In this document: piece by piece, positions 1-64,000 of the stretch
Layout of the letters: the number at the start of each line of letters is the position of its first letter
How positions within the stretch are numbered: position 1 is the stretch's first letter
NCBI GenBank assembly: GCA_025356275.1
Contig: JANXUK010000134.1
Location: 1 to 64,000 of the forward strand
DNA from: Sphingomonadales bacterium
GTDB lineage: Bacteria > Pseudomonadota > Alphaproteobacteria > Sphingomonadales > Sphingomonadaceae
DNA length: 64,000 nucleotides
Direction of reading: 5' to 3'
Notes under the pieces: generated by a model
What the model was told of the DNA's origin: nothing
Databases searched by the model: none
The model's input: the letters and a program-made list of their open reading frames with translations, nothing else
Position numbers and translations under genes: made by a program

Positions 1-2
1 TG

Positions 3-868
3 AGATACGCGTTTATTGCTGAGCATCGTGATCGTTTCGGTGTGCGTGCGATGTGCCGGTGCCTGGCTGTGCAACCCAGCGGCTATTATGCTTGGCAGAA
101 GAGCCCACAGAGCCTGCGTGCACGCGAAGATGTCCGGCAGACCAAGCTGATCCGGCAAGCCTGGAATGACAGCAGCCCAGAAAAAGCTTTGGGTCTATGG
201 CTACCGCAAGCTGCATGATGACCTGCTGGATCAGGGCGAGACAGGCTGTCCGAACCGCGTGGCGCGGCTGACGAGAATGGCCGGTATCAAAGCGCAAATT
301 GGCTATAAGCGTCGCCCAGGGAGCTATGGCGGCAAGCCATCGGTGGCCGTCGACAACACGCGGGCTCGGCAGTTCGATGATGCCGTGCCGGACAGGGCCT
401 GGGTGACGGACATTACCTACATTCGCACGATGGAGGGCTTTGCATACCTCGCTGTCGTGCTCGACCTCTACTCACGCCGGGTGGTGGGCTGGTCGATGCA
501 GAGCCGGTATGGCGGCGCAAACCGAAGCATCGGGTCCTGATCTACTCTGACCAAGGCTCGCAGTTCACCAGCATGGACTGGGCTGCGTTTGTTTGCGCCC
601 GCAATCTTGAGCACTCGATGAGCCGACGCGGCAACTGCCATGACAATGCCGTGGCCGAGAGCTTCTTCAACCTGCTCAAGCGCGAAGGCATCCGGCGCCG
701 CACCTACAAAACACGCGAGAAGGCACGGCAGGACGTGTTCGACTACATCGAGATGTTCTACAACCCGGTTCGCAAGCACGTCAGAAATGGGATGCTGTCA
801 CCCATCGAGTTCGAACGACAGCAGATTTTGAAAGCGGAAGGCGTCTAGAAAACTAGGGCCCATTCAGA
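3..868 (+). pseudogene. Degenerate IS3-family transposase (orfB, rve/DDE integrase), frameshifted with an internal deletion; 5' part may lie outside the window
   Basis: N-terminal part RYAFIAEHRDRFGVRAMCRCLAVQPSGYYAWQ is in frame 3. Middle [15 protein letters not shown]...[39 protein letters not shown] is in frame 1. C-terminal [23 protein letters not shown]...MSRRGNCHDNAVAESFFNLLKRE...YNPVRKHVRNGMLSPIEFE is back in frame 3. Confidence 0.88.
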
Positions 869-934
869 TAGAGTTCCGGCAGCGACGGCCGCGTGGTATA
901 GGAAGGCCGTCGCTGCCCAACAATCGGTGCGGGA

Positions 935-1480
935 TTAAACCTTTACTTCCGACCCGACGTAACGGTCGTATTCTTGGGCATAGCGCTGCGCCATCCTGCT
1001 TTGTTCCGCCGCACTGGTCTTTTCCTTGAGGTCGAGAAACCAGTTGCCCTCCTCGGCATACATGTGGTGCGCGACGGCCCCCTCGATGTGTTCCAGCTTA
1101 TCGAGGAAATCCTGGCTCATCGGCGGCAGCTGCTCCAACATCGCCATCTGTACCTTGACCATCGCCTGCTCGTCATATCCCATGCCGGCGTGCATCTTCT
1201 CACCATTTTGGGCAAGAACAGGGTAAATGGTGGCTTCCTCGGCAATCGCATGGCCCGTCAGCAAGATACCAAGCTGCTTCAGTGCTGCGGTGCGGGCACT
1301 GGCGTCCGAGGCTGCCTTGACGTCGGTGAACGCACGTTCGAGGTCCATGTGGTGCTGCAGGATTTGATCGAGCCAGTCTCCCGGCATGGCGGCTTCCTTT
1401 GCCTTCGCCCGTGCTTCCAGCCGCGCTTCGGCGCTTTCCGGCGGGGTGATGGATGCAATGAAGCGGTCGATGATGGACAT
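935..1480 (-). CDS. Hemerythrin HHE cation-binding domain protein
   Basis: ORF 181 aa with HHE-type motifs (HHMDLERAF, HAIAEEATIYPVL, HIEGAVAHHMYAEEGNWF). Confidence 0.85.
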   Translation of the reverse strand: MSIIDRFIASITPPESAEARLEARAKAKEAAMPGDWLDQILQHHMDLERAFTDVKAASDASARTAALKQLGILLTGHAIAEEATIYPVLAQNGEKMHAGMGYDEQAMVKVQMAMLEQLPPMSQDFLDKLEHIEGAVAHHMYAEEGNWFLDLKEKTSAAEQSRMAQRYAQEYDRYVGSEVKV

Positions 1481-1652
1481 GTTACAATCTCCTGATCGGT
1501 GGACAACCAGCAGTTTGGTGGCCTCCCGACTAACGGACCCATGCCCAAAGCCGTTCCGGATTTTCAGGGAAAACCAACAGGGATTAATACGATTTCTGCG
1601 TCAGGACCGGACTCGTTGCGCGAATTACCGTTTGCGACGATCGCATTTCGGG

Positions 1653-2402
1653 TCAACTACACAGGCTGGGTTGGAGGATCGGGTCTGCAGAAGCAGTGTC
1701 GATATACAGGTAGGCAGGGTCGAATTGTCCCCGTGCAGCCAAGCGTGCCGGATCGAAGATTTCAACGCGAGAGGACCGGAAAACGCAGAGCTTTTCTTCG
1801 CGCAGCTGACGCATCACCCGGTTAACATGGACATTGGTCAGGCCGCAGATTTCAGCAAGGTCATTCTGCGTAATGCCAAAGGCGAACCGGAACCCGTCGC
1901 TGAGCCCAGCAGAGACAAGGCGCACATTAGCTTCGCTCAGGAAATGCGCAACGCGTCCGACCGCGTCGAGCCGCCCAAGACGAAAAATCCACGCGCGATG
2001 AATGGCCGCGTCAACCAGCGTGGCGAACCACAATTTACGCGCCATTCCCGGAAGTTCGCGCATGATCGCATCGAGTTCGGAATGAGGGACGGTCGCAACC
2101 GTCGCTGTCGTCATCGTCTCGATGTTATGATCGAGTACTTTAAGCGGGAAGGCATGAAGGTCCACGAAATCGCCAGGAACATGGACCGCGACCAGCTGCC
2201 GCACACCGTTGCGATCATCGCAGTAGCGCGAAATGAAGCCTTCGACGAGCAAGGTGCTCTTACAAGTTTGGCTGCCCGCGCGACCGATGCTGGTACGCGC
2301 CGAAAGGGTTTCCACGTTACCTATAGCGGCCTCAAGGCGGCGCCTTTCGCTTCCCTCAAGCCGGGCGCCACATTTATCGCGTAAGAGGCGCTTGGTAAAC
2401 AT
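1653..2402 (-). CDS. Crp/Fnr family transcriptional regulator
   Basis: Conserved part of the ORF starts at MFTKRLLRDKCGARLEGSERRRLEAA. cNMP-like domain (HVPGDFVDLHAFPL) and HTH (ITQNDLAEICGLTNVHVNRVMRQLREEKL). The longer ORF upstream is probably not translated. Confidence 0.85.
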   Translation of the reverse strand: MFTKRLLRDKCGARLEGSERRRLEAAIGNVETLSARTSIGRAGSQTCKSTLLVEGFISRYCDDRNGVRQLVAVHVPGDFVDLHAFPLKVLDHNIETMTTATVATVPHSELDAIMRELPGMARKLWFATLVDAAIHRAWIFRLGRLDAVGRVAHFLSEANVRLVSAGLSDGFRFAFGITQNDLAEICGLTNVHVNRVMRQLREEKLCVFRSSRVEIFDPARLAARGQFDPAYLYIDTASADPILQPSLCS

Positions 2403-2783
2403 CTGCAGGTAATCCTCCCTCGGATCAATCGCTGCAGCGGGGAAGCCGATGCAGACCGACAGTGATGGAGGTTCAGACGAGCCGTGTCCGGCTCTCCCTC
2501 GATATCTACTGACCCAGGTTAATCCCGCTCCCGTCTCCAAACCCTGCAATTGCCGAACGGTTCCCCGGTGAACATGCACGAGCCACGGAAAAGCAGCTGA
2601 GGCCGAAAGCGCCATTCGTGACGCTATCGTTATGACACAGGTTAATTTTTTCTGCCGTCGGGCAACTTCGCAACGGTGAGGCGTTTCTTGGACATCCGCG
2701 CGATGGCGGCGCTGACCGCTGCCTGATCGCGCTCGGTAACACGGCAGATTCTCATACCACACCCCTTGCCGCAAGGAGCTCTC

Positions 2784-5012
<2,229 letters not shown>

Positions 5013-5017
5013 CTGCC

Positions 5018-5188
5018 CTAGTGGTTCGTTTCCGACATTTGCATCGCTTTCGGCAAGGGCAGATGCAAATGTCGCAAAAACATAAGAACCACTAGATATT
5101 ATATTGTTTCTAGTGAATTTTATGATTTTTCCATTCGAAAGCACCCTTTGCCGCAAGCGGGACTTGAATGTCAAAATCAATCCACTAG
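5018..5188. repeat. Double-hairpin CTAG-bounded element, copy 1 (half-units 5018-5095 and 5110-5188)
   Basis: CTAGTGGTTCGTTTCCGACATTTGCAT...ATGCAAATGTCGCAAAAACATAAGAACCACTAG, then ATATTATATTGTTT, then CTAGTGAATTTTATGATTTTTCCATTCGA...TTGAATGTCAAAATCAATCCACTAG. Inverted near-copy at 28431-28609. Confidence 0.93.
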
Positions 5189-6111
5189 CGGCGAAGGGGG
5201 CTTGCTGCGGCCAGATCATTCCGGATCGTGGTCGCAGCGACGCCCCCCTCGCCAATGGCGTGGCCGATCTGGTCAAGCCCGAGGACCACGTCCCCCGCAG
5301 CATACAGGCCTGGTACGCTGGTCCGCTGGTGAGCATCGACCATGAGGCAGCCCTCTTCGGAACGGTGCGCGCCGAGCTGCCCCGCAAGTTCCGAGCGAAC
5401 ATCCAAGCCAAGTGCTGGATATAGCGTGTCGAACGACTGCCGGACACCAGCGATGTCGAGCATGATAACGTCGGCACCCGGTTCAATAGCGCGGCATATG
5501 CCAGCGATCCTGATTCCCGCAGTTTCAAGCCTCGCACGTTGAGCGGCGCTCAGATCGTGGCCATCCGCTGGCGCTGCCAAAGTCACTTCGGCGGTGAAGC
5601 TGCGCAGAAATTCCGCTTCTGCACATCCGCGTGCGCCAGTGCCAAGTACCGCAACACGTTTGTCAGTCACTTCAAACCCGTCGCAAACGGGGCAGTATCG
5701 CAGCAAGCCAGCCGCAATTGCCAAATCGTGCAGGTGGTCATCGAGCATTGGAGGGCGCCGGTTGACTACGCCCGTCGCCAACAGGATTGTTCGCGCGGCG
5801 ATAATTTGGTCACCTACCCGAGCGAGGTAATAAGGGCCATCTTGCTGGAGGGCGGAGACATCACCCTGCAAAAGGCGCGCACCGTAGCGGATGGCCTGCT
5901 CGCGCATGCGTTCGAGCAACTCCGGCCCTGCGATGCCCCTCGGGAATCCGGCCTGGTTGCGGCTGCGTGGGATAAGGGCAGCGCGGCTCTTTCCGCCATC
6001 AACAACTGTGACGTTCAGATGGAAGCGCCCCAGGTAAAGCGCGGCTGTCAGCCCGGCAGGACCGCCGCCGACGATCAGGCAATCGCAATCGTAAGTCTCA
6101 AATTGCTTCAC
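5185..6111 (-). CDS. NAD(P)/FAD-dependent oxidoreductase, thioredoxin reductase-like
   Basis: GGGPAGLTAALYLGR FAD motif, CPVCDG redox-type motif, VAVLGTGARGCAEAEFL, GLYAAGDVVLGLDQIGHAIGEG. Confidence 0.88.
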   Translation of the reverse strand: MKQFETYDCDCLIVGGGPAGLTAALYLGRFHLNVTVVDGGKSRAALIPRSRNQAGFPRGIAGPELLERMREQAIRYGARLLQGDVSALQQDGPYYLARVGDQIIAARTILLATGVVNRRPPMLDDHLHDLAIAAGLLRYCPVCDGFEVTDKRVAVLGTGARGCAEAEFLRSFTAEVTLAAPADGHDLSAAQRARLETAGIRIAGICRAIEPGADVIMLDIAGVRQSFDTLYPALGLDVRSELAGQLGAHRSEEGCLMVDAHQRTSVPGLYAAGDVVLGLDQIGHAIGEGGVAATTIRNDLAAASPLRR

Positions 6112-6177
6112 AGCCGCGCTCAGTCCGCATCGCGTTGGGGGCCAGACCCGGGATTGGGTAATCTGGCCCCGTCCGCA

Positions 6178-6702
6178 TCACATGCCAAATTGCGCCATCA
6201 GCTCGGCCTTGCGGGCGGCAAGCATGACGCCAAGTTCTTTTAGGTTGAGATCGCTGTCTCGGCTTTCCGGGAACATTTCGCTCTCTTCCTCTTCGACATG
6301 GTGGTCGATATACTCGCCCAGCACGGTGACTTTGGCATCGAACAGCCGGTCGCCCGCTTTCATCGCCTGCAATTCGGCAATCAGCTGCTTGGCGCTGGCG
6401 TGCTCGACCTCTGCCTCGTCAAGCAGATCATCGTCATCAATCGTCTCGCGCGCCGCCGGGTAAAAGATTTCCTCCTCAATCTGCGCATGAACAATCAGCG
6501 CGAGGCAGATTTTATCTGCCAAAGCCTGCTTGTCGGCGTCATTTTCCAGGCCCTCATACTGCTTGAAATACCCCTTCACTTCCTTGTGGTCGGCTTTCAG
6601 GAGCTTTATCGCGTCGGCCGGCTTGGCAGCCGCGCGGGCGGTTTTCCGTGCAGTTTTGGATTTTGGCTTGGCGGGCGTGGTGGTCGATGGCTTGGCGGTC
6701 AT
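6178..6702 (-). CDS. Hemerythrin domain protein with Lys/Ala-rich N-terminus
   Basis: LLKADHKEVKGYFKQYEGL...HAQIEEEIFYPAAR...EVEHASAKQLI...YIDHHVEEEESEMFP. Start at MTAKPSTTTP preferred. Confidence 0.85.
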   Translation of the reverse strand: MTAKPSTTTPAKPKSKTARKTARAAAKPADAIKLLKADHKEVKGYFKQYEGLENDADKQALADKICLALIVHAQIEEEIFYPAARETIDDDDLLDEAEVEHASAKQLIAELQAMKAGDRLFDAKVTVLGEYIDHHVEEEESEMFPESRDSDLNLKELGVMLAARKAELMAQFGM

Positions 6703-6919
6703 AATCAGCGGCTCCAGAACAAGCGTCATTTGACGCACATACTCCCACAACGCCCGCCCTCATCTGTCGATCCCGCAACTTGGTGAATTAACGTTGGTCA
6801 GTGCCAATTTCGGTACAGCGAGGTGGGGCGCCGCTTTCTCTGAACGTAAAGCGTCAGGGGGAGGAAGCGCCAGGACATCGACCGTTGACTGGTCAAAAAC
6901 ACGCGCTACTCGGCATTGT

Positions 6920-7741
6920 ATGGCAGACGGAAAACGCGCGACCGCAGGTTGTGATCGGGATCGGCCCAGCGTTTTCATCGGAACCGCAGGATGGTCGATA
7001 CCGAAAGGGCTGGCGGGCAGTTTCCCATTCTGCGGCACGCATCTCCAGCGTTATGCCGAGACTATGTGGGCGACTGAGATCAATTCTTCCTTTTATAAGC
7101 CACACAGACGCTCGACATATGAGCGGTGGGCAGCAAGTACGCCCACGGGTTTTCGGTTCTCCGTAAAGTTGCCGAAAGAAATCTCCCACGCCCGCAAGCT
7201 CATCGGCGCCGAAGCTCTGCTGGATGCGTTCGTGGCGCAGGTCACAGGTCTGGAAAGCAAGCTTGGCGTCGTTCTTGTGCAACTCCCACCGAGCCTCCCT
7301 TTCAGCGAGCGCGTGGCCTCGGAGTTTATCGCGATGCTGCGCGAACGCCTGGAACCGGATGTCAGGATCGCATTGGAGCCGCGACACCCGTCCTGGTTTG
7401 TAGAAGAAGGGGCGACCTGCCTCGCCGAACATCATGTGGCTCGCGTTTCAGCCGATCCGATACTTGCCCCCGGCGGCGGCGACCCGAGCGGCTGGACTGG
7501 CTTCGTGTACCGCCGTTTGCACGGCTCGCCGCGCGTTTACCACTCGGCTTACGATGAACACACACTCACCGCGCTGGCAGGCGCGGTCGCTCGTGATGTC
7601 GAAGCCGGCAGGCCAACGTGGTTGTTCTTCGATAACACAGCCTCCGGCGCCGCACTGGGCGATGCCATGCGGCTTCGATCGTTGCTGAGCGCCATGCAGA
7701 CACACGGATCACAATTCGGATACGCCGGAAGAGAAAGCTGA
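6920..7741 (+). CDS. DUF72 domain-containing protein
   Basis: FIGTAGWSIPKG...YAETMWATEINSSFYKPHRRSTYERWAASTPTGFRFSVKLPKEISH...VVLVQLPPSLPF; C-terminal YRRLHGSPRVYHSAY. The start is uncertain; the ORF opens at 6794. Confidence 0.85.
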   Translation: MADGKRATAGCDRDRPSVFIGTAGWSIPKGLAGSFPFCGTHLQRYAETMWATEINSSFYKPHRRSTYERWAASTPTGFRFSVKLPKEISHARKLIGAEALLDAFVAQVTGLESKLGVVLVQLPPSLPFSERVASEFIAMLRERLEPDVRIALEPRHPSWFVEEGATCLAEHHVARVSADPILAPGGGDPSGWTGFVYRRLHGSPRVYHSAYDEHTLTALAGAVARDVEAGRPTWLFFDNTASGAALGDAMRLRSLLSAMQTHGSQFGYAGRES

Positions 7742-7786
7742 CGTTGCAATGGGATCAAGAAGATATCGCAACGGATTCCCGCGATG

Positions 7787-10012
7787 CTAAACCCAGCCCA
7801 GGATCAGCCTGCCGCTCGCAGGCACATGAAATTCGATCCGGTCCCTGCCGCGTTTGCGCGGTCGCACTACGTCGCCACCTACGGTTGTCACCGTGACGGT
7901 TGGTAATTTGGCGCGTCCCTTACGGATGACCGAGAGCATCGCGGTGCAGGTTTCGCCGCCGTCGAGCCTGATGCTTATCGCTCGCGCGCCCGTGCGTTCT
8001 TGCGCCATGATGAAGTGGTCACAGAACAACTGGAATGGCGCGTCCTCGACCTTGTGGAAAGCTCGGGAAGCGTAGACCATCGCCGCCCCGGCGCCGTAGA
8101 TTTCCTGACCGACCTGCCCTGCCGGTTGGCCGTCGACATAGAGATCCTCGAGCGGAAAGGAGAGCCCGCGGTCGATGTGACCGTTGCGGATCTCGGTAGC
8201 CAGCGCCTCCGCTGGAAGCGCATCGGGATAATAGAACCAGGCACGGTCGAGCGCGTATTTGCAATATTCACTGATCAGCATGCGCGCCGCTGGCTCAAGA
8301 TCCGGCCCACTGTCGCGCAGATAGCATTCGAACGCCGCAAAGCTGTCGAAGCATTCGTAGATCGCCATATAGGGCGCATCCTGAAGGCAGGTAACACCCA
8401 GAAAATTGCGATATTGGGCAGCGTGCCCGATCTCGGATTCCCAGATCGCGCAATTGTGGAAGAAACTGGCGAGATAGACATAGCTCTGCAGCCGGTAGCG
8501 CTCGATATTGGTGATGCGCCATAGTCGCAGGCAAGCCGCCGCCCCCCATGCGGTCAGATTCGCCTGATAGTTGAGGTTGAAGCGCATGCCCTCGGCCGCA
8601 TCGATCGCGGCCTGCGCCTCATGCAGAAACCGCTCTTCACGGGTCAGTTCATAGGCTTGCAGCATGACCCAGGCATACATCCCGCCGACATCGGTCTGGC
8701 CCCGGTCATCGGCGCCGGCGACCTCGGTGATGACCGAGAAATCTGTCACATTGTACTGGATCGGCCATTTATAGTCGAAATGATGCGCTGCCTTGATGCC
8801 GAAATCGACCGATCTTTCAAACAGGTCGCGCGCTCTGGCGTTGCCCGCGATTGCCAGACGCCCGAGGTTCATCAGCGGATGGTATAGATACCAGCTGTCA
8901 ACCGCGTCGGCGTCCTTGTCCTCCCCGACATTGGGCAGGTAGCGCCGGATCGACTTGAGCTTCTTGTCATAGAATTTCTCGAGCCCCGCCTCGAACTCGC
9001 CCTGCAACGCAATCGGCGTGTCGCTCCACCGTGCAAAGTCATGCATCGGTGCGATCAGCGCCAATTGTACCATGCTGTCTGGATATTCGGCGGCTGTATA
9101 GGGGTGGGCGTAACGGCGGCCATAGTGACGGATCGTCGCCTTGGGTGAGAAATCGAGGTCGGCAAGGGTGCGTTCGGCGCGGCCGACCCAGTCACGATAT
9201 TCGACCGGGGGAAGATCGAGCGCGGTGTAGGCCGCTCCCAGCATCTGTATGAAACGGCGCGCGGATTCGCGCTCGCCGGGCGGCGCCTCGTCACGCAACA
9301 CCAAAATCGCATCCGAGATCGTGACCGGCTTTCCAGCCGGCAGCGGATTGACCGGCGGCGTTCCGCTCTGCTGCGGTGAAGGCGGAAGATAGCCAAGCTC
9401 AGGCCATTTGCCGCCGACCGCCCCGTCAGGCTTGGTTCCGGTGGCGCGGTAGTAACCATTCAATGCGGTCAGGTTCTGGAAATACAATACGCTGCCAAAT
9501 TCTGGCTGGTCGATATGGAAATACAGCAAGCCGCTGTTGACGCCGCGCTGTCCCGCTTCGACGATGCCGACGGCGCCCGTGGGATCGTCGTTGGCGTCGA
9601 GCGGATAGAGATCGCGCGGCAGAAACGGAACCAGCAAGGGCGCCGCCGGCGTCAGTTCGACAGTCACCCGCAGGCGGTGCAAATCAAGGCCATCAGTATT
9701 CAGGATGACAATGTGCCGGCCGATTGCACTGTCGACGGACAGCCGCAGCGTTTCTCCGGGTTTGGGGCGAAGGCGTTTTACAGCATCGATACCGCCGGGC
9801 GCAAAGGCCAGGCGCAGCGCAAGCCCACCTTTTTGCGGTCGGCGAATGATCGCCCAAAGCGAGTCCTGCCCGTTCGCCACTTCACCCGTCAGGTCGCCCA
9901 GCGAAAACGATGCGTGGGTCACAAGTGTGCCCGAGGCAAGCTCGGCCCGCAGGGCGAGTACCATCGGGCTGACAGCGTCTGTGGTCTCTGCTTCGAGTAC
10001 TGACGTGGCCAT
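7787..10012 (-). CDS. Conserved hypothetical protein, 741 aa, possible alpha/alpha-barrel (glycosidase-like) protein
   Basis: Long clean ORF with many helical Tyr/Trp-rich segments (GGMYAWVMLQAYELTREERFLHEAQAAIDAAEGM). No family recognised with confidence. Confidence 0.75.
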   Translation of the reverse strand: MATSVLEAETTDAVSPMVLALRAELASGTLVTHASFSLGDLTGEVANGQDSLWAIIRRPQKGGLALRLAFAPGGIDAVKRLRPKPGETLRLSVDSAIGRHIVILNTDGLDLHRLRVTVELTPAAPLLVPFLPRDLYPLDANDDPTGAVGIVEAGQRGVNSGLLYFHIDQPEFGSVLYFQNLTALNGYYRATGTKPDGAVGGKWPELGYLPPSPQQSGTPPVNPLPAGKPVTISDAILVLRDEAPPGERESARRFIQMLGAAYTALDLPPVEYRDWVGRAERTLADLDFSPKATIRHYGRRYAHPYTAAEYPDSMVQLALIAPMHDFARWSDTPIALQGEFEAGLEKFYDKKLKSIRRYLPNVGEDKDADAVDSWYLYHPLMNLGRLAIAGNARARDLFERSVDFGIKAAHHFDYKWPIQYNVTDFSVITEVAGADDRGQTDVGGMYAWVMLQAYELTREERFLHEAQAAIDAAEGMRFNLNYQANLTAWGAAACLRLWRITNIERYRLQSYVYLASFFHNCAIWESEIGHAAQYRNFLGVTCLQDAPYMAIYECFDSFAAFECYLRDSGPDLEPAARMLISEYCKYALDRAWFYYPDALPAEALATEIRNGHIDRGLSFPLEDLYVDGQPAGQVGQEIYGAGAAMVYASRAFHKVEDAPFQLFCDHFIMAQERTGARAISIRLDGGETCTAMLSVIRKGRAKLPTVTVTTVGGDVVRPRKRGRDRIEFHVPASGRLILGWV

Positions 10013-10377
10013 TCGCAGTCTCCAATCTTTCTGTTGCGTTTGTCATCACCGCCTTGCCGATCATCCCGGACAAGGCGTTTTAGCAACTCGGGAAACGCAG
10101 TTGCGCACCAGCCGTTCCGGCGCACGTATCGATTTTATCGCGCGTCAGGGCGATTGCGGCGATGCCAGCCGCACTCGCTAAAACGGGCTCTGCTAACCGT
10201 AACGGACCACTCGGGAACTGCCGCAGGATACGGGCGTTGATGGCCCCGCCGGCATTTCGCTACGCCGATTCCTCGGCTGAGATAATTCGGCTTGTCATAA
10301 CGTATGACGGTGGTTTGCGCCGTTCGACGAACACCGCGTACCGTGCGGCGGCTAGCCAAGGGGCAAGAATCATCACG

Positions 10378-10806
10378 ATGTCCGACCCATATGAACTTGA
10401 GCGTTTTGTTGTTGCACAGACGAACACGTATGAGGCAGCGCTCACCGAAATCCGGCGCGGCGCAAAACGAAGCCATTGGATCTGGTACGTATTCCCCCAG
10501 ATCGCCGGGCTCGGTACGAGCGCGATGTCCAAGCATTATGCAATCCGCTCATCAGCGGAAGCACGCGCTTACCTCGACCACCCGATGCTCGGACCTCGCC
10601 TCCGTGAATGCATTGATGCCCTTCAAGACCTCACTAACACCAACGCGGCCGCAGTGTTTGGAGATGTCGACGCCATGAAATTGCGGTCCTCGCTGACCCT
10701 GTTTATCGAGGCAGGTGCCGGCAGCCTGTTTCAGGCCGCGCTTGATCGCTGGTTCGATGGCCAGCAGGATAAGGCAACATTGGACAGGCTTTCAAAAGTG
10801 GGATGA
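10378..10806 (+). CDS. DUF1810 family protein
   Basis: DPYELERFVVAQTNTYEAALTEIRRGAKRSHWIWYVFPQIAGLGTSAMSKHYAIRSSAEARAYLDHPMLGPRL. Confidence 0.9.
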   Translation: MSDPYELERFVVAQTNTYEAALTEIRRGAKRSHWIWYVFPQIAGLGTSAMSKHYAIRSSAEARAYLDHPMLGPRLRECIDALQDLTNTNAAAVFGDVDAMKLRSSLTLFIEAGAGSLFQAALDRWFDGQQDKATLDRLSKVG

Positions 10807-10919
10807 ATTTCGGCGGCCGCCCCCTCGCGAATACCAAGCGTAGTGACGGGCTGAAACGAAGCTAGCGTTAATGCCCCGCCAGCGCGCGGCGGCTGATGGC
10901 GGGCCAGGGGAGCGGGACG

Positions 10920-11294
10920 GTGAAAATCTACTATGACGGAGGGTGTCGGCCCAACCCCGGAATGATCGAAACCGCGGTTGTTGCAGCGGGAAAGACCCAT
11001 CATCGGGCCGACCACGGCCATGGTGACAGCAATGACGCCGAGTGGCTGGCGATCATTGCTGCGCTGGGTATTGCCCGCGAGCTTGGCGTTGCCGACGTGA
11101 TCCTGCTCGGCGATTCGAAATTGGTGGTCGCGCAGATCAGCGGCAGTACGCGCGGGATTGCGCCGCGATTTTGCGCGTATCTGGCCACGTTCCGCGCGCT
11201 CGCCGCCGATTTCGATCGTGTTCGGGTCCGGCATGTTGGCCGGGGGCAGAACCTCGCCGGAATTGCTCTGGAGCGCGTGCATGGGAGAATTTGA
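10920..11294 (+). CDS. RNase H-like (ribonuclease HI fold) protein
   Basis: VKIYYDGGCRPNPG...SNDAEWLAIIAALGIARELGVADVILLGDSKLVVAQISG...RHVGRGQNLAG. Exact start uncertain. Confidence 0.75.
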   Translation: MKIYYDGGCRPNPGMIETAVVAAGKTHHRADHGHGDSNDAEWLAIIAALGIARELGVADVILLGDSKLVVAQISGSTRGIAPRFCAYLATFRALAADFDRVRVRHVGRGQNLAGIALERVHGRI

Positions 11295-11371
11295 CGGCAA
11301 GGTTGAACATTGGCTGGCGGACCCCATCTCCGGTTGCAAGCTCCCTTAGTGAACGCGCAAAGGACCATGAT

Positions 11372-11767
11372 ATGGCGGTTCAACCCACCCTGCCTGCCGG
11401 GATGTTCGACGAAATCCTGACGATGTCGCCGTCGCAAAGCGCGGCCATGAAGCGTATGACGAGCGTTGCGTTCATTCTCGATTCCGCATTCGTTATCCCC
11501 GGCAGCAAGCAGCGCGTCGGTATCGATGCCATCATCGGCCTGATTCCGGGGCTTGGCGACGTGGTGACGACGGCGCTGTCCAGCTATATCATCTGGGAGG
11601 CAAGAAACCTGGGTGTCTCGCGCGTCGCACTGGGCCGGATGTTGGCCAATCTGGCTATCCACGCGGCAGTCGGAACGATCCCGGTGCTGGGCGATGCCTT
11701 CGATGCGTTCTTCCGGGTCAATCAGCGCAATCTGGCTATCGTGCGCGCGCAGCTTGCGAAGGGCTGA
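11372..11767 (+). CDS. DUF4112 domain-containing protein
   Basis: LDSAFVIPGSKQRVGIDAIIGLIPGLGDVVTTALSSYIIWEARNLGVSRVALGRMLANLAIHAAVGTIPVLGDAFDAFFRVNQRNLAI. Confidence 0.9.
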   Translation: MAVQPTLPAGMFDEILTMSPSQSAAMKRMTSVAFILDSAFVIPGSKQRVGIDAIIGLIPGLGDVVTTALSSYIIWEARNLGVSRVALGRMLANLAIHAAVGTIPVLGDAFDAFFRVNQRNLAIVRAQLAKG

Positions 11768-12005
11768 CGGGTTCCCGCCGCGACCGCGATGCCGTCGTCC
11801 GAATCGCCGCTGAAGCCACGATTGCCGGTTTGACTGAATGGGACATGGTGCCCAATGCTCGGTGTTGCGGTACTGTTGACTGGGCCAACTCGGTCCCTCC
11901 CCGATCCATTCGTGACCACGCCTCGGGCTGCGGCCCGGCGGCGCGAAGAGTTTGAACAGCGGTTGCGTTTGAGCTATTCGGTAGCGATGTGGATCGGATC
12001 CTCGC

Positions 12006-13379
12006 ATGCCCGCAGATAAAGCCGCCATTGCCCTGAACCGATTTGGCCTGGGTGCGCGCCCGGGGGAGATTGACCGGGTCGCTGCCGATCCAGGGGCGTG
12101 GTTGATGCGGCAGATCGCCGGGCCTCACCCGCTGCCGCCCGCTATCGCCGCGCTGCCGCCGACCGCCGAAAGCCTCAGCGCCTTTGGTAAATGGATCGCC
12201 TCGATCGGCATCGGTCCGGGCGCCGACATCGCCAAGGGCAAGCTGGCCGCCGGCATCAGCGTCGAGCAATCGTTCAAAGCGGTGCTGGGTCCGCCTTATG
12301 CACAGGCGGTGGCGGCGCGTTTTCAGGCGGCGATAGACACCGATACGCCGTTCCGTGAGCGCTGGATTCGCTTCTGGTCCAACCATTTCGTCGTATCCGC
12401 CGCCAAGCCCGATATCATCGCGCTGCCGGCGGCGTTCGAACGCGATGTGGTGCGTGCCCATGCCTTCGGCCGCTTCGAGGATATGCTGCTCGCCTCCACA
12501 CAGCATCCGGCGATGCTGATCTATCTCGACAATTACCTGTCAATCGGGCCCGATTCGCCGCTGGCCCGGCATCCCGAATTTCTGCCACCGTATCTCCGCG
12601 ACCGGATGAAGGGCCGCAACGAGAATCTCGCGCGCGAGATTCTGGAGCTGCACACGCTGGGTGCGCGCGGCGGCTATAGTCAGGACGATGTCATCGCGCT
12701 GGCCAATATGTTGACCGGATGGACGCTGGCGCATGGCGCCTATGAGGGGTCGAGCGGCGGTGAGCTGTTCCGCTTTCTGGGCTTCGGGCATCAGCCCGGC
12801 GCGCAGACCTTGCTGGGCGCGGCTTATGATCAGCCTGGCGGGGGGCAGGGCGAGGCGGCGCTGCGCGCGATCGCCCGTCACCCCTCTACCGCGCGGCATA
12901 TCGCCACCAAGCTCGCCCGCCACTTCGTTGCGGACAGCCCCCCCGATGCGCAGGTGGCGCGGCTCGCCGCCAGCTTTACGGCTACCAATGGCGACCTTGC
13001 GGCGCTTGCGGCGGCGTTGATTGCCGCGCCCGAAGCGTGGGATCCCGCGCCCGCCAAGACCAAACCACCCGAAGATTATCTGATTTCGGCGGTCCGGGCG
13101 ATGGGCGGGCCGCAGCTGGCGGGGCCGCAATTAATCGCGCTGCTGACGCGTATGGGTCAGCGGCCGATGGCGCCGCCGGGCCCCGATGGCTGGTCAGAGA
13201 ATGCCGGCGCATGGACCGGGTCCGACGCCCTGTGGAAGCGGATCGAATGGGCCTCGGCAGTCGCCCGAACGACCGCAACCGCCTCCGGCCTATGGAGCCT
13301 CATCGGAAAGCTCGTCGATATCTTCCAGCCAGCCGAATGCGCCAACTACTTCAGTTCGTGCGGATATGTTCCAGCATGA
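12006..13379 (+). CDS. DUF1800 family protein, C-terminus replaced by a transposase-like tail
   Basis: ALNRFGLGARPGEIDRVAADPGAWLMRQI, DFE-type DUF1800 core (NENLAREILELHTLGARGGYSQDDVIALANMLTGWTL; GQGEAALRAIARHPSTARHIATKLARHFVADSPP). From about 13280 the sequence becomes LWSLIGKLVDIFQPAECANYFSSCGYVPA. Confidence 0.85.
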   Translation: MPADKAAIALNRFGLGARPGEIDRVAADPGAWLMRQIAGPHPLPPAIAALPPTAESLSAFGKWIASIGIGPGADIAKGKLAAGISVEQSFKAVLGPPYAQAVAARFQAAIDTDTPFRERWIRFWSNHFVVSAAKPDIIALPAAFERDVVRAHAFGRFEDMLLASTQHPAMLIYLDNYLSIGPDSPLARHPEFLPPYLRDRMKGRNENLAREILELHTLGARGGYSQDDVIALANMLTGWTLAHGAYEGSSGGELFRFLGFGHQPGAQTLLGAAYDQPGGGQGEAALRAIARHPSTARHIATKLARHFVADSPPDAQVARLAASFTATNGDLAALAAALIAAPEAWDPAPAKTKPPEDYLISAVRAMGGPQLAGPQLIALLTRMGQRPMAPPGPDGWSENAGAWTGSDALWKRIEWASAVARTTATASGLWSLIGKLVDIFQPAECANYFSSCGYVPA

Positions 13380-13395
13380 TCGGAAAACGCTCTAG
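13290..13395 (+). mobile_element. Probable 3' remnant of an IS630-family transposase
   Basis: LWSLIGKLVDIFQPAECANYFSSCGY-stop resembles the C-terminal (P.ECANY...GY) end of IS630-type transposases; followed by tgatcggaaaacgctctag. Confidence 0.6.
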
Positions 13396-13844
13396 CGCGG
13401 CTGTTCTTGGGCGAGGCGCCAGCCGGAATCCCATCGCTCAAGGTTTGCTTCGTACCCGCTATTGACGGTCTGACCTTGTGCCCAGCCGCCTGGTGGTAAG
13501 CCATAGCATTCGTTGAAGAACCCGTTGATGTCACCGTATTGGGGGGCGGCTGCCAAGTTCACAAGCGTAACGGGGATAACAACTGATGCTTTTCCCGATG
13601 TCCCGTTCAGAGCGGTATCTGCTAGTGTGGGTTGGCCGAGCGAAAACACGTCCGTGCACGGATGCATGCGCCCTCCCATTTGAAATGCCCGCTGGGCCAT
13701 GAGGCGGGCTGCGCCGTCGAGCACGGCTTGCTGCTCGTCCGCAGAGAGGTTCGCGCTCGCTTGGCTGCCGCATCCCGCAAGGGACACGAGTATAGAGAGC
13801 GTCATAAGAGCCCGCCCGCCGTTGCTGTTTTTCCTCACGCGCAC
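13392..13844 (-). CDS. Putative small lipoprotein, unknown function
   Basis: Lipobox-like N-terminus (LMTLSILVSLAGCGSQ); 150 aa ORF. Confidence 0.6.
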   Translation of the reverse strand: MRVRKNSNGGRALMTLSILVSLAGCGSQASANLSADEQQAVLDGAARLMAQRAFQMGGRMHPCTDVFSLGQPTLADTALNGTSGKASVVIPVTLVNLAAAPQYGDINGFFNECYGLPPGGWAQGQTVNSGYEANLERWDSGWRLAQEQPR

Positions 13845-13954
13845 GCCCTTTTTATAGATATACTATAGTTGATAAACACGCCAAGCATTGGTCGTCAACA
13901 GAGACCGCATGGATATGCGGCAGGCCCGGCGGCGATCAGCGCTCGTCGAAAACT

Positions 13955-14267
13955 GATGTTCATGCGGACCGAATTCGGCCGCACGGTGGCGATGAACGGC
14001 ACCGGCGGCACCGACCACGGCACCGGCGGCGCGGCGTTCCTGCTGGGCGGCGCGGTGGCCGGGGGCCGGGTTATCGCCGATTGGCCGGGCCTGAGCCATG
14101 CCGCGCTGCTCGATGGGCGTGACCTGCGCCCGACGGCCAGCCTGTATTCACCGCTCAAATCCGCGCTGATCCACCATCTCGGCATTGAGGCCGGCCATGT
14201 CGAGCGCATGGTCTTTCCCAATAGCACCGCCTCGCGCCTCAGCGAGGGCCTGTTTCGCCGAACCTGA
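13955..14267 (+). pseudogene. C-terminal fragment of a DUF1501 family protein
   Basis: TEFGRTVAMNGTGGTDHGTGGAAFLLGGAVAGGRVIADWPGLSHAALLDGRDLRPT is the DUF1501 C-terminal region. The N-terminal region is absent. Confidence 0.75.
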
Positions 14268-14289
14268 ATCTTTATCCGGAGCATGATTT

Positions 14290-14574
14290 ATGAAACTGAT
14301 CCGCATAACATTCGGCCTGGCCCTGATGCCCGTTGCAGCCTTCGCTCAGGAACCGCCGGCCAGCCCTTCCGCCAGCCCCTCAGCCAGCGCGATGGCGCAG
14401 CGCTGGCTGGCGATGAAGACCTGCGCGTTGGATGTCCGGACGCTGTGCCCCGGCATTCAACGCGGTGGCGGGCGCATCGCCCAATGCTTGATGGCCAATG
14501 CCGCGAAGGTCTCGGTGCGGTGCCGCGACGCGATAAAGCGGATGCGCGCAGGCCGCAAAGCTGGCGGCACGTAA
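14290..14574 (+). CDS. Secreted small protein with cysteine-rich (GLG1-like) repeat
   Basis: Signal peptide MKLIRITFGLALMPVAAFAQ; CALDVRTLCPGIQRGGGRIAQCLMANAAKVSVRCRDAI. Confidence 0.7.
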   Translation: MKLIRITFGLALMPVAAFAQEPPASPSASPSASAMAQRWLAMKTCALDVRTLCPGIQRGGGRIAQCLMANAAKVSVRCRDAIKRMRAGRKAGGT

Positions 14575-14645
14575 CAGCGTAGGGCATGGCGCAGCATCGG
14601 GGTGGTGCTCCGGGCCCAGCGCCCTTGATCAAAGGAACTTGCGTA

Positions 14646-15218
14646 ATGACTATCCACAAGGTCGGGTACTTCGTCGGCAGCCTTGCCAAGCAATCGATCA
14701 ACCGCAAACTTGCGAAGGCACTGATTGCGCTTGCACCTGACAGCATGCATTTCACTGAGATCGGTTTTGGCGACCTTCCACTCTACAGCTATGATTACGA
14801 TGCCGATTTTCCGCCGGTTGCCCGCGCCTTCAAGGCATCCATTGCGGCGGTCGATGCGCTGCTATTCGTCACGCCCGAATACAATCGGTCGATCCCCGGC
14901 GCGTTGAAGAATGCGATCGACTGGGGAACGCGGCCCTATGGCACCAACGCCTTCACCGGCAAGCCCTCCGCCGTGATCGGCACTTCGCCGGGCGCCATCG
15001 GCACCGCGCTGGCCCAGCAGAGCCTGCGCGCGGTGCTGGCTTTCTGCAATTCACCCCAGATGTCCGCGCCAGAGGCTTACCTCCATTTCACCCCCGGCCT
15101 GATCACCGACGACGGCAAGGTCACGGTCGCGTCCACCGAGAAATTCCTCCAGCATTACATAGAAGAATTCGGTGATTTTATCGGCAGGGTGCTGGGGTCC
15201 GCGCCGCAGAACACTTAG
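14646..15218 (+). CDS. NADPH-dependent FMN reductase family protein
   Basis: VGYFVGSLAKQSINRKLAKAL...DALLFVTPEYNRSIPGALKNAIDWGTRPYG. Confidence 0.93.
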   Translation: MTIHKVGYFVGSLAKQSINRKLAKALIALAPDSMHFTEIGFGDLPLYSYDYDADFPPVARAFKASIAAVDALLFVTPEYNRSIPGALKNAIDWGTRPYGTNAFTGKPSAVIGTSPGAIGTALAQQSLRAVLAFCNSPQMSAPEAYLHFTPGLITDDGKVTVASTEKFLQHYIEEFGDFIGRVLGSAPQNT

Positions 15219-15238
15219 TTCGGTAAGGACCCGCCGCG

Positions 15239-15898
15239 ATGAACAGGATGCAGATCGCCGGGCAACTGCTGCCGACCATGGTGCTCATTCTCGATCTGTG
15301 CGGCACTTTTGCCTTTGCGCTCAGCGGCGCAATGGCCGGGGTGCGGCGGCGGCTGGACCTGTTCGGCGTGCTGGCTCTGTCTTTCGCGGCCTCCAGCTTT
15401 GGCGGGATCGGTCGCGACGTGTTGATCGGCGCCGTGCCGCCCGCGGCCCTGACCGATTGGCGCTATCTGGGCGTATCGCTCGCGGCGGGGGTAATCGCGT
15501 TTTTCTGGTCCTCGCGGATCGAGCAGGGGCGCACGCCGGTGCGGCTGCTGGACGCCATCGGGCTATCGCTGTTCGCGGTGGCGGGCACGGAAAAAGCTTT
15601 GGCTTATGGCTTGCGGCCCGAGATGGCGGCCTTGCTGGGGATGCTGACGGGTATCGGCGGGGGCGTAGCGCGCGATGTGCTGCTTGCCGAAATTCCGGCG
15701 GTGCTTCGTTCCGAACTCTATGCGGTAGCGGCGCTGGCCGGTGCGGCGATTGTGGTCGGCGGCAGCGTGCTGCACCTTCCGGTGCTGGTTGGCAGTATGA
15801 CTGGGGGGCTGGTTTGTTTCTCCCTGCGGATGATGGCCATTCGCCGGGGCTGGCGCCTGCCGGTCGCGCCGGACAGCGATCAGGGGGCCAAGCCGTAA
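15239..15898 (+). CDS. Trimeric intracellular cation channel (TRIC/UPF0126) family membrane protein
   Basis: DLCGTFAFALSGAMAGVRRRLDLFGVLALSFAASSFGGIGRDVLIGAVPP; second repeat GIGGGVARDVLLAEIPAVLRSELYA. Confidence 0.92.
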   Translation: MNRMQIAGQLLPTMVLILDLCGTFAFALSGAMAGVRRRLDLFGVLALSFAASSFGGIGRDVLIGAVPPAALTDWRYLGVSLAAGVIAFFWSSRIEQGRTPVRLLDAIGLSLFAVAGTEKALAYGLRPEMAALLGMLTGIGGGVARDVLLAEIPAVLRSELYAVAALAGAAIVVGGSVLHLPVLVGSMTGGLVCFSLRMMAIRRGWRLPVAPDSDQGAKP

Positions 15899-15948
15899 GG
15901 CGGAGTTGACCTTGCGCGCCCGGTGCCACATCCTCCCGCGCGAAAAGG

Positions 15949-17472
15949 ATGCCGATGACCCCGCTGCTGCTCGCTCTGGCAATGACCGCCGCCGACCCCG
16001 CCACCACCGCCGAAACGCGCACCACCGCCGCTATAGAGCGCGTGCGGCAGATCAATCCGTCGATCCACGCGGTCATCGCGCTCGACCCCACGGCGTTAGA
16101 ACAGGCGAAGGCGCTGGACCACAGCACCACACCGCGTGGGCCCCTGTTCGGGATGCCGATCCTGATCAAGGACAATATCGAGACACTGGGCCCGCTGCCG
16201 ACCACGGCGGGCAGCATGGCGCTGATGGCCAATGTTACCGGCCGCGATGCACCGCTGGTCGCGCGGTTGCGCGCGGCGGGCGCGGTGATCCTGGGCAAGA
16301 CCAACCTGTCCGAATGGGCCAATATGCGCTCCTCGGCATCGATCTCGGGGTGGAGCGCGGTGGGCGGGCAGACGCGCAATCCGCACGCCTTGGATCGCAC
16401 CGCCTGCGGCTCGTCCTCGGGCAGCGGGGCGGCCATTGCGGCGGGGCTGACCGTGGCGGCGGTGGGCACGGAGACCGACGGCTCGATCACCTGCCCGGCC
16501 TCGATGAACGGCATCGTTGGGTTGAAGCCAACGGTCGGCCTAATCAGCCGAACGCATGTGGTGCCGATCAGCCATAGCCAGGACACGCCCGGCCCGATGG
16601 CCAGGGACGTGCGCACCGCCGCGCTGCTGTTACAGGCGATGGCGGGCAGCGATCCGGCCGATCCGGCGACGGCGATGGCCGATGGGCATCGTGCGGATTA
16701 TGTCGCGGCGCTGCGGCGGGATGCGCTGAAAGGCGTGCGGATCGGCGTGCTGCGCTTTGCCGGACCGTGGTCGCCGCAAGTCGATGCTTTGTTCGATTCC
16801 GCGCTGACTGTGCTGCGCGCGCAGGGCGCCACGCTGGTCGATATTGCGGCGATGAAGGACAGGGGCAAGATCGGGCCGGCGGAATTTGCGGTGCTGCTGA
16901 CCGAACTGAAGGCCCATCTCAACGCCTATCTGGCGACCACGCCGGCCAGCGTTACGACCCGCACGCTGACCGATGTCATCGCCTTCAACAAGGCCAACCC
17001 GCGCGAACTGGCGATGTTCGGGCAGGACAGTTTTGAGAAGGCGGAGGCGACTGCGGGGCTGACCGATCCGGCCTATGTCGCGGCGCGGGCGCTGTCGCTG
17101 CGGCTGGCGGGCCCCGAGGGGATCGACGCGATGCTGTCGTCCAATAATGTTGCGGCTTTGGTGGCGCCGACGATGCCACCGGCGTGGAAGATCGATGCGG
17201 TCAATGGCGATCAATACTCCGGCAATGGCCCCGGCGATCTGGCGGCGGTAGCCGGCTATCCGCATCTGACCGTGCCGATGGGCGCGGTACGCGGCTTGCC
17301 GGTGGGCCTGTCGTTCATTGGCCCGGCGTGGAGCGAGGCGCGGCTGCTGGGGCTAGGCTATGCCTATGAACAGGCGGCCGGGGTGCGGACGGTGCCGACA
17401 TTCGCGCCATCGGTCGAGGGTGCGGGACCGACTGCGTCGCTGATGGTGCCGCTGGGTACGCCTTCGCATTAG
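15949..17472 (+). CDS. Amidase (amidase signature family)
   Basis: GMPILIKDNIETLG, TACGSSSGSGAAIAAGLTVAAVGTETDGSITCPASMNGIVGLKPTVGLISR. Confidence 0.93.
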   Translation: MPMTPLLLALAMTAADPATTAETRTTAAIERVRQINPSIHAVIALDPTALEQAKALDHSTTPRGPLFGMPILIKDNIETLGPLPTTAGSMALMANVTGRDAPLVARLRAAGAVILGKTNLSEWANMRSSASISGWSAVGGQTRNPHALDRTACGSSSGSGAAIAAGLTVAAVGTETDGSITCPASMNGIVGLKPTVGLISRTHVVPISHSQDTPGPMARDVRTAALLLQAMAGSDPADPATAMADGHRADYVAALRRDALKGVRIGVLRFAGPWSPQVDALFDSALTVLRAQGATLVDIAAMKDRGKIGPAEFAVLLTELKAHLNAYLATTPASVTTRTLTDVIAFNKANPRELAMFGQDSFEKAEATAGLTDPAYVAARALSLRLAGPEGIDAMLSSNNVAALVAPTMPPAWKIDAVNGDQYSGNGPGDLAAVAGYPHLTVPMGAVRGLPVGLSFIGPAWSEARLLGLGYAYEQAAGVRTVPTFAPSVEGAGPTASLMVPLGTPSH

Positions 17473-17503
17473 GCACGCGTTGCGGATTTGGCTGCTGAGG
17501 CAC

Positions 17504-18430
17504 TCAGTCGTAAAACGCGGCAACTTCGCGCTGTGTGCCGATGCGCAATGCTTCCTCGACCAGGCGCAGCGGGGCGAGGTCGACTTCGCTGGTCCCCGCG
17601 CCGATGCGATCGGCAAAGCGTTGATAAAGCGCGGGATATTCGGCCTCTACGGGCACAGGCTGCGGCGCGCCGGCGATGATCAGGCGGTTGCCGCCCCCCG
17701 CAAGTATCAGCTCGCCGGCCTCGGTTTCGATAAAAATGTCCCAGCTTTGCGGGCCGGTTTGCAGGAAATCCAAGTCGGCGTTGATGGTCATGCCGCTGGC
17801 GCTGGTCAGGGTCAGGCGCGCCGCAATCGGGGCCGCGCAATTGGATGGGATGTCGAGATCGGCAGCCGCGACATGCAAAGGTTTGCAAACCAAGTCGGTT
17901 AATATAGATAGCGCATTTATCCCGGTATCGAATACGCCCATGCCACCCTCTTGCCATATCCAGGTCTGGCCGGGATGCCAGACCCGGACATCCTCTTTCC
18001 AGACGATGCGGATGTGGCGGATTTTGGTCCGCGCCAGCCATGCCCTGGCCGGGGCCACCGCCGCTGCCTCTTGCGAGTGCCAGGCGGTGAACAGCGTGAC
18101 GGAGTGCGCGGCGGCGAGCGCGACCAGCTCCTCGACCTGGGCAGTGCCGACGCCAGGCGGTTTTTCGAGCAACACATGCTTGCCTGCCATGATCGCGGCG
18201 CGGGCGGCGGCATGGCGCAATTGGGGCGGCTGGCACAGGCTGACCGCGTCCAGATCGGGCTCCCCCGCGATCAGCGCAGCGATGTCGGAATAGGATGGCA
18301 GGCCCGGCGCCGCGCTATGCGGGTCGGCGGTGGCGATCAAGTCCATGCCTGGAGTGTTGGCGATGGCGGCGACATGCTGATCGCGCGCGATCTTGCCGAA
18401 CCCGATGATAGCGATCCTGATGGGTCTCAC
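17504..18430 (-). CDS. Gfo/Idh/MocA family dehydrogenase, probable D-galactose (L-arabinose) 1-dehydrogenase
   Basis: RIAIIGFGKIARDQHVAAIANTPGM...HVLLEKPPGVG...TAWHSQEAAAV...WKEDVRVWHPGQTWIWQEGGMGVFDTGINALSI. Adjacent to a dgoA/dgoK cluster. Confidence 0.85.
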   Translation of the reverse strand: MRPIRIAIIGFGKIARDQHVAAIANTPGMDLIATADPHSAAPGLPSYSDIAALIAGEPDLDAVSLCQPPQLRHAAARAAIMAGKHVLLEKPPGVGTAQVEELVALAAAHSVTLFTAWHSQEAAAVAPARAWLARTKIRHIRIVWKEDVRVWHPGQTWIWQEGGMGVFDTGINALSILTDLVCKPLHVAAADLDIPSNCAAPIAARLTLTSASGMTINADLDFLQTGPQSWDIFIETEAGELILAGGGNRLIIAGAPQPVPVEAEYPALYQRFADRIGAGTSEVDLAPLRLVEEALRIGTQREVAAFYD

Positions 18431-19403
18431 AACGCGCGAACTATAACCGCATCAGCGTCCGAACCCAGCGCCAGCGGGTTGCGCAGGGGCAGGGCGAAAG
18501 CATCGGCGGTGATCTCGAACATATCGCCGGATCGGGTGGTGATGTCATCGGCGCAGGACAGGGTAGCGGTACCGAAGAAATGCACATGGAGGTCGCCGGG
18601 GCGGCGAAACTGGCTGTTTTTGAAGTGATGGTGTTCCAAATTGGCGATACTATGCGACATATTCGCTTCGCCCGAGACGAAAGGCTTCTCCCACAGCACC
18701 GCGCCGTCGCGCAGGATACGGCTGGTGCCGCGCACATCTGTCGGCAGATCGCCCAGTCGTAGTTCGGGACCAAGCGCTGCCTGCCGCAGTTTTGAATGCG
18801 CCAGCCACAAGTAATTGACCCGTTCGGTTACATGGTCGGAAAATTCATTGCCCAGCGTAAAGCCGAGGCGCAGTGGGGTGCCGTCGGTGCCGACCAGGTA
18901 GATGCCAGCAATCTCGGGCTCCTCGCCACCATCGCCGGCGAAGGCGGGCTGGGTGAGGGGGGCGCCGGGGGCGACGAGGCAATCGCCATCACCTTTGTAG
19001 AACCATTCTGGCTGGACACCGATAGTACCATGAACCGGTTTCCCGCTTTCGAGCCCCATCAGGAACATCCGCAAGGAATCGGTCGCGCCGCCAGCAGCAG
19101 CGCCCTTGTGCATCATGTCGCGGCCCTCTGCCGAACCGAGATGCGTCAGGCCGGTGCCGGTGACGATCAGATGGGCCGCGTCGGGGTGATCGATCGGGGC
19201 GAGCAACGTGACGTCGGCAAGGTCGATCGCTGTCCCTGCCATTGGGCGGCCAGATCGGCCAGCTTCGCGCCCTTGTCCGCCGCCTGATGCGCCAGCATGA
19301 GCGTGGTGGCGACGCCCGTGACCACGCGGGTACTGCCATCGTCGGCCAGCGCGGCGACACCTCGCTCGCAATTTCGGGTAAATTGGATCAGGGACCGAAC
19401 CAT
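18427..19403 (-). pseudogene. AraD1/GguC-like FAH-superfamily protein, frameshifted
   Basis: N-term MVRSLIQFTRNCERGVAALADDGSTRVVTG...DLAAQWQG in one frame; AIDLADVTLLAPIDHPDAAHLIVTGTGLTHLGSAEGRDMMHK... continues in another. The break is near 19229-19240. Confidence 0.8.
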
Positions 19404-19415
19404 ATCTTCACAGCC

Positions 19416-21215
19416 TCAATGGTTGTCGCGCGGCAGGCCGCTGGTCTGGGCGATACGTTGAAAACGTTCAGCGCCCTCAAGGATCGCACCTGTGTCGAGT
19501 TGGCCAATCACAGCGCGCTGAATCTGCTGCCATGGGGTCTGCGATGCGGGATAGGCATAGCTGCCCGCTGCCGCCAAGGCCGCGCGCCGCTCCGCCAGTA
19601 TCGCCTGCGAAATCAACACATTGGCGGTACCACGCGCCAGATCGATCCGCACACGGTCGCCAGTCTTCAGCAGCGCGAGCCCGCCCCCCGCCGCCGCCTC
19701 GGGCGAGGCATTGAGGATCGAGGGGCTGGCGCTGGTCCCCGATTGCCGGCCATCGCCGAGGCAGGGCAGCCCGCTGATCCCCTCGCGCAGCAGATACGCT
19801 GGCGCGCGCATATTGACCACTTCGGCGGCACCCGGATAGCCGATCGGCCCGGCGCCGCGCATCACCAGCAGCGTGGCAGCGTCGATGGCGAGCGCAGGAT
19901 CATCGATGCGGGCGTGGTAATCCTCGGGCCCGTCAAACACCACCACCGGCCCCTCGAAAGCATCGGGATCGCCCGGGGCGGAGAGATAGCGTGCGCGGAA
20001 TTCCTCTGAAATAACGCTGGTTTTCATAATCGCCGCATCGAACAGATTGCCCGACAACACCAGGAAACCGGCATCGCGGACCAGTGGATCGGCGAAGGCG
20101 CGGATCACCTTGGCGTCCATGATGCGGGCTTCGCGGCAATTGTCACCGATGCTTTTGCCATTGGCGGTCAGCGCGGATTCGTCGATCAGCCCTGCGCCGA
20201 TCAACTGCGCCACCACCGCCGGAACGCCGCCCGCGTGGTAATAATCCTCGCCCAGATACTCGCCTGCAGGCATCATATTGACCAGCAGCGGCACCTTATG
20301 CCCATACTCCTGCCACGCGCGCAGCGGCAGATCGACGCCGATATGACGGGCGATGGCGGCCAGGTGGATCGGTGCGTTGGTCGAGCCGCCGATGGCCGAA
20401 TTCACCACGATGGCATTGCGAAACGCCGCCGGGGTCAGGATGTCCGACGGTTTGAGATCCTCCACCACCATGCCGACGATGCGCTTGCCGGTGTGATACG
20501 CGCATTCTTGGCGGTCGCGATAGGGCGCGGGGATCGCGGCGCTGCCCGGCAGGCTCATGCCCAGCGCCTCGGTCAGGCTGTTCATCGTGGTCGCGGTGCC
20601 CATGGTGTTGCAATAGCCGGTGGAGGGCGCGGAGGAGGCGACAAGGCGGATAAAACCATCGTGATCGATCTCACCCCGGCTGAGCATTTCGCGCGCTTTC
20701 CACACGATAGTGCCGCTGCCGGTGCGCTCACCCCCCTGTCCGTTCTTGGCATGCCAGCCGTTGAGCATCGGGCCCACGGACAGCGCGATGGCAGGGATGT
20801 TGACCGTCGCAGCGGCCATCAGGCAGGCGGGCGTCGTCTTGTCGCACCCGATGGTCAGCACCACGGCGTCGAGCGGATAGCCGTACAGCACCTCGACCAG
20901 CCCGAGATAGGCCAGATTGCGGTCAAGCCCGGCGGTGGGACGCTTGCCGGTTTCCTGGATCGGATGGACCGGGAATTCGATGGCGACCCCTCCCGCATCG
21001 CGGATACCGTCGCGCAGCCGATCCGCCAGCACCAGATGGTGCCGGTTGCACGGGCTGAGGTCGCTGCCGGTCTGGGCGATGCCGATGATCGGGCGGCCGC
21101 TGCGCAATTCCTCCATGCTGAGCCCGAAGTTCAGATACCGCTCCAGATACAGCGCGGTCATGTCGATATTGGCGGGATTGTCGAACCATGCGGCCGAGCG
21201 GAGGGTGCTGGTCAT
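19416..21215 (-). CDS. IlvD/Edd family sugar-acid dehydratase (arabonate/xylonate/galactonate type)
   Basis: [101 protein letters not shown]. Confidence 0.92.
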
Positions 21216-21624
21216 AAGGGCTCTCCGGGCGGGTTGAGCATATCGGCGAAATTCTGTGGTTCGGGCGCGATGCCGTCACCCATCCGGCGGATATGACCAT
21301 GCTGGCCGATGACAGTGTCGTCAATAAAATTGCCGGCGAAGAGTTACAGCCCCGGCCGATTGCCGGATCGGCCGCCGGTGCGACCGATTGCGGCCGATTG
21401 CGGCGTTTGGGCGCGCTCTGCGTTCGCGACCGGGGCCGGGGTCGAAACCACCGCAGCCAGCATCGCTCCCGCGCTCCCTGTCGCGAGCCGCAGCATTGAC
21501 CCGATCCGCTAGACCCGGCGCATCAACCGGAGGCACCGCAGTACCGCCCGCGCGGCCCCGCAATCACACTCTGCGGTGATCGCGGGGCGGTGGATCACGC
21601 GCAGGGGCATGCCGAAAACCGGAT

Positions 21625-23033
21625 TTGGGAGATGATGCAATGACCGGTATGATGGCGCCCGGCGCCGATATGCCCAAACCGGGCGCCAAATCTGGCGGTA
21701 CCGCGCCGGCGCTGGTGCTGATCACCGCGCTGTTCTTCATCTGGGCCTTCGTGACCAATCTGATCGATCCGCTCGTGAAGAGCATGAAGGTGATCTACAC
21801 GCTCAGCGATTTTGAAACGCAGCTCAATCAGTTTGCGTTTTTCATCGCCTATGGCGTGATGTCGATCCCGGCGGCGGCGTATCTGGCGCGCAAGGGCTAT
21901 GCCCATTCGATCATTCTGGGGTTGCTCGGCGTGGTTGGCGGTTGCCTGATCGCCTGGTCGACCGGCCTGTCGCACAGCTTTGTCACGGTGCTGGCGGGTC
22001 TGTTCGTCGCGGCATCAGGGATCGCGCTGTTGCAGGTGGCGGCCAATCCGCTGATCGCCGCGATGGGGGAGGCCAGGAACACCCATTTCCGCCTCAACCT
22101 CAGCCAGGCGTTCAATTCGATGGGCGCCTATGCCGGCGGCATTTTCGGCGCGGCTTTCCTGCTAAAGGGCGATCTGTTCAAGAAGGATGCCGTGCTCACC
22201 CCTGCGCTGAAAGCCGGCGGTTTGTCATTCGTCACCCATGTCTACCTGGAGATCGCGGCGGCGCTGGCGCTGTTCGCGCTGGCGGTGTTTCTGGTGCGAC
22301 GCACGATTGCGGCCCATGCCCCGGTGATGGCGGCGCATGCCGAATCGCCGCTGTCGGCGCTGCGGTCGAAATGGGCCAAGCTCGGCGCGTTGGGCATTTT
22401 CCTGTATGTCGGGGCGGAGGTCTGCGTGATCTCCGGCATGATCTTCTTCCTGGAGCAGAAGCAGATCCTTGACATCCCGACGCAGGTGGCCGGCTTCGTC
22501 GGGCCGATCTTCATGCTGTTTGCCATGTTCGGCCGGTTCGGGGGCAGCTTGCTGCTGCGCCGCTTCAAGGCGACGACGATGCTGGCGCTGGTTGCGGCGG
22601 GGGCCTGTGTGCTGTGTCTGATCGTGATCGTAACGCATGGCATGGCGCCGACAGCATTGGGGGGTTCGATCACCCTGCCGGGCGGTTATCGCGCGCCGCT
22701 GACCTTGGGCTTTATCCCCGGCGTGGCGGCGATCCTGCTCGGGCTGATGAATTCGATCATGTTCCCGACGATCTTCACGATCACGCTGGAGCGGTCATCG
22801 GCGCCGGCTTCGGCGACATCGGGCTGATGTGCATGGCGATCTGCGGCGGCGGGTTCATCTCGATCCTGTATGGCGGGGTGATCGATCTGCTGACCACGCA
22901 ATTCCCGGTTGGAGCGCGGTCGGTGGCGTTTATCGTGCCGCTGGCGTGCTATGCCTATGTGCTGTGGTTCGCGCGCGCGGCCCGTTCGGCGGGGACGCAT
23001 GTAATCGAGGAGGACGTGGCGCCGGCGCATTAG
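21625..23033 (+). pseudogene. MFS sugar transporter (FHS/GluP-FucP-like), frameshifted near the C-terminus
   Basis: ALFFIWAFVTNLIDPLVKSMKVIYTLSDFETQLNQFAFFIAYGVMS... stops at 22827 (SATSG*). LMCMAICGGGFISILYGGVIDLLTTQFPVGARSVAFIVPLACYAYV continues in the next frame. Confidence 0.82.
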
Positions 23034-23159
23034 AGCATTGTGCCAAAAAGTGGGTGCCGGTTTTTGGCAATAAACGATGCGAAAACAAAGACTCTAGAGC
23101 ATCGTGCCAAAAAGTGGGTACCGGTTTTTGGCAATAAACGATGCGAAAACAAAGACTCT
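23032..23159. repeat. Two tandem 64-bp intergenic repeat units
   Basis: AGAGCAT(T/C)GTGCCAAAAAGTGGGT(G/A)CCGGTTTTTGGCAATAAACGATGCGAAAACAAAGACTCT at 23032 and 23096, period 64 bp. Confidence 0.95.
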
Positions 23160-23162
23160 AGA

Positions 23163-23194
23163 GCAAGATGCGATTCTGTTTTATCGCATCTTGC
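23163..23194. terminator. Perfect 12-bp stem hairpin between convergent genes (terminator-like or repeat-associated)
   Basis: GCAAGATGCGAT-tctgtttt-ATCGCATCTTGC, directly after the tandem repeat and 3' of both flanking genes. Confidence 0.6.
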
Positions 23195-23206
23195 ATTAGC
23201 GCGCCG

Positions 23207-23854
23207 CTACGCCTGCAATGCGGCGATAAACCGGGCTGCTGCGGCGGCAACTTTGGCCGCGCCGTCGCCCTTGCGGTACAGCGCCGAAGCTATGCCCGCG
23301 CCGGCGGCCCCGGCATTGAGCCAAGGGCGCAATGTCTCCGGCGTGATCCCGCCCACCGCCAGCAGCGGCAATTGCAGCGGCAGCACCGCCAATTGCGCGC
23401 GCAATATCGCCGGGCTTGCTGCCTCCGCCGGGAACAATTTCAGCGCATGCGCCCCGGCGGCGGCGGCGGCAAAGCCCTCGCTGGGCGTGAAGAACCCCGG
23501 CATCGCCACCATCCCCGCCGCGACGCTGGCCGCGATCACCGCCGGATTGGTGTTGGGCGAGATTGCCAACTGCCCGCCGGCATCGCGCACCGCATGCGCC
23601 TCCGCCACCGTCAGCACCGTGCCCGCGCCGATCAGCACCGGCGCCGGATAGCGCCCGGCCAGCGCCGCGATAGAGGCCAGGGGATCGGGCGAATTGAGCG
23701 GTACCTCGATCAGCGCAAATCCCGCCTCGACCAGCCCGTCGGTAATGGCCACCACCTCATCGGGTCGCACCCCGCGAAGGATCGCTACCAGCGGGCAATG
23801 CGCCATGGCGGCGGCAAGCAGAGCCTTGGGGGCGGTTTGAGGGTCAGTGAGCAT
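23207..23854 (-). CDS. dgoA: 2-dehydro-3-deoxy-6-phosphogalactonate aldolase
   Basis: CPLVAILRGVRPDEVVAITDGLVEAGFALIEVPLNSPDPLASIAALA...IGAGTVLTVAEAHAVRDAGGQLAISPNTNPAVI...LKLFPAEAASP. Confidence 0.93.
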   Translation of the reverse strand: MLTDPQTAPKALLAAAMAHCPLVAILRGVRPDEVVAITDGLVEAGFALIEVPLNSPDPLASIAALAGRYPAPVLIGAGTVLTVAEAHAVRDAGGQLAISPNTNPAVIAASVAAGMVAMPGFFTPSEGFAAAAAGAHALKLFPAEAASPAILRAQLAVLPLQLPLLAVGGITPETLRPWLNAGAAGAGIASALYRKGDGAAKVAAAAARFIAALQA

Positions 23855-24734
23855 GTCTGCGTGTCCAGATTTCGGTGATACCAGCGATAAACGCCGCTTC
23901 GCTGGATAGCGCAATGGGAACCGCGCCAGCCTCGCCAATCGCGGCGGCATAGAGCGTACCCAGGGCGGGGCCCGCCAACAGGTGCACCCGTGCGCCGGGG
24001 GACAGTGTGCGCGCGCCGACATCGGCGCCGATCAGCAGCCCGCTGGCATAGGCGGCGCTGTCCTCGGGCGCGCGCCGGCCCAGCAGCGCTGCGGCGCGGA
24101 TACGGAACAATTGGCTCAGCAGGTCGCCGTTGAACCCGGCGCGCACCCCCTCGCGAAATGCCGCGCCATCGCTGACCCCGGCGGTCAGGAAATCAGCCAG
24201 CAGGCTGTGCGTCTTCAGCAGCGCGAACATCTCGCCGGTCATCGCGGTGGCAAAGCCGGCGACCTTGCTGCCCGCCATCCGCGCCCATTTGCAATGCGTC
24301 CCCGGTTGGCACAGCAGCGCATCACCGGGCGCCAGGCCCGCCGCCACCGCGCCGAGCAATTGCACCTCCTCGCCGCGCATCACATCGCCGGCGGGGTCAT
24401 CCAATCGGGCCAGACACAGTCCGGGAACGATGGCGGTGCGCCCGGCTTCAACCCAGACCAGCCCGGCGGCCAGATCGCCAAGCCCGGCGGGGCAGGCGAG
24501 GTAGGGCGCGCTCGCCCACCCTCGCGCCGATCCCACCATCCCGGCGCATAGCATCGGCAAATCGCCCAGCCGCGCCCGGATCGCCGCCGCCTCCAGCGCG
24601 AAGCTGCCCGAAGCAACTGCCATCAATCCGCGCGCATCGCTGAACCCGGCGACCACGCGGCCATCACCGGCCAGAGCCCAGGCCCGGCGGTTGGTCGAAC
24701 CCCAATCGACACCGATAAACGCTGCACTCACCAC
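23844..24734 (-). CDS. dgoK: 2-dehydro-3-deoxygalactonokinase
   Basis: FIGVDWGSTNRRAWALAGDGRVVAGFSDARGL; LLCQPGTHCKWARMAGSKVAGFATAMTGEMFALLKTHSLL. Confidence 0.93.
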   Translation of the reverse strand: MVSAAFIGVDWGSTNRRAWALAGDGRVVAGFSDARGLMAVASGSFALEAAAIRARLGDLPMLCAGMVGSARGWASAPYLACPAGLGDLAAGLVWVEAGRTAIVPGLCLARLDDPAGDVMRGEEVQLLGAVAAGLAPGDALLCQPGTHCKWARMAGSKVAGFATAMTGEMFALLKTHSLLADFLTAGVSDGAAFREGVRAGFNGDLLSQLFRIRAAALLGRRAPEDSAAYASGLLIGADVGARTLSPGARVHLLAGPALGTLYAAAIGEAGAVPIALSSEAAFIAGITEIWTRRHAH

Positions 24735-26305
24735 CAGTAGCTATACAACCCGGCCAGCACCGCCACGATCGCCAGCGCCCCGAGATTGAATCCGCCGGAC
24801 GTGGCAAAGCTGACATGGTTCAGTTTGATCCGGTTGTTCGAGGCGGGCGCTGGCCGCGCCAGCGACACCACCACCGCCAGCAGCAGCGACAGGCCAAAGA
24901 TGATCGCCATCCGGTTGATAAATGGTATCGCGGTTAGCGCCGCGACACCGCCAAAGCGAAAGAGGATGCTCAGCACCACCGACGCTACTGCTCCGCTGAG
25001 CGCCCCCGCCTCGGTCGCGCCGCGCCAGAACAGGCCGGTCAGGAAAATCACCGTGATGCCCGGCGTAACGAAGCCCGAAAACTCCTGAATATACTGAAAC
25101 GCCTGATCGAGGCTGCCCAGCAAGGGCCGCGCCGCCAAGATACCGATTACCACCGCGACACAGGCCGCGATCCGCCCGACCATCACCAGATGGTGCTGAT
25201 CCTTGCGCGTGTTCGCAAATTTGGCATAGATATCAAGCGTGAAGATCGTGGCAATCGAATTGATCTTGGACGCACACGAGGCAATGATCGCCGCCACCAA
25301 CGCGGCAAACACCAGCCCCAGCAGGCCCGGCGGCAACATCGCCATCATTGTCGGATAGGCCTGATCGGGCTTGGCCAGACCCGGTGCCAGCACCACCGCC
25401 GCGATCCCCGGCAACACGATGATCACCGGCATCAGCAGCTTGAGGAACCCGGCGAACAGCACGCCGCGCTGCGCCTCCGCCAGGCTTTTCGCCGCCAGCG
25501 CCCGCTGCACGATATATTGGTTGCACCCCCAATAGGCGAGGTTGGCGATCCACATCCCGCCGATCAGCACGGCAAGCCCCGGCAGCTCCCGGTAATGCGG
25601 GCTGGCCTGCGTCAGGATCATATGGAAGTGATCGGGCGCCCGCGCCATAAGCGTGCCAAATCCCGCCATCACGCCGTGCCCCGCGCCGATCTTGCCCAGC
25701 GTCAGCCACGCGATCACCAGCCCGCCCGATACCAGCAGCGCCACCTGCACAATATCGGTCAGCGCCACCGCCTTTAGCCCGCCGCGCAACTGATACAGCA
25801 GCGCGAATACGCCCAACCCGACCAGCGCCAGATCCTGATTGACCCCCGTCACCTGCGCCACCGCCAGCGACCCCAGCCAGATGATCGACGTCAGGTTCAC
25901 GAACACATAGAGCACCAGCCAGAACACCGCCATCACGGTGCGGATGGTCGGCCCGAACCTTTGTTCGAGGAATTGCGGCATCGTGTAGATTTCGTTGGCG
26001 AGGAAGATCGGCAGGAAATATTTGCCCACGATCAGCAAGGTCGCGGCGGCCATCCACTCATAGGAAGCGATGGCCAGCCCGATGGCATAACCCGATCCGG
26101 CCATGCCCACGATCTGCTCCGCCGAGATATTGGCCGCGATCAGCGACGCGCCAATCGCCCACCACGGCAGCGATTTGGAAGCTAGGAAATAATCGGTAGT
26201 GTTGGTGTCGTGGCCCTTTTTCTCGCGCGACACATATTGCGCCAGGCCAAAGATGAACACGGCATAGATCGCCAGCATCACCACATCGATTGTCGCCAGC
26301 TTCAT
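24728..26305 (-). CDS. Sodium/sugar symporter (SSS family, SGLT-like)
   Basis: DYFLASKSLPWWAIGASLIAANISAEQIVGMAGSGYAIGLAIASYEW; many TM segments; NLAYWGCNQYIVQRALAAKSLAEAQRGVLFAGFLK. Confidence 0.93.
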   Translation of the reverse strand: MKLATIDVVMLAIYAVFIFGLAQYVSREKKGHDTNTTDYFLASKSLPWWAIGASLIAANISAEQIVGMAGSGYAIGLAIASYEWMAAATLLIVGKYFLPIFLANEIYTMPQFLEQRFGPTIRTVMAVFWLVLYVFVNLTSIIWLGSLAVAQVTGVNQDLALVGLGVFALLYQLRGGLKAVALTDIVQVALLVSGGLVIAWLTLGKIGAGHGVMAGFGTLMARAPDHFHMILTQASPHYRELPGLAVLIGGMWIANLAYWGCNQYIVQRALAAKSLAEAQRGVLFAGFLKLLMPVIIVLPGIAAVVLAPGLAKPDQAYPTMMAMLPPGLLGLVFAALVAAIIASCASKINSIATIFTLDIYAKFANTRKDQHHLVMVGRIAACVAVVIGILAARPLLGSLDQAFQYIQEFSGFVTPGITVIFLTGLFWRGATEAGALSGAVASVVLSILFRFGGVAALTAIPFINRMAIIFGLSLLLAVVVSLARPAPASNNRIKLNHVSFATSGGFNLGALAIVAVLAGLYSYWW

Positions 26306-26401
26306 CGCGCTCTACCGCCCGGGTGCCGGCGGCGTTCCGCAGCTCGGCTGCGTGGTCCTAGGGGCAGGGGGCGATGAATGGCAAGGCTGGCGTGGGAAAG
26401 A

Positions 26402-27271
26402 TCAGCCTGCATAGCAATGCGGAGCCAGCCCGCGGCACCCCGGATCAACCTCGAACAGCGCGCCGGCATGCGCTTCCTCCACCCCGTCCGAGGCCGAGGT
26501 CACGAACATCCGGTCGAGGTTCGGGCCGGCAAAGGTGCAGCGCGTGATCTGGCTGGCGGGCAGAGTGATCCAGCGTTCGCGCACCCCCTCGGGGGTGAAT
26601 CGGCTGACGCAGCCGCCGCCCCAATGCGCGATCCAGATGCCGCCCTGTGCATCAACGGTCATGCCGTCGGGCGATCCCCAGTCCGGGGCGAAGGCGATGA
26701 ACGGCTCGCGCGGGCCGATCCCGCCGACGCTCAGCGGATAGCGATAGACCAGGCCGGCGGCGGTCTCGGTGTGGTACATCCAGCGCCCTTCGGGGCACAA
26801 TGCCGGGCCATTGGCGATGGTATAGCCGGTGTCGGCCCGGTGCCACGTCCGATCCGGGTCGAGGCAGTATAGCGCGGCCTGCGGGGCCTCCCCCGGCGCG
26901 GCGTCATTCATCATCATCGTGCCCGCCCAGATCCGGCCCCAGGGGTCGGCGGCGGCGTCATTCATGCGGTTGTCGGGCAGATGCGGTTCGGGATCGGCGA
27001 TGCGCGTGATGGTGAGCGGGTCGAGGCTCAGCTCGGCAAAGCCCGACTGAAAGCCGGCGATGAGCCCCGGTTTGGCGGCGCGTTCGATTACCCAACCGAT
27101 CATCTCGGGCATCGCCCATTCCTGCACCGCATCGCTGCCATCGAGCGCCAGCCGGCTCAGCCGCTTGCCCATGATGTCGGTCCAAAACACCGCGTTATGG
27201 CGCGGCGAATACATCACCCCTTCGCCCAGCACATCGCGCCGGGCGCGCGGCACGATCCGCCATGCGCTCAT
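26402..27271 (-). CDS. SMP-30/gluconolactonase/LRE family sugar lactonase
   Basis: LGEGVMYSPRHNAVFWTDIMGKRLSRL...PDNRMNDAAADPWGRIWAGTM...NGPALCPEGRWMYHTET...GSPDGMTVDAQGGIWIAHWGGGCVSRFTPEG. Confidence 0.92.
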   Translation of the reverse strand: MSAWRIVPRARRDVLGEGVMYSPRHNAVFWTDIMGKRLSRLALDGSDAVQEWAMPEMIGWVIERAAKPGLIAGFQSGFAELSLDPLTITRIADPEPHLPDNRMNDAAADPWGRIWAGTMMMNDAAPGEAPQAALYCLDPDRTWHRADTGYTIANGPALCPEGRWMYHTETAAGLVYRYPLSVGGIGPREPFIAFAPDWGSPDGMTVDAQGGIWIAHWGGGCVSRFTPEGVRERWITLPASQITRCTFAGPNLDRMFVTSASDGVEEAHAGALFEVDPGCRGLAPHCYAG

Positions 27272-28389
27272 GCGGCGCGGCAGGTGTTCGCAGCGGGCGT
27301 CACCAGCCAGCGCATCGCATTCTCCAGCAGCAGCGCGTAATGCGGTTCGGTATAGCCCTCGGGGCGGTGGCCGATCGCCGAATAGACCATCCGCCCGCGC
27401 CCGATGCAGCGGGTCCAGACGATCGGATGGTCGCCCATCCGCAAATCCTGCCCGCCCATGCCGACCTGATGGTAGGTGGCTTCATCCAGCGCCGCCAGAA
27501 CATGCGTGCCGGGCCCGCGCGGGCTGGCTTTGAATGAGTACCATTCGTCGGTCATCGTCCAGTCGGTCAGGCCTTTCGCGAGCGGGCTTTTCGGGTCCTC
27601 AATGGTGATGCGCGCGGCCTGGAACTGCGGTGCCATCGGGTGCCCCTTAAAGCGCGCGCCCAACAGGGTGTCGGCGTACCAGTCCCAGAAATAGGCAGGG
27701 TCGCCGCCGCTGCCATGCACCCCCAGAAAGCCGCCGCCGCGCGCCATATAGGCCTTGAATGCGGCGCGCTGCGAAAGGGTCAGGACGTCGCCGCTGATGT
27801 TGTTCCAGATCACCACATCGAAGCGCGCGAGGGTATCGGAGGTGAAAGCGCCGCCGCTCTGCGTGGTCACCAGCGTCCAACCGTTCTTCGCGGCGAGCCC
27901 TACAAAAGCGGCATGCGCGGCATCGACCGAGGGGCCGTCGCGGAAGCCATTGATCTTCTCGAACAGCAGGATGTGGCGCTTGCCGGCGGGCAGGTCAAAA
28001 TGCGGACGGTCATTGTCATAGCGGGCACAGCGGGCGCTGCGGTCGGCGGCGGTGATCGGCACAGCGTGCAAGGCGGCATCGGCTGGGATCAGCGCATCCC
28101 CCGCCTTGCCCATAAAGCCCGCGGCCTCGCGCAGCGACAGGATCGCCGCGAAGCTGGGCGGGTCGGTGCGCACAAAGATGGCGGGCATATGCGCGAAGGA
28201 TATGCCGAGCCGCGTCTCGGCCACCCCGCGCGCCGCCGGGCTGAGCAAAATATCGATTAGCGGCGCATTGACCGAGAAGGGGGCATCGCGCCCCGGGCAA
28301 TCGGTCACCGGATGTGCCGCAGCCGCACCGGCAGTGGCCGGCATCGCGCAGGCCGCCGCCGCGAGGATTATTGCCGTGAAGTAGCGCAT
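27268..28389 (-). CDS. Secreted ThuA domain-containing protein
   Basis: Signal peptide; RHILLFEKINGFRDGPSVDAA...FDVVIWNNISGDVLTLSQRAAFKAYMARGGGFLGVHGSGGDPAYFWDWYADTLLGARFKGHP. Confidence 0.88.
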   Translation of the reverse strand: MRYFTAIILAAAACAMPATAGAAAAHPVTDCPGRDAPFSVNAPLIDILLSPAARGVAETRLGISFAHMPAIFVRTDPPSFAAILSLREAAGFMGKAGDALIPADAALHAVPITAADRSARCARYDNDRPHFDLPAGKRHILLFEKINGFRDGPSVDAAHAAFVGLAAKNGWTLVTTQSGGAFTSDTLARFDVVIWNNISGDVLTLSQRAAFKAYMARGGGFLGVHGSGGDPAYFWDWYADTLLGARFKGHPMAPQFQAARITIEDPKSPLAKGLTDWTMTDEWYSFKASPRGPGTHVLAALDEATYHQVGMGGQDLRMGDHPIVWTRCIGRGRMVYSAIGHRPEGYTEPHYALLLENAMRWLVTPAANTCRAA

Positions 28390-28430
28390 GTCTCAACCCC
28401 TTTTGCCGCCGAGCAATTATTAACCTTGGC

Positions 28431-28609
28431 CTAGTGGATTGATTTTGACATTCGAGTCCCGCTCGCGGCAAGGGGTGCTTTCGAATATCAAAATCATAAA
28501 ATCCACTAGAAACAATATAATATCTAGTGGTTCTTATGTTTTCCGACATTTGCCTCTGCCCTTGGCGAAAGGGCCGAAAGGGATGCAAATGTCGGAAACG
28601 AACCACTAG
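28431..28609. repeat. Double-hairpin CTAG-bounded element, copy 2 (half-units 28431-28509 and 28524-28609), inverted relative to copy 1
   Basis: CTAGTGGATTGATTTTGACATTCGA...TCGAATATCAAAATCATAAAATCCACTAG-AAACAATATAATAT-CTAGTGGTTCTTATGTTTTCCGACATTTGC...GCAAATGTCGGAAACGAACCACTAG. Confidence 0.95.
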
Positions 28610-28857
28610 CGCGGAGGGAGGCAATTGCAACGGCGGCGCTTCGCCTTGCCGCTCCGCCGGGGCGATGATCCGCGAACGCCCCTCCACCATCGCGTTGCCT
28701 GCATTAGACGCGGCCCAACATGGCGGGAGCGATACGATGCGGGCCAGCGATCACGGCATGCAATGGGCGTAGCGTACCGAGCGGACGGTGAGCGCGGGTG
28801 CCACCGATCTGGCGATGCTCAGGCCATATTGGCGGGCTATTGAGGGGGAAACCAGCG

Positions 28858-29763
28858 ATGTCTGAACAGCACGTGCGGGTGGCGATCGTGACCGGGGCCA
28901 GCTCGGGGATCGGCAGGGAGGCGGCCAAGGCGCTGGCCGCGCAAGGCTGGCGAGTGATCGCGACCGGGCGTGACCCTGCGCGCGCTGCCGCTGCCGAGGC
29001 CGAGATCCGCGCGGCCAGCCATGGCGCCAAAACCCCCGCGCCGGTCACTATGCTAACCGCCGATCTGGCACTGATGGCCGAGGCCGAGGCGCTGGCCGAC
29101 CGGATCGCTGCGTTGACCCCGCGCGTCGACGTGCTGATCAACAATGCCGGCGGTATGGCGGGCGCAATGGTGATGACCAGCGAGGGCCTTGAGGCCAATT
29201 TCGCAGGCAACCACCTCGGGCCATTTGTGCTGACACTGCGGCTGCTGCCATTGCTGCGCGCCGCCGCCAGCCAAGCCACACCCGGTGCGGTGCGGATCCT
29301 CAACACCGCCTCCGATGCCAGCGAGATGATCCCGGCGCTCAATCTGGACGACATGCAGAACCTTGCGCATTTCAGCGTCGGCGCCGCCTATTGCAGCGGC
29401 AAGCTGGCCAATGTGCTGTTCGCGCGCGCCCTCGCGACGCGGCTGGCTGGCGAGGGCATCGTCGCACATAGCGTCCATCCCGGCACCGTCGATTCCAACT
29501 TCTTCGCCAACGCCCCCGCCGCGACCCGCGCCCATACCGACAAGATGGCCAAGATGTCCGAGGCCGAGGGCGCCGATACGCTGATCTGGCTGGCCACGGC
29601 AGACGAGCCCGGGCAGGTCACCGGCGAATATTGGCATCGCCGGGCGCTGCGGACCGCCCATCCGCTGATGCATGATCCTGCCTTTATCGACCGTTTTTGG
29701 GACGCCAGCACTGCTCTGGTGGCCACGGCGCGGCTGGGTAGGGACAAATGTCCCGCGCATTGA
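28858..29763 (+). CDS. Short-chain dehydrogenase/reductase (retinol dehydrogenase-like)
   Basis: VAIVTGASSGIGREAAKALAAQGWRVIATGR; VLINNAGGMAG; YCSGKLANVLFARALATRL. Confidence 0.92.
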   Translation: MSEQHVRVAIVTGASSGIGREAAKALAAQGWRVIATGRDPARAAAAEAEIRAASHGAKTPAPVTMLTADLALMAEAEALADRIAALTPRVDVLINNAGGMAGAMVMTSEGLEANFAGNHLGPFVLTLRLLPLLRAAASQATPGAVRILNTASDASEMIPALNLDDMQNLAHFSVGAAYCSGKLANVLFARALATRLAGEGIVAHSVHPGTVDSNFFANAPAATRAHTDKMAKMSEAEGADTLIWLATADEPGQVTGEYWHRRALRTAHPLMHDPAFIDRFWDASTALVATARLGRDKCPAH

Positions 29764-29828
29764 GCGGCTTGCGCTTATCGGCCGGTATACGCATAAACGT
29801 GTGTGAGGCTGGCGGGTGACGGGCAGCG

Positions 29829-31697
29829 ATGCGGGGGAATGTGTTGCGGTTTGTATGGGCTTTTTGCGCGCTGTTGCTCGGCCTGCTGGGCTTTGCCGGG
29901 GTGGCCAACGCGTCCAGCTGCGCGATAGCCACCGCGCAAGGCACCACCGGCCCCGCCGCATGGCAGACCTACTGCTGGATCGACCTTTCCGCGTATGATG
30001 ACACCAACGCCCGTACCGCCAGCGGCCAGAATTTCAGCCTGACGCTGGATGATGGCACAGTGATGTCGTTCAACATGAAAGTCACCACCCCCAATGCGCT
30101 GACCGCCATTGGTGCCCCGTCGTGGAGCGGCGCGGCGATCGGCAACACTGCATTTCTGGGCATCACCGGCAAGCCGGTGCTTTATCAGACCGGGGTGGGC
30201 ACCTCGACCGTGGTGATATCGGGCATCCTGCTGACCCCGCCCGCCGGCGCCGGCGGGGCAACGGCCTATATGATGATCGCTGCCGATGGCGAATCGACCA
30301 ATAACGGCGAAACCCTCAGTTTTGCGACCAATGGCGGCAATTGGTTGTTGCTGGATCAGGCCGGGCCGATCTCCGGATCGACCTATCCGACCGCTACCGG
30401 CACCGGCACCGCGACGTTCACCGAGACCGGCGTGGCGGGCACGGTTGGCGCCTATATCATGGGCAGCAACACGCCGACCACGCTCACCACCACATTGGTC
30501 GCCGGCGGTTTGCAGGGGGCGATGTTCGCGGTGCGCTTTGCCGCCTTGCGGCTGGCTACGGTGATCACCGGCACGCGTGCGGTGGCGGCCGATCAATTCA
30601 CCTCGGCGATTCTGGCCACCGCGAACAGCGCGGTGCTGTCCTCTGGCGCGACGTCGGGTAGCGGGCTGGGGCCGTTCTATTCGGCGTCGGTGTCGACCTC
30701 CGCAGCGGTGCCGTTGACGGTGCAGGAGAGTATGGCGCCGGGCAGCACCGACACGGTCGCGCATTACCGTTCGGTGCTGAGTTGCGTCAACGCCACCGCA
30801 GGGTCGAGCACGGTGATGCCATCGGGAGTGATGACCATATCCTACGCGTTGCCGTCTCTCCAATTTGGTGATTTGTTGCAATGTACTTTCACCGAAACGC
30901 CGTATCCGCACCTCACTTTGACCAAGGCTCTGGCGGCGTCGGGGCGGCAATTTACCGGCGATCAATTCATCATCGGCATCAACCAAGGCGCGACCGGCAT
31001 CGCCAGCGTTACCACCGGCGGCACTGGCGCCACGCTGACCACCGCGACCACCGGGCAGTTTCAGGTAACCGCCGGCACCGCCTATACATTTGGCGAGCAA
31101 CCCGCCGGAACAACCGTTATGGCACAATATACGTCGACGATGGGTTGCATCAACAGCTATGCCGCCTCGACCACCACGCTGCCCACCACGGTGAGTGGTA
31201 GCATCACGCCGTTGATCGGCGACGTGGTGGCCTGTACGATCACCAATACCAAAGTGGCAGCGAACGCCAGCCTTACGGTCCTGAAGAGCTCGACGATTAT
31301 ATCCGATCCGGTTAACGGCACGACCAATGCGCGGTTCATCCCCGGCGCCATCGTGCGCTATACCTTCACCGTCGCCAACTCCGGGCCGAGCGCGGTGGAC
31401 AATAATACCGTCCTGTTGATCGATGCGCTGCCCAGCCAGCTCAGCGTCGGCACCGCTGCCAGCCCGAGCTTTGCGCAAGGCAGCCAGACCAGCGGGCTGA
31501 CCTTCACCGCCGGGACCGACATCGCTTATTCGAATTCGGCTACCGCGCCGACGACCTATGCCGGCTGCACCTATACCCCGGTGGCGGCCTATGATCCGGC
31601 GGTGCGGTTTATCTGCATCAACCCCAAGGGCGTGATGGCCGGATCGAACGGGACGGCGCCGGGCTTCACGCTGAGCATTCAGGCATCGATCAAATAG
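29829..31697 (+). CDS. Secreted CshA-type/DUF11-like surface protein
   Basis: Signal peptide; AWQTYCWIDLSAYDDTNARTASGQNFSLTLDDGTVMSFNMKVT; C-terminal DUF11-type segment TVLKSSTIISDPVNGTTNARFIPGAIVRYTFTVANSGPSAVDNNTVLLIDALPSQLS. Confidence 0.8.
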   Translation: MRGNVLRFVWAFCALLLGLLGFAGVANASSCAIATAQGTTGPAAWQTYCWIDLSAYDDTNARTASGQNFSLTLDDGTVMSFNMKVTTPNALTAIGAPSWSGAAIGNTAFLGITGKPVLYQTGVGTSTVVISGILLTPPAGAGGATAYMMIAADGESTNNGETLSFATNGGNWLLLDQAGPISGSTYPTATGTGTATFTETGVAGTVGAYIMGSNTPTTLTTTLVAGGLQGAMFAVRFAALRLATVITGTRAVAADQFTSAILATANSAVLSSGATSGSGLGPFYSASVSTSAAVPLTVQESMAPGSTDTVAHYRSVLSCVNATAGSSTVMPSGVMTISYALPSLQFGDLLQCTFTETPYPHLTLTKALAASGRQFTGDQFIIGINQGATGIASVTTGGTGATLTTATTGQFQVTAGTAYTFGEQPAGTTVMAQYTSTMGCINSYAASTTTLPTTVSGSITPLIGDVVACTITNTKVAANASLTVLKSSTIISDPVNGTTNARFIPGAIVRYTFTVANSGPSAVDNNTVLLIDALPSQLSVGTAASPSFAQGSQTSGLTFTAGTDIAYSNSATAPTTYAGCTYTPVAAYDPAVRFICINPKGVMAGSNGTAPGFTLSIQASIK

Positions 31698-31706
31698 GCC
31701 GCGAAC

Positions 31707-34700
31707 CTATTTGGCGTGACCGTCCAGCCCGAGGAAAGCGAAGGTTCCGGTATCGAACTTCACCTTCAGCGTCGCGAACACGCCGCGGTTGGTGTTGTTC
31801 GCGGCGGAAAAATCGGGATCGCGATAGCCGGAGAAATTGTACCCCACCACCAGCAACACGTCCTTGCGCGGCACGAACCCGATCTGCGGCCCCGCCGAAT
31901 AGCTGGTGGTGTGATCTGACACATTGGCGCGCACCGTGACGCTGCCGCCCACTTCGATCCTTGCGCCGATACCGATATGCGCATCGACCCCGGCCAGCAC
32001 GGTGGTCCCGGCCAGATTGTACCCGTCATAGGCATCGAAATTGTGGCGAACCGCCGTGAACACCCCGATTTCGGAGCGCTGGACAAAATTGTCCTCCTCC
32101 TCATCGACGTTTTTGGGCGACCAATTGGCCGAAACGCTGGCGATTACGCGGCGTGATTTGGCGTTGCCGCTGATCGCGAGGTCGGTGGTCCCGGCGGTGC
32201 CGGCGATCCCGGCAATGCTGGAGGCGGAAAGCACGCCGCTGGTCGCAACCGACGCGGCAAGCACGGTGTCGCTGCGGTATTCGGCCTTGGTCAGCAGCGC
32301 GAAACCGCTGCCCGCCGGGCGATATGCCGCGGCAATCGTGCTGTCGAGCACCGATGACGCGCTGCCATCGGTCCCGGTGGCACGCGTTACGGTGAAGCCC
32401 GAGCCGACGACGCTGCCTTCACCCAGCTGGCGGATTGCGCCGAAGGTGACGCCCCGCCGTTCGGCATATTGGCCATTGCGCATCTCGCCGCGCAGGGTCG
32501 CGCTCCACAGCCCGGCGCGCCAGGTGGCACCCAGGGTGGCGGCGGTGAAATTCTCGGTCAGCGTGCCGCTGCCATTGAGCTGACCGCCGGTGACCACGGG
32601 CTGGGCCGGGTTGATGATTTTGCTCGTATCGATGCCGCCCAGCACCTTGTTGGCGTCGAGCGAGGCATCGACGGTCAGGTGCTTGGTGATGTCCAGCGAT
32701 TGCGACAAGCCAAAGGCGGCGAAGCTGCGCGCGCCATACTCGGCAATGCTCTGGTCGCCGGCGGTGGCGGTGACCTTGGCCCCGCGCCACGGCTGCATCT
32801 CGAAACCGATCCGCCCGGTGCGGGTGGAAATGGCACTCCCATGCGCGATCTCATAACTGCCGATCAGCTTGACCTTGGGGGTCAGCAGATAGCGCAGGGT
32901 CAGCGTATCGGTGGCGGGTTGATCAATGGATTGGGTCTGGCCCAGGCCAAAGCTGGTGGCGGCCTCGATCTCGAGCCGGCCCTTGAAGAACTGCTTGGCC
33001 ACACCTGCTTCGATCACCGTCGAGTGATCGGTGTCGCCGGTGGCCAGCCGGTCGTTCAGCGTGCTGATGCCAAGGCGCAGGTCGGCGGCGCGGGTCTTGT
33101 ACTCGGCCTTGACCTGCAGGGCCTGGCGCATTTCATCATTGGTCAGACTGTGGTCGATCCACGCGCTGGTGGTGATGGACAGCGCCTCATTGATGCGTAG
33201 CCGGGCGTCGAGCCCGAATTTCCGGCGGCCCTGCTCGGCAGTGGCGTTCTGGCCGGCGCCATAGCCCTGATCGGTCGAGCGGGCATAGGCCAGCATGTCG
33301 AGCTTGTGGTCGTGATGCTCGGCCTCGACCTGCCACGCCTGGCTAATGGTGCCATTGGTCTGGCTGACCCCGGCTTCGGCACGAATTTCGGTCTTTGCGG
33401 AGAGCTTGGCTTTGAGGTCGACTGCGCCCAGATTGGTCCGGCCCAGATCGCTGTGATCGCTGATAGCGGTGGCGCCGACGCGGACCTTGCCATTGTGGCT
33501 GGTCCAGTCGGCACGCACGCCGCCGACCAGCGCATCGGCGGCGCCAACGGCGGGATCGACATCGTAATCGGCGACGATGAACTGCGGGTTGAGCGAGGGA
33601 TCATGGCTCAAGATCGGTTGTTTGAAGGTCACGGTGCCGGCCAGCAGGTCGATGTCATAATCGGTAAAGCGCGTCAGCTCCTGCGTCGACACGATCACTT
33701 CCGAACGGAAACGGTCGCGCACCACCAGTGTGATATGTTCGCTATTCGCCACCACGACATTGCTGCCCAGCGAATAGGGGCCGGACAGGCCGCCGCCCTG
33801 GATCTCGATGTGGCGATGCGTGGTCGCGGTCTTGGCGCCGAACGCCTGCATATGCAGCCCGCCGATGCTGGCTTCGGCCTTTACGCCCGTGAGAGTGCGC
33901 TGATAGCGGGCGAGCTGCGTCTGGGCGAAGCCAGTCTCGAAATCGCCGAACAACGCGTAGAAGCCCTTAGCCTCGATGCGGACATAGAGCTTGTTGCGGC
34001 TGGCCGCATCGAAACGCCGGCTCGAACCATCGGCGAACACCGTGTAATAGGCGCGGGGATCAATCGCGCCTAGCAACTGCTGATCGCCGGTCTGCTTGGC
34101 GCTGTCATAGGCTACCGTCAGCAGATATTTGCCTAGCACGCGCCCCTTGGCATAGAATGCGGTGCGGGCATGGGTGCCCAGATCGCTGCTGAAGGTGCCG
34201 GTACGCTCCATCACATCGGCGATGCTGCGCGCGCCGACCGAACCTTCGGCAAGACCGACGAGAGTCCATTTCATGTCGCCGGGCACCACCCAGCTGTCGA
34301 TGGCCTGTTGGCGCTTTTGCTGATGGTCCTCGAAATTGAAGTCGAGATGCAGCGCGCCGCTGACCAGCGTGGGGGCCAGCTCGATCAGCGCGATGCCATC
34401 GTCGCCCTTGACGGTCCAGTGCGGCGATGTCCGGCCCAGGCCCGACAGCGCGCGCGACTGCATCGCGTCAATGGCCTCGGCGCTCTCATACGACGAGCCC
34501 AGCGTATATTCGCCCGAGATGCCGGCATGGACCGGGCGGCCGTTGCGGTCGAGCACACGCAGCGCGATTACCGGACGCGTGCGCCCATCGGCGACCAGAT
34601 GCGTCAACTGGGGCACCAGCTGTACCTGAACGGCCAACTGGTTGAAATGGACCTCGCGGGTCAGCGTCTGCGCGACGGAGCCATCGGCGTTGCGGATGGT

Positions 34701-36821
34701 GGCGATCAGATGCGTGCTCTCGCCTTCGATCGGAACACCGCGCCATATCGAGACTGCCCAGGCGCCATTGGCCGAGACCTTGACCCCGTCGAAGGCGACC
34801 GGCGGCACCGGGGCGCCATTGGCCGACAGCTCAATCTTTTGACCGGAGCGGTGGCGGATGACGACACGCAGGACGGGCGCGCGGGGGTTGTAATCGATGG
34901 CGGGGAACAGGAAATCGGCGGGGCCATCGCCCTGCGCCAGCCAGTCGGTCAGGCCGCCGGCCGCCGCCCGGTCCGACAGCGTGCCGTCGGGCATGGTGGT
35001 GGCGTCGGGGTCGGGCTTGGCGTTGGAAGCGGCCGGCGCGGCATCATCGTGGCCGCGGGCCGGCAATGTGGCATAGAAATCCGCGACCGCGAGGCTGCCG
35101 CCCTGACCGCTGACGAAGCGCGAGATGGCGCTGCCGGCGGTGCGCGCGCTGCGGCCGCAATCAAGGAACTGGCCGCCCTCGGGCAGGGTCGAGGGCATGA
35201 CCTGCGCGACATGATCGCCGGGGACCAGGCCGTCGAAGTGGTAACGCCCGTCGCGGTCGGTAACGGCAAAGCTGCCATCCTCCAGCATCACGCGGACGCC
35301 GGGGATGCCGTGATGCGGGTCATGCGCGACGCAGCCGCCATCGGTGACGCGGCCGATCACGGTCATGCGGTCGGTGAGGTTGTCGGCCTCGATGCGGACG
35401 ATGGCGCTGGCATAGGCGGGCAGGCCGCGCGAGTCGGTGGCGGTGGCCTTGTTCTCGGCCTGACCGGGCGCGGCACCGGACCTGACGGTGGCGGCATAGG
35501 TGACTACCGCGCTGGCGCCGGGGGCTAGTGTGCCAATCGCGACGGTCATCGAGGAACCGTCAGCAGCGAATGTTGCAGCACCTTGGATAGTTTGTCCGTT
35601 GACGCGAACCGAATTGGCACGAAAGCGGAGTGAGCGGGCGGGCGTATCAACCACCGACACGCCGCGCTTCACATGCAGCGTATCGGTGTTGCGCGCGGTC
35701 AGTGTATAGAACACCACATCCCCGGGCTGAGCCGAGGCGCGCGAAGCGGTTTTGGTCAGCGATACTGCGACTGGCGGGCGGTCGACCGGGATGTCGACCC
35801 GCACCGATTCCGGGCTGGCGATGGTCAGCGCGCCGCCATAGGACGCAGCGGTGATGATCGTCGGGCTGCCATCAGGACGCACGATGCCGGCCAGGCCAGC
35901 CTGCGCGACCGCAGAAGGCGCGATATAGGGCGAGGGCGGGGTGATCAGGATCTTGTACTGGCCGGTATAGACCAGCGGGAAGCGATATTCGCCCGGCAGC
36001 AGCTGGTAATTGTTGCCCAGCGCGTCCTTGACGGTCGAGCCGCTGATCTCGGTCGAGGGCCATGCGGTGACGCCGTCGGGCGCCAGAACGCGGGCCGGCT
36101 GGCCGGTCGTGGCATCAACCAGCGTGATCTGCGCGCCATTGACCGGGGTGCCGTCCTCGCTATCGAACACAATACCGAACGGGTCGGCCAGAACTTCCAG
36201 TTGCGCGGTAGCAATGGGGGTGGTCTGGCTGGAAATCACGGCCTGGATGGCGATTGTGTCGCCGGCATTGACGCTGAGATGGCAATCGCCGGCGACCGGC
36301 TGGGGCGGAATGCCGGTGGTGGGCACCGCGCCAACGAAGACGCCGCTGTTCGGGCCGGTTTCGAATGCCTGTATGGTTTCCCGGTCACCGCTGGATGTAA
36401 CCAAAACGGTTGTTACACTGTCAATCACATTCGCGTTCAGGTTCGCTTGCGGCGCGTAGAGCCGAAAATAGAACACGTCGCCGATATGCACTGTGGTCGC
36501 CTGCTCGACGGAGGCGACCTGGGTGTTACCGGTAAAGATGCCTGGAACGTTGAGCGTCTGGCCACCGCACATTGAGGGGGTGAAAGACAGCGGGGTTGTC
36601 GCGCCCTGCGAGACCACAAAGGTCTGCAGCGTTACCGGTGTGGGCGAGACTGAAAAAACGACGCTGTTCGACACAGCCGAAACCGGCTGTCCCGACAGCG
36701 TCCAAGACGCCGTGGCGGTGTTGGTGATCGTCTGTGCCTTCAACCCGGGCGCGATCAGCAAGCCCAGGGCGCACGAAGACGCCACCGCCACCTGCCTCAA
36801 AAGGCGGAAGCAGTTCTTCAT
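31707..36821 (-). CDS. Very large secreted DUF11/SdrD-like domain protein with C-terminal outer-membrane beta-barrel-like region
   Basis: Signal sequence MKNCFRLLRQVAVASSCALGLLIAPGLKAQ; DUF11-like VAVSLTKTASRASAQPGDVVFYTLTARNTDTLHVKRGVSVVDTP; carboxypeptidase/SdrD-like GIPGVRVMLEDGSFAVTDRDGRYHFDGLVPGDHV; about 700 residues of amphipathic beta repeats at the C-terminus. Confidence 0.82.
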   Translation of the reverse strand: MKNCFRLLRQVAVASSCALGLLIAPGLKAQTITNTATASWTLSGQPVSAVSNSVVFSVSPTPVTLQTFVVSQGATTPLSFTPSMCGGQTLNVPGIFTGNTQVASVEQATTVHIGDVFYFRLYAPQANLNANVIDSVTTVLVTSSGDRETIQAFETGPNSGVFVGAVPTTGIPPQPVAGDCHLSVNAGDTIAIQAVISSQTTPIATAQLEVLADPFGIVFDSEDGTPVNGAQITLVDATTGQPARVLAPDGVTAWPSTEISGSTVKDALGNNYQLLPGEYRFPLVYTGQYKILITPPSPYIAPSAVAQAGLAGIVRPDGSPTIITAASYGGALTIASPESVRVDIPVDRPPVAVSLTKTASRASAQPGDVVFYTLTARNTDTLHVKRGVSVVDTPARSLRFRANSVRVNGQTIQGAATFAADGSSMTVAIGTLAPGASAVVTYAATVRSGAAPGQAENKATATDSRGLPAYASAIVRIEADNLTDRMTVIGRVTDGGCVAHDPHHGIPGVRVMLEDGSFAVTDRDGRYHFDGLVPGDHVAQVMPSTLPEGGQFLDCGRSARTAGSAISRFVSGQGGSLAVADFYATLPARGHDDAAPAASNAKPDPDATTMPDGTLSDRAAAGGLTDWLAQGDGPADFLFPAIDYNPRAPVLRVVIRHRSGQKIELSANGAPVPPVAFDGVKVSANGAWAVSIWRGVPIEGESTHLIATIRNADGSVAQTLTREVHFNQLAVQVQLVPQLTHLVADGRTRPVIALRVLDRNGRPVHAGISGEYTLGSSYESAEAIDAMQSRALSGLGRTSPHWTVKGDDGIALIELAPTLVSGALHLDFNFEDHQQKRQQAIDSWVVPGDMKWTLVGLAEGSVGARSIADVMERTGTFSSDLGTHARTAFYAKGRVLGKYLLTVAYDSAKQTGDQQLLGAIDPRAYYTVFADGSSRRFDAASRNKLYVRIEAKGFYALFGDFETGFAQTQLARYQRTLTGVKAEASIGGLHMQAFGAKTATTHRHIEIQGGGLSGPYSLGSNVVVANSEHITLVVRDRFRSEVIVSTQELTRFTDYDIDLLAGTVTFKQPILSHDPSLNPQFIVADYDVDPAVGAADALVGGVRADWTSHNGKVRVGATAISDHSDLGRTNLGAVDLKAKLSAKTEIRAEAGVSQTNGTISQAWQVEAEHHDHKLDMLAYARSTDQGYGAGQNATAEQGRRKFGLDARLRINEALSITTSAWIDHSLTNDEMRQALQVKAEYKTRAADLRLGISTLNDRLATGDTDHSTVIEAGVAKQFFKGRLEIEAATSFGLGQTQSIDQPATDTLTLRYLLTPKVKLIGSYEIAHGSAISTRTGRIGFEMQPWRGAKVTATAGDQSIAEYGARSFAAFGLSQSLDITKHLTVDASLDANKVLGGIDTSKIINPAQPVVTGGQLNGSGTLTENFTAATLGATWRAGLWSATLRGEMRNGQYAERRGVTFGAIRQLGEGSVVGSGFTVTRATGTDGSASSVLDSTIAAAYRPAGSGFALLTKAEYRSDTVLAASVATSGVLSASSIAGIAGTAGTTDLAISGNAKSRRVIASVSANWSPKNVDEEEDNFVQRSEIGVFTAVRHNFDAYDGYNLAGTTVLAGVDAHIGIGARIEVGGSVTVRANVSDHTTSYSAGPQIGFVPRKDVLLVVGYNFSGYRDPDFSAANNTNRGVFATLKVKFDTGTFAFLGLDGHAK

Positions 36822-36874
36822 TGTATTGTTGGTGAGGCGGCAAGCCACGCTTTGTGTCCTGCCGCCCCCCTTCC

Positions 36875-37954
36875 TCAATTAATCGTCACGCGGAACCGCA
36901 GCGTTTCGGTAGCGCCTGCGGCCAGATTGTTCAGTGTGCCGCTGACGGTCGGCGTCGGAGCGGCCGAATAGGTGCCCCCCGCCGCGCCGTCGGCATTGCA
37001 GGTCGAGGTGCCGTTGTTGAACGTACCGTTTTGCAGCACGTTGAAGCTGGCGACATAGCTCGTCTGCGAGGGCAGAGGATCGCCGATGGCCAGATTGGTG
37101 GCCGTGGCAGCGCCCGCAGCATTGGCGACAACGATGCAATATTCCACCACGGCGCCCGGAATTGCCTTGGGGCTGGTGGTGCCGTTGATCGGATCGCTGA
37201 TGATGGTGCTCAGCTTTTGTACGGTGAGCTGCGCCGCCGAAACGGTGTAGTCGCCTTTGGCCGACATCTTGTCATCATTTGCAACATCGGTACCGCCGGT
37301 GCCAACGCCGTCTGCAAAGACGGTGAAGCTGGTGCCCTGCTTGGTGCCATTGACCAGAGTCTGGTTGGCGGTCGTGCCGGTGCTGCTTGCGGCCGAACCC
37401 TGGCCGGTTGCGGTCAGAACCACGCCGGCAACCTGGGTGTTGGTGGCGCTGCTCGGTACGTTCGCCAGGACGAAGATCGTCTTGGTGGCGTCCGGGGCAA
37501 CGTCATTCAGCGAGGTGATCACCGCATCACCAGCCGCATAGACTCCCGTACCCGCCGTATCGGCGTAATACGTGAAGCTGGCGACGTCGAACGCATCGGT
37601 GCCGCCGTGCTGCGCGGTGGCGCCGGTGGTCTGGTTGGTGGCGGCCAGCCCGAAGCTGAGCGTGTCGTTCGACGAGTTGGTAACCTGCCAGGTGGTCACA
37701 GCGCCGGTCTGGCCCGGCGACACCGCTGTGGTGGAGCCGGTGTTGACGACGGTGAAATTGACCTTGCGGTCAACCGTGATCACATTCGAGGCCGAACTGG
37801 CCGTCTGGGCAACGCCGCCAACGTTGAAGTTGACGCTAACCGTATTGGTAATCGTAGAACCGGCGAGTGTACCTGCGGCGCTAGCCGTGGTCGCACCCAG
37901 CACGGAGAGAGCGGCAAAAGAAACCGCCCCCAACAGTTTGCTGGTGAATGTCAT
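36875..37954 (-). CDS. Secreted DUF11-type repeat protein
   Basis: Signal peptide MTFTSKLLGAVSFAALSVLGATTASAA; LTVQKLSTIISDPINGTTSPKAIPGAVVEYCIVVANAAGAATATNLAIGDPLPSQTSYV. Confidence 0.8.
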   Translation of the reverse strand: MTFTSKLLGAVSFAALSVLGATTASAAGTLAGSTITNTVSVNFNVGGVAQTASSASNVITVDRKVNFTVVNTGSTTAVSPGQTGAVTTWQVTNSSNDTLSFGLAATNQTTGATAQHGGTDAFDVASFTYYADTAGTGVYAAGDAVITSLNDVAPDATKTIFVLANVPSSATNTQVAGVVLTATGQGSAASSTGTTANQTLVNGTKQGTSFTVFADGVGTGGTDVANDDKMSAKGDYTVSAAQLTVQKLSTIISDPINGTTSPKAIPGAVVEYCIVVANAAGAATATNLAIGDPLPSQTSYVASFNVLQNGTFNNGTSTCNADGAAGGTYSAAPTPTVSGTLNNLAAGATETLRFRVTIN

Positions 37955-38021
37955 TATAGCCTCCATGGTGTGTAACTGACCCGCTTACCCCGCCCGCGAA
38001 TCTGGGCCAGACCGTGCCCGC

Positions 38022-38501
38022 TCAGCGGACCACGGCATGATACGAAACTGTGGCCGAAGCCCCCGGCGCGATGGCAGCGATGGTCCAGCGCAGGTGGCTG
38101 ACATCGCTGGCCTGCGCGGCGCGGCGGCCGCCTTTGCCGTCGCTGACGGTCAGTGCGGCAAGCTTGCCCCAGCTGGCGCCGCCATCGACCGACACGTCGA
38201 AGGTGCCGAAGCCGTCGCTGGCCAGCAGGACCTGCGCTGGCACCGGATCAACCAGCACAAAATTGGTCGCCGGCACCGCGCCGTCATTGTGGCAGATCAT
38301 CGTGATCACCAGATGGTTGCCCGGCGAAACCGTCGTAGCATCGACCAGCTCATGCCGGATCGCGGTGCCCTCGGTGACGATCCTGTCGAGCTGCATTGTG
38401 TTGGACACCGAGACAGTGGCACCGGGGGCCGCAAAAGCGACTGGCGCCATGGACAAGCCGGCAACAAGCCCAACCAGGCAGATTAAAGGTTTGATACGCA
38501 A
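38022..38501 (-). CDS. Small secreted DUF11-like protein, probable TTG start
   Basis: LRIKPLICLVGLVAGLSMAPVAFAAPGATVSVSNTMQLDRIV...TVSPGNHLVITMICHNDGAVPATNFVLVDPVPAQVLLAS. TTG start preceded by AAGGA, which overlaps the upstream stop (TAAGGAattcgctTTG). Confidence 0.7.
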   Translation of the reverse strand: MRIKPLICLVGLVAGLSMAPVAFAAPGATVSVSNTMQLDRIVTEGTAIRHELVDATTVSPGNHLVITMICHNDGAVPATNFVLVDPVPAQVLLASDGFGTFDVSVDGGASWGKLAALTVSDGKGGRRAAQASDVSHLRWTIAAIAPGASATVSYHAVVR

Positions 38502-38511
38502 AGCGAATTCC

Positions 38512-39483
38512 TTAGTTGATCTTGACTTTGAAGGTAACTGTCTTGTCGGCGGTGCCGCCCGCGACATTGCCCAGCGCGACGCTGATTCCGGTGGCGGTGA
38601 CGGTGCCGGCATCGGCGTCCGAGGCATCGGTCAGCGCACTGCCCGCCAGCGTCATCGTGCCCGGCTCATAGGTGGTGCCGGCGGGGAAATTATCCGCGAT
38701 GGTCACGCCATTGGCCGTGCCGCTGCCGGTAGTGTGCGATACTAGCGTGTAGGTCACGACCGCGCCCGGCAGCGGGGTGGAGCCGCCGAACGGATCGACG
38801 ATGCTGGCGGTCTTGGTCAGGGCGACCGTTGCCTGGCTGATCGTGATCTGACCCGGAGCGGCGGCGGTGGCGGTGGTGGCGCCGACCACCGCGTCAACCC
38901 CGCCCGCGCCCTTGCCGGCGAACACCGTACCTGCCGGGCCGCTGCCGATCACCGAGGTGGCGTTGAGCTTGACGGTGCTGGTCTGGCCATCGGTGGCGGT
39001 GCCCGGCACGTTGACGACCACAAAGATCTTGAGCGACGTATCGGGAGCCATGCTGGGCCCGGCCGCGCCATTGGTCACCACGGTGTCGCCAGCATCATAC
39101 ACGCCGTCGCCATTGGTATCGATCGCGACCGTCTGGATGGTGCCGTTGAAACCGTTGCCCGGGACGGCCGGGTTGGCATTGAGGTTGAACGGCTCGCTGC
39201 CGTTGCCGCTGTTGGTAACCTGATAGGTAAGGGTGGCGGTGCCGGTACCGGCCACGACCGGCGCGCTGTTCAGCGAGGTGACCGCAACGTTGAGCAGTTC
39301 GGCAACCTTGACGCTGACGGTGTTCGACTGAACCGTGCTGGTCGTCGAACCGCTGGTAAACGTCGCCGAGGCGGTGTTGACGATCACGGTTCCCGCAGCG
39401 GTCCCCGTTGCATGCGCGGTTCCCGTGAGCGATGTGACAAGGGCCAGAGTGCTGGCGGCGACAAGGATGCGGGCTTGCTTCAT
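38512..39483 (-). CDS. Secreted DUF11-type repeat protein
   Basis: Signal peptide MKQARILVAASTLALVTSLTGTAHA; VALTKTASIVDPFGGSTPLPGAVVTYTLVSHTTGSGTANGVTIADNFPAGTTYEPGTMTLAG. Confidence 0.82.
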   Translation of the reverse strand: MKQARILVAASTLALVTSLTGTAHATGTAAGTVIVNTASATFTSGSTTSTVQSNTVSVKVAELLNVAVTSLNSAPVVAGTGTATLTYQVTNSGNGSEPFNLNANPAVPGNGFNGTIQTVAIDTNGDGVYDAGDTVVTNGAAGPSMAPDTSLKIFVVVNVPGTATDGQTSTVKLNATSVIGSGPAGTVFAGKGAGGVDAVVGATTATAAAPGQITISQATVALTKTASIVDPFGGSTPLPGAVVTYTLVSHTTGSGTANGVTIADNFPAGTTYEPGTMTLAGSALTDASDADAGTVTATGISVALGNVAGGTADKTVTFKVKIN

Positions 39484-39534
39484 GCCGCATTCTATATGTC
39501 AGGTGTAGTTACCGTAAGGTTGACGCGCAGGGGG

Positions 39535-39760
39535 TCTACATAGGCATTTCCTCAAGAAAGATAGAGTTTGTTAATTGTGTGATATGAAATAAAACAGAGA
39601 AAATTGGGTAAAAATTTATTAACGCAATGATAAAAAGCCATTAATGGGAAATTTTAACTACGGATAGTTGTGCGATAACATGGTTAATTGGTATTAATAC
39701 ATCGATATATACTTGAAGATTTGACTATATCAGTTAAATATGTAGCTCATTTGGTGATGT
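39535..39760. promoter_or_regulatory. AT-rich upstream region of the DUF11 operon
   Basis: Long A/T-dominated stretch (gttaattgtgtgatatgaaataaaacagagaaaattgggtaaaaatttattaacg...taatacatcgatatatacttgaag) in a high-GC window, upstream of the minus-strand operon. Confidence 0.6.
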
Positions 39761-40088
39761 GGGCGCGCGACAGCAATATGGCAATCCTATGGTATGCGAA
39801 CCCATGACACTGAGGCGGTTGGGTATGGGCGGGCAATTGGCCGGTGTTTGGTGAATGGGTTCGCGGGGGCTGCGCCGATATCCAACAGAGATTTCGTGCC
39901 CCCGGCGATTTTCGGCCCGCAGATGCAAGGCCCCGATTTGGCGCAATTGCCTGGGGGCCGGGTCGGTGCCCCGGCTTTCGGGCTATTGCCTCGATCTGTA
40001 TCGAACCGGTATTCGTGAACACTTGCGTCGTGACGAGATAGGGTGCAGATACCGCGCCACACCGATTGCTTGACGGAGATCTTGAACC

Positions 40089-40871
40089 ATGCGTGAATTT
40101 CATAATGTCCTGGCTTCCGTGGCATTTGCCGTGGCGAGCCTTTCTTTCGCAACCGCTGCCGAGGCACTTGCCCCGGCACAGGCCAACCGCACCTGGGTTT
40201 CCGGCGTTGGTGACGATACCAACCCCTGCTCGCGCACCGCGCCCTGCAAGACCTTCGCCGGCGCGATCAGCAAGACCGCGGCTGGCGGCGAGATCAACGT
40301 GCTCGATCCGGGCGGTTTCGGCGCGCTGACCATCACAAAGGCGATCACTGTCCGGGCCGACAACGTTGAGGCGGGCGTTCTGGTGTCTGGCGTCAATGGC
40401 TTTGTCGTCTCCGCCGGCGCTGCCGATCATGTCGTGATCGACGGGCTCGATTTCGAAGGGGTCGGCACCGGGCTCTCGGGCATTGAAGTGGTTTCTGCCG
40501 GCGACGTGCTGATCCGCAACTGCATCATCCGCGATTTCAAGGCGGGCAACGCGTCCGGCGTGCACCTGAGCAATACGGCGCTGGTCCGCGTGACCATCGA
40601 TCACACCACGATCTATAACAACGGCACTGGTGTCTCGATCGCCTCTTCGCCGAATACGGGCAAGGTGAAGCTGCAAGATTCTCTGGTGCTCTCCAACCCC
40701 ACTGCCGGGGTCAAGGTGGTTGGCTCGGGCAACAATGTAACGATCGCCGGTTCGACGGTGATCGGCAGCACCAAGGCGCTGGACTTTGTCGCGGGCGGCG
40801 GTTCGGCCAGCTCGTATGGCAACAATGTCCTGTCCGCTGGCGACACGCCAGTGGCGCTCTCGCTGCAATAA
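40089..40871 (+). CDS. Secreted right-handed parallel beta-helix protein
   Basis: Signal peptide; RTWVSGVGDDTNPCSRTAPCKTFAGAISKTAAGGEINVLDPGGFGALTITKAITV followed by repetitive VVIDGLDFEG / VLIRNCIIRDF / VTIDHTTIYNN / VKLQDSLVLSN / VTIAGSTVIGS rungs. Confidence 0.88.
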   Translation: MREFHNVLASVAFAVASLSFATAAEALAPAQANRTWVSGVGDDTNPCSRTAPCKTFAGAISKTAAGGEINVLDPGGFGALTITKAITVRADNVEAGVLVSGVNGFVVSAGAADHVVIDGLDFEGVGTGLSGIEVVSAGDVLIRNCIIRDFKAGNASGVHLSNTALVRVTIDHTTIYNNGTGVSIASSPNTGKVKLQDSLVLSNPTAGVKVVGSGNNVTIAGSTVIGSTKALDFVAGGGSASSYGNNVLSAGDTPVALSLQ

Positions 40872-40996
40872 ATAGCATACGCGGTACGCGGGGATGACGC
40901 TCGGGCCGATGCCCGAGCGTTTTCCTGTTTTGCGCCCAACAGATTTGGCCGCAGGTTCGGCCCAAATTTGGCTTGGGTGCAGCGGGGCCGCCCGCC

Positions 40997-41884
40997 TCAA
41001 GCGATCTGGTAGATCCGCTCGAAATCGGCCTCGGCGGCCGGGCGCCCCGGCGATTCATGTCCGGCAATAGCGGTGCGGTGCATCACGCGGCCCTGATCTG
41101 TATAGGGCACAACGCGGTGCATCAGGCCCTGATTGTCCCACACCACCAGATCGCCCACGGTCCAGTCATGGCGATAGACAAAGGCGGGCTGCGCCGCCCA
41201 TTGCTGCAACCGGGTCAACAGCGCACGGCCATGCGCCCCCGGCATCCCGACGATCCCATCGGCATGCGTCCCCAGCAGCAGCGATTTGCGCCCGCTCTCA
41301 TGCGTCCACACCAGCGGCTGTTCCATGACGGCTGCCATCGCGCGATACCGGGCGACGCGCTCCGGCGTGGGCACGCCGTGGACCGGGCGTACCGCAGCCT
41401 CGATGGTGTGGATGACGCGCAAATCCTCATACGCGCGCTTGTCCGCCTCGGAGAGCCCGTCATAGGCGGCATAGAGGTTGGCGAACTCGGTGGCGCCGCC
41501 ACTCTCCGACAGGGCGCGTGCCGCGAGCAGGGTTGCCTTGGGCACCGGCTGGTCGATGGTGACCCCGTCGATGTGCCAGAAAAACGTGCCCAGCACGTAA
41601 TCGGGTTCACTGTTGAGCTTCCGGTCCAGCGTAATCTTGTAGACGCCGGGGGTGGTGGCGTCCGATCCGGGCACGGCGCGGGTGAAATTAACCATACCGC
41701 CCATCGCATCGGTCAGCGCCAGCTGCTCTGTATCGCTGGCGTTGAGGCGCGGGAACACCAGCACGCCGCGCTCCTCCAGCGCCACTTTCAGTTCGGCGAT
41801 GACATCGGGATCGAGCAGCGAGGCCTTATCGATGGTCACGGTGCTGCCGATGGCAGGGGTGATCGGGGTCAGGGTGCACGGCAT
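40997..41884 (-). CDS. TauD/TfdA family dioxygenase
   Basis: GVLVFPRLNASDTEQLALTDAMG...DYVLGTFFWHIDGVTIDQPVPKATLLAARALSESGGATEFANLYAAYDGL...WTVGDLVVWDNQGLMHRVVPY. Confidence 0.92.
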   Translation of the reverse strand: MPCTLTPITPAIGSTVTIDKASLLDPDVIAELKVALEERGVLVFPRLNASDTEQLALTDAMGGMVNFTRAVPGSDATTPGVYKITLDRKLNSEPDYVLGTFFWHIDGVTIDQPVPKATLLAARALSESGGATEFANLYAAYDGLSEADKRAYEDLRVIHTIEAAVRPVHGVPTPERVARYRAMAAVMEQPLVWTHESGRKSLLLGTHADGIVGMPGAHGRALLTRLQQWAAQPAFVYRHDWTVGDLVVWDNQGLMHRVVPYTDQGRVMHRTAIAGHESPGRPAAEADFERIYQIA

Positions 41885-42005
41885 GGCGGGGCTCCGGGTT
41901 GAGAAATACCTCGCAACTATGCCCCGGTTCCCGCGCCAAGCCCATCGCCAAAACGCATTCGCACGGCAACCGCGCCATAACAGCGCCGGTGCGGTGCGAT
42001 CGCGC

Positions 42006-42671
42006 TCAGCTGTGCCACAGTTCTGGCAGACGGTCGTGCAGCGCCGCCAGCTTCGGCATGTCGAAATGCGCGATATAGGCGGCGTTGGGATTGTGCCGCA
42101 GATAGCCCTGATGATAGGCCTCGGCCGGATAGAACTGCCCATTTTCCAGCCTGGTTGCGATCGGCCGGGAGAAGGTATGCGCCGCGCCCAACGCCGCAAT
42201 ATAGGTCACGGCCTCGGCGCGCTGGGCCGGGGTTTGCGCGAATATCGCCGAGCGATAGCTGTGGCCGCTGTCGGGATATTGGCCCTCGACCTGCGTCGGG
42301 TCATGCGCGACCGCGAAAAAGACCTTGAGCAATTGCCCATAGCTGACCACCGCCGGGTCATAGGTGATGCGCACCGCCTCGGCATGGCCGGTGGTTTCGG
42401 AGGAGACGTCGCCGTAATTGGCGGTGGCGGCGGTGCCCCCGGCATATCCGGCGGTGACCGATTTGACACCCTTCACATGCTCATACACGCCCTCCATGCC
42501 CCAGAAGCAGCCGCCCGCGACCACCGCCACGGCATTGCCATGCGGCTGGGCCATTTCGCGGGGCGGTTCGGGGAAGGGCACCGGCGCGGCGGCAACCGGG
42601 GCAAGGCCGCCGAACGCCGCGATGCCCGATGCGGTGACGGCCAGGATGGCGGCGAGGCTCAAGCGGTTCAT
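42006..42671 (-). CDS. msrA: Peptide-methionine (S)-S-oxide reductase MsrA, exported form
   Basis: VVAGGCFWGMEGVYEHVKGVKSVTAGYAGGTAATANYGDVSSETTGHAEAVRITYDP; N-terminal signal-like MNRLSLAAILAVTASGIAAF. Confidence 0.95.
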   Translation of the reverse strand: MNRLSLAAILAVTASGIAAFGGLAPVAAAPVPFPEPPREMAQPHGNAVAVVAGGCFWGMEGVYEHVKGVKSVTAGYAGGTAATANYGDVSSETTGHAEAVRITYDPAVVSYGQLLKVFFAVAHDPTQVEGQYPDSGHSYRSAIFAQTPAQRAEAVTYIAALGAAHTFSRPIATRLENGQFYPAEAYHQGYLRHNPNAAYIAHFDMPKLAALHDRLPELWHS

Positions 42672-43153
42672 GCGGATTTTCCTGGCGTGAATATGAGGGC
42701 GATACCGTTCATGCAATACCGCTTGCCGGTGGGGCGAGGGCCATCGTCGAACACATGGCCGAGGTGCCCGGCGCAGCGCGCGCAGTGGATTTCGTTGCGG
42801 ACATCGCCCAGCTCGTAATCGGCCTTTGAGCCGGTTGCCCCGGGCAGCGCGGCCCAAAAGCTGGGCCAGCCGGTGCCGCTGTCGAACTTGGTGCCCGACG
42901 CGAACAGCGGCAGCGCGCAGCCGGCGCAGCCAAAGATGCCTGTGCGATGCTCATTCAGCAGCGGGCTGGTGAACGGTGCCTCGGTGCCGGCATGGCGCAG
43001 CACCGCATAGGCGCCGGACGACAGGCGGGCGCGCCATTGCGCGTCGGTGAAGCTGATGGTGGTGATCGGCCCGGCGAGCGCAGGCCCGGCGGCGATCAAC
43101 GCGAGCCCGCTGACGCCATAGAACATCAGGTCGCGTCGGTTGCAATGGAACAT
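42668..43153 (-). CDS. msrB: Peptide-methionine (R)-S-oxide reductase MsrB, exported form
   Basis: GIFGCAGCALPLFASGTKFDSGTGWPSFWAAL...EIHCARCAGHLGHVFDDGPRPTGKRYCMNGIALIF; 4-nt overlap with msrA. Confidence 0.95.
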   Translation of the reverse strand: MFHCNRRDLMFYGVSGLALIAAGPALAGPITTISFTDAQWRARLSSGAYAVLRHAGTEAPFTSPLLNEHRTGIFGCAGCALPLFASGTKFDSGTGWPSFWAALPGATGSKADYELGDVRNEIHCARCAGHLGHVFDDGPRPTGKRYCMNGIALIFTPGKSA

Positions 43154-43305
43154 GAGAGTCCTTTCATCCGCCAATATGGTGCCCGCGGGGTCATATTACC
43201 AGTACGGGCCGACCATGCGATTGGTTGCAGATGGCGGCACAGAAATATGCGCCATCGCGCGAAACCTTCGTCGATGCACCGGCGAATCGGGCAGGGTAAC
43301 GCCCC

Positions 43306-44859
43306 TCAATGCCCGCCTTCGGTGCCGGTCAGCCGGGTCAGCTTGATACGCGGAGTGATCCACACCATTGCCGATGACAGGAACAGCACCGCCGCCGCGA
43401 CCATGAATGTGTGGTTCACCGCCATGGTGACCGCCTCCTTGTCGACCAGATTGGAGATCAACGCCCGCGCCTGAGGCCCCGGAATCCCCCGCGCCAACAG
43501 GCTGGCCTGGGCGGCATCGGGGTGAATGCGGCCCGCCAGCGCGTTGCGTGACACGATCTGCGCATCGCCCCAGATGGTCAGCACCAGCGACGTGGATATC
43601 GCCGTCGCCATCGTCCGCACGAAATTCTGGAGGCCCGCGGCCGATGCGGTCTCCTCCGGGCGCACCGCGCTCAGCGCCATCGTGGTCAGCGGGATCATCA
43701 TCAGCGGCATGCCGAACCCCTGGGCGAACATCGGCCACGCCAGCCCGAAGGAATCGACCCCGCTGGTCCAGTTCGTGCGGGCCAGCGCCATCATCCCCAT
43801 CCACCCGGTGCCGATGCAGACCAGCAGGCGCGGATCAACCCGGCGCATCAGCTTGGCGGCGAATGGCGCGATCAGCACCGCCGCAAAGGCGTGCATCGCC
43901 GTGATCTGCCCGGCCTTGGTCGCGGTATAGCCCAGCGTCGCCTGAAGCCATTGCGGTACCACTACTATGCCCGCGAAGAACGACCCGAAGCACAAAGCCT
44001 GTGTCGCCACGGTGGCGCTAAAGCCGAGATGGCGGAATACGCGGAGGTCGACGATCGGATGCTCCTCGGTCAGCTCCCAGATCAGGAAGGCGCAGAAGCC
44101 GACAATCGCGCCCGCCGTGAGCCCGACAATCCGCCAGTCATTGAACCAGTCATGGTCGCGCCCGATGTCCAGCATCACCTGCAAACAACCGATCCAGAAG
44201 ATCATCAGCACCAGCCCGACCTTGTCAATCGGCAACCGCTGCGTCGTGGTCTCCACCGAACGCAGCAGCATATAGCCGGCAAAGGTGCACACCGCCGCGA
44301 TCGGCACGTTGATCAGGAATATCCAGTGCCAGCTGATATCGTCGCTGATGATGCCGCCCACGATCGGCCCAATGGCAGGGCCAGCGGTGACGGTCATCGC
44401 CCAGATCGTCATCGCCATCGTCCGCTTTTCGGGCGGGAACACCCGGACCAGCAGCGTCTGCGACATCGGCATGATCGGCCCGCCGCATAGGCCCTGACCG
44501 ATGCGGCAGACCACGATCATCGTCAGCGACACCGAAAGCCCGCACATCAGGGAGAAAAATCCAAAACCCAGCATCGCCCACAGGAATACGCGCACCGTGC
44601 CAAACCTTTGTGCCAGCCAGCCGGTCAGCGGCACGCAGATCGCCTCGGCCACCGCATAGGAGGTGATGATCCAGGTGCCCTGACCGAGCGAAATCCCCAG
44701 ATTGCCCGCGATATGCGGTACCGAAACGTTGGCAATGGTCAGGTCGAGCACGACCATGAAATTGCTCAGCGCCAGAACCAGCCCGGCCATAAGCTGGCGG
44801 GGCGCGCTCAGCATGAAGCCGGTGCTGCCGTCCGCCGATGGCGCCGCGCCGCTGGCCAT
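43306..44859 (-). CDS. DHA2 family (EmrB-like) drug efflux MFS transporter
   Basis: MVVLDLTIANVSVPHIAGNLGISLGQGTWIITSYAVAEAICVPLTGWLAQRFG; 14-TM type ORF. Confidence 0.93.
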   Translation of the reverse strand: MASGAAPSADGSTGFMLSAPRQLMAGLVLALSNFMVVLDLTIANVSVPHIAGNLGISLGQGTWIITSYAVAEAICVPLTGWLAQRFGTVRVFLWAMLGFGFFSLMCGLSVSLTMIVVCRIGQGLCGGPIMPMSQTLLVRVFPPEKRTMAMTIWAMTVTAGPAIGPIVGGIISDDISWHWIFLINVPIAAVCTFAGYMLLRSVETTTQRLPIDKVGLVLMIFWIGCLQVMLDIGRDHDWFNDWRIVGLTAGAIVGFCAFLIWELTEEHPIVDLRVFRHLGFSATVATQALCFGSFFAGIVVVPQWLQATLGYTATKAGQITAMHAFAAVLIAPFAAKLMRRVDPRLLVCIGTGWMGMMALARTNWTSGVDSFGLAWPMFAQGFGMPLMMIPLTTMALSAVRPEETASAAGLQNFVRTMATAISTSLVLTIWGDAQIVSRNALAGRIHPDAAQASLLARGIPGPQARALISNLVDKEAVTMAVNHTFMVAAAVLFLSSAMVWITPRIKLTRLTGTEGGH

Positions 44860-44862
44860 GGC

Positions 44863-45993
44863 CTAACCGCCCGTCAGATCAATACTGGCATCACATGAAA
44901 GCCCGATGCCGAGCGGATGTTTGGCCAGTTCCTGCGGGTCAAGCGTGATCCGCACCGGCACGCGCTGCACCACCTTGATCCAGTTGCCGGTCGCATTCTG
45001 GGCCGGGATCAGCGCGGTGGCCGCGCCGGTCGCCGCCGCGATGCCCGAGACCTTGCCATGGAACACCACGCCCGAGCCATACAGATCGGTGGTCACCTCG
45101 GCCTTCATGCCGACGCGCACGCCGCGCAGCTGGCTTTCCTTGAAATTGGCGTCGACGAACATCTGCGACTGCGGCACGATCGCCATGATCGGAGTGCCGG
45201 CGGCAACCCGCTGGCCCACCTGGACCTGCCGGCCGCTCACCACACCGTCGATCGGCGCGCGGATCACCATGCGCCCGACTTCCAGCCGCGCCGATGTAAG
45301 CCGCGCCTGCGCCGCGCGCACGCCGGGGTCGCTGGCCTCGGTCAGCCCACTGACCAGCGCATCGGCGGCATTGGCCGTCCCGCGCGCCGCGCTGCGTGCC
45401 GCCTCGGCCTGGGCCAGCATTGCACGCGCCGCAGCCAGTGCCGCCTGTGCCTCAATCGCATTCTTGCGCGCGGTGGTGACTTCCTCGCCCGAGACACCGC
45501 CGATCCCGACCAGCGCCTCGCGCCGCGACAAATCGGCCCGCGCCTTGTCGACATCGGCGCTGGCCGAACCGACATGCGCCTGCGCCGAGGCAATATCGGC
45601 GGCACGCGCCCCGATCTGCGCGGTCAAAGCGGCGCCGGTGGCCTGAGACTGATGAAAGCGGCGCTGCGCCAGTGCCAGATCGGCCTCCGCGGAGCCTTCC
45701 GTCACCTGCGCATCGGCGGGATCGAGCATCGCCAGAACCGTGCCCTTACGGACGAATTGCGTGTTGCTGACCTCCACCGCGATCACCGTGGCTGAACTGA
45801 GCGGGGTGATCTGGGCCATTTCCGCACCGACATAGGCATCATCGGTATCCACCGAATTGCGCCCGATCAGCAGATACCACAAGGCATAGGCCGCCACGAT
45901 CACCAGCACCGCCAGCCCCAGCCGGATCAGCCAGGTGCGGCGGGTGGTGGCGCGCTGGGCGTCGCCGGGTGGGACCTGTTCGGTATCGCTCAT
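44863..45993 (-). CDS. HlyD/EmrA family periplasmic adaptor
   Basis: NSVDTDDAYVGAEMAQITPLSSATVIAVEVSNTQFVRKGTVLAMLDPADAQ...VIRAPIDGVVSGRQVQVGQRVAAGTPIMAIVP. Confidence 0.93.
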   Translation of the reverse strand: MSDTEQVPPGDAQRATTRRTWLIRLGLAVLVIVAAYALWYLLIGRNSVDTDDAYVGAEMAQITPLSSATVIAVEVSNTQFVRKGTVLAMLDPADAQVTEGSAEADLALAQRRFHQSQATGAALTAQIGARAADIASAQAHVGSASADVDKARADLSRREALVGIGGVSGEEVTTARKNAIEAQAALAAARAMLAQAEAARSAARGTANAADALVSGLTEASDPGVRAAQARLTSARLEVGRMVIRAPIDGVVSGRQVQVGQRVAAGTPIMAIVPQSQMFVDANFKESQLRGVRVGMKAEVTTDLYGSGVVFHGKVSGIAAATGAATALIPAQNATGNWIKVVQRVPVRITLDPQELAKHPLGIGLSCDASIDLTGG

Positions 45994-47546
45994 GGCTTGG
46001 TATCCTTGGGGGACGGGGCGTAACCGCCGCCGAGCGCGCGGATCAGGCGCACATCGGCGTCGCGCGCCGCCGCGTCCAGATTGCCCGCCGCCAGTTGCGC
46101 CTGCACCATCTTGTCCTGCGCGGCCAACACGTCGAGAAAGCTGGCCAAGCCGCCGCGATAGCGGGCCTGCGCGATCGCATAGGCCTCACCGGTGGCGCCG
46201 ACGGCAGCGGTAACATCGGCATTCTGCGCATCGAGCGCGCCGCGCGCGGTTACCGCATCGGCGGCCTGCTGATAGGCGCCCAGCACGGTGCGGTTGTAAT
46301 CGGCCAGCGCCAGATCGTAATCGGCCCGCGCGCCGCGATATTGCGCGCGGATCGCGCCGCCGTGAAAGATCGGCAGGCTGATCGCCGGGCCGATTGTGCC
46401 ATAGGTTGAGTTGGTGTCCAACAATTGCCCCAGCCCGAGCGCCTGTAAGCCGTAGAGCGCGCTCAGCTTGATGGCCGGGAAAAAGCTGGCATGCGCCGCG
46501 CCGACCCGGCTGGCCGCAGCCTCCAGCCGGGCCCGTGCCGCCGCGACGTCGGCGCGCCGCGCGATCAGCTCGGTGCTGGCACCCGCCGGCAAGGCACGCG
46601 GGCTGAGCGGGGCAAGATGCGGCGCGGTGATCGACAGTCCGCGATCAGGCCCGGCCCCCACCAGCATCGCAAGCTGATGCCGGCGCATCGTCACCAATTG
46701 CTCGGCAGCGGCGAGATCGGCGCGCGCGGTGTCACCGCCCGCCTGTGCCAGCCGCAGACTGTCGCGCCGCTCCAGCCCCTGATCCAGCCGCCGGGCGATC
46801 AGGCTGGCGGTCTGGACCCGGTTCTGTGCCACCGCCAGCCTTAGATCGCGCAAGGCCATCGCCGCGCCCAGATCGGCATAAGCACTCGTCACCGCGCTCG
46901 CCAGCGCCAGCACGGCGGCTTGCGCATCGAGCGCTGCCGCTTGTCGCTCCGACGTGGCGGCAGCCAGCAGCGCGCGGTTCCTGCCCCACAGGTCGGGGTC
47001 AAACCCGAAGGCCAGCGACACATTCCCCTCATCGTTCCAGCCCTGCGGCAGGTACGGGATGAATTGCGGCGGGAAACCGGTGTTCAAACTCTGCCGGGTC
47101 AGCCCGATGCTGGCCTGCCCGTCCAGTGTCGGCAACAGGGCACTGCGCGCCGCGCCGGCCATCGCCGCGGCTTTGCGCAACCGCGCGGCGGCGGTGGCGA
47201 CATCGGGCGAATGCGCCAGCGCCTCATCGACCAGCGCCGACAGTTGCGGATCGCCATAGGAATCCCACCACCGCGCGCCCGGCCATTCAGGAGGGGGCCA
47301 GGCCGCGTCGGCAGCAGGCAGGCTCTGGCTCGCGGCGATGCCATCGGGCGCCAGCGGCGCGGCCAGCGGCGCGCCACCCGGCACCGCAACACAGCCGCCA
47401 AGCATCGGCAGCGCCAGCAACACCAGCACAGCCAATCGGCCCGACTTTATGCGCGGAGGTTTGGGATTGATCAGCAACATGGCTTGTGCGGGCTTTTTCA
47501 CCGCCAGCGCGCGGCGGTCAATGGAGATTTTCTTCGCAGCGCACAA
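45990..47546 (-). CDS. NodT/OprM-type efflux outer membrane lipoprotein
   Basis: Lipobox LLALPMLGGCVAVPGG; WWDSYGDPQLSALVDEALAHSPDVATAAARLRKA; RADVAAARARLEAAASRVGAAHASFFPAIKLSALYG. Confidence 0.92.
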   Translation of the reverse strand: MCAAKKISIDRRALAVKKPAQAMLLINPKPPRIKSGRLAVLVLLALPMLGGCVAVPGGAPLAAPLAPDGIAASQSLPAADAAWPPPEWPGARWWDSYGDPQLSALVDEALAHSPDVATAAARLRKAAAMAGAARSALLPTLDGQASIGLTRQSLNTGFPPQFIPYLPQGWNDEGNVSLAFGFDPDLWGRNRALLAAATSERQAAALDAQAAVLALASAVTSAYADLGAAMALRDLRLAVAQNRVQTASLIARRLDQGLERRDSLRLAQAGGDTARADLAAAEQLVTMRRHQLAMLVGAGPDRGLSITAPHLAPLSPRALPAGASTELIARRADVAAARARLEAAASRVGAAHASFFPAIKLSALYGLQALGLGQLLDTNSTYGTIGPAISLPIFHGGAIRAQYRGARADYDLALADYNRTVLGAYQQAADAVTARGALDAQNADVTAAVGATGEAYAIAQARYRGGLASFLDVLAAQDKMVQAQLAAGNLDAAARDADVRLIRALGGGYAPSPKDTKP

Positions 47547-47558
47547 ATTCGCGCAGCG

Positions 47559-47727
47559 CTAGTGGATTGATTTTGACATTTGCATCCCCCGGCGGTTGGG
47601 ATGGGTCTGCAAATGTCAAAATCGTAAAATCCACTAGAATCAGAATCTTCTAGTGGTCCGAAAAGATTCTGACATTCGAGCGCGACTTGGCCTCAACCGG
47701 TATCGAATGTCAGAATCGGACCACTAG
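47559..47727. repeat. Double-hairpin CTAG-bounded element, copy 3 (half-units 47559-47637 and 47650-47727)
   Basis: CTAGTGGATTGATTTTGACATTTGCA...TGCAAATGTCAAAATCGTAAAATCCACTAG-AATCAGAATCTT-CTAGTGGTCCGAAAAGATTCTGACATTCGA...TCGAATGTCAGAATCGGACCACTAG. Confidence 0.95.
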
Positions 47728-47801
47728 CTATATCCGTTGGAATACGGCATCAGCGCGATTTCGCAGTTGGCAACTCCCGCCACCAACGGACGAACCGCGC
47801 C

Positions 47802-48581
47802 ATGACCAATCTTGTTACGAAGCTGCTGCTGGCGCTTGCCATGCTGCTGCCCTTCGGCGCGCCGGCCCATGCTCGGGCCATGGAAGGGCGCGGCCCCGCG
47901 GTACTCGCCGCGTCATCGCTGCAGGAGGCGATCAACGCCGCCGCCGATGGCTGGGCCGCCGAAGGGCACGCCCGCCCGGTGATCTCGCTGGCCAGTTCGG
48001 CCGCGCTGGCGCGTCAGATTGAGGCTGGCGCGCCGGCCGACATCTTTATCAGCGCCGATGCGCAGTGGATGGACGAAATTTCCGCCAAAGGGCTGACTTT
48101 CCCGGCCAGCCGGCGCGATTTGGTGGGCAACCGGCTGGTGCTGATCGCCCCGGCAGCGAGCCGCGTCCGGCTGAGCATCACTCGCGGATTTCCGCTGGCT
48201 GCCGCGCTGGGCGAAGGGCGGCTGGCGTCCGGGGCGACCACATCGGTGCCCGCCGGCATCTATGCCAAACAGGCGCTGACCGCGCTGGGCGTGTGGGACG
48301 CGGTGGCGGGCAGACTGGCGGAGACCGAGAATGTGCGCGCGGCGCTGGCGTTGGTAAAGCATGGTGAAGTGCCGTTGGGCATCGTCTATGCCACCGACGC
48401 CCGCGCCGAGCCCGGCGTGCGCATCGTGGGCGTGTTCCCGGAAAGCAGCCACAAGCCGATCCGCTACCCGCTGGCCGTACTGACCGCATCGCGCCACCCT
48501 GATGCAGCAGCGTTCGAGCGGTTTCTGCTATCCGCCAAGGGTCGCGCGATCCTGCTGCGCTTTGGCTTTGTTGGGGTCTAA
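47802..48581 (+). CDS. modA: Molybdate ABC transporter substrate-binding protein
   Basis: VLAASSLQEAINAAADGWAAEGHARPVISLASSAALARQIEAGAPADIFISADAQWMDEI; followed by modB and modC. Confidence 0.93.
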   Translation: MTNLVTKLLLALAMLLPFGAPAHARAMEGRGPAVLAASSLQEAINAAADGWAAEGHARPVISLASSAALARQIEAGAPADIFISADAQWMDEISAKGLTFPASRRDLVGNRLVLIAPAASRVRLSITRGFPLAAALGEGRLASGATTSVPAGIYAKQALTALGVWDAVAGRLAETENVRAALALVKHGEVPLGIVYATDARAEPGVRIVGVFPESSHKPIRYPLAVLTASRHPDAAAFERFLLSAKGRAILLRFGFVGV

Positions 48582-48665
48582 GGGTTTGTTAGCCACCTGC
48601 CGGCGGGGTAAGCCACAGGCTTGCGAAAAAGCGCCCTTTCGTGCTTGTTCGCCAAACATTCTCCC

Positions 48666-49355
48666 ATGCTGACGCCGACCGAGTGGGGCATCATCTGGCT
48701 ATCGCTGAAGGTCAGCGCGGCGGCGATGGCGGTGACGCTGCCGGTGGCGTTCGGGCTGGCGTATGTCTTGGCGCGGCGGCGGTTTGCGGGGTGGTTGCTG
48801 CTCGATGCGGTGGTGCATTTGCCGCTGGTGCTGCCCCCGGTGGTGACCGGCTGGCTGCTGTTGCTGGCGTTTGGCGCCAATGGGCCGGCGGGCCGCGTGC
48901 TGGCCACCTTGGGGATCAGCGTGATGTTCCGCTGGACCGGGGCGGCGCTGGCCTCCGCGGTGATGGCGCTGCCGTTGATGGTGCGGGCAATGCGCCTGTC
49001 GATCGAGGGGGTGGACCGTCGGCTTGAGGGCGCGGCGCGGGTTCTGGGCGCAGGGCGGTGGCGTGCGTTTGCGACTGTCACGCTGCCGCTGGCGATGCCG
49101 GGGGTGCTGGCCGGGCTGGTGTTGGGTTTTGCGCGTTCGGTGGGGGAGTTTGGCGCGACGATTACTTTCGTCGCGTCGATCCCCGGTGAGACACAGACCC
49201 TGCCGCTGGCGATCCACGATGCGCTGCAAACTCCCGGCGGGGAGAACGAGGTGACGCGGCTGGCGGTGGTGGCGGTGCTGCTATCGCTTGGCGCGCTGCT
49301 GGGGTCGGAGCTGCTGGTGCGGCGTGGGCGGGGCGGTGTCGCGCATGTCCTCTGA
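48666..49355 (+). CDS. modB: Molybdate ABC transporter permease
   Basis: LSLKVSAAAMAVTLPVAFGLAYVLARRRFAGWLLLDAVVHLPLVLPPVVTGW; GRSVGEFGATITFVASIPGETQTLPLAI. Confidence 0.94.
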   Translation: MLTPTEWGIIWLSLKVSAAAMAVTLPVAFGLAYVLARRRFAGWLLLDAVVHLPLVLPPVVTGWLLLLAFGANGPAGRVLATLGISVMFRWTGAALASAVMALPLMVRAMRLSIEGVDRRLEGAARVLGAGRWRAFATVTLPLAMPGVLAGLVLGFARSVGEFGATITFVASIPGETQTLPLAIHDALQTPGGENEVTRLAVVAVLLSLGALLGSELLVRRGRGGVAHVL

Positions 49356-49977
49356 CGCCTTCGCGGTCGACGTACAGTTGCACCGGGGCGGGGCCAAGAT
49401 CGCTGCCGCATTCACCGCGCCTGCTGGCCTAACCGCACTGATCGGCCGATCGGGCGCGGGCAAGACCAGCGTTCTGGACATGATCGCCGGCCTGCTGCGC
49501 CCTGACATCGGCCGGATCGTGGTGGGCGGGACGGTGCTGTTCGACAGCGATGCCGGCATCGACCTGCCGCCCGAGGCGCGCGCCTGCGGCTATGTGTTTC
49601 AGGATCTGCGGCTGTTCCCGCACCGGCGCGTGCGCGACAATCTGCTGTTTGGCTGGCGGCTGGCCGCGCCTGAGCGCCGCTGGATGTCGCCCGATACGGC
49701 GGCGGATTTCCTCGGCATCGCGCATCTGATGGAGCGCTGGCCCGCCACGCTCTCGGGCGGAGAGGCGCAGCGGGTCGCGATCGGGCGCGCGCTGCTGTCG
49801 GCCCCGCGTTTCCTGTTGCTGGACGAGCCCCTGTCCTCGCTCGACATGGCGCGCCGTGCCGGGATCATCGCGGTGATCGCGCGGATCCGCGACGAGCTGA
49901 AGCTGCCGATCCTGTACGTCAGCCACGAAAACGCGGAGGTCGAGCAATTGGCGGGGACAGTGATTACGGTCGATTAG
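49345..49977 (+). CDS. modC: Molybdenum ABC transporter ATP-binding protein
   Basis: ALIGRSGAGKTSVLDMIAGLLRPD; LSGGEAQRVAIGRALLSAPRFLLLDEPLSSLD; overlaps the modB 3' end. Confidence 0.94.
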   Translation: MSSDAFAVDVQLHRGGAKIAAAFTAPAGLTALIGRSGAGKTSVLDMIAGLLRPDIGRIVVGGTVLFDSDAGIDLPPEARACGYVFQDLRLFPHRRVRDNLLFGWRLAAPERRWMSPDTAADFLGIAHLMERWPATLSGGEAQRVAIGRALLSAPRFLLLDEPLSSLDMARRAGIIAVIARIRDELKLPILYVSHENAEVEQLAGTVITVD

Positions 49978-50064
49978 CGTTTTTCGAACGAAGCGAAGCG
50001 CAGTGACTCGGGAACTGCGAAGCGCAGTGACTCGGGAACGTCAGTCACCGAAGGTGAAAAACGC
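49978..50064. terminator. Bidirectional terminator-like inverted repeat containing a 24-bp tandem duplication
   Basis: GCGTTTTTC (49978-49986) ... GAAAAACGC (50056-50064); inside, GCGAAGCGCAGTGACTCGGGAAC(T) is repeated at 49993 and 50017. It lies between convergent genes. Confidence 0.65.
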
Positions 50065-50078
50065 GGTAACCAACAAAC

Positions 50079-51059
50079 CTAAAGCGCATAATTCACCTGC
50101 ACTTTGAACTGCACCGGCGCGGTCAGTTGTCCTGCGACGCCGCTGTTTACTGGCGCGGAGCGTGCATATTGCACCACCGCCACCTCGACATCGCCATAGA
50201 ATGACACCCGCCGTCCCAGCCGCAATTTCAAGCCAGGCGCGACTAATACGCGGGTATAGCCGGAATTGCCGGGGTCCCCATTGATGCCGCTGTCGCCCGC
50301 GCGCAGCGAACCCAGCAGCGCAAGACTGGGCGCGAGCCCGCCGCCCCCCAGCGGATAGCTGAGCCCCAAGGCCGCATCGGCCTCATTGCCCGGGCGATAG
50401 CCATCGCGGCTCATCACCGCGAACTGATACTGGCCCTGCGCGAACCAGCGTAGCTTCGTCCCCAGATGCCCGACATGATAGGCCCCGACTTGCAGGTCGG
50501 TGCTGCCGCTGCCCGGCATGGTATCGCGGTCGAACCCCGCACCACCCAGCGGGCCCAGCGGGCTGACCGAGCGCCCCGTCGGCAGTTTGATGCCGATGCT
50601 CAGACCGTTCGCCATATCGGCGGTCAGCCCGGTATAGGTCGCGCGCAGCATCGTATCGCCCAGCGCGGTGATGCCCCGCGTGTCCACCGTGCCCGCCGGC
50701 GCCGCGTATGTCCCGTCGTCGGTGGTGGTGAAGTGGCGCGTGACCAGCGGCACCTGCACCATCACCGTCCAGCGCGGGCTCAGCCGGTATTCGCCGCCGA
50801 TGGTGGTGAAATCTGTGGCGATGCGCTGATCCGGATTGTCGGCGGGATTGGCACGGTGGCCATGTTCGCGCATCTGGTTCTGGACCAGCGTATCATAGCG
50901 CAGCCACAGCGAAGCGCCGCTGTCGGAGGCCATCGGCGTCAGGCTGCCATCGCCAATATCGAATATGTTGCAGCCGCAAGCGCAGGCGGCGGCGGGTTGG
51001 GGGATGAAAGCGGCGGCGGCCAGCAGCCAGCCGGCGGCGTGGTAAAATCTTTGGGTCAT
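50079..51059 (-). CDS. Outer-membrane beta-barrel-like protein with Cys-rich N-terminus (ACACGCNIFDIG)
   Basis: Signal peptide; TIGGEYRLSPRWTVMVQVPLVTRHF; LRATYTGL...LSIGIKLPTGRSV; C-terminal VQFKVQVNYAL. Confidence 0.72.
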   Translation of the reverse strand: MTQRFYHAAGWLLAAAAFIPQPAAACACGCNIFDIGDGSLTPMASDSGASLWLRYDTLVQNQMREHGHRANPADNPDQRIATDFTTIGGEYRLSPRWTVMVQVPLVTRHFTTTDDGTYAAPAGTVDTRGITALGDTMLRATYTGLTADMANGLSIGIKLPTGRSVSPLGPLGGAGFDRDTMPGSGSTDLQVGAYHVGHLGTKLRWFAQGQYQFAVMSRDGYRPGNEADAALGLSYPLGGGGLAPSLALLGSLRAGDSGINGDPGNSGYTRVLVAPGLKLRLGRRVSFYGDVEVAVVQYARSAPVNSGVAGQLTAPVQFKVQVNYAL

Positions 51060-51120
51060 GCAGAAATGTCCGAATAAGCAGGGATGCGCGCCCGTTCACG
51101 ATGGGGCGAGGTCGAGGCTT

Positions 51121-51507
51121 TCAGACATTGGCGGGCGGCGCTCTCGCCGGCGGATTACGCCTTGGGGCTGCGCCAGGGCTCTGTTCGGCCAGCAGATCGG
51201 CGGGTTTCGTGAGCGTTGCCGTATCCTGCGGCGCGGGCAGGGCGGGCTCGTCGCCGCCTGCCGCTGCCAGGCCGAGCACGGCGTAGGGGCAGGTAGTATG
51301 CTCGATCGGAGCCCCGCCATGCTGCCCCGCCAGCGGCAGAGCCAGCCGGTGCCCGCTGCTGCCGTCGCAGATGGTGACCGTGAGGCGCCCATGCCCGGCG
51401 TCCAGCATCGTCCCGCCGGGCAGCCCGACGCGCAGTATCAGCGCCGCCGCCAGCAACAGCACGGTCAGCCAGCGGTGGCCTAGCAACAGGGAGCGCAATT
51501 GGGCCAT
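51121..51507 (-). CDS. DUF2946-like protein
   Basis: LRVGLPGGTMLDAGHGRLTVTICDGSSGHRLALPL...HTTCPYAVLG. Confidence 0.65.
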   Translation of the reverse strand: MAQLRSLLLGHRWLTVLLLAAALILRVGLPGGTMLDAGHGRLTVTICDGSSGHRLALPLAGQHGGAPIEHTTCPYAVLGLAAAGGDEPALPAPQDTATLTKPADLLAEQSPGAAPRRNPPARAPPANV

Positions 51508-51560
51508 CCGCCGCCGGCTCTACCCGCCGCCGTGCAACTTGTCATCACGCCTTTGTCACC

Positions 51561-52121
51561 TCAGGGCGTTTGCGGCACCCGCCGGTTGACCAGCGGCCGC
51601 GCATAGGACGGATCGGCCATCCCACGCGACGATACCCCGTTGACGGCAATATCGGGCACATCGCCAAATGGCAGCGGCATCGGCGGCGGCAGGCATCCCC
51701 ATTCGATGATATTGGTGCGCAGCGCGATCTTCCAGACGCCGCCCCGCCGTTCCACCCGGTCGATATAGCGCCCGCCGGCCATCCACAGGCTCTCATCGCG
51801 ATTGCGCCCGACGAACAGGTAATAGGTCTCCGAATGCGCGACATCGCCGGTTATATCGAGCGTGTTGTTGAGCAGATTGTGATGCGTGACGATCTGCCCC
51901 GCCTCATGCATCGGCACCGCCCAGTCATAGCACCCCGCGACATCGCCGACGTATGGCCCCGCCGCCATTTCGGCATCATCATGGAACGCCGAGAGGTACA
52001 GCGCACGGTCGAACCGGTCCATCCCGCGCGAAAACCGCGTCAGGCAATCGCGGATGTCGGCCTCATCGGCAAGGCGTTCGAGCCGCGCCAGCCTCTCGGG
52101 CGTCAGACCCTCAAGCGCCAC
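51561..52121 (-). CDS. Nuclear transport factor 2 (SnoaL-like) family protein
   Basis: ADEADIRDCLTRFSRGMDRFDRALYLSAFHDDAEMAAGPYVGDVAGCYDWAVPMHEAGQIVTHHNLLNNTLDI...YIDRVERRGGVWKIALRT. Confidence 0.85.
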   Translation of the reverse strand: MALEGLTPERLARLERLADEADIRDCLTRFSRGMDRFDRALYLSAFHDDAEMAAGPYVGDVAGCYDWAVPMHEAGQIVTHHNLLNNTLDITGDVAHSETYYLFVGRNRDESLWMAGGRYIDRVERRGGVWKIALRTNIIEWGCLPPPMPLPFGDVPDIAVNGVSSRGMADPSYARPLVNRRVPQTP

Positions 52122-53019
52122 GGTAATTGACCTGGCGGATCGGCTTCCACAGCGGTGATCCGCGTGTCGCCCGCGCCGAGGGGATCACGCTGCCATCGAC
52201 ATCAGTGATGCCATATTCCATCGCCAGCTCGGTGGTGATGAAACTGCCGCCCGAGCGGTCCATGATCGCCGGATCGCAGGTCAGCGCGACAATCACCCGG
52301 CCCGGATGCTCGACGGTGCTGCCGGTCATATTGGTGATCGATTTGGTCATGCTGGCGCCCACTTTCGCCAAATTATCCTTCGCCTTCTCGGTCAGGGTCA
52401 GCCCCTGCCAGATCGACAGGGCGGCGACATTATAGGGCTCCAGCTCGATCGCCATATCGCGCGATATCCGGTCCACCGCACTCTTGGAGGTGCCGAAAAT
52501 CACCCCATACGTATAAGTGACCGAAGCAAAGCCCGAGATCGCTACGATCAACCCGCGTCCCGCCGGCGCCATCAACTTGGCCGCATGCCATGCCGCGACA
52601 TAGTTCGAGGTGATCCCCACCTCCCACATCTCAAGGTTGGACAGCGGCTTCTCCCAGAATGGTTTGCCATCCAGCAGATCGTCCGACAGAGAAAAGGCAT
52701 TGTTGACCAGTATATCGAGCCGGCCCGCTTCGGTGGCGATCCGTGCGAACAACGCCGCCACTGCCGCATTATCACTATGGTCACAGGCGACCGCGATGCC
52801 GCGCCCGCCGCTGTCCTTGCCGCGCGCGTCGCATTCGGCAGCGGTTCCGCCGACGGTGCCCGGCAGGTAGTAATCGCCCTCGCGGATCGTGCGCCCGGTG
52901 ACATAGACCGTCGCACCCTCAGAGGCGAGGACCAGCGCGACTCCCTTGCCGATGCCCCGGCTGGCCCCGGTGACCAGCGCGACCTTGCCGCTCAGGCGTC
53001 CCGTTGTTGCTCCGGCCAT
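52111..53019 (-). CDS. Short-chain dehydrogenase/reductase
   Basis: GRLSGKVALVTGASRGIGKGVALVLASEGATVYVTGRT; LDILVNNAFS; GVIFGTSKSAVDRISRDMAIELEPYNV. Confidence 0.93.
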   Translation of the reverse strand: MAGATTGRLSGKVALVTGASRGIGKGVALVLASEGATVYVTGRTIREGDYYLPGTVGGTAAECDARGKDSGGRGIAVACDHSDNAAVAALFARIATEAGRLDILVNNAFSLSDDLLDGKPFWEKPLSNLEMWEVGITSNYVAAWHAAKLMAPAGRGLIVAISGFASVTYTYGVIFGTSKSAVDRISRDMAIELEPYNVAALSIWQGLTLTEKAKDNLAKVGASMTKSITNMTGSTVEHPGRVIVALTCDPAIMDRSGGSFITTELAMEYGITDVDGSVIPSARATRGSPLWKPIRQVNYRGA

Positions 53020-53573
53020 CACTGTGCTCCCTTGCCGAAAAAGCGCTCGCTGAAATCGCCCCGTGCGCGGCCGGCATAATGCGGCGCGCTGAACGGCATG
53101 CCCATCACCCCTGCGGACCAGTCGATCGCATCGCCCCGATCCTGATACCAGTCGTAGAGCATGGTGCGGCTGGCGATGCGCCATTCGCCATGCCGCCGCT
53201 CGAACACATCGAGATAGCGCCCGCCGATGACGATGTCCTGCTCGCTGGCCTTGCCCATATCGATGCGGTGGTAGGAGATGACCTGTGTTTCCGCGCGGGC
53301 ATGCGCGCCGTCGCGATCGATATAGGTCTGGCCGAGCACATGCTGGGTGTTGGTGATGGCATCCGCGCCGGGCACCACCCATGCCAGATATTCCGCGAAA
53401 TCGCCTTTGAACACGCCGTAATCGGTGACGGAATCGGGCCAATAGGCGGCAGAGATCAGAGCCGCATCGCGCCGGTCCTCACCGCGCGCCAGCACGATGA
53501 TGCACTGACGGATCGCGTCACGATCGGCGATTGCCTGGAACTGCATCTCGAGATCGGGCGGGATGTTGCTCAA
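53019..53573 (-). CDS. Nuclear transport factor 2 (SnoaL-like) family protein
   Basis: IADRDAIRQCIIVLARGEDRRDAALISAAYWPDSVTDYGVFKGDFAEYLAWVVPGADAITNTQHVLGQTYID...YLDVFERRHGEWRIASRTMLYDWYQ. Confidence 0.88.
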   Translation of the reverse strand: MSNIPPDLEMQFQAIADRDAIRQCIIVLARGEDRRDAALISAAYWPDSVTDYGVFKGDFAEYLAWVVPGADAITNTQHVLGQTYIDRDGAHARAETQVISYHRIDMGKASEQDIVIGGRYLDVFERRHGEWRIASRTMLYDWYQDRGDAIDWSAGVMGMPFSAPHYAGRARGDFSERFFGKGAQ

Positions 53574-53746
53574 GGGTCCACTCCATTTTGTTTTGCCGCC
53601 GGGCGGCGGTTTGGACGCGGCATGGACCCATTTTTTTTCACCAGCAATCGCCGGTTAAGCTGCCCCCTTGAATATCGCCCCACCGCGCCCACATCGCGGA
53701 CGCCCCCTTTACGGGCGATCACTTCGATCAATCGAGGACATCTCTC

Positions 53747-54598
53747 ATGGCCAAGCCATTTCGCCTTGTTTCCGCGCTCAGTCTTGCCGCCGTGCTCGCG
53801 CTGGGCGTGCCGGGCGGCGCTTTGGCCGCCGATGCCACACTGGCGCAGGTTTCCGCCGCCGCGCATTCGGGCGACACCAAGGGTGCGCTGGCGATGATGG
53901 ATCAGGTGCTGAAGGATCACCCGAAAAGCGCCAAGGCGCATTATATCGAGGCCGAACTGCTCGGCCACGCCCACCGCATCACCGACGCGCAGGGTGAGCT
54001 GGCCAAGGCTGAGCAACTCGCTCCCGGCCTGCCGTTTGCCAGCGCGCATTCGGTCGGCGCGCTTAAGGCGCAGCTGGCGGGAACGAGCGGCACGATCGGC
54101 GCGGCAAGGAGCGTGCCCGTTGCCCCCGCCGCAGCGTCGAGCTTTCCCTGGGGGATGATCGCCATCATCGGTCTGGTGCTGTTCGGCATGCTGGCGCTGA
54201 TGCGGCGACGTTCGGCGCAGGCGCAGATGCCGGTGGGTACGGGCGGTTATACGCCGGGCTATGGCCCCGGAATGCAGCCGGGCATGGGGATGCAGCCGGG
54301 CATGGGGATGCAGCCCGGCATGGGCATGGGCGGTATGGGCGGGGGCATGGGTTCCGGCCTGATGGGCAGCCTGGCCTCGGGCGCCGCGATGGGCGCCGGC
54401 TTGGCCGTGGGCGAGGAAGTCGTCGGCCATATGTTCGGCGGCGGGCGCGAGCGTGACGGCTTTCACGATAGTTCCGCCAGCAACAGCTATACCGATCCCA
54501 ATCAGGACATGGGCGGCAGCGACTTCGGTGTCAGCGACAGCGGCGGCTGGGGCGACAGCGGCGGAGACAGCGGCGGCGGCGATAGCGGCGGCTGGTAA
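53747..54598 (+). CDS. Secreted/membrane TPR-like protein with Met/Gly/Pro and Gly/Ser/Asp low-complexity tails
   Basis: Signal peptide; tetratricopeptide-like GALAMMDQVLKDHPKSAKAHYIEAELLGHAHRITDAQGELAKAEQLAPG; one TM; GMQPGMGMQPGMGMQPGMGMGGMGGGMG; ends GDSGGDSGGGDSGGW. Confidence 0.78.
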   Translation: MAKPFRLVSALSLAAVLALGVPGGALAADATLAQVSAAAHSGDTKGALAMMDQVLKDHPKSAKAHYIEAELLGHAHRITDAQGELAKAEQLAPGLPFASAHSVGALKAQLAGTSGTIGAARSVPVAPAAASSFPWGMIAIIGLVLFGMLALMRRRSAQAQMPVGTGGYTPGYGPGMQPGMGMQPGMGMQPGMGMGGMGGGMGSGLMGSLASGAAMGAGLAVGEEVVGHMFGGGRERDGFHDSSASNSYTDPNQDMGGSDFGVSDSGGWGDSGGDSGGGDSGGW

Positions 54599-54722
54599 CA
54601 CACCGCTCCAACCGATTGCCTCTTCACATTATCGCATTGGCAGGGCAGAACTTGGGGCCGGGCAGGACCCGCAAATCAATAACCCGGGGGGAGGGACATC
54701 CCCAGAACAGCAGGAGACTACC

Positions 54723-54956
54723 ATGCGTAAGTTTGTTCCGATTCTGGCTTTGGCCGCGATGTTCGCCACCTCGATGATTGCCCCCACTGCTGCCGATGCA
54801 AAGGGCTGCCTGCGCGGCGCCGCCGCCGGCGCTGTGGCTGGCCATTATGCGCATCACCATGCGGTGCTGGGCGCGGTTGGCGGCTGCGTGGCCGCGCATG
54901 AATATTACAAGCACAAGGCCGCCAAGGCTGCGGCGGCAGCGCAGCCCGCGCATTGA
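54723..54956 (+). CDS. Small secreted His/Ala-rich protein (glycine-zipper-like)
   Basis: MRKFVPILALAAMFATSMIAPTAADAKGCLRGAAAGAVAGHYAHHHAVLGAVGGCVAAHEYYKHKAAKAAAAAQPAH; RBS-like aggaga just upstream. Confidence 0.7.
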   Translation: MRKFVPILALAAMFATSMIAPTAADAKGCLRGAAAGAVAGHYAHHHAVLGAVGGCVAAHEYYKHKAAKAAAAAQPAH

Positions 54957-54991
54957 GGCCCGGCTCCGGTCGGGCTTGAGCGATACCACAG

Positions 54992-55022
54992 ACCCCCGGA
55001 GGCGCTGCCTTCGGGGGTTTTT
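54992..55022 (+). terminator. Rho-independent terminator
   Basis: ACCCCCGgaggcgctgccttCGGGGGTTTTT after the small ORF, ending just 3' of the convergent kinase gene. Confidence 0.8.
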
Positions 55023-55025
55023 GCG

Positions 55026-59401
<4,376 letters not shown>

Positions 59402-59590
59402 TCCCGGCTGGCGGTGCCTGCGGGATAGGGGCTTATGCGGGGTCAGTGGTTACCATTTTGCAAACCATGAATTTCGCGATCCGCAAAAATGCGTAACAGA
59501 AATTTAAGCAAATTAACGCAGAGGTGGGCCGTTGGCGATGTGTGTCACTTTGGCACGGTTGATTTGGCTCGGGTTTGACAGGGTAGTGTC

Positions 59591-60811
59591 ATGAGACGCG
59601 AAGGCACATTTGGCGGCGGACGCCGGCTGATCGGGGCGGCGCTGCAGGTGCAGAGCATGCTGCTCGCCGGCTGTTCCACCATGCCGACCCCGCGCAATCC
59701 CGCAAATTCGCTCTATGAGCCGCAGCAGCGCAGCCCGGATGCGCCGGTCGCCGCGATGGCCTGTCAGGCGCCGGGCCTGCCCGCTGCGCTGACCATGCTG
59801 CGCCAAGTGCCGGCCATCGATATGGCCTCCGCGCCCGACGTGCTGTCGGCTGGCGACCGCTTGCGGCTCGATGTAGCAGGCGACAAGGACATGCTGACCG
59901 GGCAATATATCGTGCCCGCCAATGGTCGCCTGGTGATCGGCGGCGCGTTCGATATTGCCGCCGCTGGCCGTACCCGCGGCGACATCGCCGATGATCTGCG
60001 GCAAAGGCTGATCGCGGCGGGCATGGTCCGCGATGTTGCAGGCAATGTCCACCTGACCATTCAGGAGCAGGGCGCTGCCGCCGTTTCGGTGGAAGGCGCG
60101 GTGTTCGAGCCGGGCCGCGTCCACCCCGGCGAGCGCGACGATACCGCCCGCAACACCACGGTCGAGCATCCCTCGGGCGGGGATTATAACGCCAACCGCT
60201 CGCTGTTCACCGCGCTGCGCTCCGCCGGGGGCCTCCGCCCCGACGCGGCGATGCAGACGGTCTATCTGGTGCGCGGCGCTGCCTATGCGGCGTTCGACGT
60301 CTCGGGTGCGGTGACCGGCGCGCCGGCCATCGACCCCGAGATCGCCAGCGGCGACCGCGTGATTGTGCCTTCCCTCGGCTGTTTTCAGCCGGCCATGGTC
60401 CGGCCCAGCAGCGTGACGATGGAGGGCATCCGCGTCTATATGTCGAACCTGACGCATCCGGGCACCGGCAACGCCGGCGCCGGGATCAACCGCGACGCGA
60501 CCAATGTGCCCTACGGCATGCGGCTGTTGCAGGGGGCGATCTCGGCCAATTGCGTCGGCGGAACGTTCATCAATGCGGGGCGCCGGGTGGTTCTGGTCTC
60601 GCGCAATCCGATCAACGGGCGCTCGGTGGTGATCCAGCGCTCGCTGGAGCGGCTAGTGCGCGATGCGAACCGCGACGATGTTGATCCGTATCTGATGCCC
60701 GGCGATTCGATGGCCTGCTATGACAGCACGCTCAGCTCGCTGACCGACATTGTCGCCACGCTGGGATCGGTTGCAACGCAGGCAGCGCTGGCCAAGGGGC
60801 TCAGCAATTGA
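59591..60811 (+). CDS. Wza-like polysaccharide export lipoprotein
   Basis: LLAGCS lipobox; DVLSAGDRLRLDVAGDKDMLTGQYIVPANGRLVIGGAFDIAAAGRTRGDIADDLRQRL; SLFTALRSAGGLRPDAAMQTVYLVRG. Confidence 0.85.
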   Translation: MRREGTFGGGRRLIGAALQVQSMLLAGCSTMPTPRNPANSLYEPQQRSPDAPVAAMACQAPGLPAALTMLRQVPAIDMASAPDVLSAGDRLRLDVAGDKDMLTGQYIVPANGRLVIGGAFDIAAAGRTRGDIADDLRQRLIAAGMVRDVAGNVHLTIQEQGAAAVSVEGAVFEPGRVHPGERDDTARNTTVEHPSGGDYNANRSLFTALRSAGGLRPDAAMQTVYLVRGAAYAAFDVSGAVTGAPAIDPEIASGDRVIVPSLGCFQPAMVRPSSVTMEGIRVYMSNLTHPGTGNAGAGINRDATNVPYGMRLLQGAISANCVGGTFINAGRRVVLVSRNPINGRSVVIQRSLERLVRDANRDDVDPYLMPGDSMACYDSTLSSLTDIVATLGSVATQAALAKGLSN

Positions 60812-60816
60812 GCGCG

Positions 60817-62229
60817 ATGAATTACGATTTTCCGCCCGGGCGGGTGCTGGGACAAAGCTTTGCACTGATCCCGCATAAAAAGACCTCACGGCCCGGCCGG
60901 TACCGACGGTATCTGACCGGGCTGCTGCCGGTTCTGGGGGTGATATGGACCGCGACGGGCGCCTATCTGCTGCTGGCGCCGGTCTCTTATACTAGCAAAT
61001 TCAGCCTTATCATGCCGGGGACGGCGGTGGGTAGTTCGCTCAACCTGGAGGGCACAGGGCAGGCACAGGCGACGGTCAGCTCGCCGTTCGACAGCCCTTC
61101 GCTCAGCCCGACCGAGGGATATAAGCAGCTACTGACGGCGGATGTGACGCTCAGCGATGCGGCGGGCCTGGCGCATGTGAAGCCGGGGCGCTTCCCGGCG
61201 CCCACGGTCAAATTGATCGAGCAGACCAACCTCATCGGCATTCAGGTGACCGGGCACACTGCCGCCGAGGCCCAGCGCAATGCCGACGCGCTGCGCAATG
61301 CGTTCTTCGGCGAGCTGGACAAGCTGCGCACCGACGAGGCGGCCCGGCGTGAGGCCAATGACCTGGTCCATCTGCGCGAGCTTTCGGCCAAGGAACAGTT
61401 GACCGAGCGCAAGCTGATCGCATTTCAGGCGATGCACGGCCTGGCCACGATGGAGCAGTTCAACGCCCGCATCGCCTCGGTCGATCAGCTGAAAGACAAG
61501 GAGCGCGAATACCGCCTCTCGCTCAGCGAGCATCGCGGGGAGGCCGGACGGCTGTCGGGCACGATGGATATCGGACCGTCGCGCGCCAATCTGGAGATGC
61601 GGCTGCGCGGCGATCCGGTGTTTCAGGAGCTGGCGACGCGCTATGCCGCGGCCAATGCCGATGCCGAGCTGAAGGCCGGCACGCTGGGCCCCAAACATGC
61701 CGCGCTGGCGCAGGCCAATGCCGAGCGTGAAGGGCTGAAGGCGGCGCTGCTAGCGCGCGGGCATGACATTACCGGGCTCTCGGACGCCCAGCTGATGCAT
61801 GCCACCGACATGACGCTGGGCGATGGGCGTTCGCAATTGATGCAGACGATGGCGGTAGGCGATGCCCAGGCTGCCGGTGCGGCCAGCGCGCTGTCGGTGA
61901 TCCGCGGCGATCTGGCCGAGGCCAAGGCGCGCTCGCCCGAGCTGATCGAACAGGCCTCACAGCTCGCCGATCTTCAGCGCGACCATCATGTGGCCGAGGC
62001 GGTGCTGTCCTCGGCGCTGGCGCGGCTCGATACCAACAAGCTCGACCCCTTTGCCTCCTATCCGCTGGTGCAGACGTTGGCCCCGCCCAGCCTGCCCGAC
62101 CGCAAATCGAGCCCGTCGCTGGTGCTGGCGCTTGCCGGCGCGATGGGCGCGACGATCATCGCCCTCCTGACGTTTGGAACGCTATGGCTGCGCCAGCCGA
62201 TCATCGACCGAATGCTCCGGAACGGCTGA
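60817..62229 (+). CDS. Wzz/chain-length-determinant-like protein (no visible kinase domain)
   Basis: Two TM segments flank a coiled-coil region; VSYTSKFSLIMPGTAVGSSLNLEG...; C-terminal DPFASYPLVQTLAPPSLPDRKSSPSLVLALAGAMGATIIALLTFGTLWLR. A TTG start at 60808 is also possible. Confidence 0.82.
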   Translation: MNYDFPPGRVLGQSFALIPHKKTSRPGRYRRYLTGLLPVLGVIWTATGAYLLLAPVSYTSKFSLIMPGTAVGSSLNLEGTGQAQATVSSPFDSPSLSPTEGYKQLLTADVTLSDAAGLAHVKPGRFPAPTVKLIEQTNLIGIQVTGHTAAEAQRNADALRNAFFGELDKLRTDEAARREANDLVHLRELSAKEQLTERKLIAFQAMHGLATMEQFNARIASVDQLKDKEREYRLSLSEHRGEAGRLSGTMDIGPSRANLEMRLRGDPVFQELATRYAAANADAELKAGTLGPKHAALAQANAEREGLKAALLARGHDITGLSDAQLMHATDMTLGDGRSQLMQTMAVGDAQAAGAASALSVIRGDLAEAKARSPELIEQASQLADLQRDHHVAEAVLSSALARLDTNKLDPFASYPLVQTLAPPSLPDRKSSPSLVLALAGAMGATIIALLTFGTLWLRQPIIDRMLRNG

Positions 62230-63557
62230 TCGCCGGAACGATAGGCGCGACCTACCTGCTATGGCTGGTGGGCGCGCTGTATATGGCGGGGCCGCTGCTG
62301 GGTTGGACGCTGGCGGCGATGGCGGCGCGCGCCTATTTCCTCGCGCCCGGCCTGCCGGCGGATCAGCGTCCGGGCAGACTGCCGCTGATCCTGTGGTGCT
62401 GGATTGCCGGGATGGCGGCGATGCTGGTGATCCTGATCATCGGGCATGTCGAGTGGCAGCTTGGCTTTGCCCAGACGATGAAATCGGCGACCGGCTGGGC
62501 TAAGGGCTGGGCGCTGCTGGCGATCTTCCTGGTGGCGGGCTATGCGCTGCCGATCCGGCTGTCGGTGCTGAGCCGGGCAGTGTGCGGGCTGGGGATGCAG
62601 ACGCTGATCCTGCTGCCGGTGTTCCTGGCGGCGCCCTATATCGGCGTCCCCGCCGGACAATTGTGGGTCTCGCCCCTGGCCATCGTCGGCGGGGGTGACG
62701 ATGATTTCTTCGCGGTCATCGCCTATACGATCGAGCCTGGAGTGGGTACGCCCCGCTGGCAGTTCTTTGCGCCATGGTCGCCCGCTGCCGGGGTGGTGGC
62801 GCTGATCCATTTCATGCTGGCGCGCGAGGAAGCGCATGCTGGCTGGCGCTGGACCGGGATTGTCGCCGCGATCCTGATGGCGCTGCTCTCAACCTCGCGG
62901 ATGGCGGTGATCGGCTTGGTCGTGCTGGTGCCGATCGTGCGATTGATCGGTGCGATCCGAAAGCCCTCTACCGGATATGCCGCCGCGCCGCTTGTGCTGT
63001 TATCCGGCTGGTTCGCGCCGCAGTTGGCGATGCTCGACGATTGGGCAGTGGACAGCTTCAATGGCGCGCGTGCCGCCTCGTCGCGAGTGCGGGCGAAGCT
63101 GGGGCATATTGCGGTGCAGCGCTGGGAGGATGAGGCCTTTTGGTTCGGCCATGGCAAGGTCGAGCGCGGGCCGCATCCGGTAGAATTCATGCCGATCGGC
63201 AGCCACCACAGCTGGTACGGGCTGCTGTTCGTCAAGGGGATCACCGGGCTGGTCGCGCTGGCCGTACCGATGGTGCTGCTGCTGTGCGTGTGCCTCGGCG
63301 CCGCGACGCGCAGCCGGGCGGGGCAATTGGCGCTGGGGATGGTGCTGATCTACTGGTTCTACACCTTTGGCGAGAATATCGAGGTACTCACTTATATTGC
63401 GTGGCCAGCGTTGATGGCGATCGGCATCGTGCTGCGGATGCGGGAGAATGGCGAGGATCTGCCTGCGCCGGTGGGGGTGATCGCCGGCTGGATGCGGCGC
63501 GAGGTGGCGGCTTCGCGGGCGCGGGTGGCGGGGGCGGGGGCGGGGGCGGTGTGTTGA
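62184..63557 (+). CDS. O-antigen polymerase/ligase-like (Wzy-like) membrane protein
   Basis: Polytopic; STSRMAVIGLVVLVPIVRLIGAI...FWFGHGKVERGPHPVEFMPIGSHHSWYGLLFVKGITGLVALAVP. Starts 46 nt inside the preceding ORF. Confidence 0.85.
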   Translation: MAAPADHRPNAPERLIAGTIGATYLLWLVGALYMAGPLLGWTLAAMAARAYFLAPGLPADQRPGRLPLILWCWIAGMAAMLVILIIGHVEWQLGFAQTMKSATGWAKGWALLAIFLVAGYALPIRLSVLSRAVCGLGMQTLILLPVFLAAPYIGVPAGQLWVSPLAIVGGGDDDFFAVIAYTIEPGVGTPRWQFFAPWSPAAGVVALIHFMLAREEAHAGWRWTGIVAAILMALLSTSRMAVIGLVVLVPIVRLIGAIRKPSTGYAAAPLVLLSGWFAPQLAMLDDWAVDSFNGARAASSRVRAKLGHIAVQRWEDEAFWFGHGKVERGPHPVEFMPIGSHHSWYGLLFVKGITGLVALAVPMVLLLCVCLGAATRSRAGQLALGMVLIYWFYTFGENIEVLTYIAWPALMAIGIVLRMRENGEDLPAPVGVIAGWMRREVAASRARVAGAGAGAVC

Positions 63558-63596
63558 TGCAAGCCTGTTAGTTTGTTTGCCGCCTGCGGGCGGGGG

Positions 63597-63780
63597 AAGC
63601 CTGTGCCATCCCGAGTCGGTCTGATTGATCGCCTGCCGGCGATGAAGCCTGTGCCATCCCGCGCCCCCTCCCGACCTCCCATTCAGTGTGTATCCTGTGG
63701 GAGGTCGGGAGGGGGAGCGGGATGGCACAGGCTGCGACCGTCAGGTCGCCAATCAGACCGACTCGGGATGGCACAGGCTT
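63597..63780. repeat. Large nested inverted repeat (cruciform-forming)
   Basis: AAGCCTGTGCCATCCCGAGTCGGTCTGATT (63597) pairs with AATCAGACCGACTCGGGATGGCACAGGCTT (to 63780). Inner arm AAGCCTGTGCCATCCCGCGCCCCCTCCCGACCTCCCA pairs with TGGGAGGTCGGGAGGGGGAGCGGGATGGCACAGGCT, loop about 16 nt. Confidence 0.93.
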
Positions 63781-63805
63781 CATCACCGCAAGGCGATCAA
63801 TCAAA

Positions 63806-64000
63806 TCACGCCGCCAAAGCTCCGTCCGCCACCTTGCCCTCGGTCAGCAGCCGGTCGAGCAGGCGGGCCCATTGCCGCTGGCGGATGATGCCGCAATCCA
63901 CGGTCGAGGCGCGCGCCGCTGCCGCCATTGCTGGCAGATTGGCCGAGCGCAGCGCGGTGAACCCCTCCAAAATCGCCGCATCACTGGTGAAATCGATCAC
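63806..64000 (-). CDS. Hypothetical protein, 3' part only (runs off the window edge)
   Basis: Open frame to the window end: DFTSDAAILEGFTALRSANLPAMAAAARASTVDCGIIRQRQWARLLDRLLTEGKVADGALAA. Confidence 0.5.
   Translation of the reverse strand: MIDFTSDAAILEGFTALRSANLPAMAAAARASTVDCGIIRQRQWARLLDRLLTEGKVADGALAA

Follow-up and report, generated by a model that had tools for sequence, protein, structure and literature searches.

A dispersed two-hairpin repeat with IS630-like ends, probably mobilised in trans, in a Sphingomonadales genome and other Alphaproteobacteria

The 64,000-nt stretch of Sphingomonadales DNA analysed here (the window) contains a complete double-hairpin element at positions 28431–28609, which has no coding capacity, and two further copies of it. 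The features are:

28431–28609, + strand: complete double-hairpin element of the A1-B type, A hairpin on the left; termini C-TA-GTGG ... CCAC-TA-G, outer ends like IS630 termini
28431–28509, + strand: left (A1) hairpin, with the outer arm beginning at 28431 and the inner arm finishing at 28509
28496–28499, + strand: bulge of the left hairpin, formed by the 4-nt insertion ATAA in its inner arm
28510–28523, + strand: 14-nt spacer AAACAATATAATAT joining both hairpins
28524–28609, + strand: right (B) hairpin, with a 9-nt loop duplication in common with the copy at C83:6465 (L078)
28534–28537, + strand: bulge of the right hairpin, formed by the 4-nt insertion TTAT in its inner arm
5018–5188, − strand: inverted copy (copy 1), A1-B type
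47559–47727, + strand: third copy ("cousin"), A2-C type, with the 12-nt spacer AATCAGAATCTT and a differing right hairpin

As the original prediction had it, 28431–28609 is a near-identical inverted counterpart of 5018–5188 (94% over 112 nt and 95% over 40 nt, AAACAATATAATAT spacer included), with the 9-nt duplication in the right loop as the main difference. Each half indeed folds as a long hairpin, and the 4-nt insertions lie, as had been read from the letters, in the centre-facing arm of each. The whole 179-nt strand scored a folding z of −9.5 against dinucleotide shuffles, and the third copy −10.2 against shuffles. A 224-aa open frame at 28016–28690 (− strand) crosses the element and overlaps, in another frame, a ThuA-like gene; this open frame is apparently spurious rather than a gene of the element. 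Two other repeats lie in the window. At positions 23031–23158 a 64-bp unit, TAGAGCATTGTGCCAAAAAGTGGGTGCCGGTTTTTGGCAATAAACG..., occurs twice head to tail (97% identity) and itself contains an inverted repeat, and positions 63596–63803 hold an inverted-repeat cluster built on AAGCCTGTGCCATCCCG / GGGAGGTCGGGAGGG. Stretches similar to the latter occur in C54 (L079) and C58 (L080), so the cluster probably represents a second dispersed palindromic family.

The dispersed modular repeat inferred from the window reaches far beyond the three copies seen there. Across the source genome (3.18 Mb in 143 contigs), we counted 148 hairpins of the pattern CTAGTGG-N40-65-CCACTAG, each of which is palindromic and hence appears on both strands, and a covariance model returned 149 matches counting both strands, that is, about 100 places. 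Many contigs terminate within a copy, which indicates that the assembly breaks at the double-hairpin repeat. In 511 kb of source-genome sequence, all full copies show the arm order outer-inner-spacer (12 or 14 nt)-inner-outer. Four module combinations were found in the source genome, A1-B, A2-C, A2-B (L085:10678) and A1-C (L098:7011), and element length is mostly 157–179 nt there, with short forms of 112–123 nt in other genomes. The intergenic bias that had been anticipated was evident, nearly all of 29 copies lying between genes while 86% of the sequence was assigned to genes, as scored with a home-made gene caller that took copies as breaks, so that an intragenic copy can pass for intergenic. 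One copy (C142:67980–68150; L084:19480–19650) splits a Ser/Thr kinase-TPR reading frame, and joining its flanks with a single TA yields a continuous kinase-TPR frame. An orthologous empty site for the interrupted gene was not found, a protein search giving weak homologues only, none close enough as proof.

The outer ends read C-TA-GTGGnnnGATTyTGACATTTG, with TA present at both ends of the element. C precedes this TA in 118 of 123 ends, against a background in which CTAG accounts for 2.0% of TA sites, and the joined flanks give C-TA-G in nearly every copy, with two exceptions. At two places (L083:1614–1949 and L076:1445–1684) a second element is seated in the terminal CTAG of the first, one CTAG being common to both. 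IS630 duplicates TA and prefers TA within CTAG (PMC2170065, which lists Tenzen and Ohtsubo 1991). The C outer end shares 22 of 27 bases with the IS630 ends of Roseiarcus fermentans (L171) and a Bradyrhizobiaceae MAG (L184), the best two, whereas source-genome CTAG sites outside masked copies have a mean identity of 0.32 to it; the few high background identities are plausibly unmasked solo copies. On the strength of these ends and this target, we regard the element as very probably a non-autonomous IS630 (Tc1/mariner-like) MITE, moved in trans and duplicating TA. The trans-acting transposase originally envisaged thus stands as probable, but as an IS630-type enzyme rather than a RAYT. A known IS-derived MITE, the outcome that the prediction had named against itself, describes the element in kind; no catalogue entry for the double-hairpin family was found in Rfam or in literature searches. 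GANTC, the CcrM methylation motif, is over-represented in the family (67 seen vs 19 expected), mostly in stems; many right hairpins have it in both stems and some IS630 ends contain it too, and its methylation might control transposition.

A gene for such a mobiliser had not been seen in the window, and a candidate exists outside it. Searching the source genome for DDE_3 yielded six matches, one of which (C31) is an intact IS630 transposase of 359 aa (NF033545, E 3.9e-76; DDE_3 plus HTH) bounded by ends CTAGTGGATTGATTCCAACG and CTAGTGGATTGATCGAGACGG of the CTAGTGG... type. This IS630 resembles the element mainly over the first ~10 bp and at scattered core bases (0.67–0.74), and because the likeness is partial the true mobiliser may have been lost or be missing from the assembly. 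DDE_3 and IS630 searches of carrier genomes gave no match in several that hold copies, which would therefore be relics or be moved by something else. A wider scan for IS630 relatives retrieved 80 loci, and the termini, read for about 40 copies, were almost all C-TA-GTGG.... Elements of a second lineage (GTGTCCCGATTCCGAAGTTCGC) resemble a second IS630 group, at 21/22 bases (L315) and, within one genome, 18/22 (L287). An IS630 gene of G503 (47% identity to the first transposase) ends in CTAGTGTCCTGAACCGGAAGTTCGC; the IS630 of a Roseomonas plasmid has the end GTGTCCCGAATCCGAAGTTCGC, which agrees with a second-lineage element at 21 of 22 bases. From the end matches in both groups, the two element lineages each resemble one IS630 lineage. 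The element was found in 5 of 25 genomes chosen for related IS630 versus 19 of 386 sampled across the class (Fisher p 0.011), genome sets that were differently chosen and differently filtered in scoring; this enrichment is suggestive only. In both IS630 groups (L076:13719–14870 and L287:1342–2448), the transposase gene extends into the terminal repeat, with the TAG of the flanking CTAG serving as its stop codon. A distinct small element of ~100 bp, CTAGTGGTTTGAACGC...TCTAACCACTAG (L076:13622–13721), adjoins the intact IS630 with a CTAG in common and has the same end type.

Of 401 genomes from the bacterial family, 7 show the end pattern, and covariance model R1 scored 20 of 387 genomes sampled class-wide, belonging to 18 genera and 17 families, many of them with their own set of copies. 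Genome carriers include Agrobacterium vitis, Novosphingobium clariflavum, Sphingobium sp. YR768, Mesorhizobium hawassense and M. amorphae, and plasmid carriers include Ochrobactrum, Rhizobium, Martelella, Aminobacter, Sphingobium and Sphingomonas; a plasmid search with second-lineage elements found none. Many class-wide copies have almost no stem sequence in common with the window (for example, CTAGTGTsnnGGATTTGAAGTTCG / CTAGTGTCCnnnnCGATTCCGAAGTTCG) and nevertheless keep the plan: a pair of hairpins, a spacer of ~13 nt between them, and a small bulge lying ~10 bp away from the tip.

We therefore turn to the fold itself. The outer stems had been taken as conserved and the inner loops as variable; loops do vary, but so do stems between lineages, and they do so with compensating changes. 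In a set of 16 diverse copies, pairing holds for 97% of stem cells and 12 pairs changed on both sides, with 41 both-side-changed cells against 10.9 ± 2.8 in shuffled controls (0/500 shuffles), which bears out the covariation that the prediction called for. Alignment-free folding of one or two copies per genome returned two hairpins in 29 of 35 cases and, in the other six, one long hairpin with the outer arms paired together. A bulge of 2–5 nt, 6–13 bp from the tip, is present in 55 of the 58 stems of these 29 two-hairpin copies and lies on the inner, centre-facing arm in 55/55 bulged stems (outer, 0), a count over copies of common ancestry and hence not of independent events. In the source genome, stem changes were 27 one-arm versus 3 matched, so repair does not re-establish the match between arms at once. 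Furthermore, an element's two hairpins have different tip bases (ATT vs TCC), which match within each hairpin. Taken together, covariation, the predominance of recent one-arm changes and the tip pattern suggest that pairing itself, be it of DNA or of RNA, is kept beyond protein recognition.

What such pairing would serve can be read in more than one way. Tentatively, the family could be a structure-selected transposable element that would need its pair of bulged hairpins, whether in DNA cruciform, single-stranded or RNA form, in order to propagate; arms, bulge side and spacer would be kept while the letters follow the IS630 lineage in use, and CIR and other alphaproteobacterial palindromic repeats would form one superfamily with it. 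It is also conceivable, albeit rather unlikely, that the hairpins are kept for a folded RNA or single-strand role (a terminator, an mRNA stabiliser or RNase III site, or a protein-binding structure) and that transposition merely spreads them. The stem covariation would fit such a role, as would arms that are not corrected at once yet match between lineages and a bulge and spacer kept across about 17 families, and shared transposase recognition alone does not predict tips that match within a hairpin; however, the element has no Rfam match, neighbouring gene pairs of copies reveal no strong terminator-like bias (tandem/convergent/divergent, 13/9/6), copies sit at CTAG whatever the gene context, and the patchy presence in the class-wide sample speaks against a host function. 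Template switching is known to occur on long quasi-palindromes, and palindrome-templated repair or gene conversion, not selection, might have matched the arms. We deem this improbable, since bulges should then be erased too, yet they persist, always on inner arms, and recent source-genome mutations are mostly uncorrected. Finally, the REP/BIME-like repeat moved by a RAYT (Y1) transposase that had been proposed by analogy hardly survives: the palindromes are dispersed and paired and the source genome does contain Y1 genes, but the ~79–86 nt hairpins are tipped with CTAG and differ from 20–40 nt GTAG/CGTC-tagged REP palindromes, ends and target are those of IS630, and the Y1 genes, none of which flanks an intact copy as partner, include an IS200/IS605 element landing on the repeat's TTGAT.

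This IS200/IS605-type (Y1) element directly adjoins CTAGTGGATTGAT in two contexts, L081:301–320 (C78) and L082:300–319 (C24), and appears to have inserted into repeat copies with TTGAT of the outer end as landing site. Three other candidates were set aside: an IS630 shortened simply by internal deletion, which is not supported, as the IS ends that were read lack a matching subterminal hairpin; integron attC-like sites (no GTT core; termini CTAG); and phage-borne spread (a phage search gave no match to the element).

For the preferred reading, a non-autonomous IS630 MITE, we propose the following model. An IS630-family DDE transposase would recognise both outer ends (tip GTGGnnn and core GATTyTGACATTTG), excise the element and reinsert it at TA, preferably in CTAG, with duplication of TA. 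Each element carries four transposon-end copies, two outer ones intact and two inner ones inversely read, and each outer/inner pair of ends forms one hairpin. In the inner copies, the ~4-nt insertion lies between the tip, near the cleavage site, and the putative binding core, so that inner ends are likely unused and movement would occur as a two-hairpin unit. Hairpin modules would also recombine (A1-B, A2-C, A2-B, A1-C), and deletion between direct core repeats would generate single outer+outer hairpins. Stand-alone hairpins made of two outer-type arms without the insertion occur in the source genome, G113, G095 and G078 (C6:29277, C19:17307, L048, L052, L065–L067 and L070) and look like such deletions. 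By inspection, no stand-alone outer+inner hairpin was found, this combination being confined to full elements and contig ends. It is the presence of outer+outer hairpins without stand-alone outer+inner ones that led us to propose that the inner ends may be inactivated by the 4-nt insertion.

What is unusual is the architecture, a two-hairpin plan kept with almost wholly diverged stem sequences in about 17 families: a mobile element whose fold, 4-nt bulge side included, outlives its sequence. It also raises the question of how one transposase picks the outer pair among four similar ends. Among known systems, REP/BIME-RAYT repeats are likewise dispersed palindromes, often paired, but their tagged units and Y1 transposase do not apply to the double-hairpin element. 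RUP of Streptococcus pneumoniae, an IS630-Spn1-associated MITE (PMC2229807), has IS630-like ends at TA and about 100 copies per genome, although it is 107 bp long and its description there lacks a two-arm-plus-linker plan. PMC2573895 and PMC2267715 name RIME, Sm-repeats and A/B/C motifs of rhizobia and Bru-RS1/2 of Brucella, which are likewise interspersed, palindromic and alphaproteobacterial. The closest described relative is CIR (CcrM-associated intergenic repeats) of Caulobacter and Brucella (Chen and Shapiro 2003, per the review PMC2229807), with two arms and a linker, GANTC, ~110 bp and a mobility left open there. Both families are alphaproteobacterial and intergenic, with two long inverted-repeat arms joined by a linker and with GANTC sites, enriched here, and the 112–123 nt short forms match CIR in size. 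In contrast, CIR carries GANTC in one arm, at its terminal loop, whereas the elements described here are mostly 160–179 nt, with GANTC mainly in stems (one short form, L259, carries GACTC in the loop), and have IS630 ends and CTAG targets. These ends and targets offer a mobility mechanism for alphaproteobacterial two-arm-plus-linker repeats, whose movement had not been accounted for.
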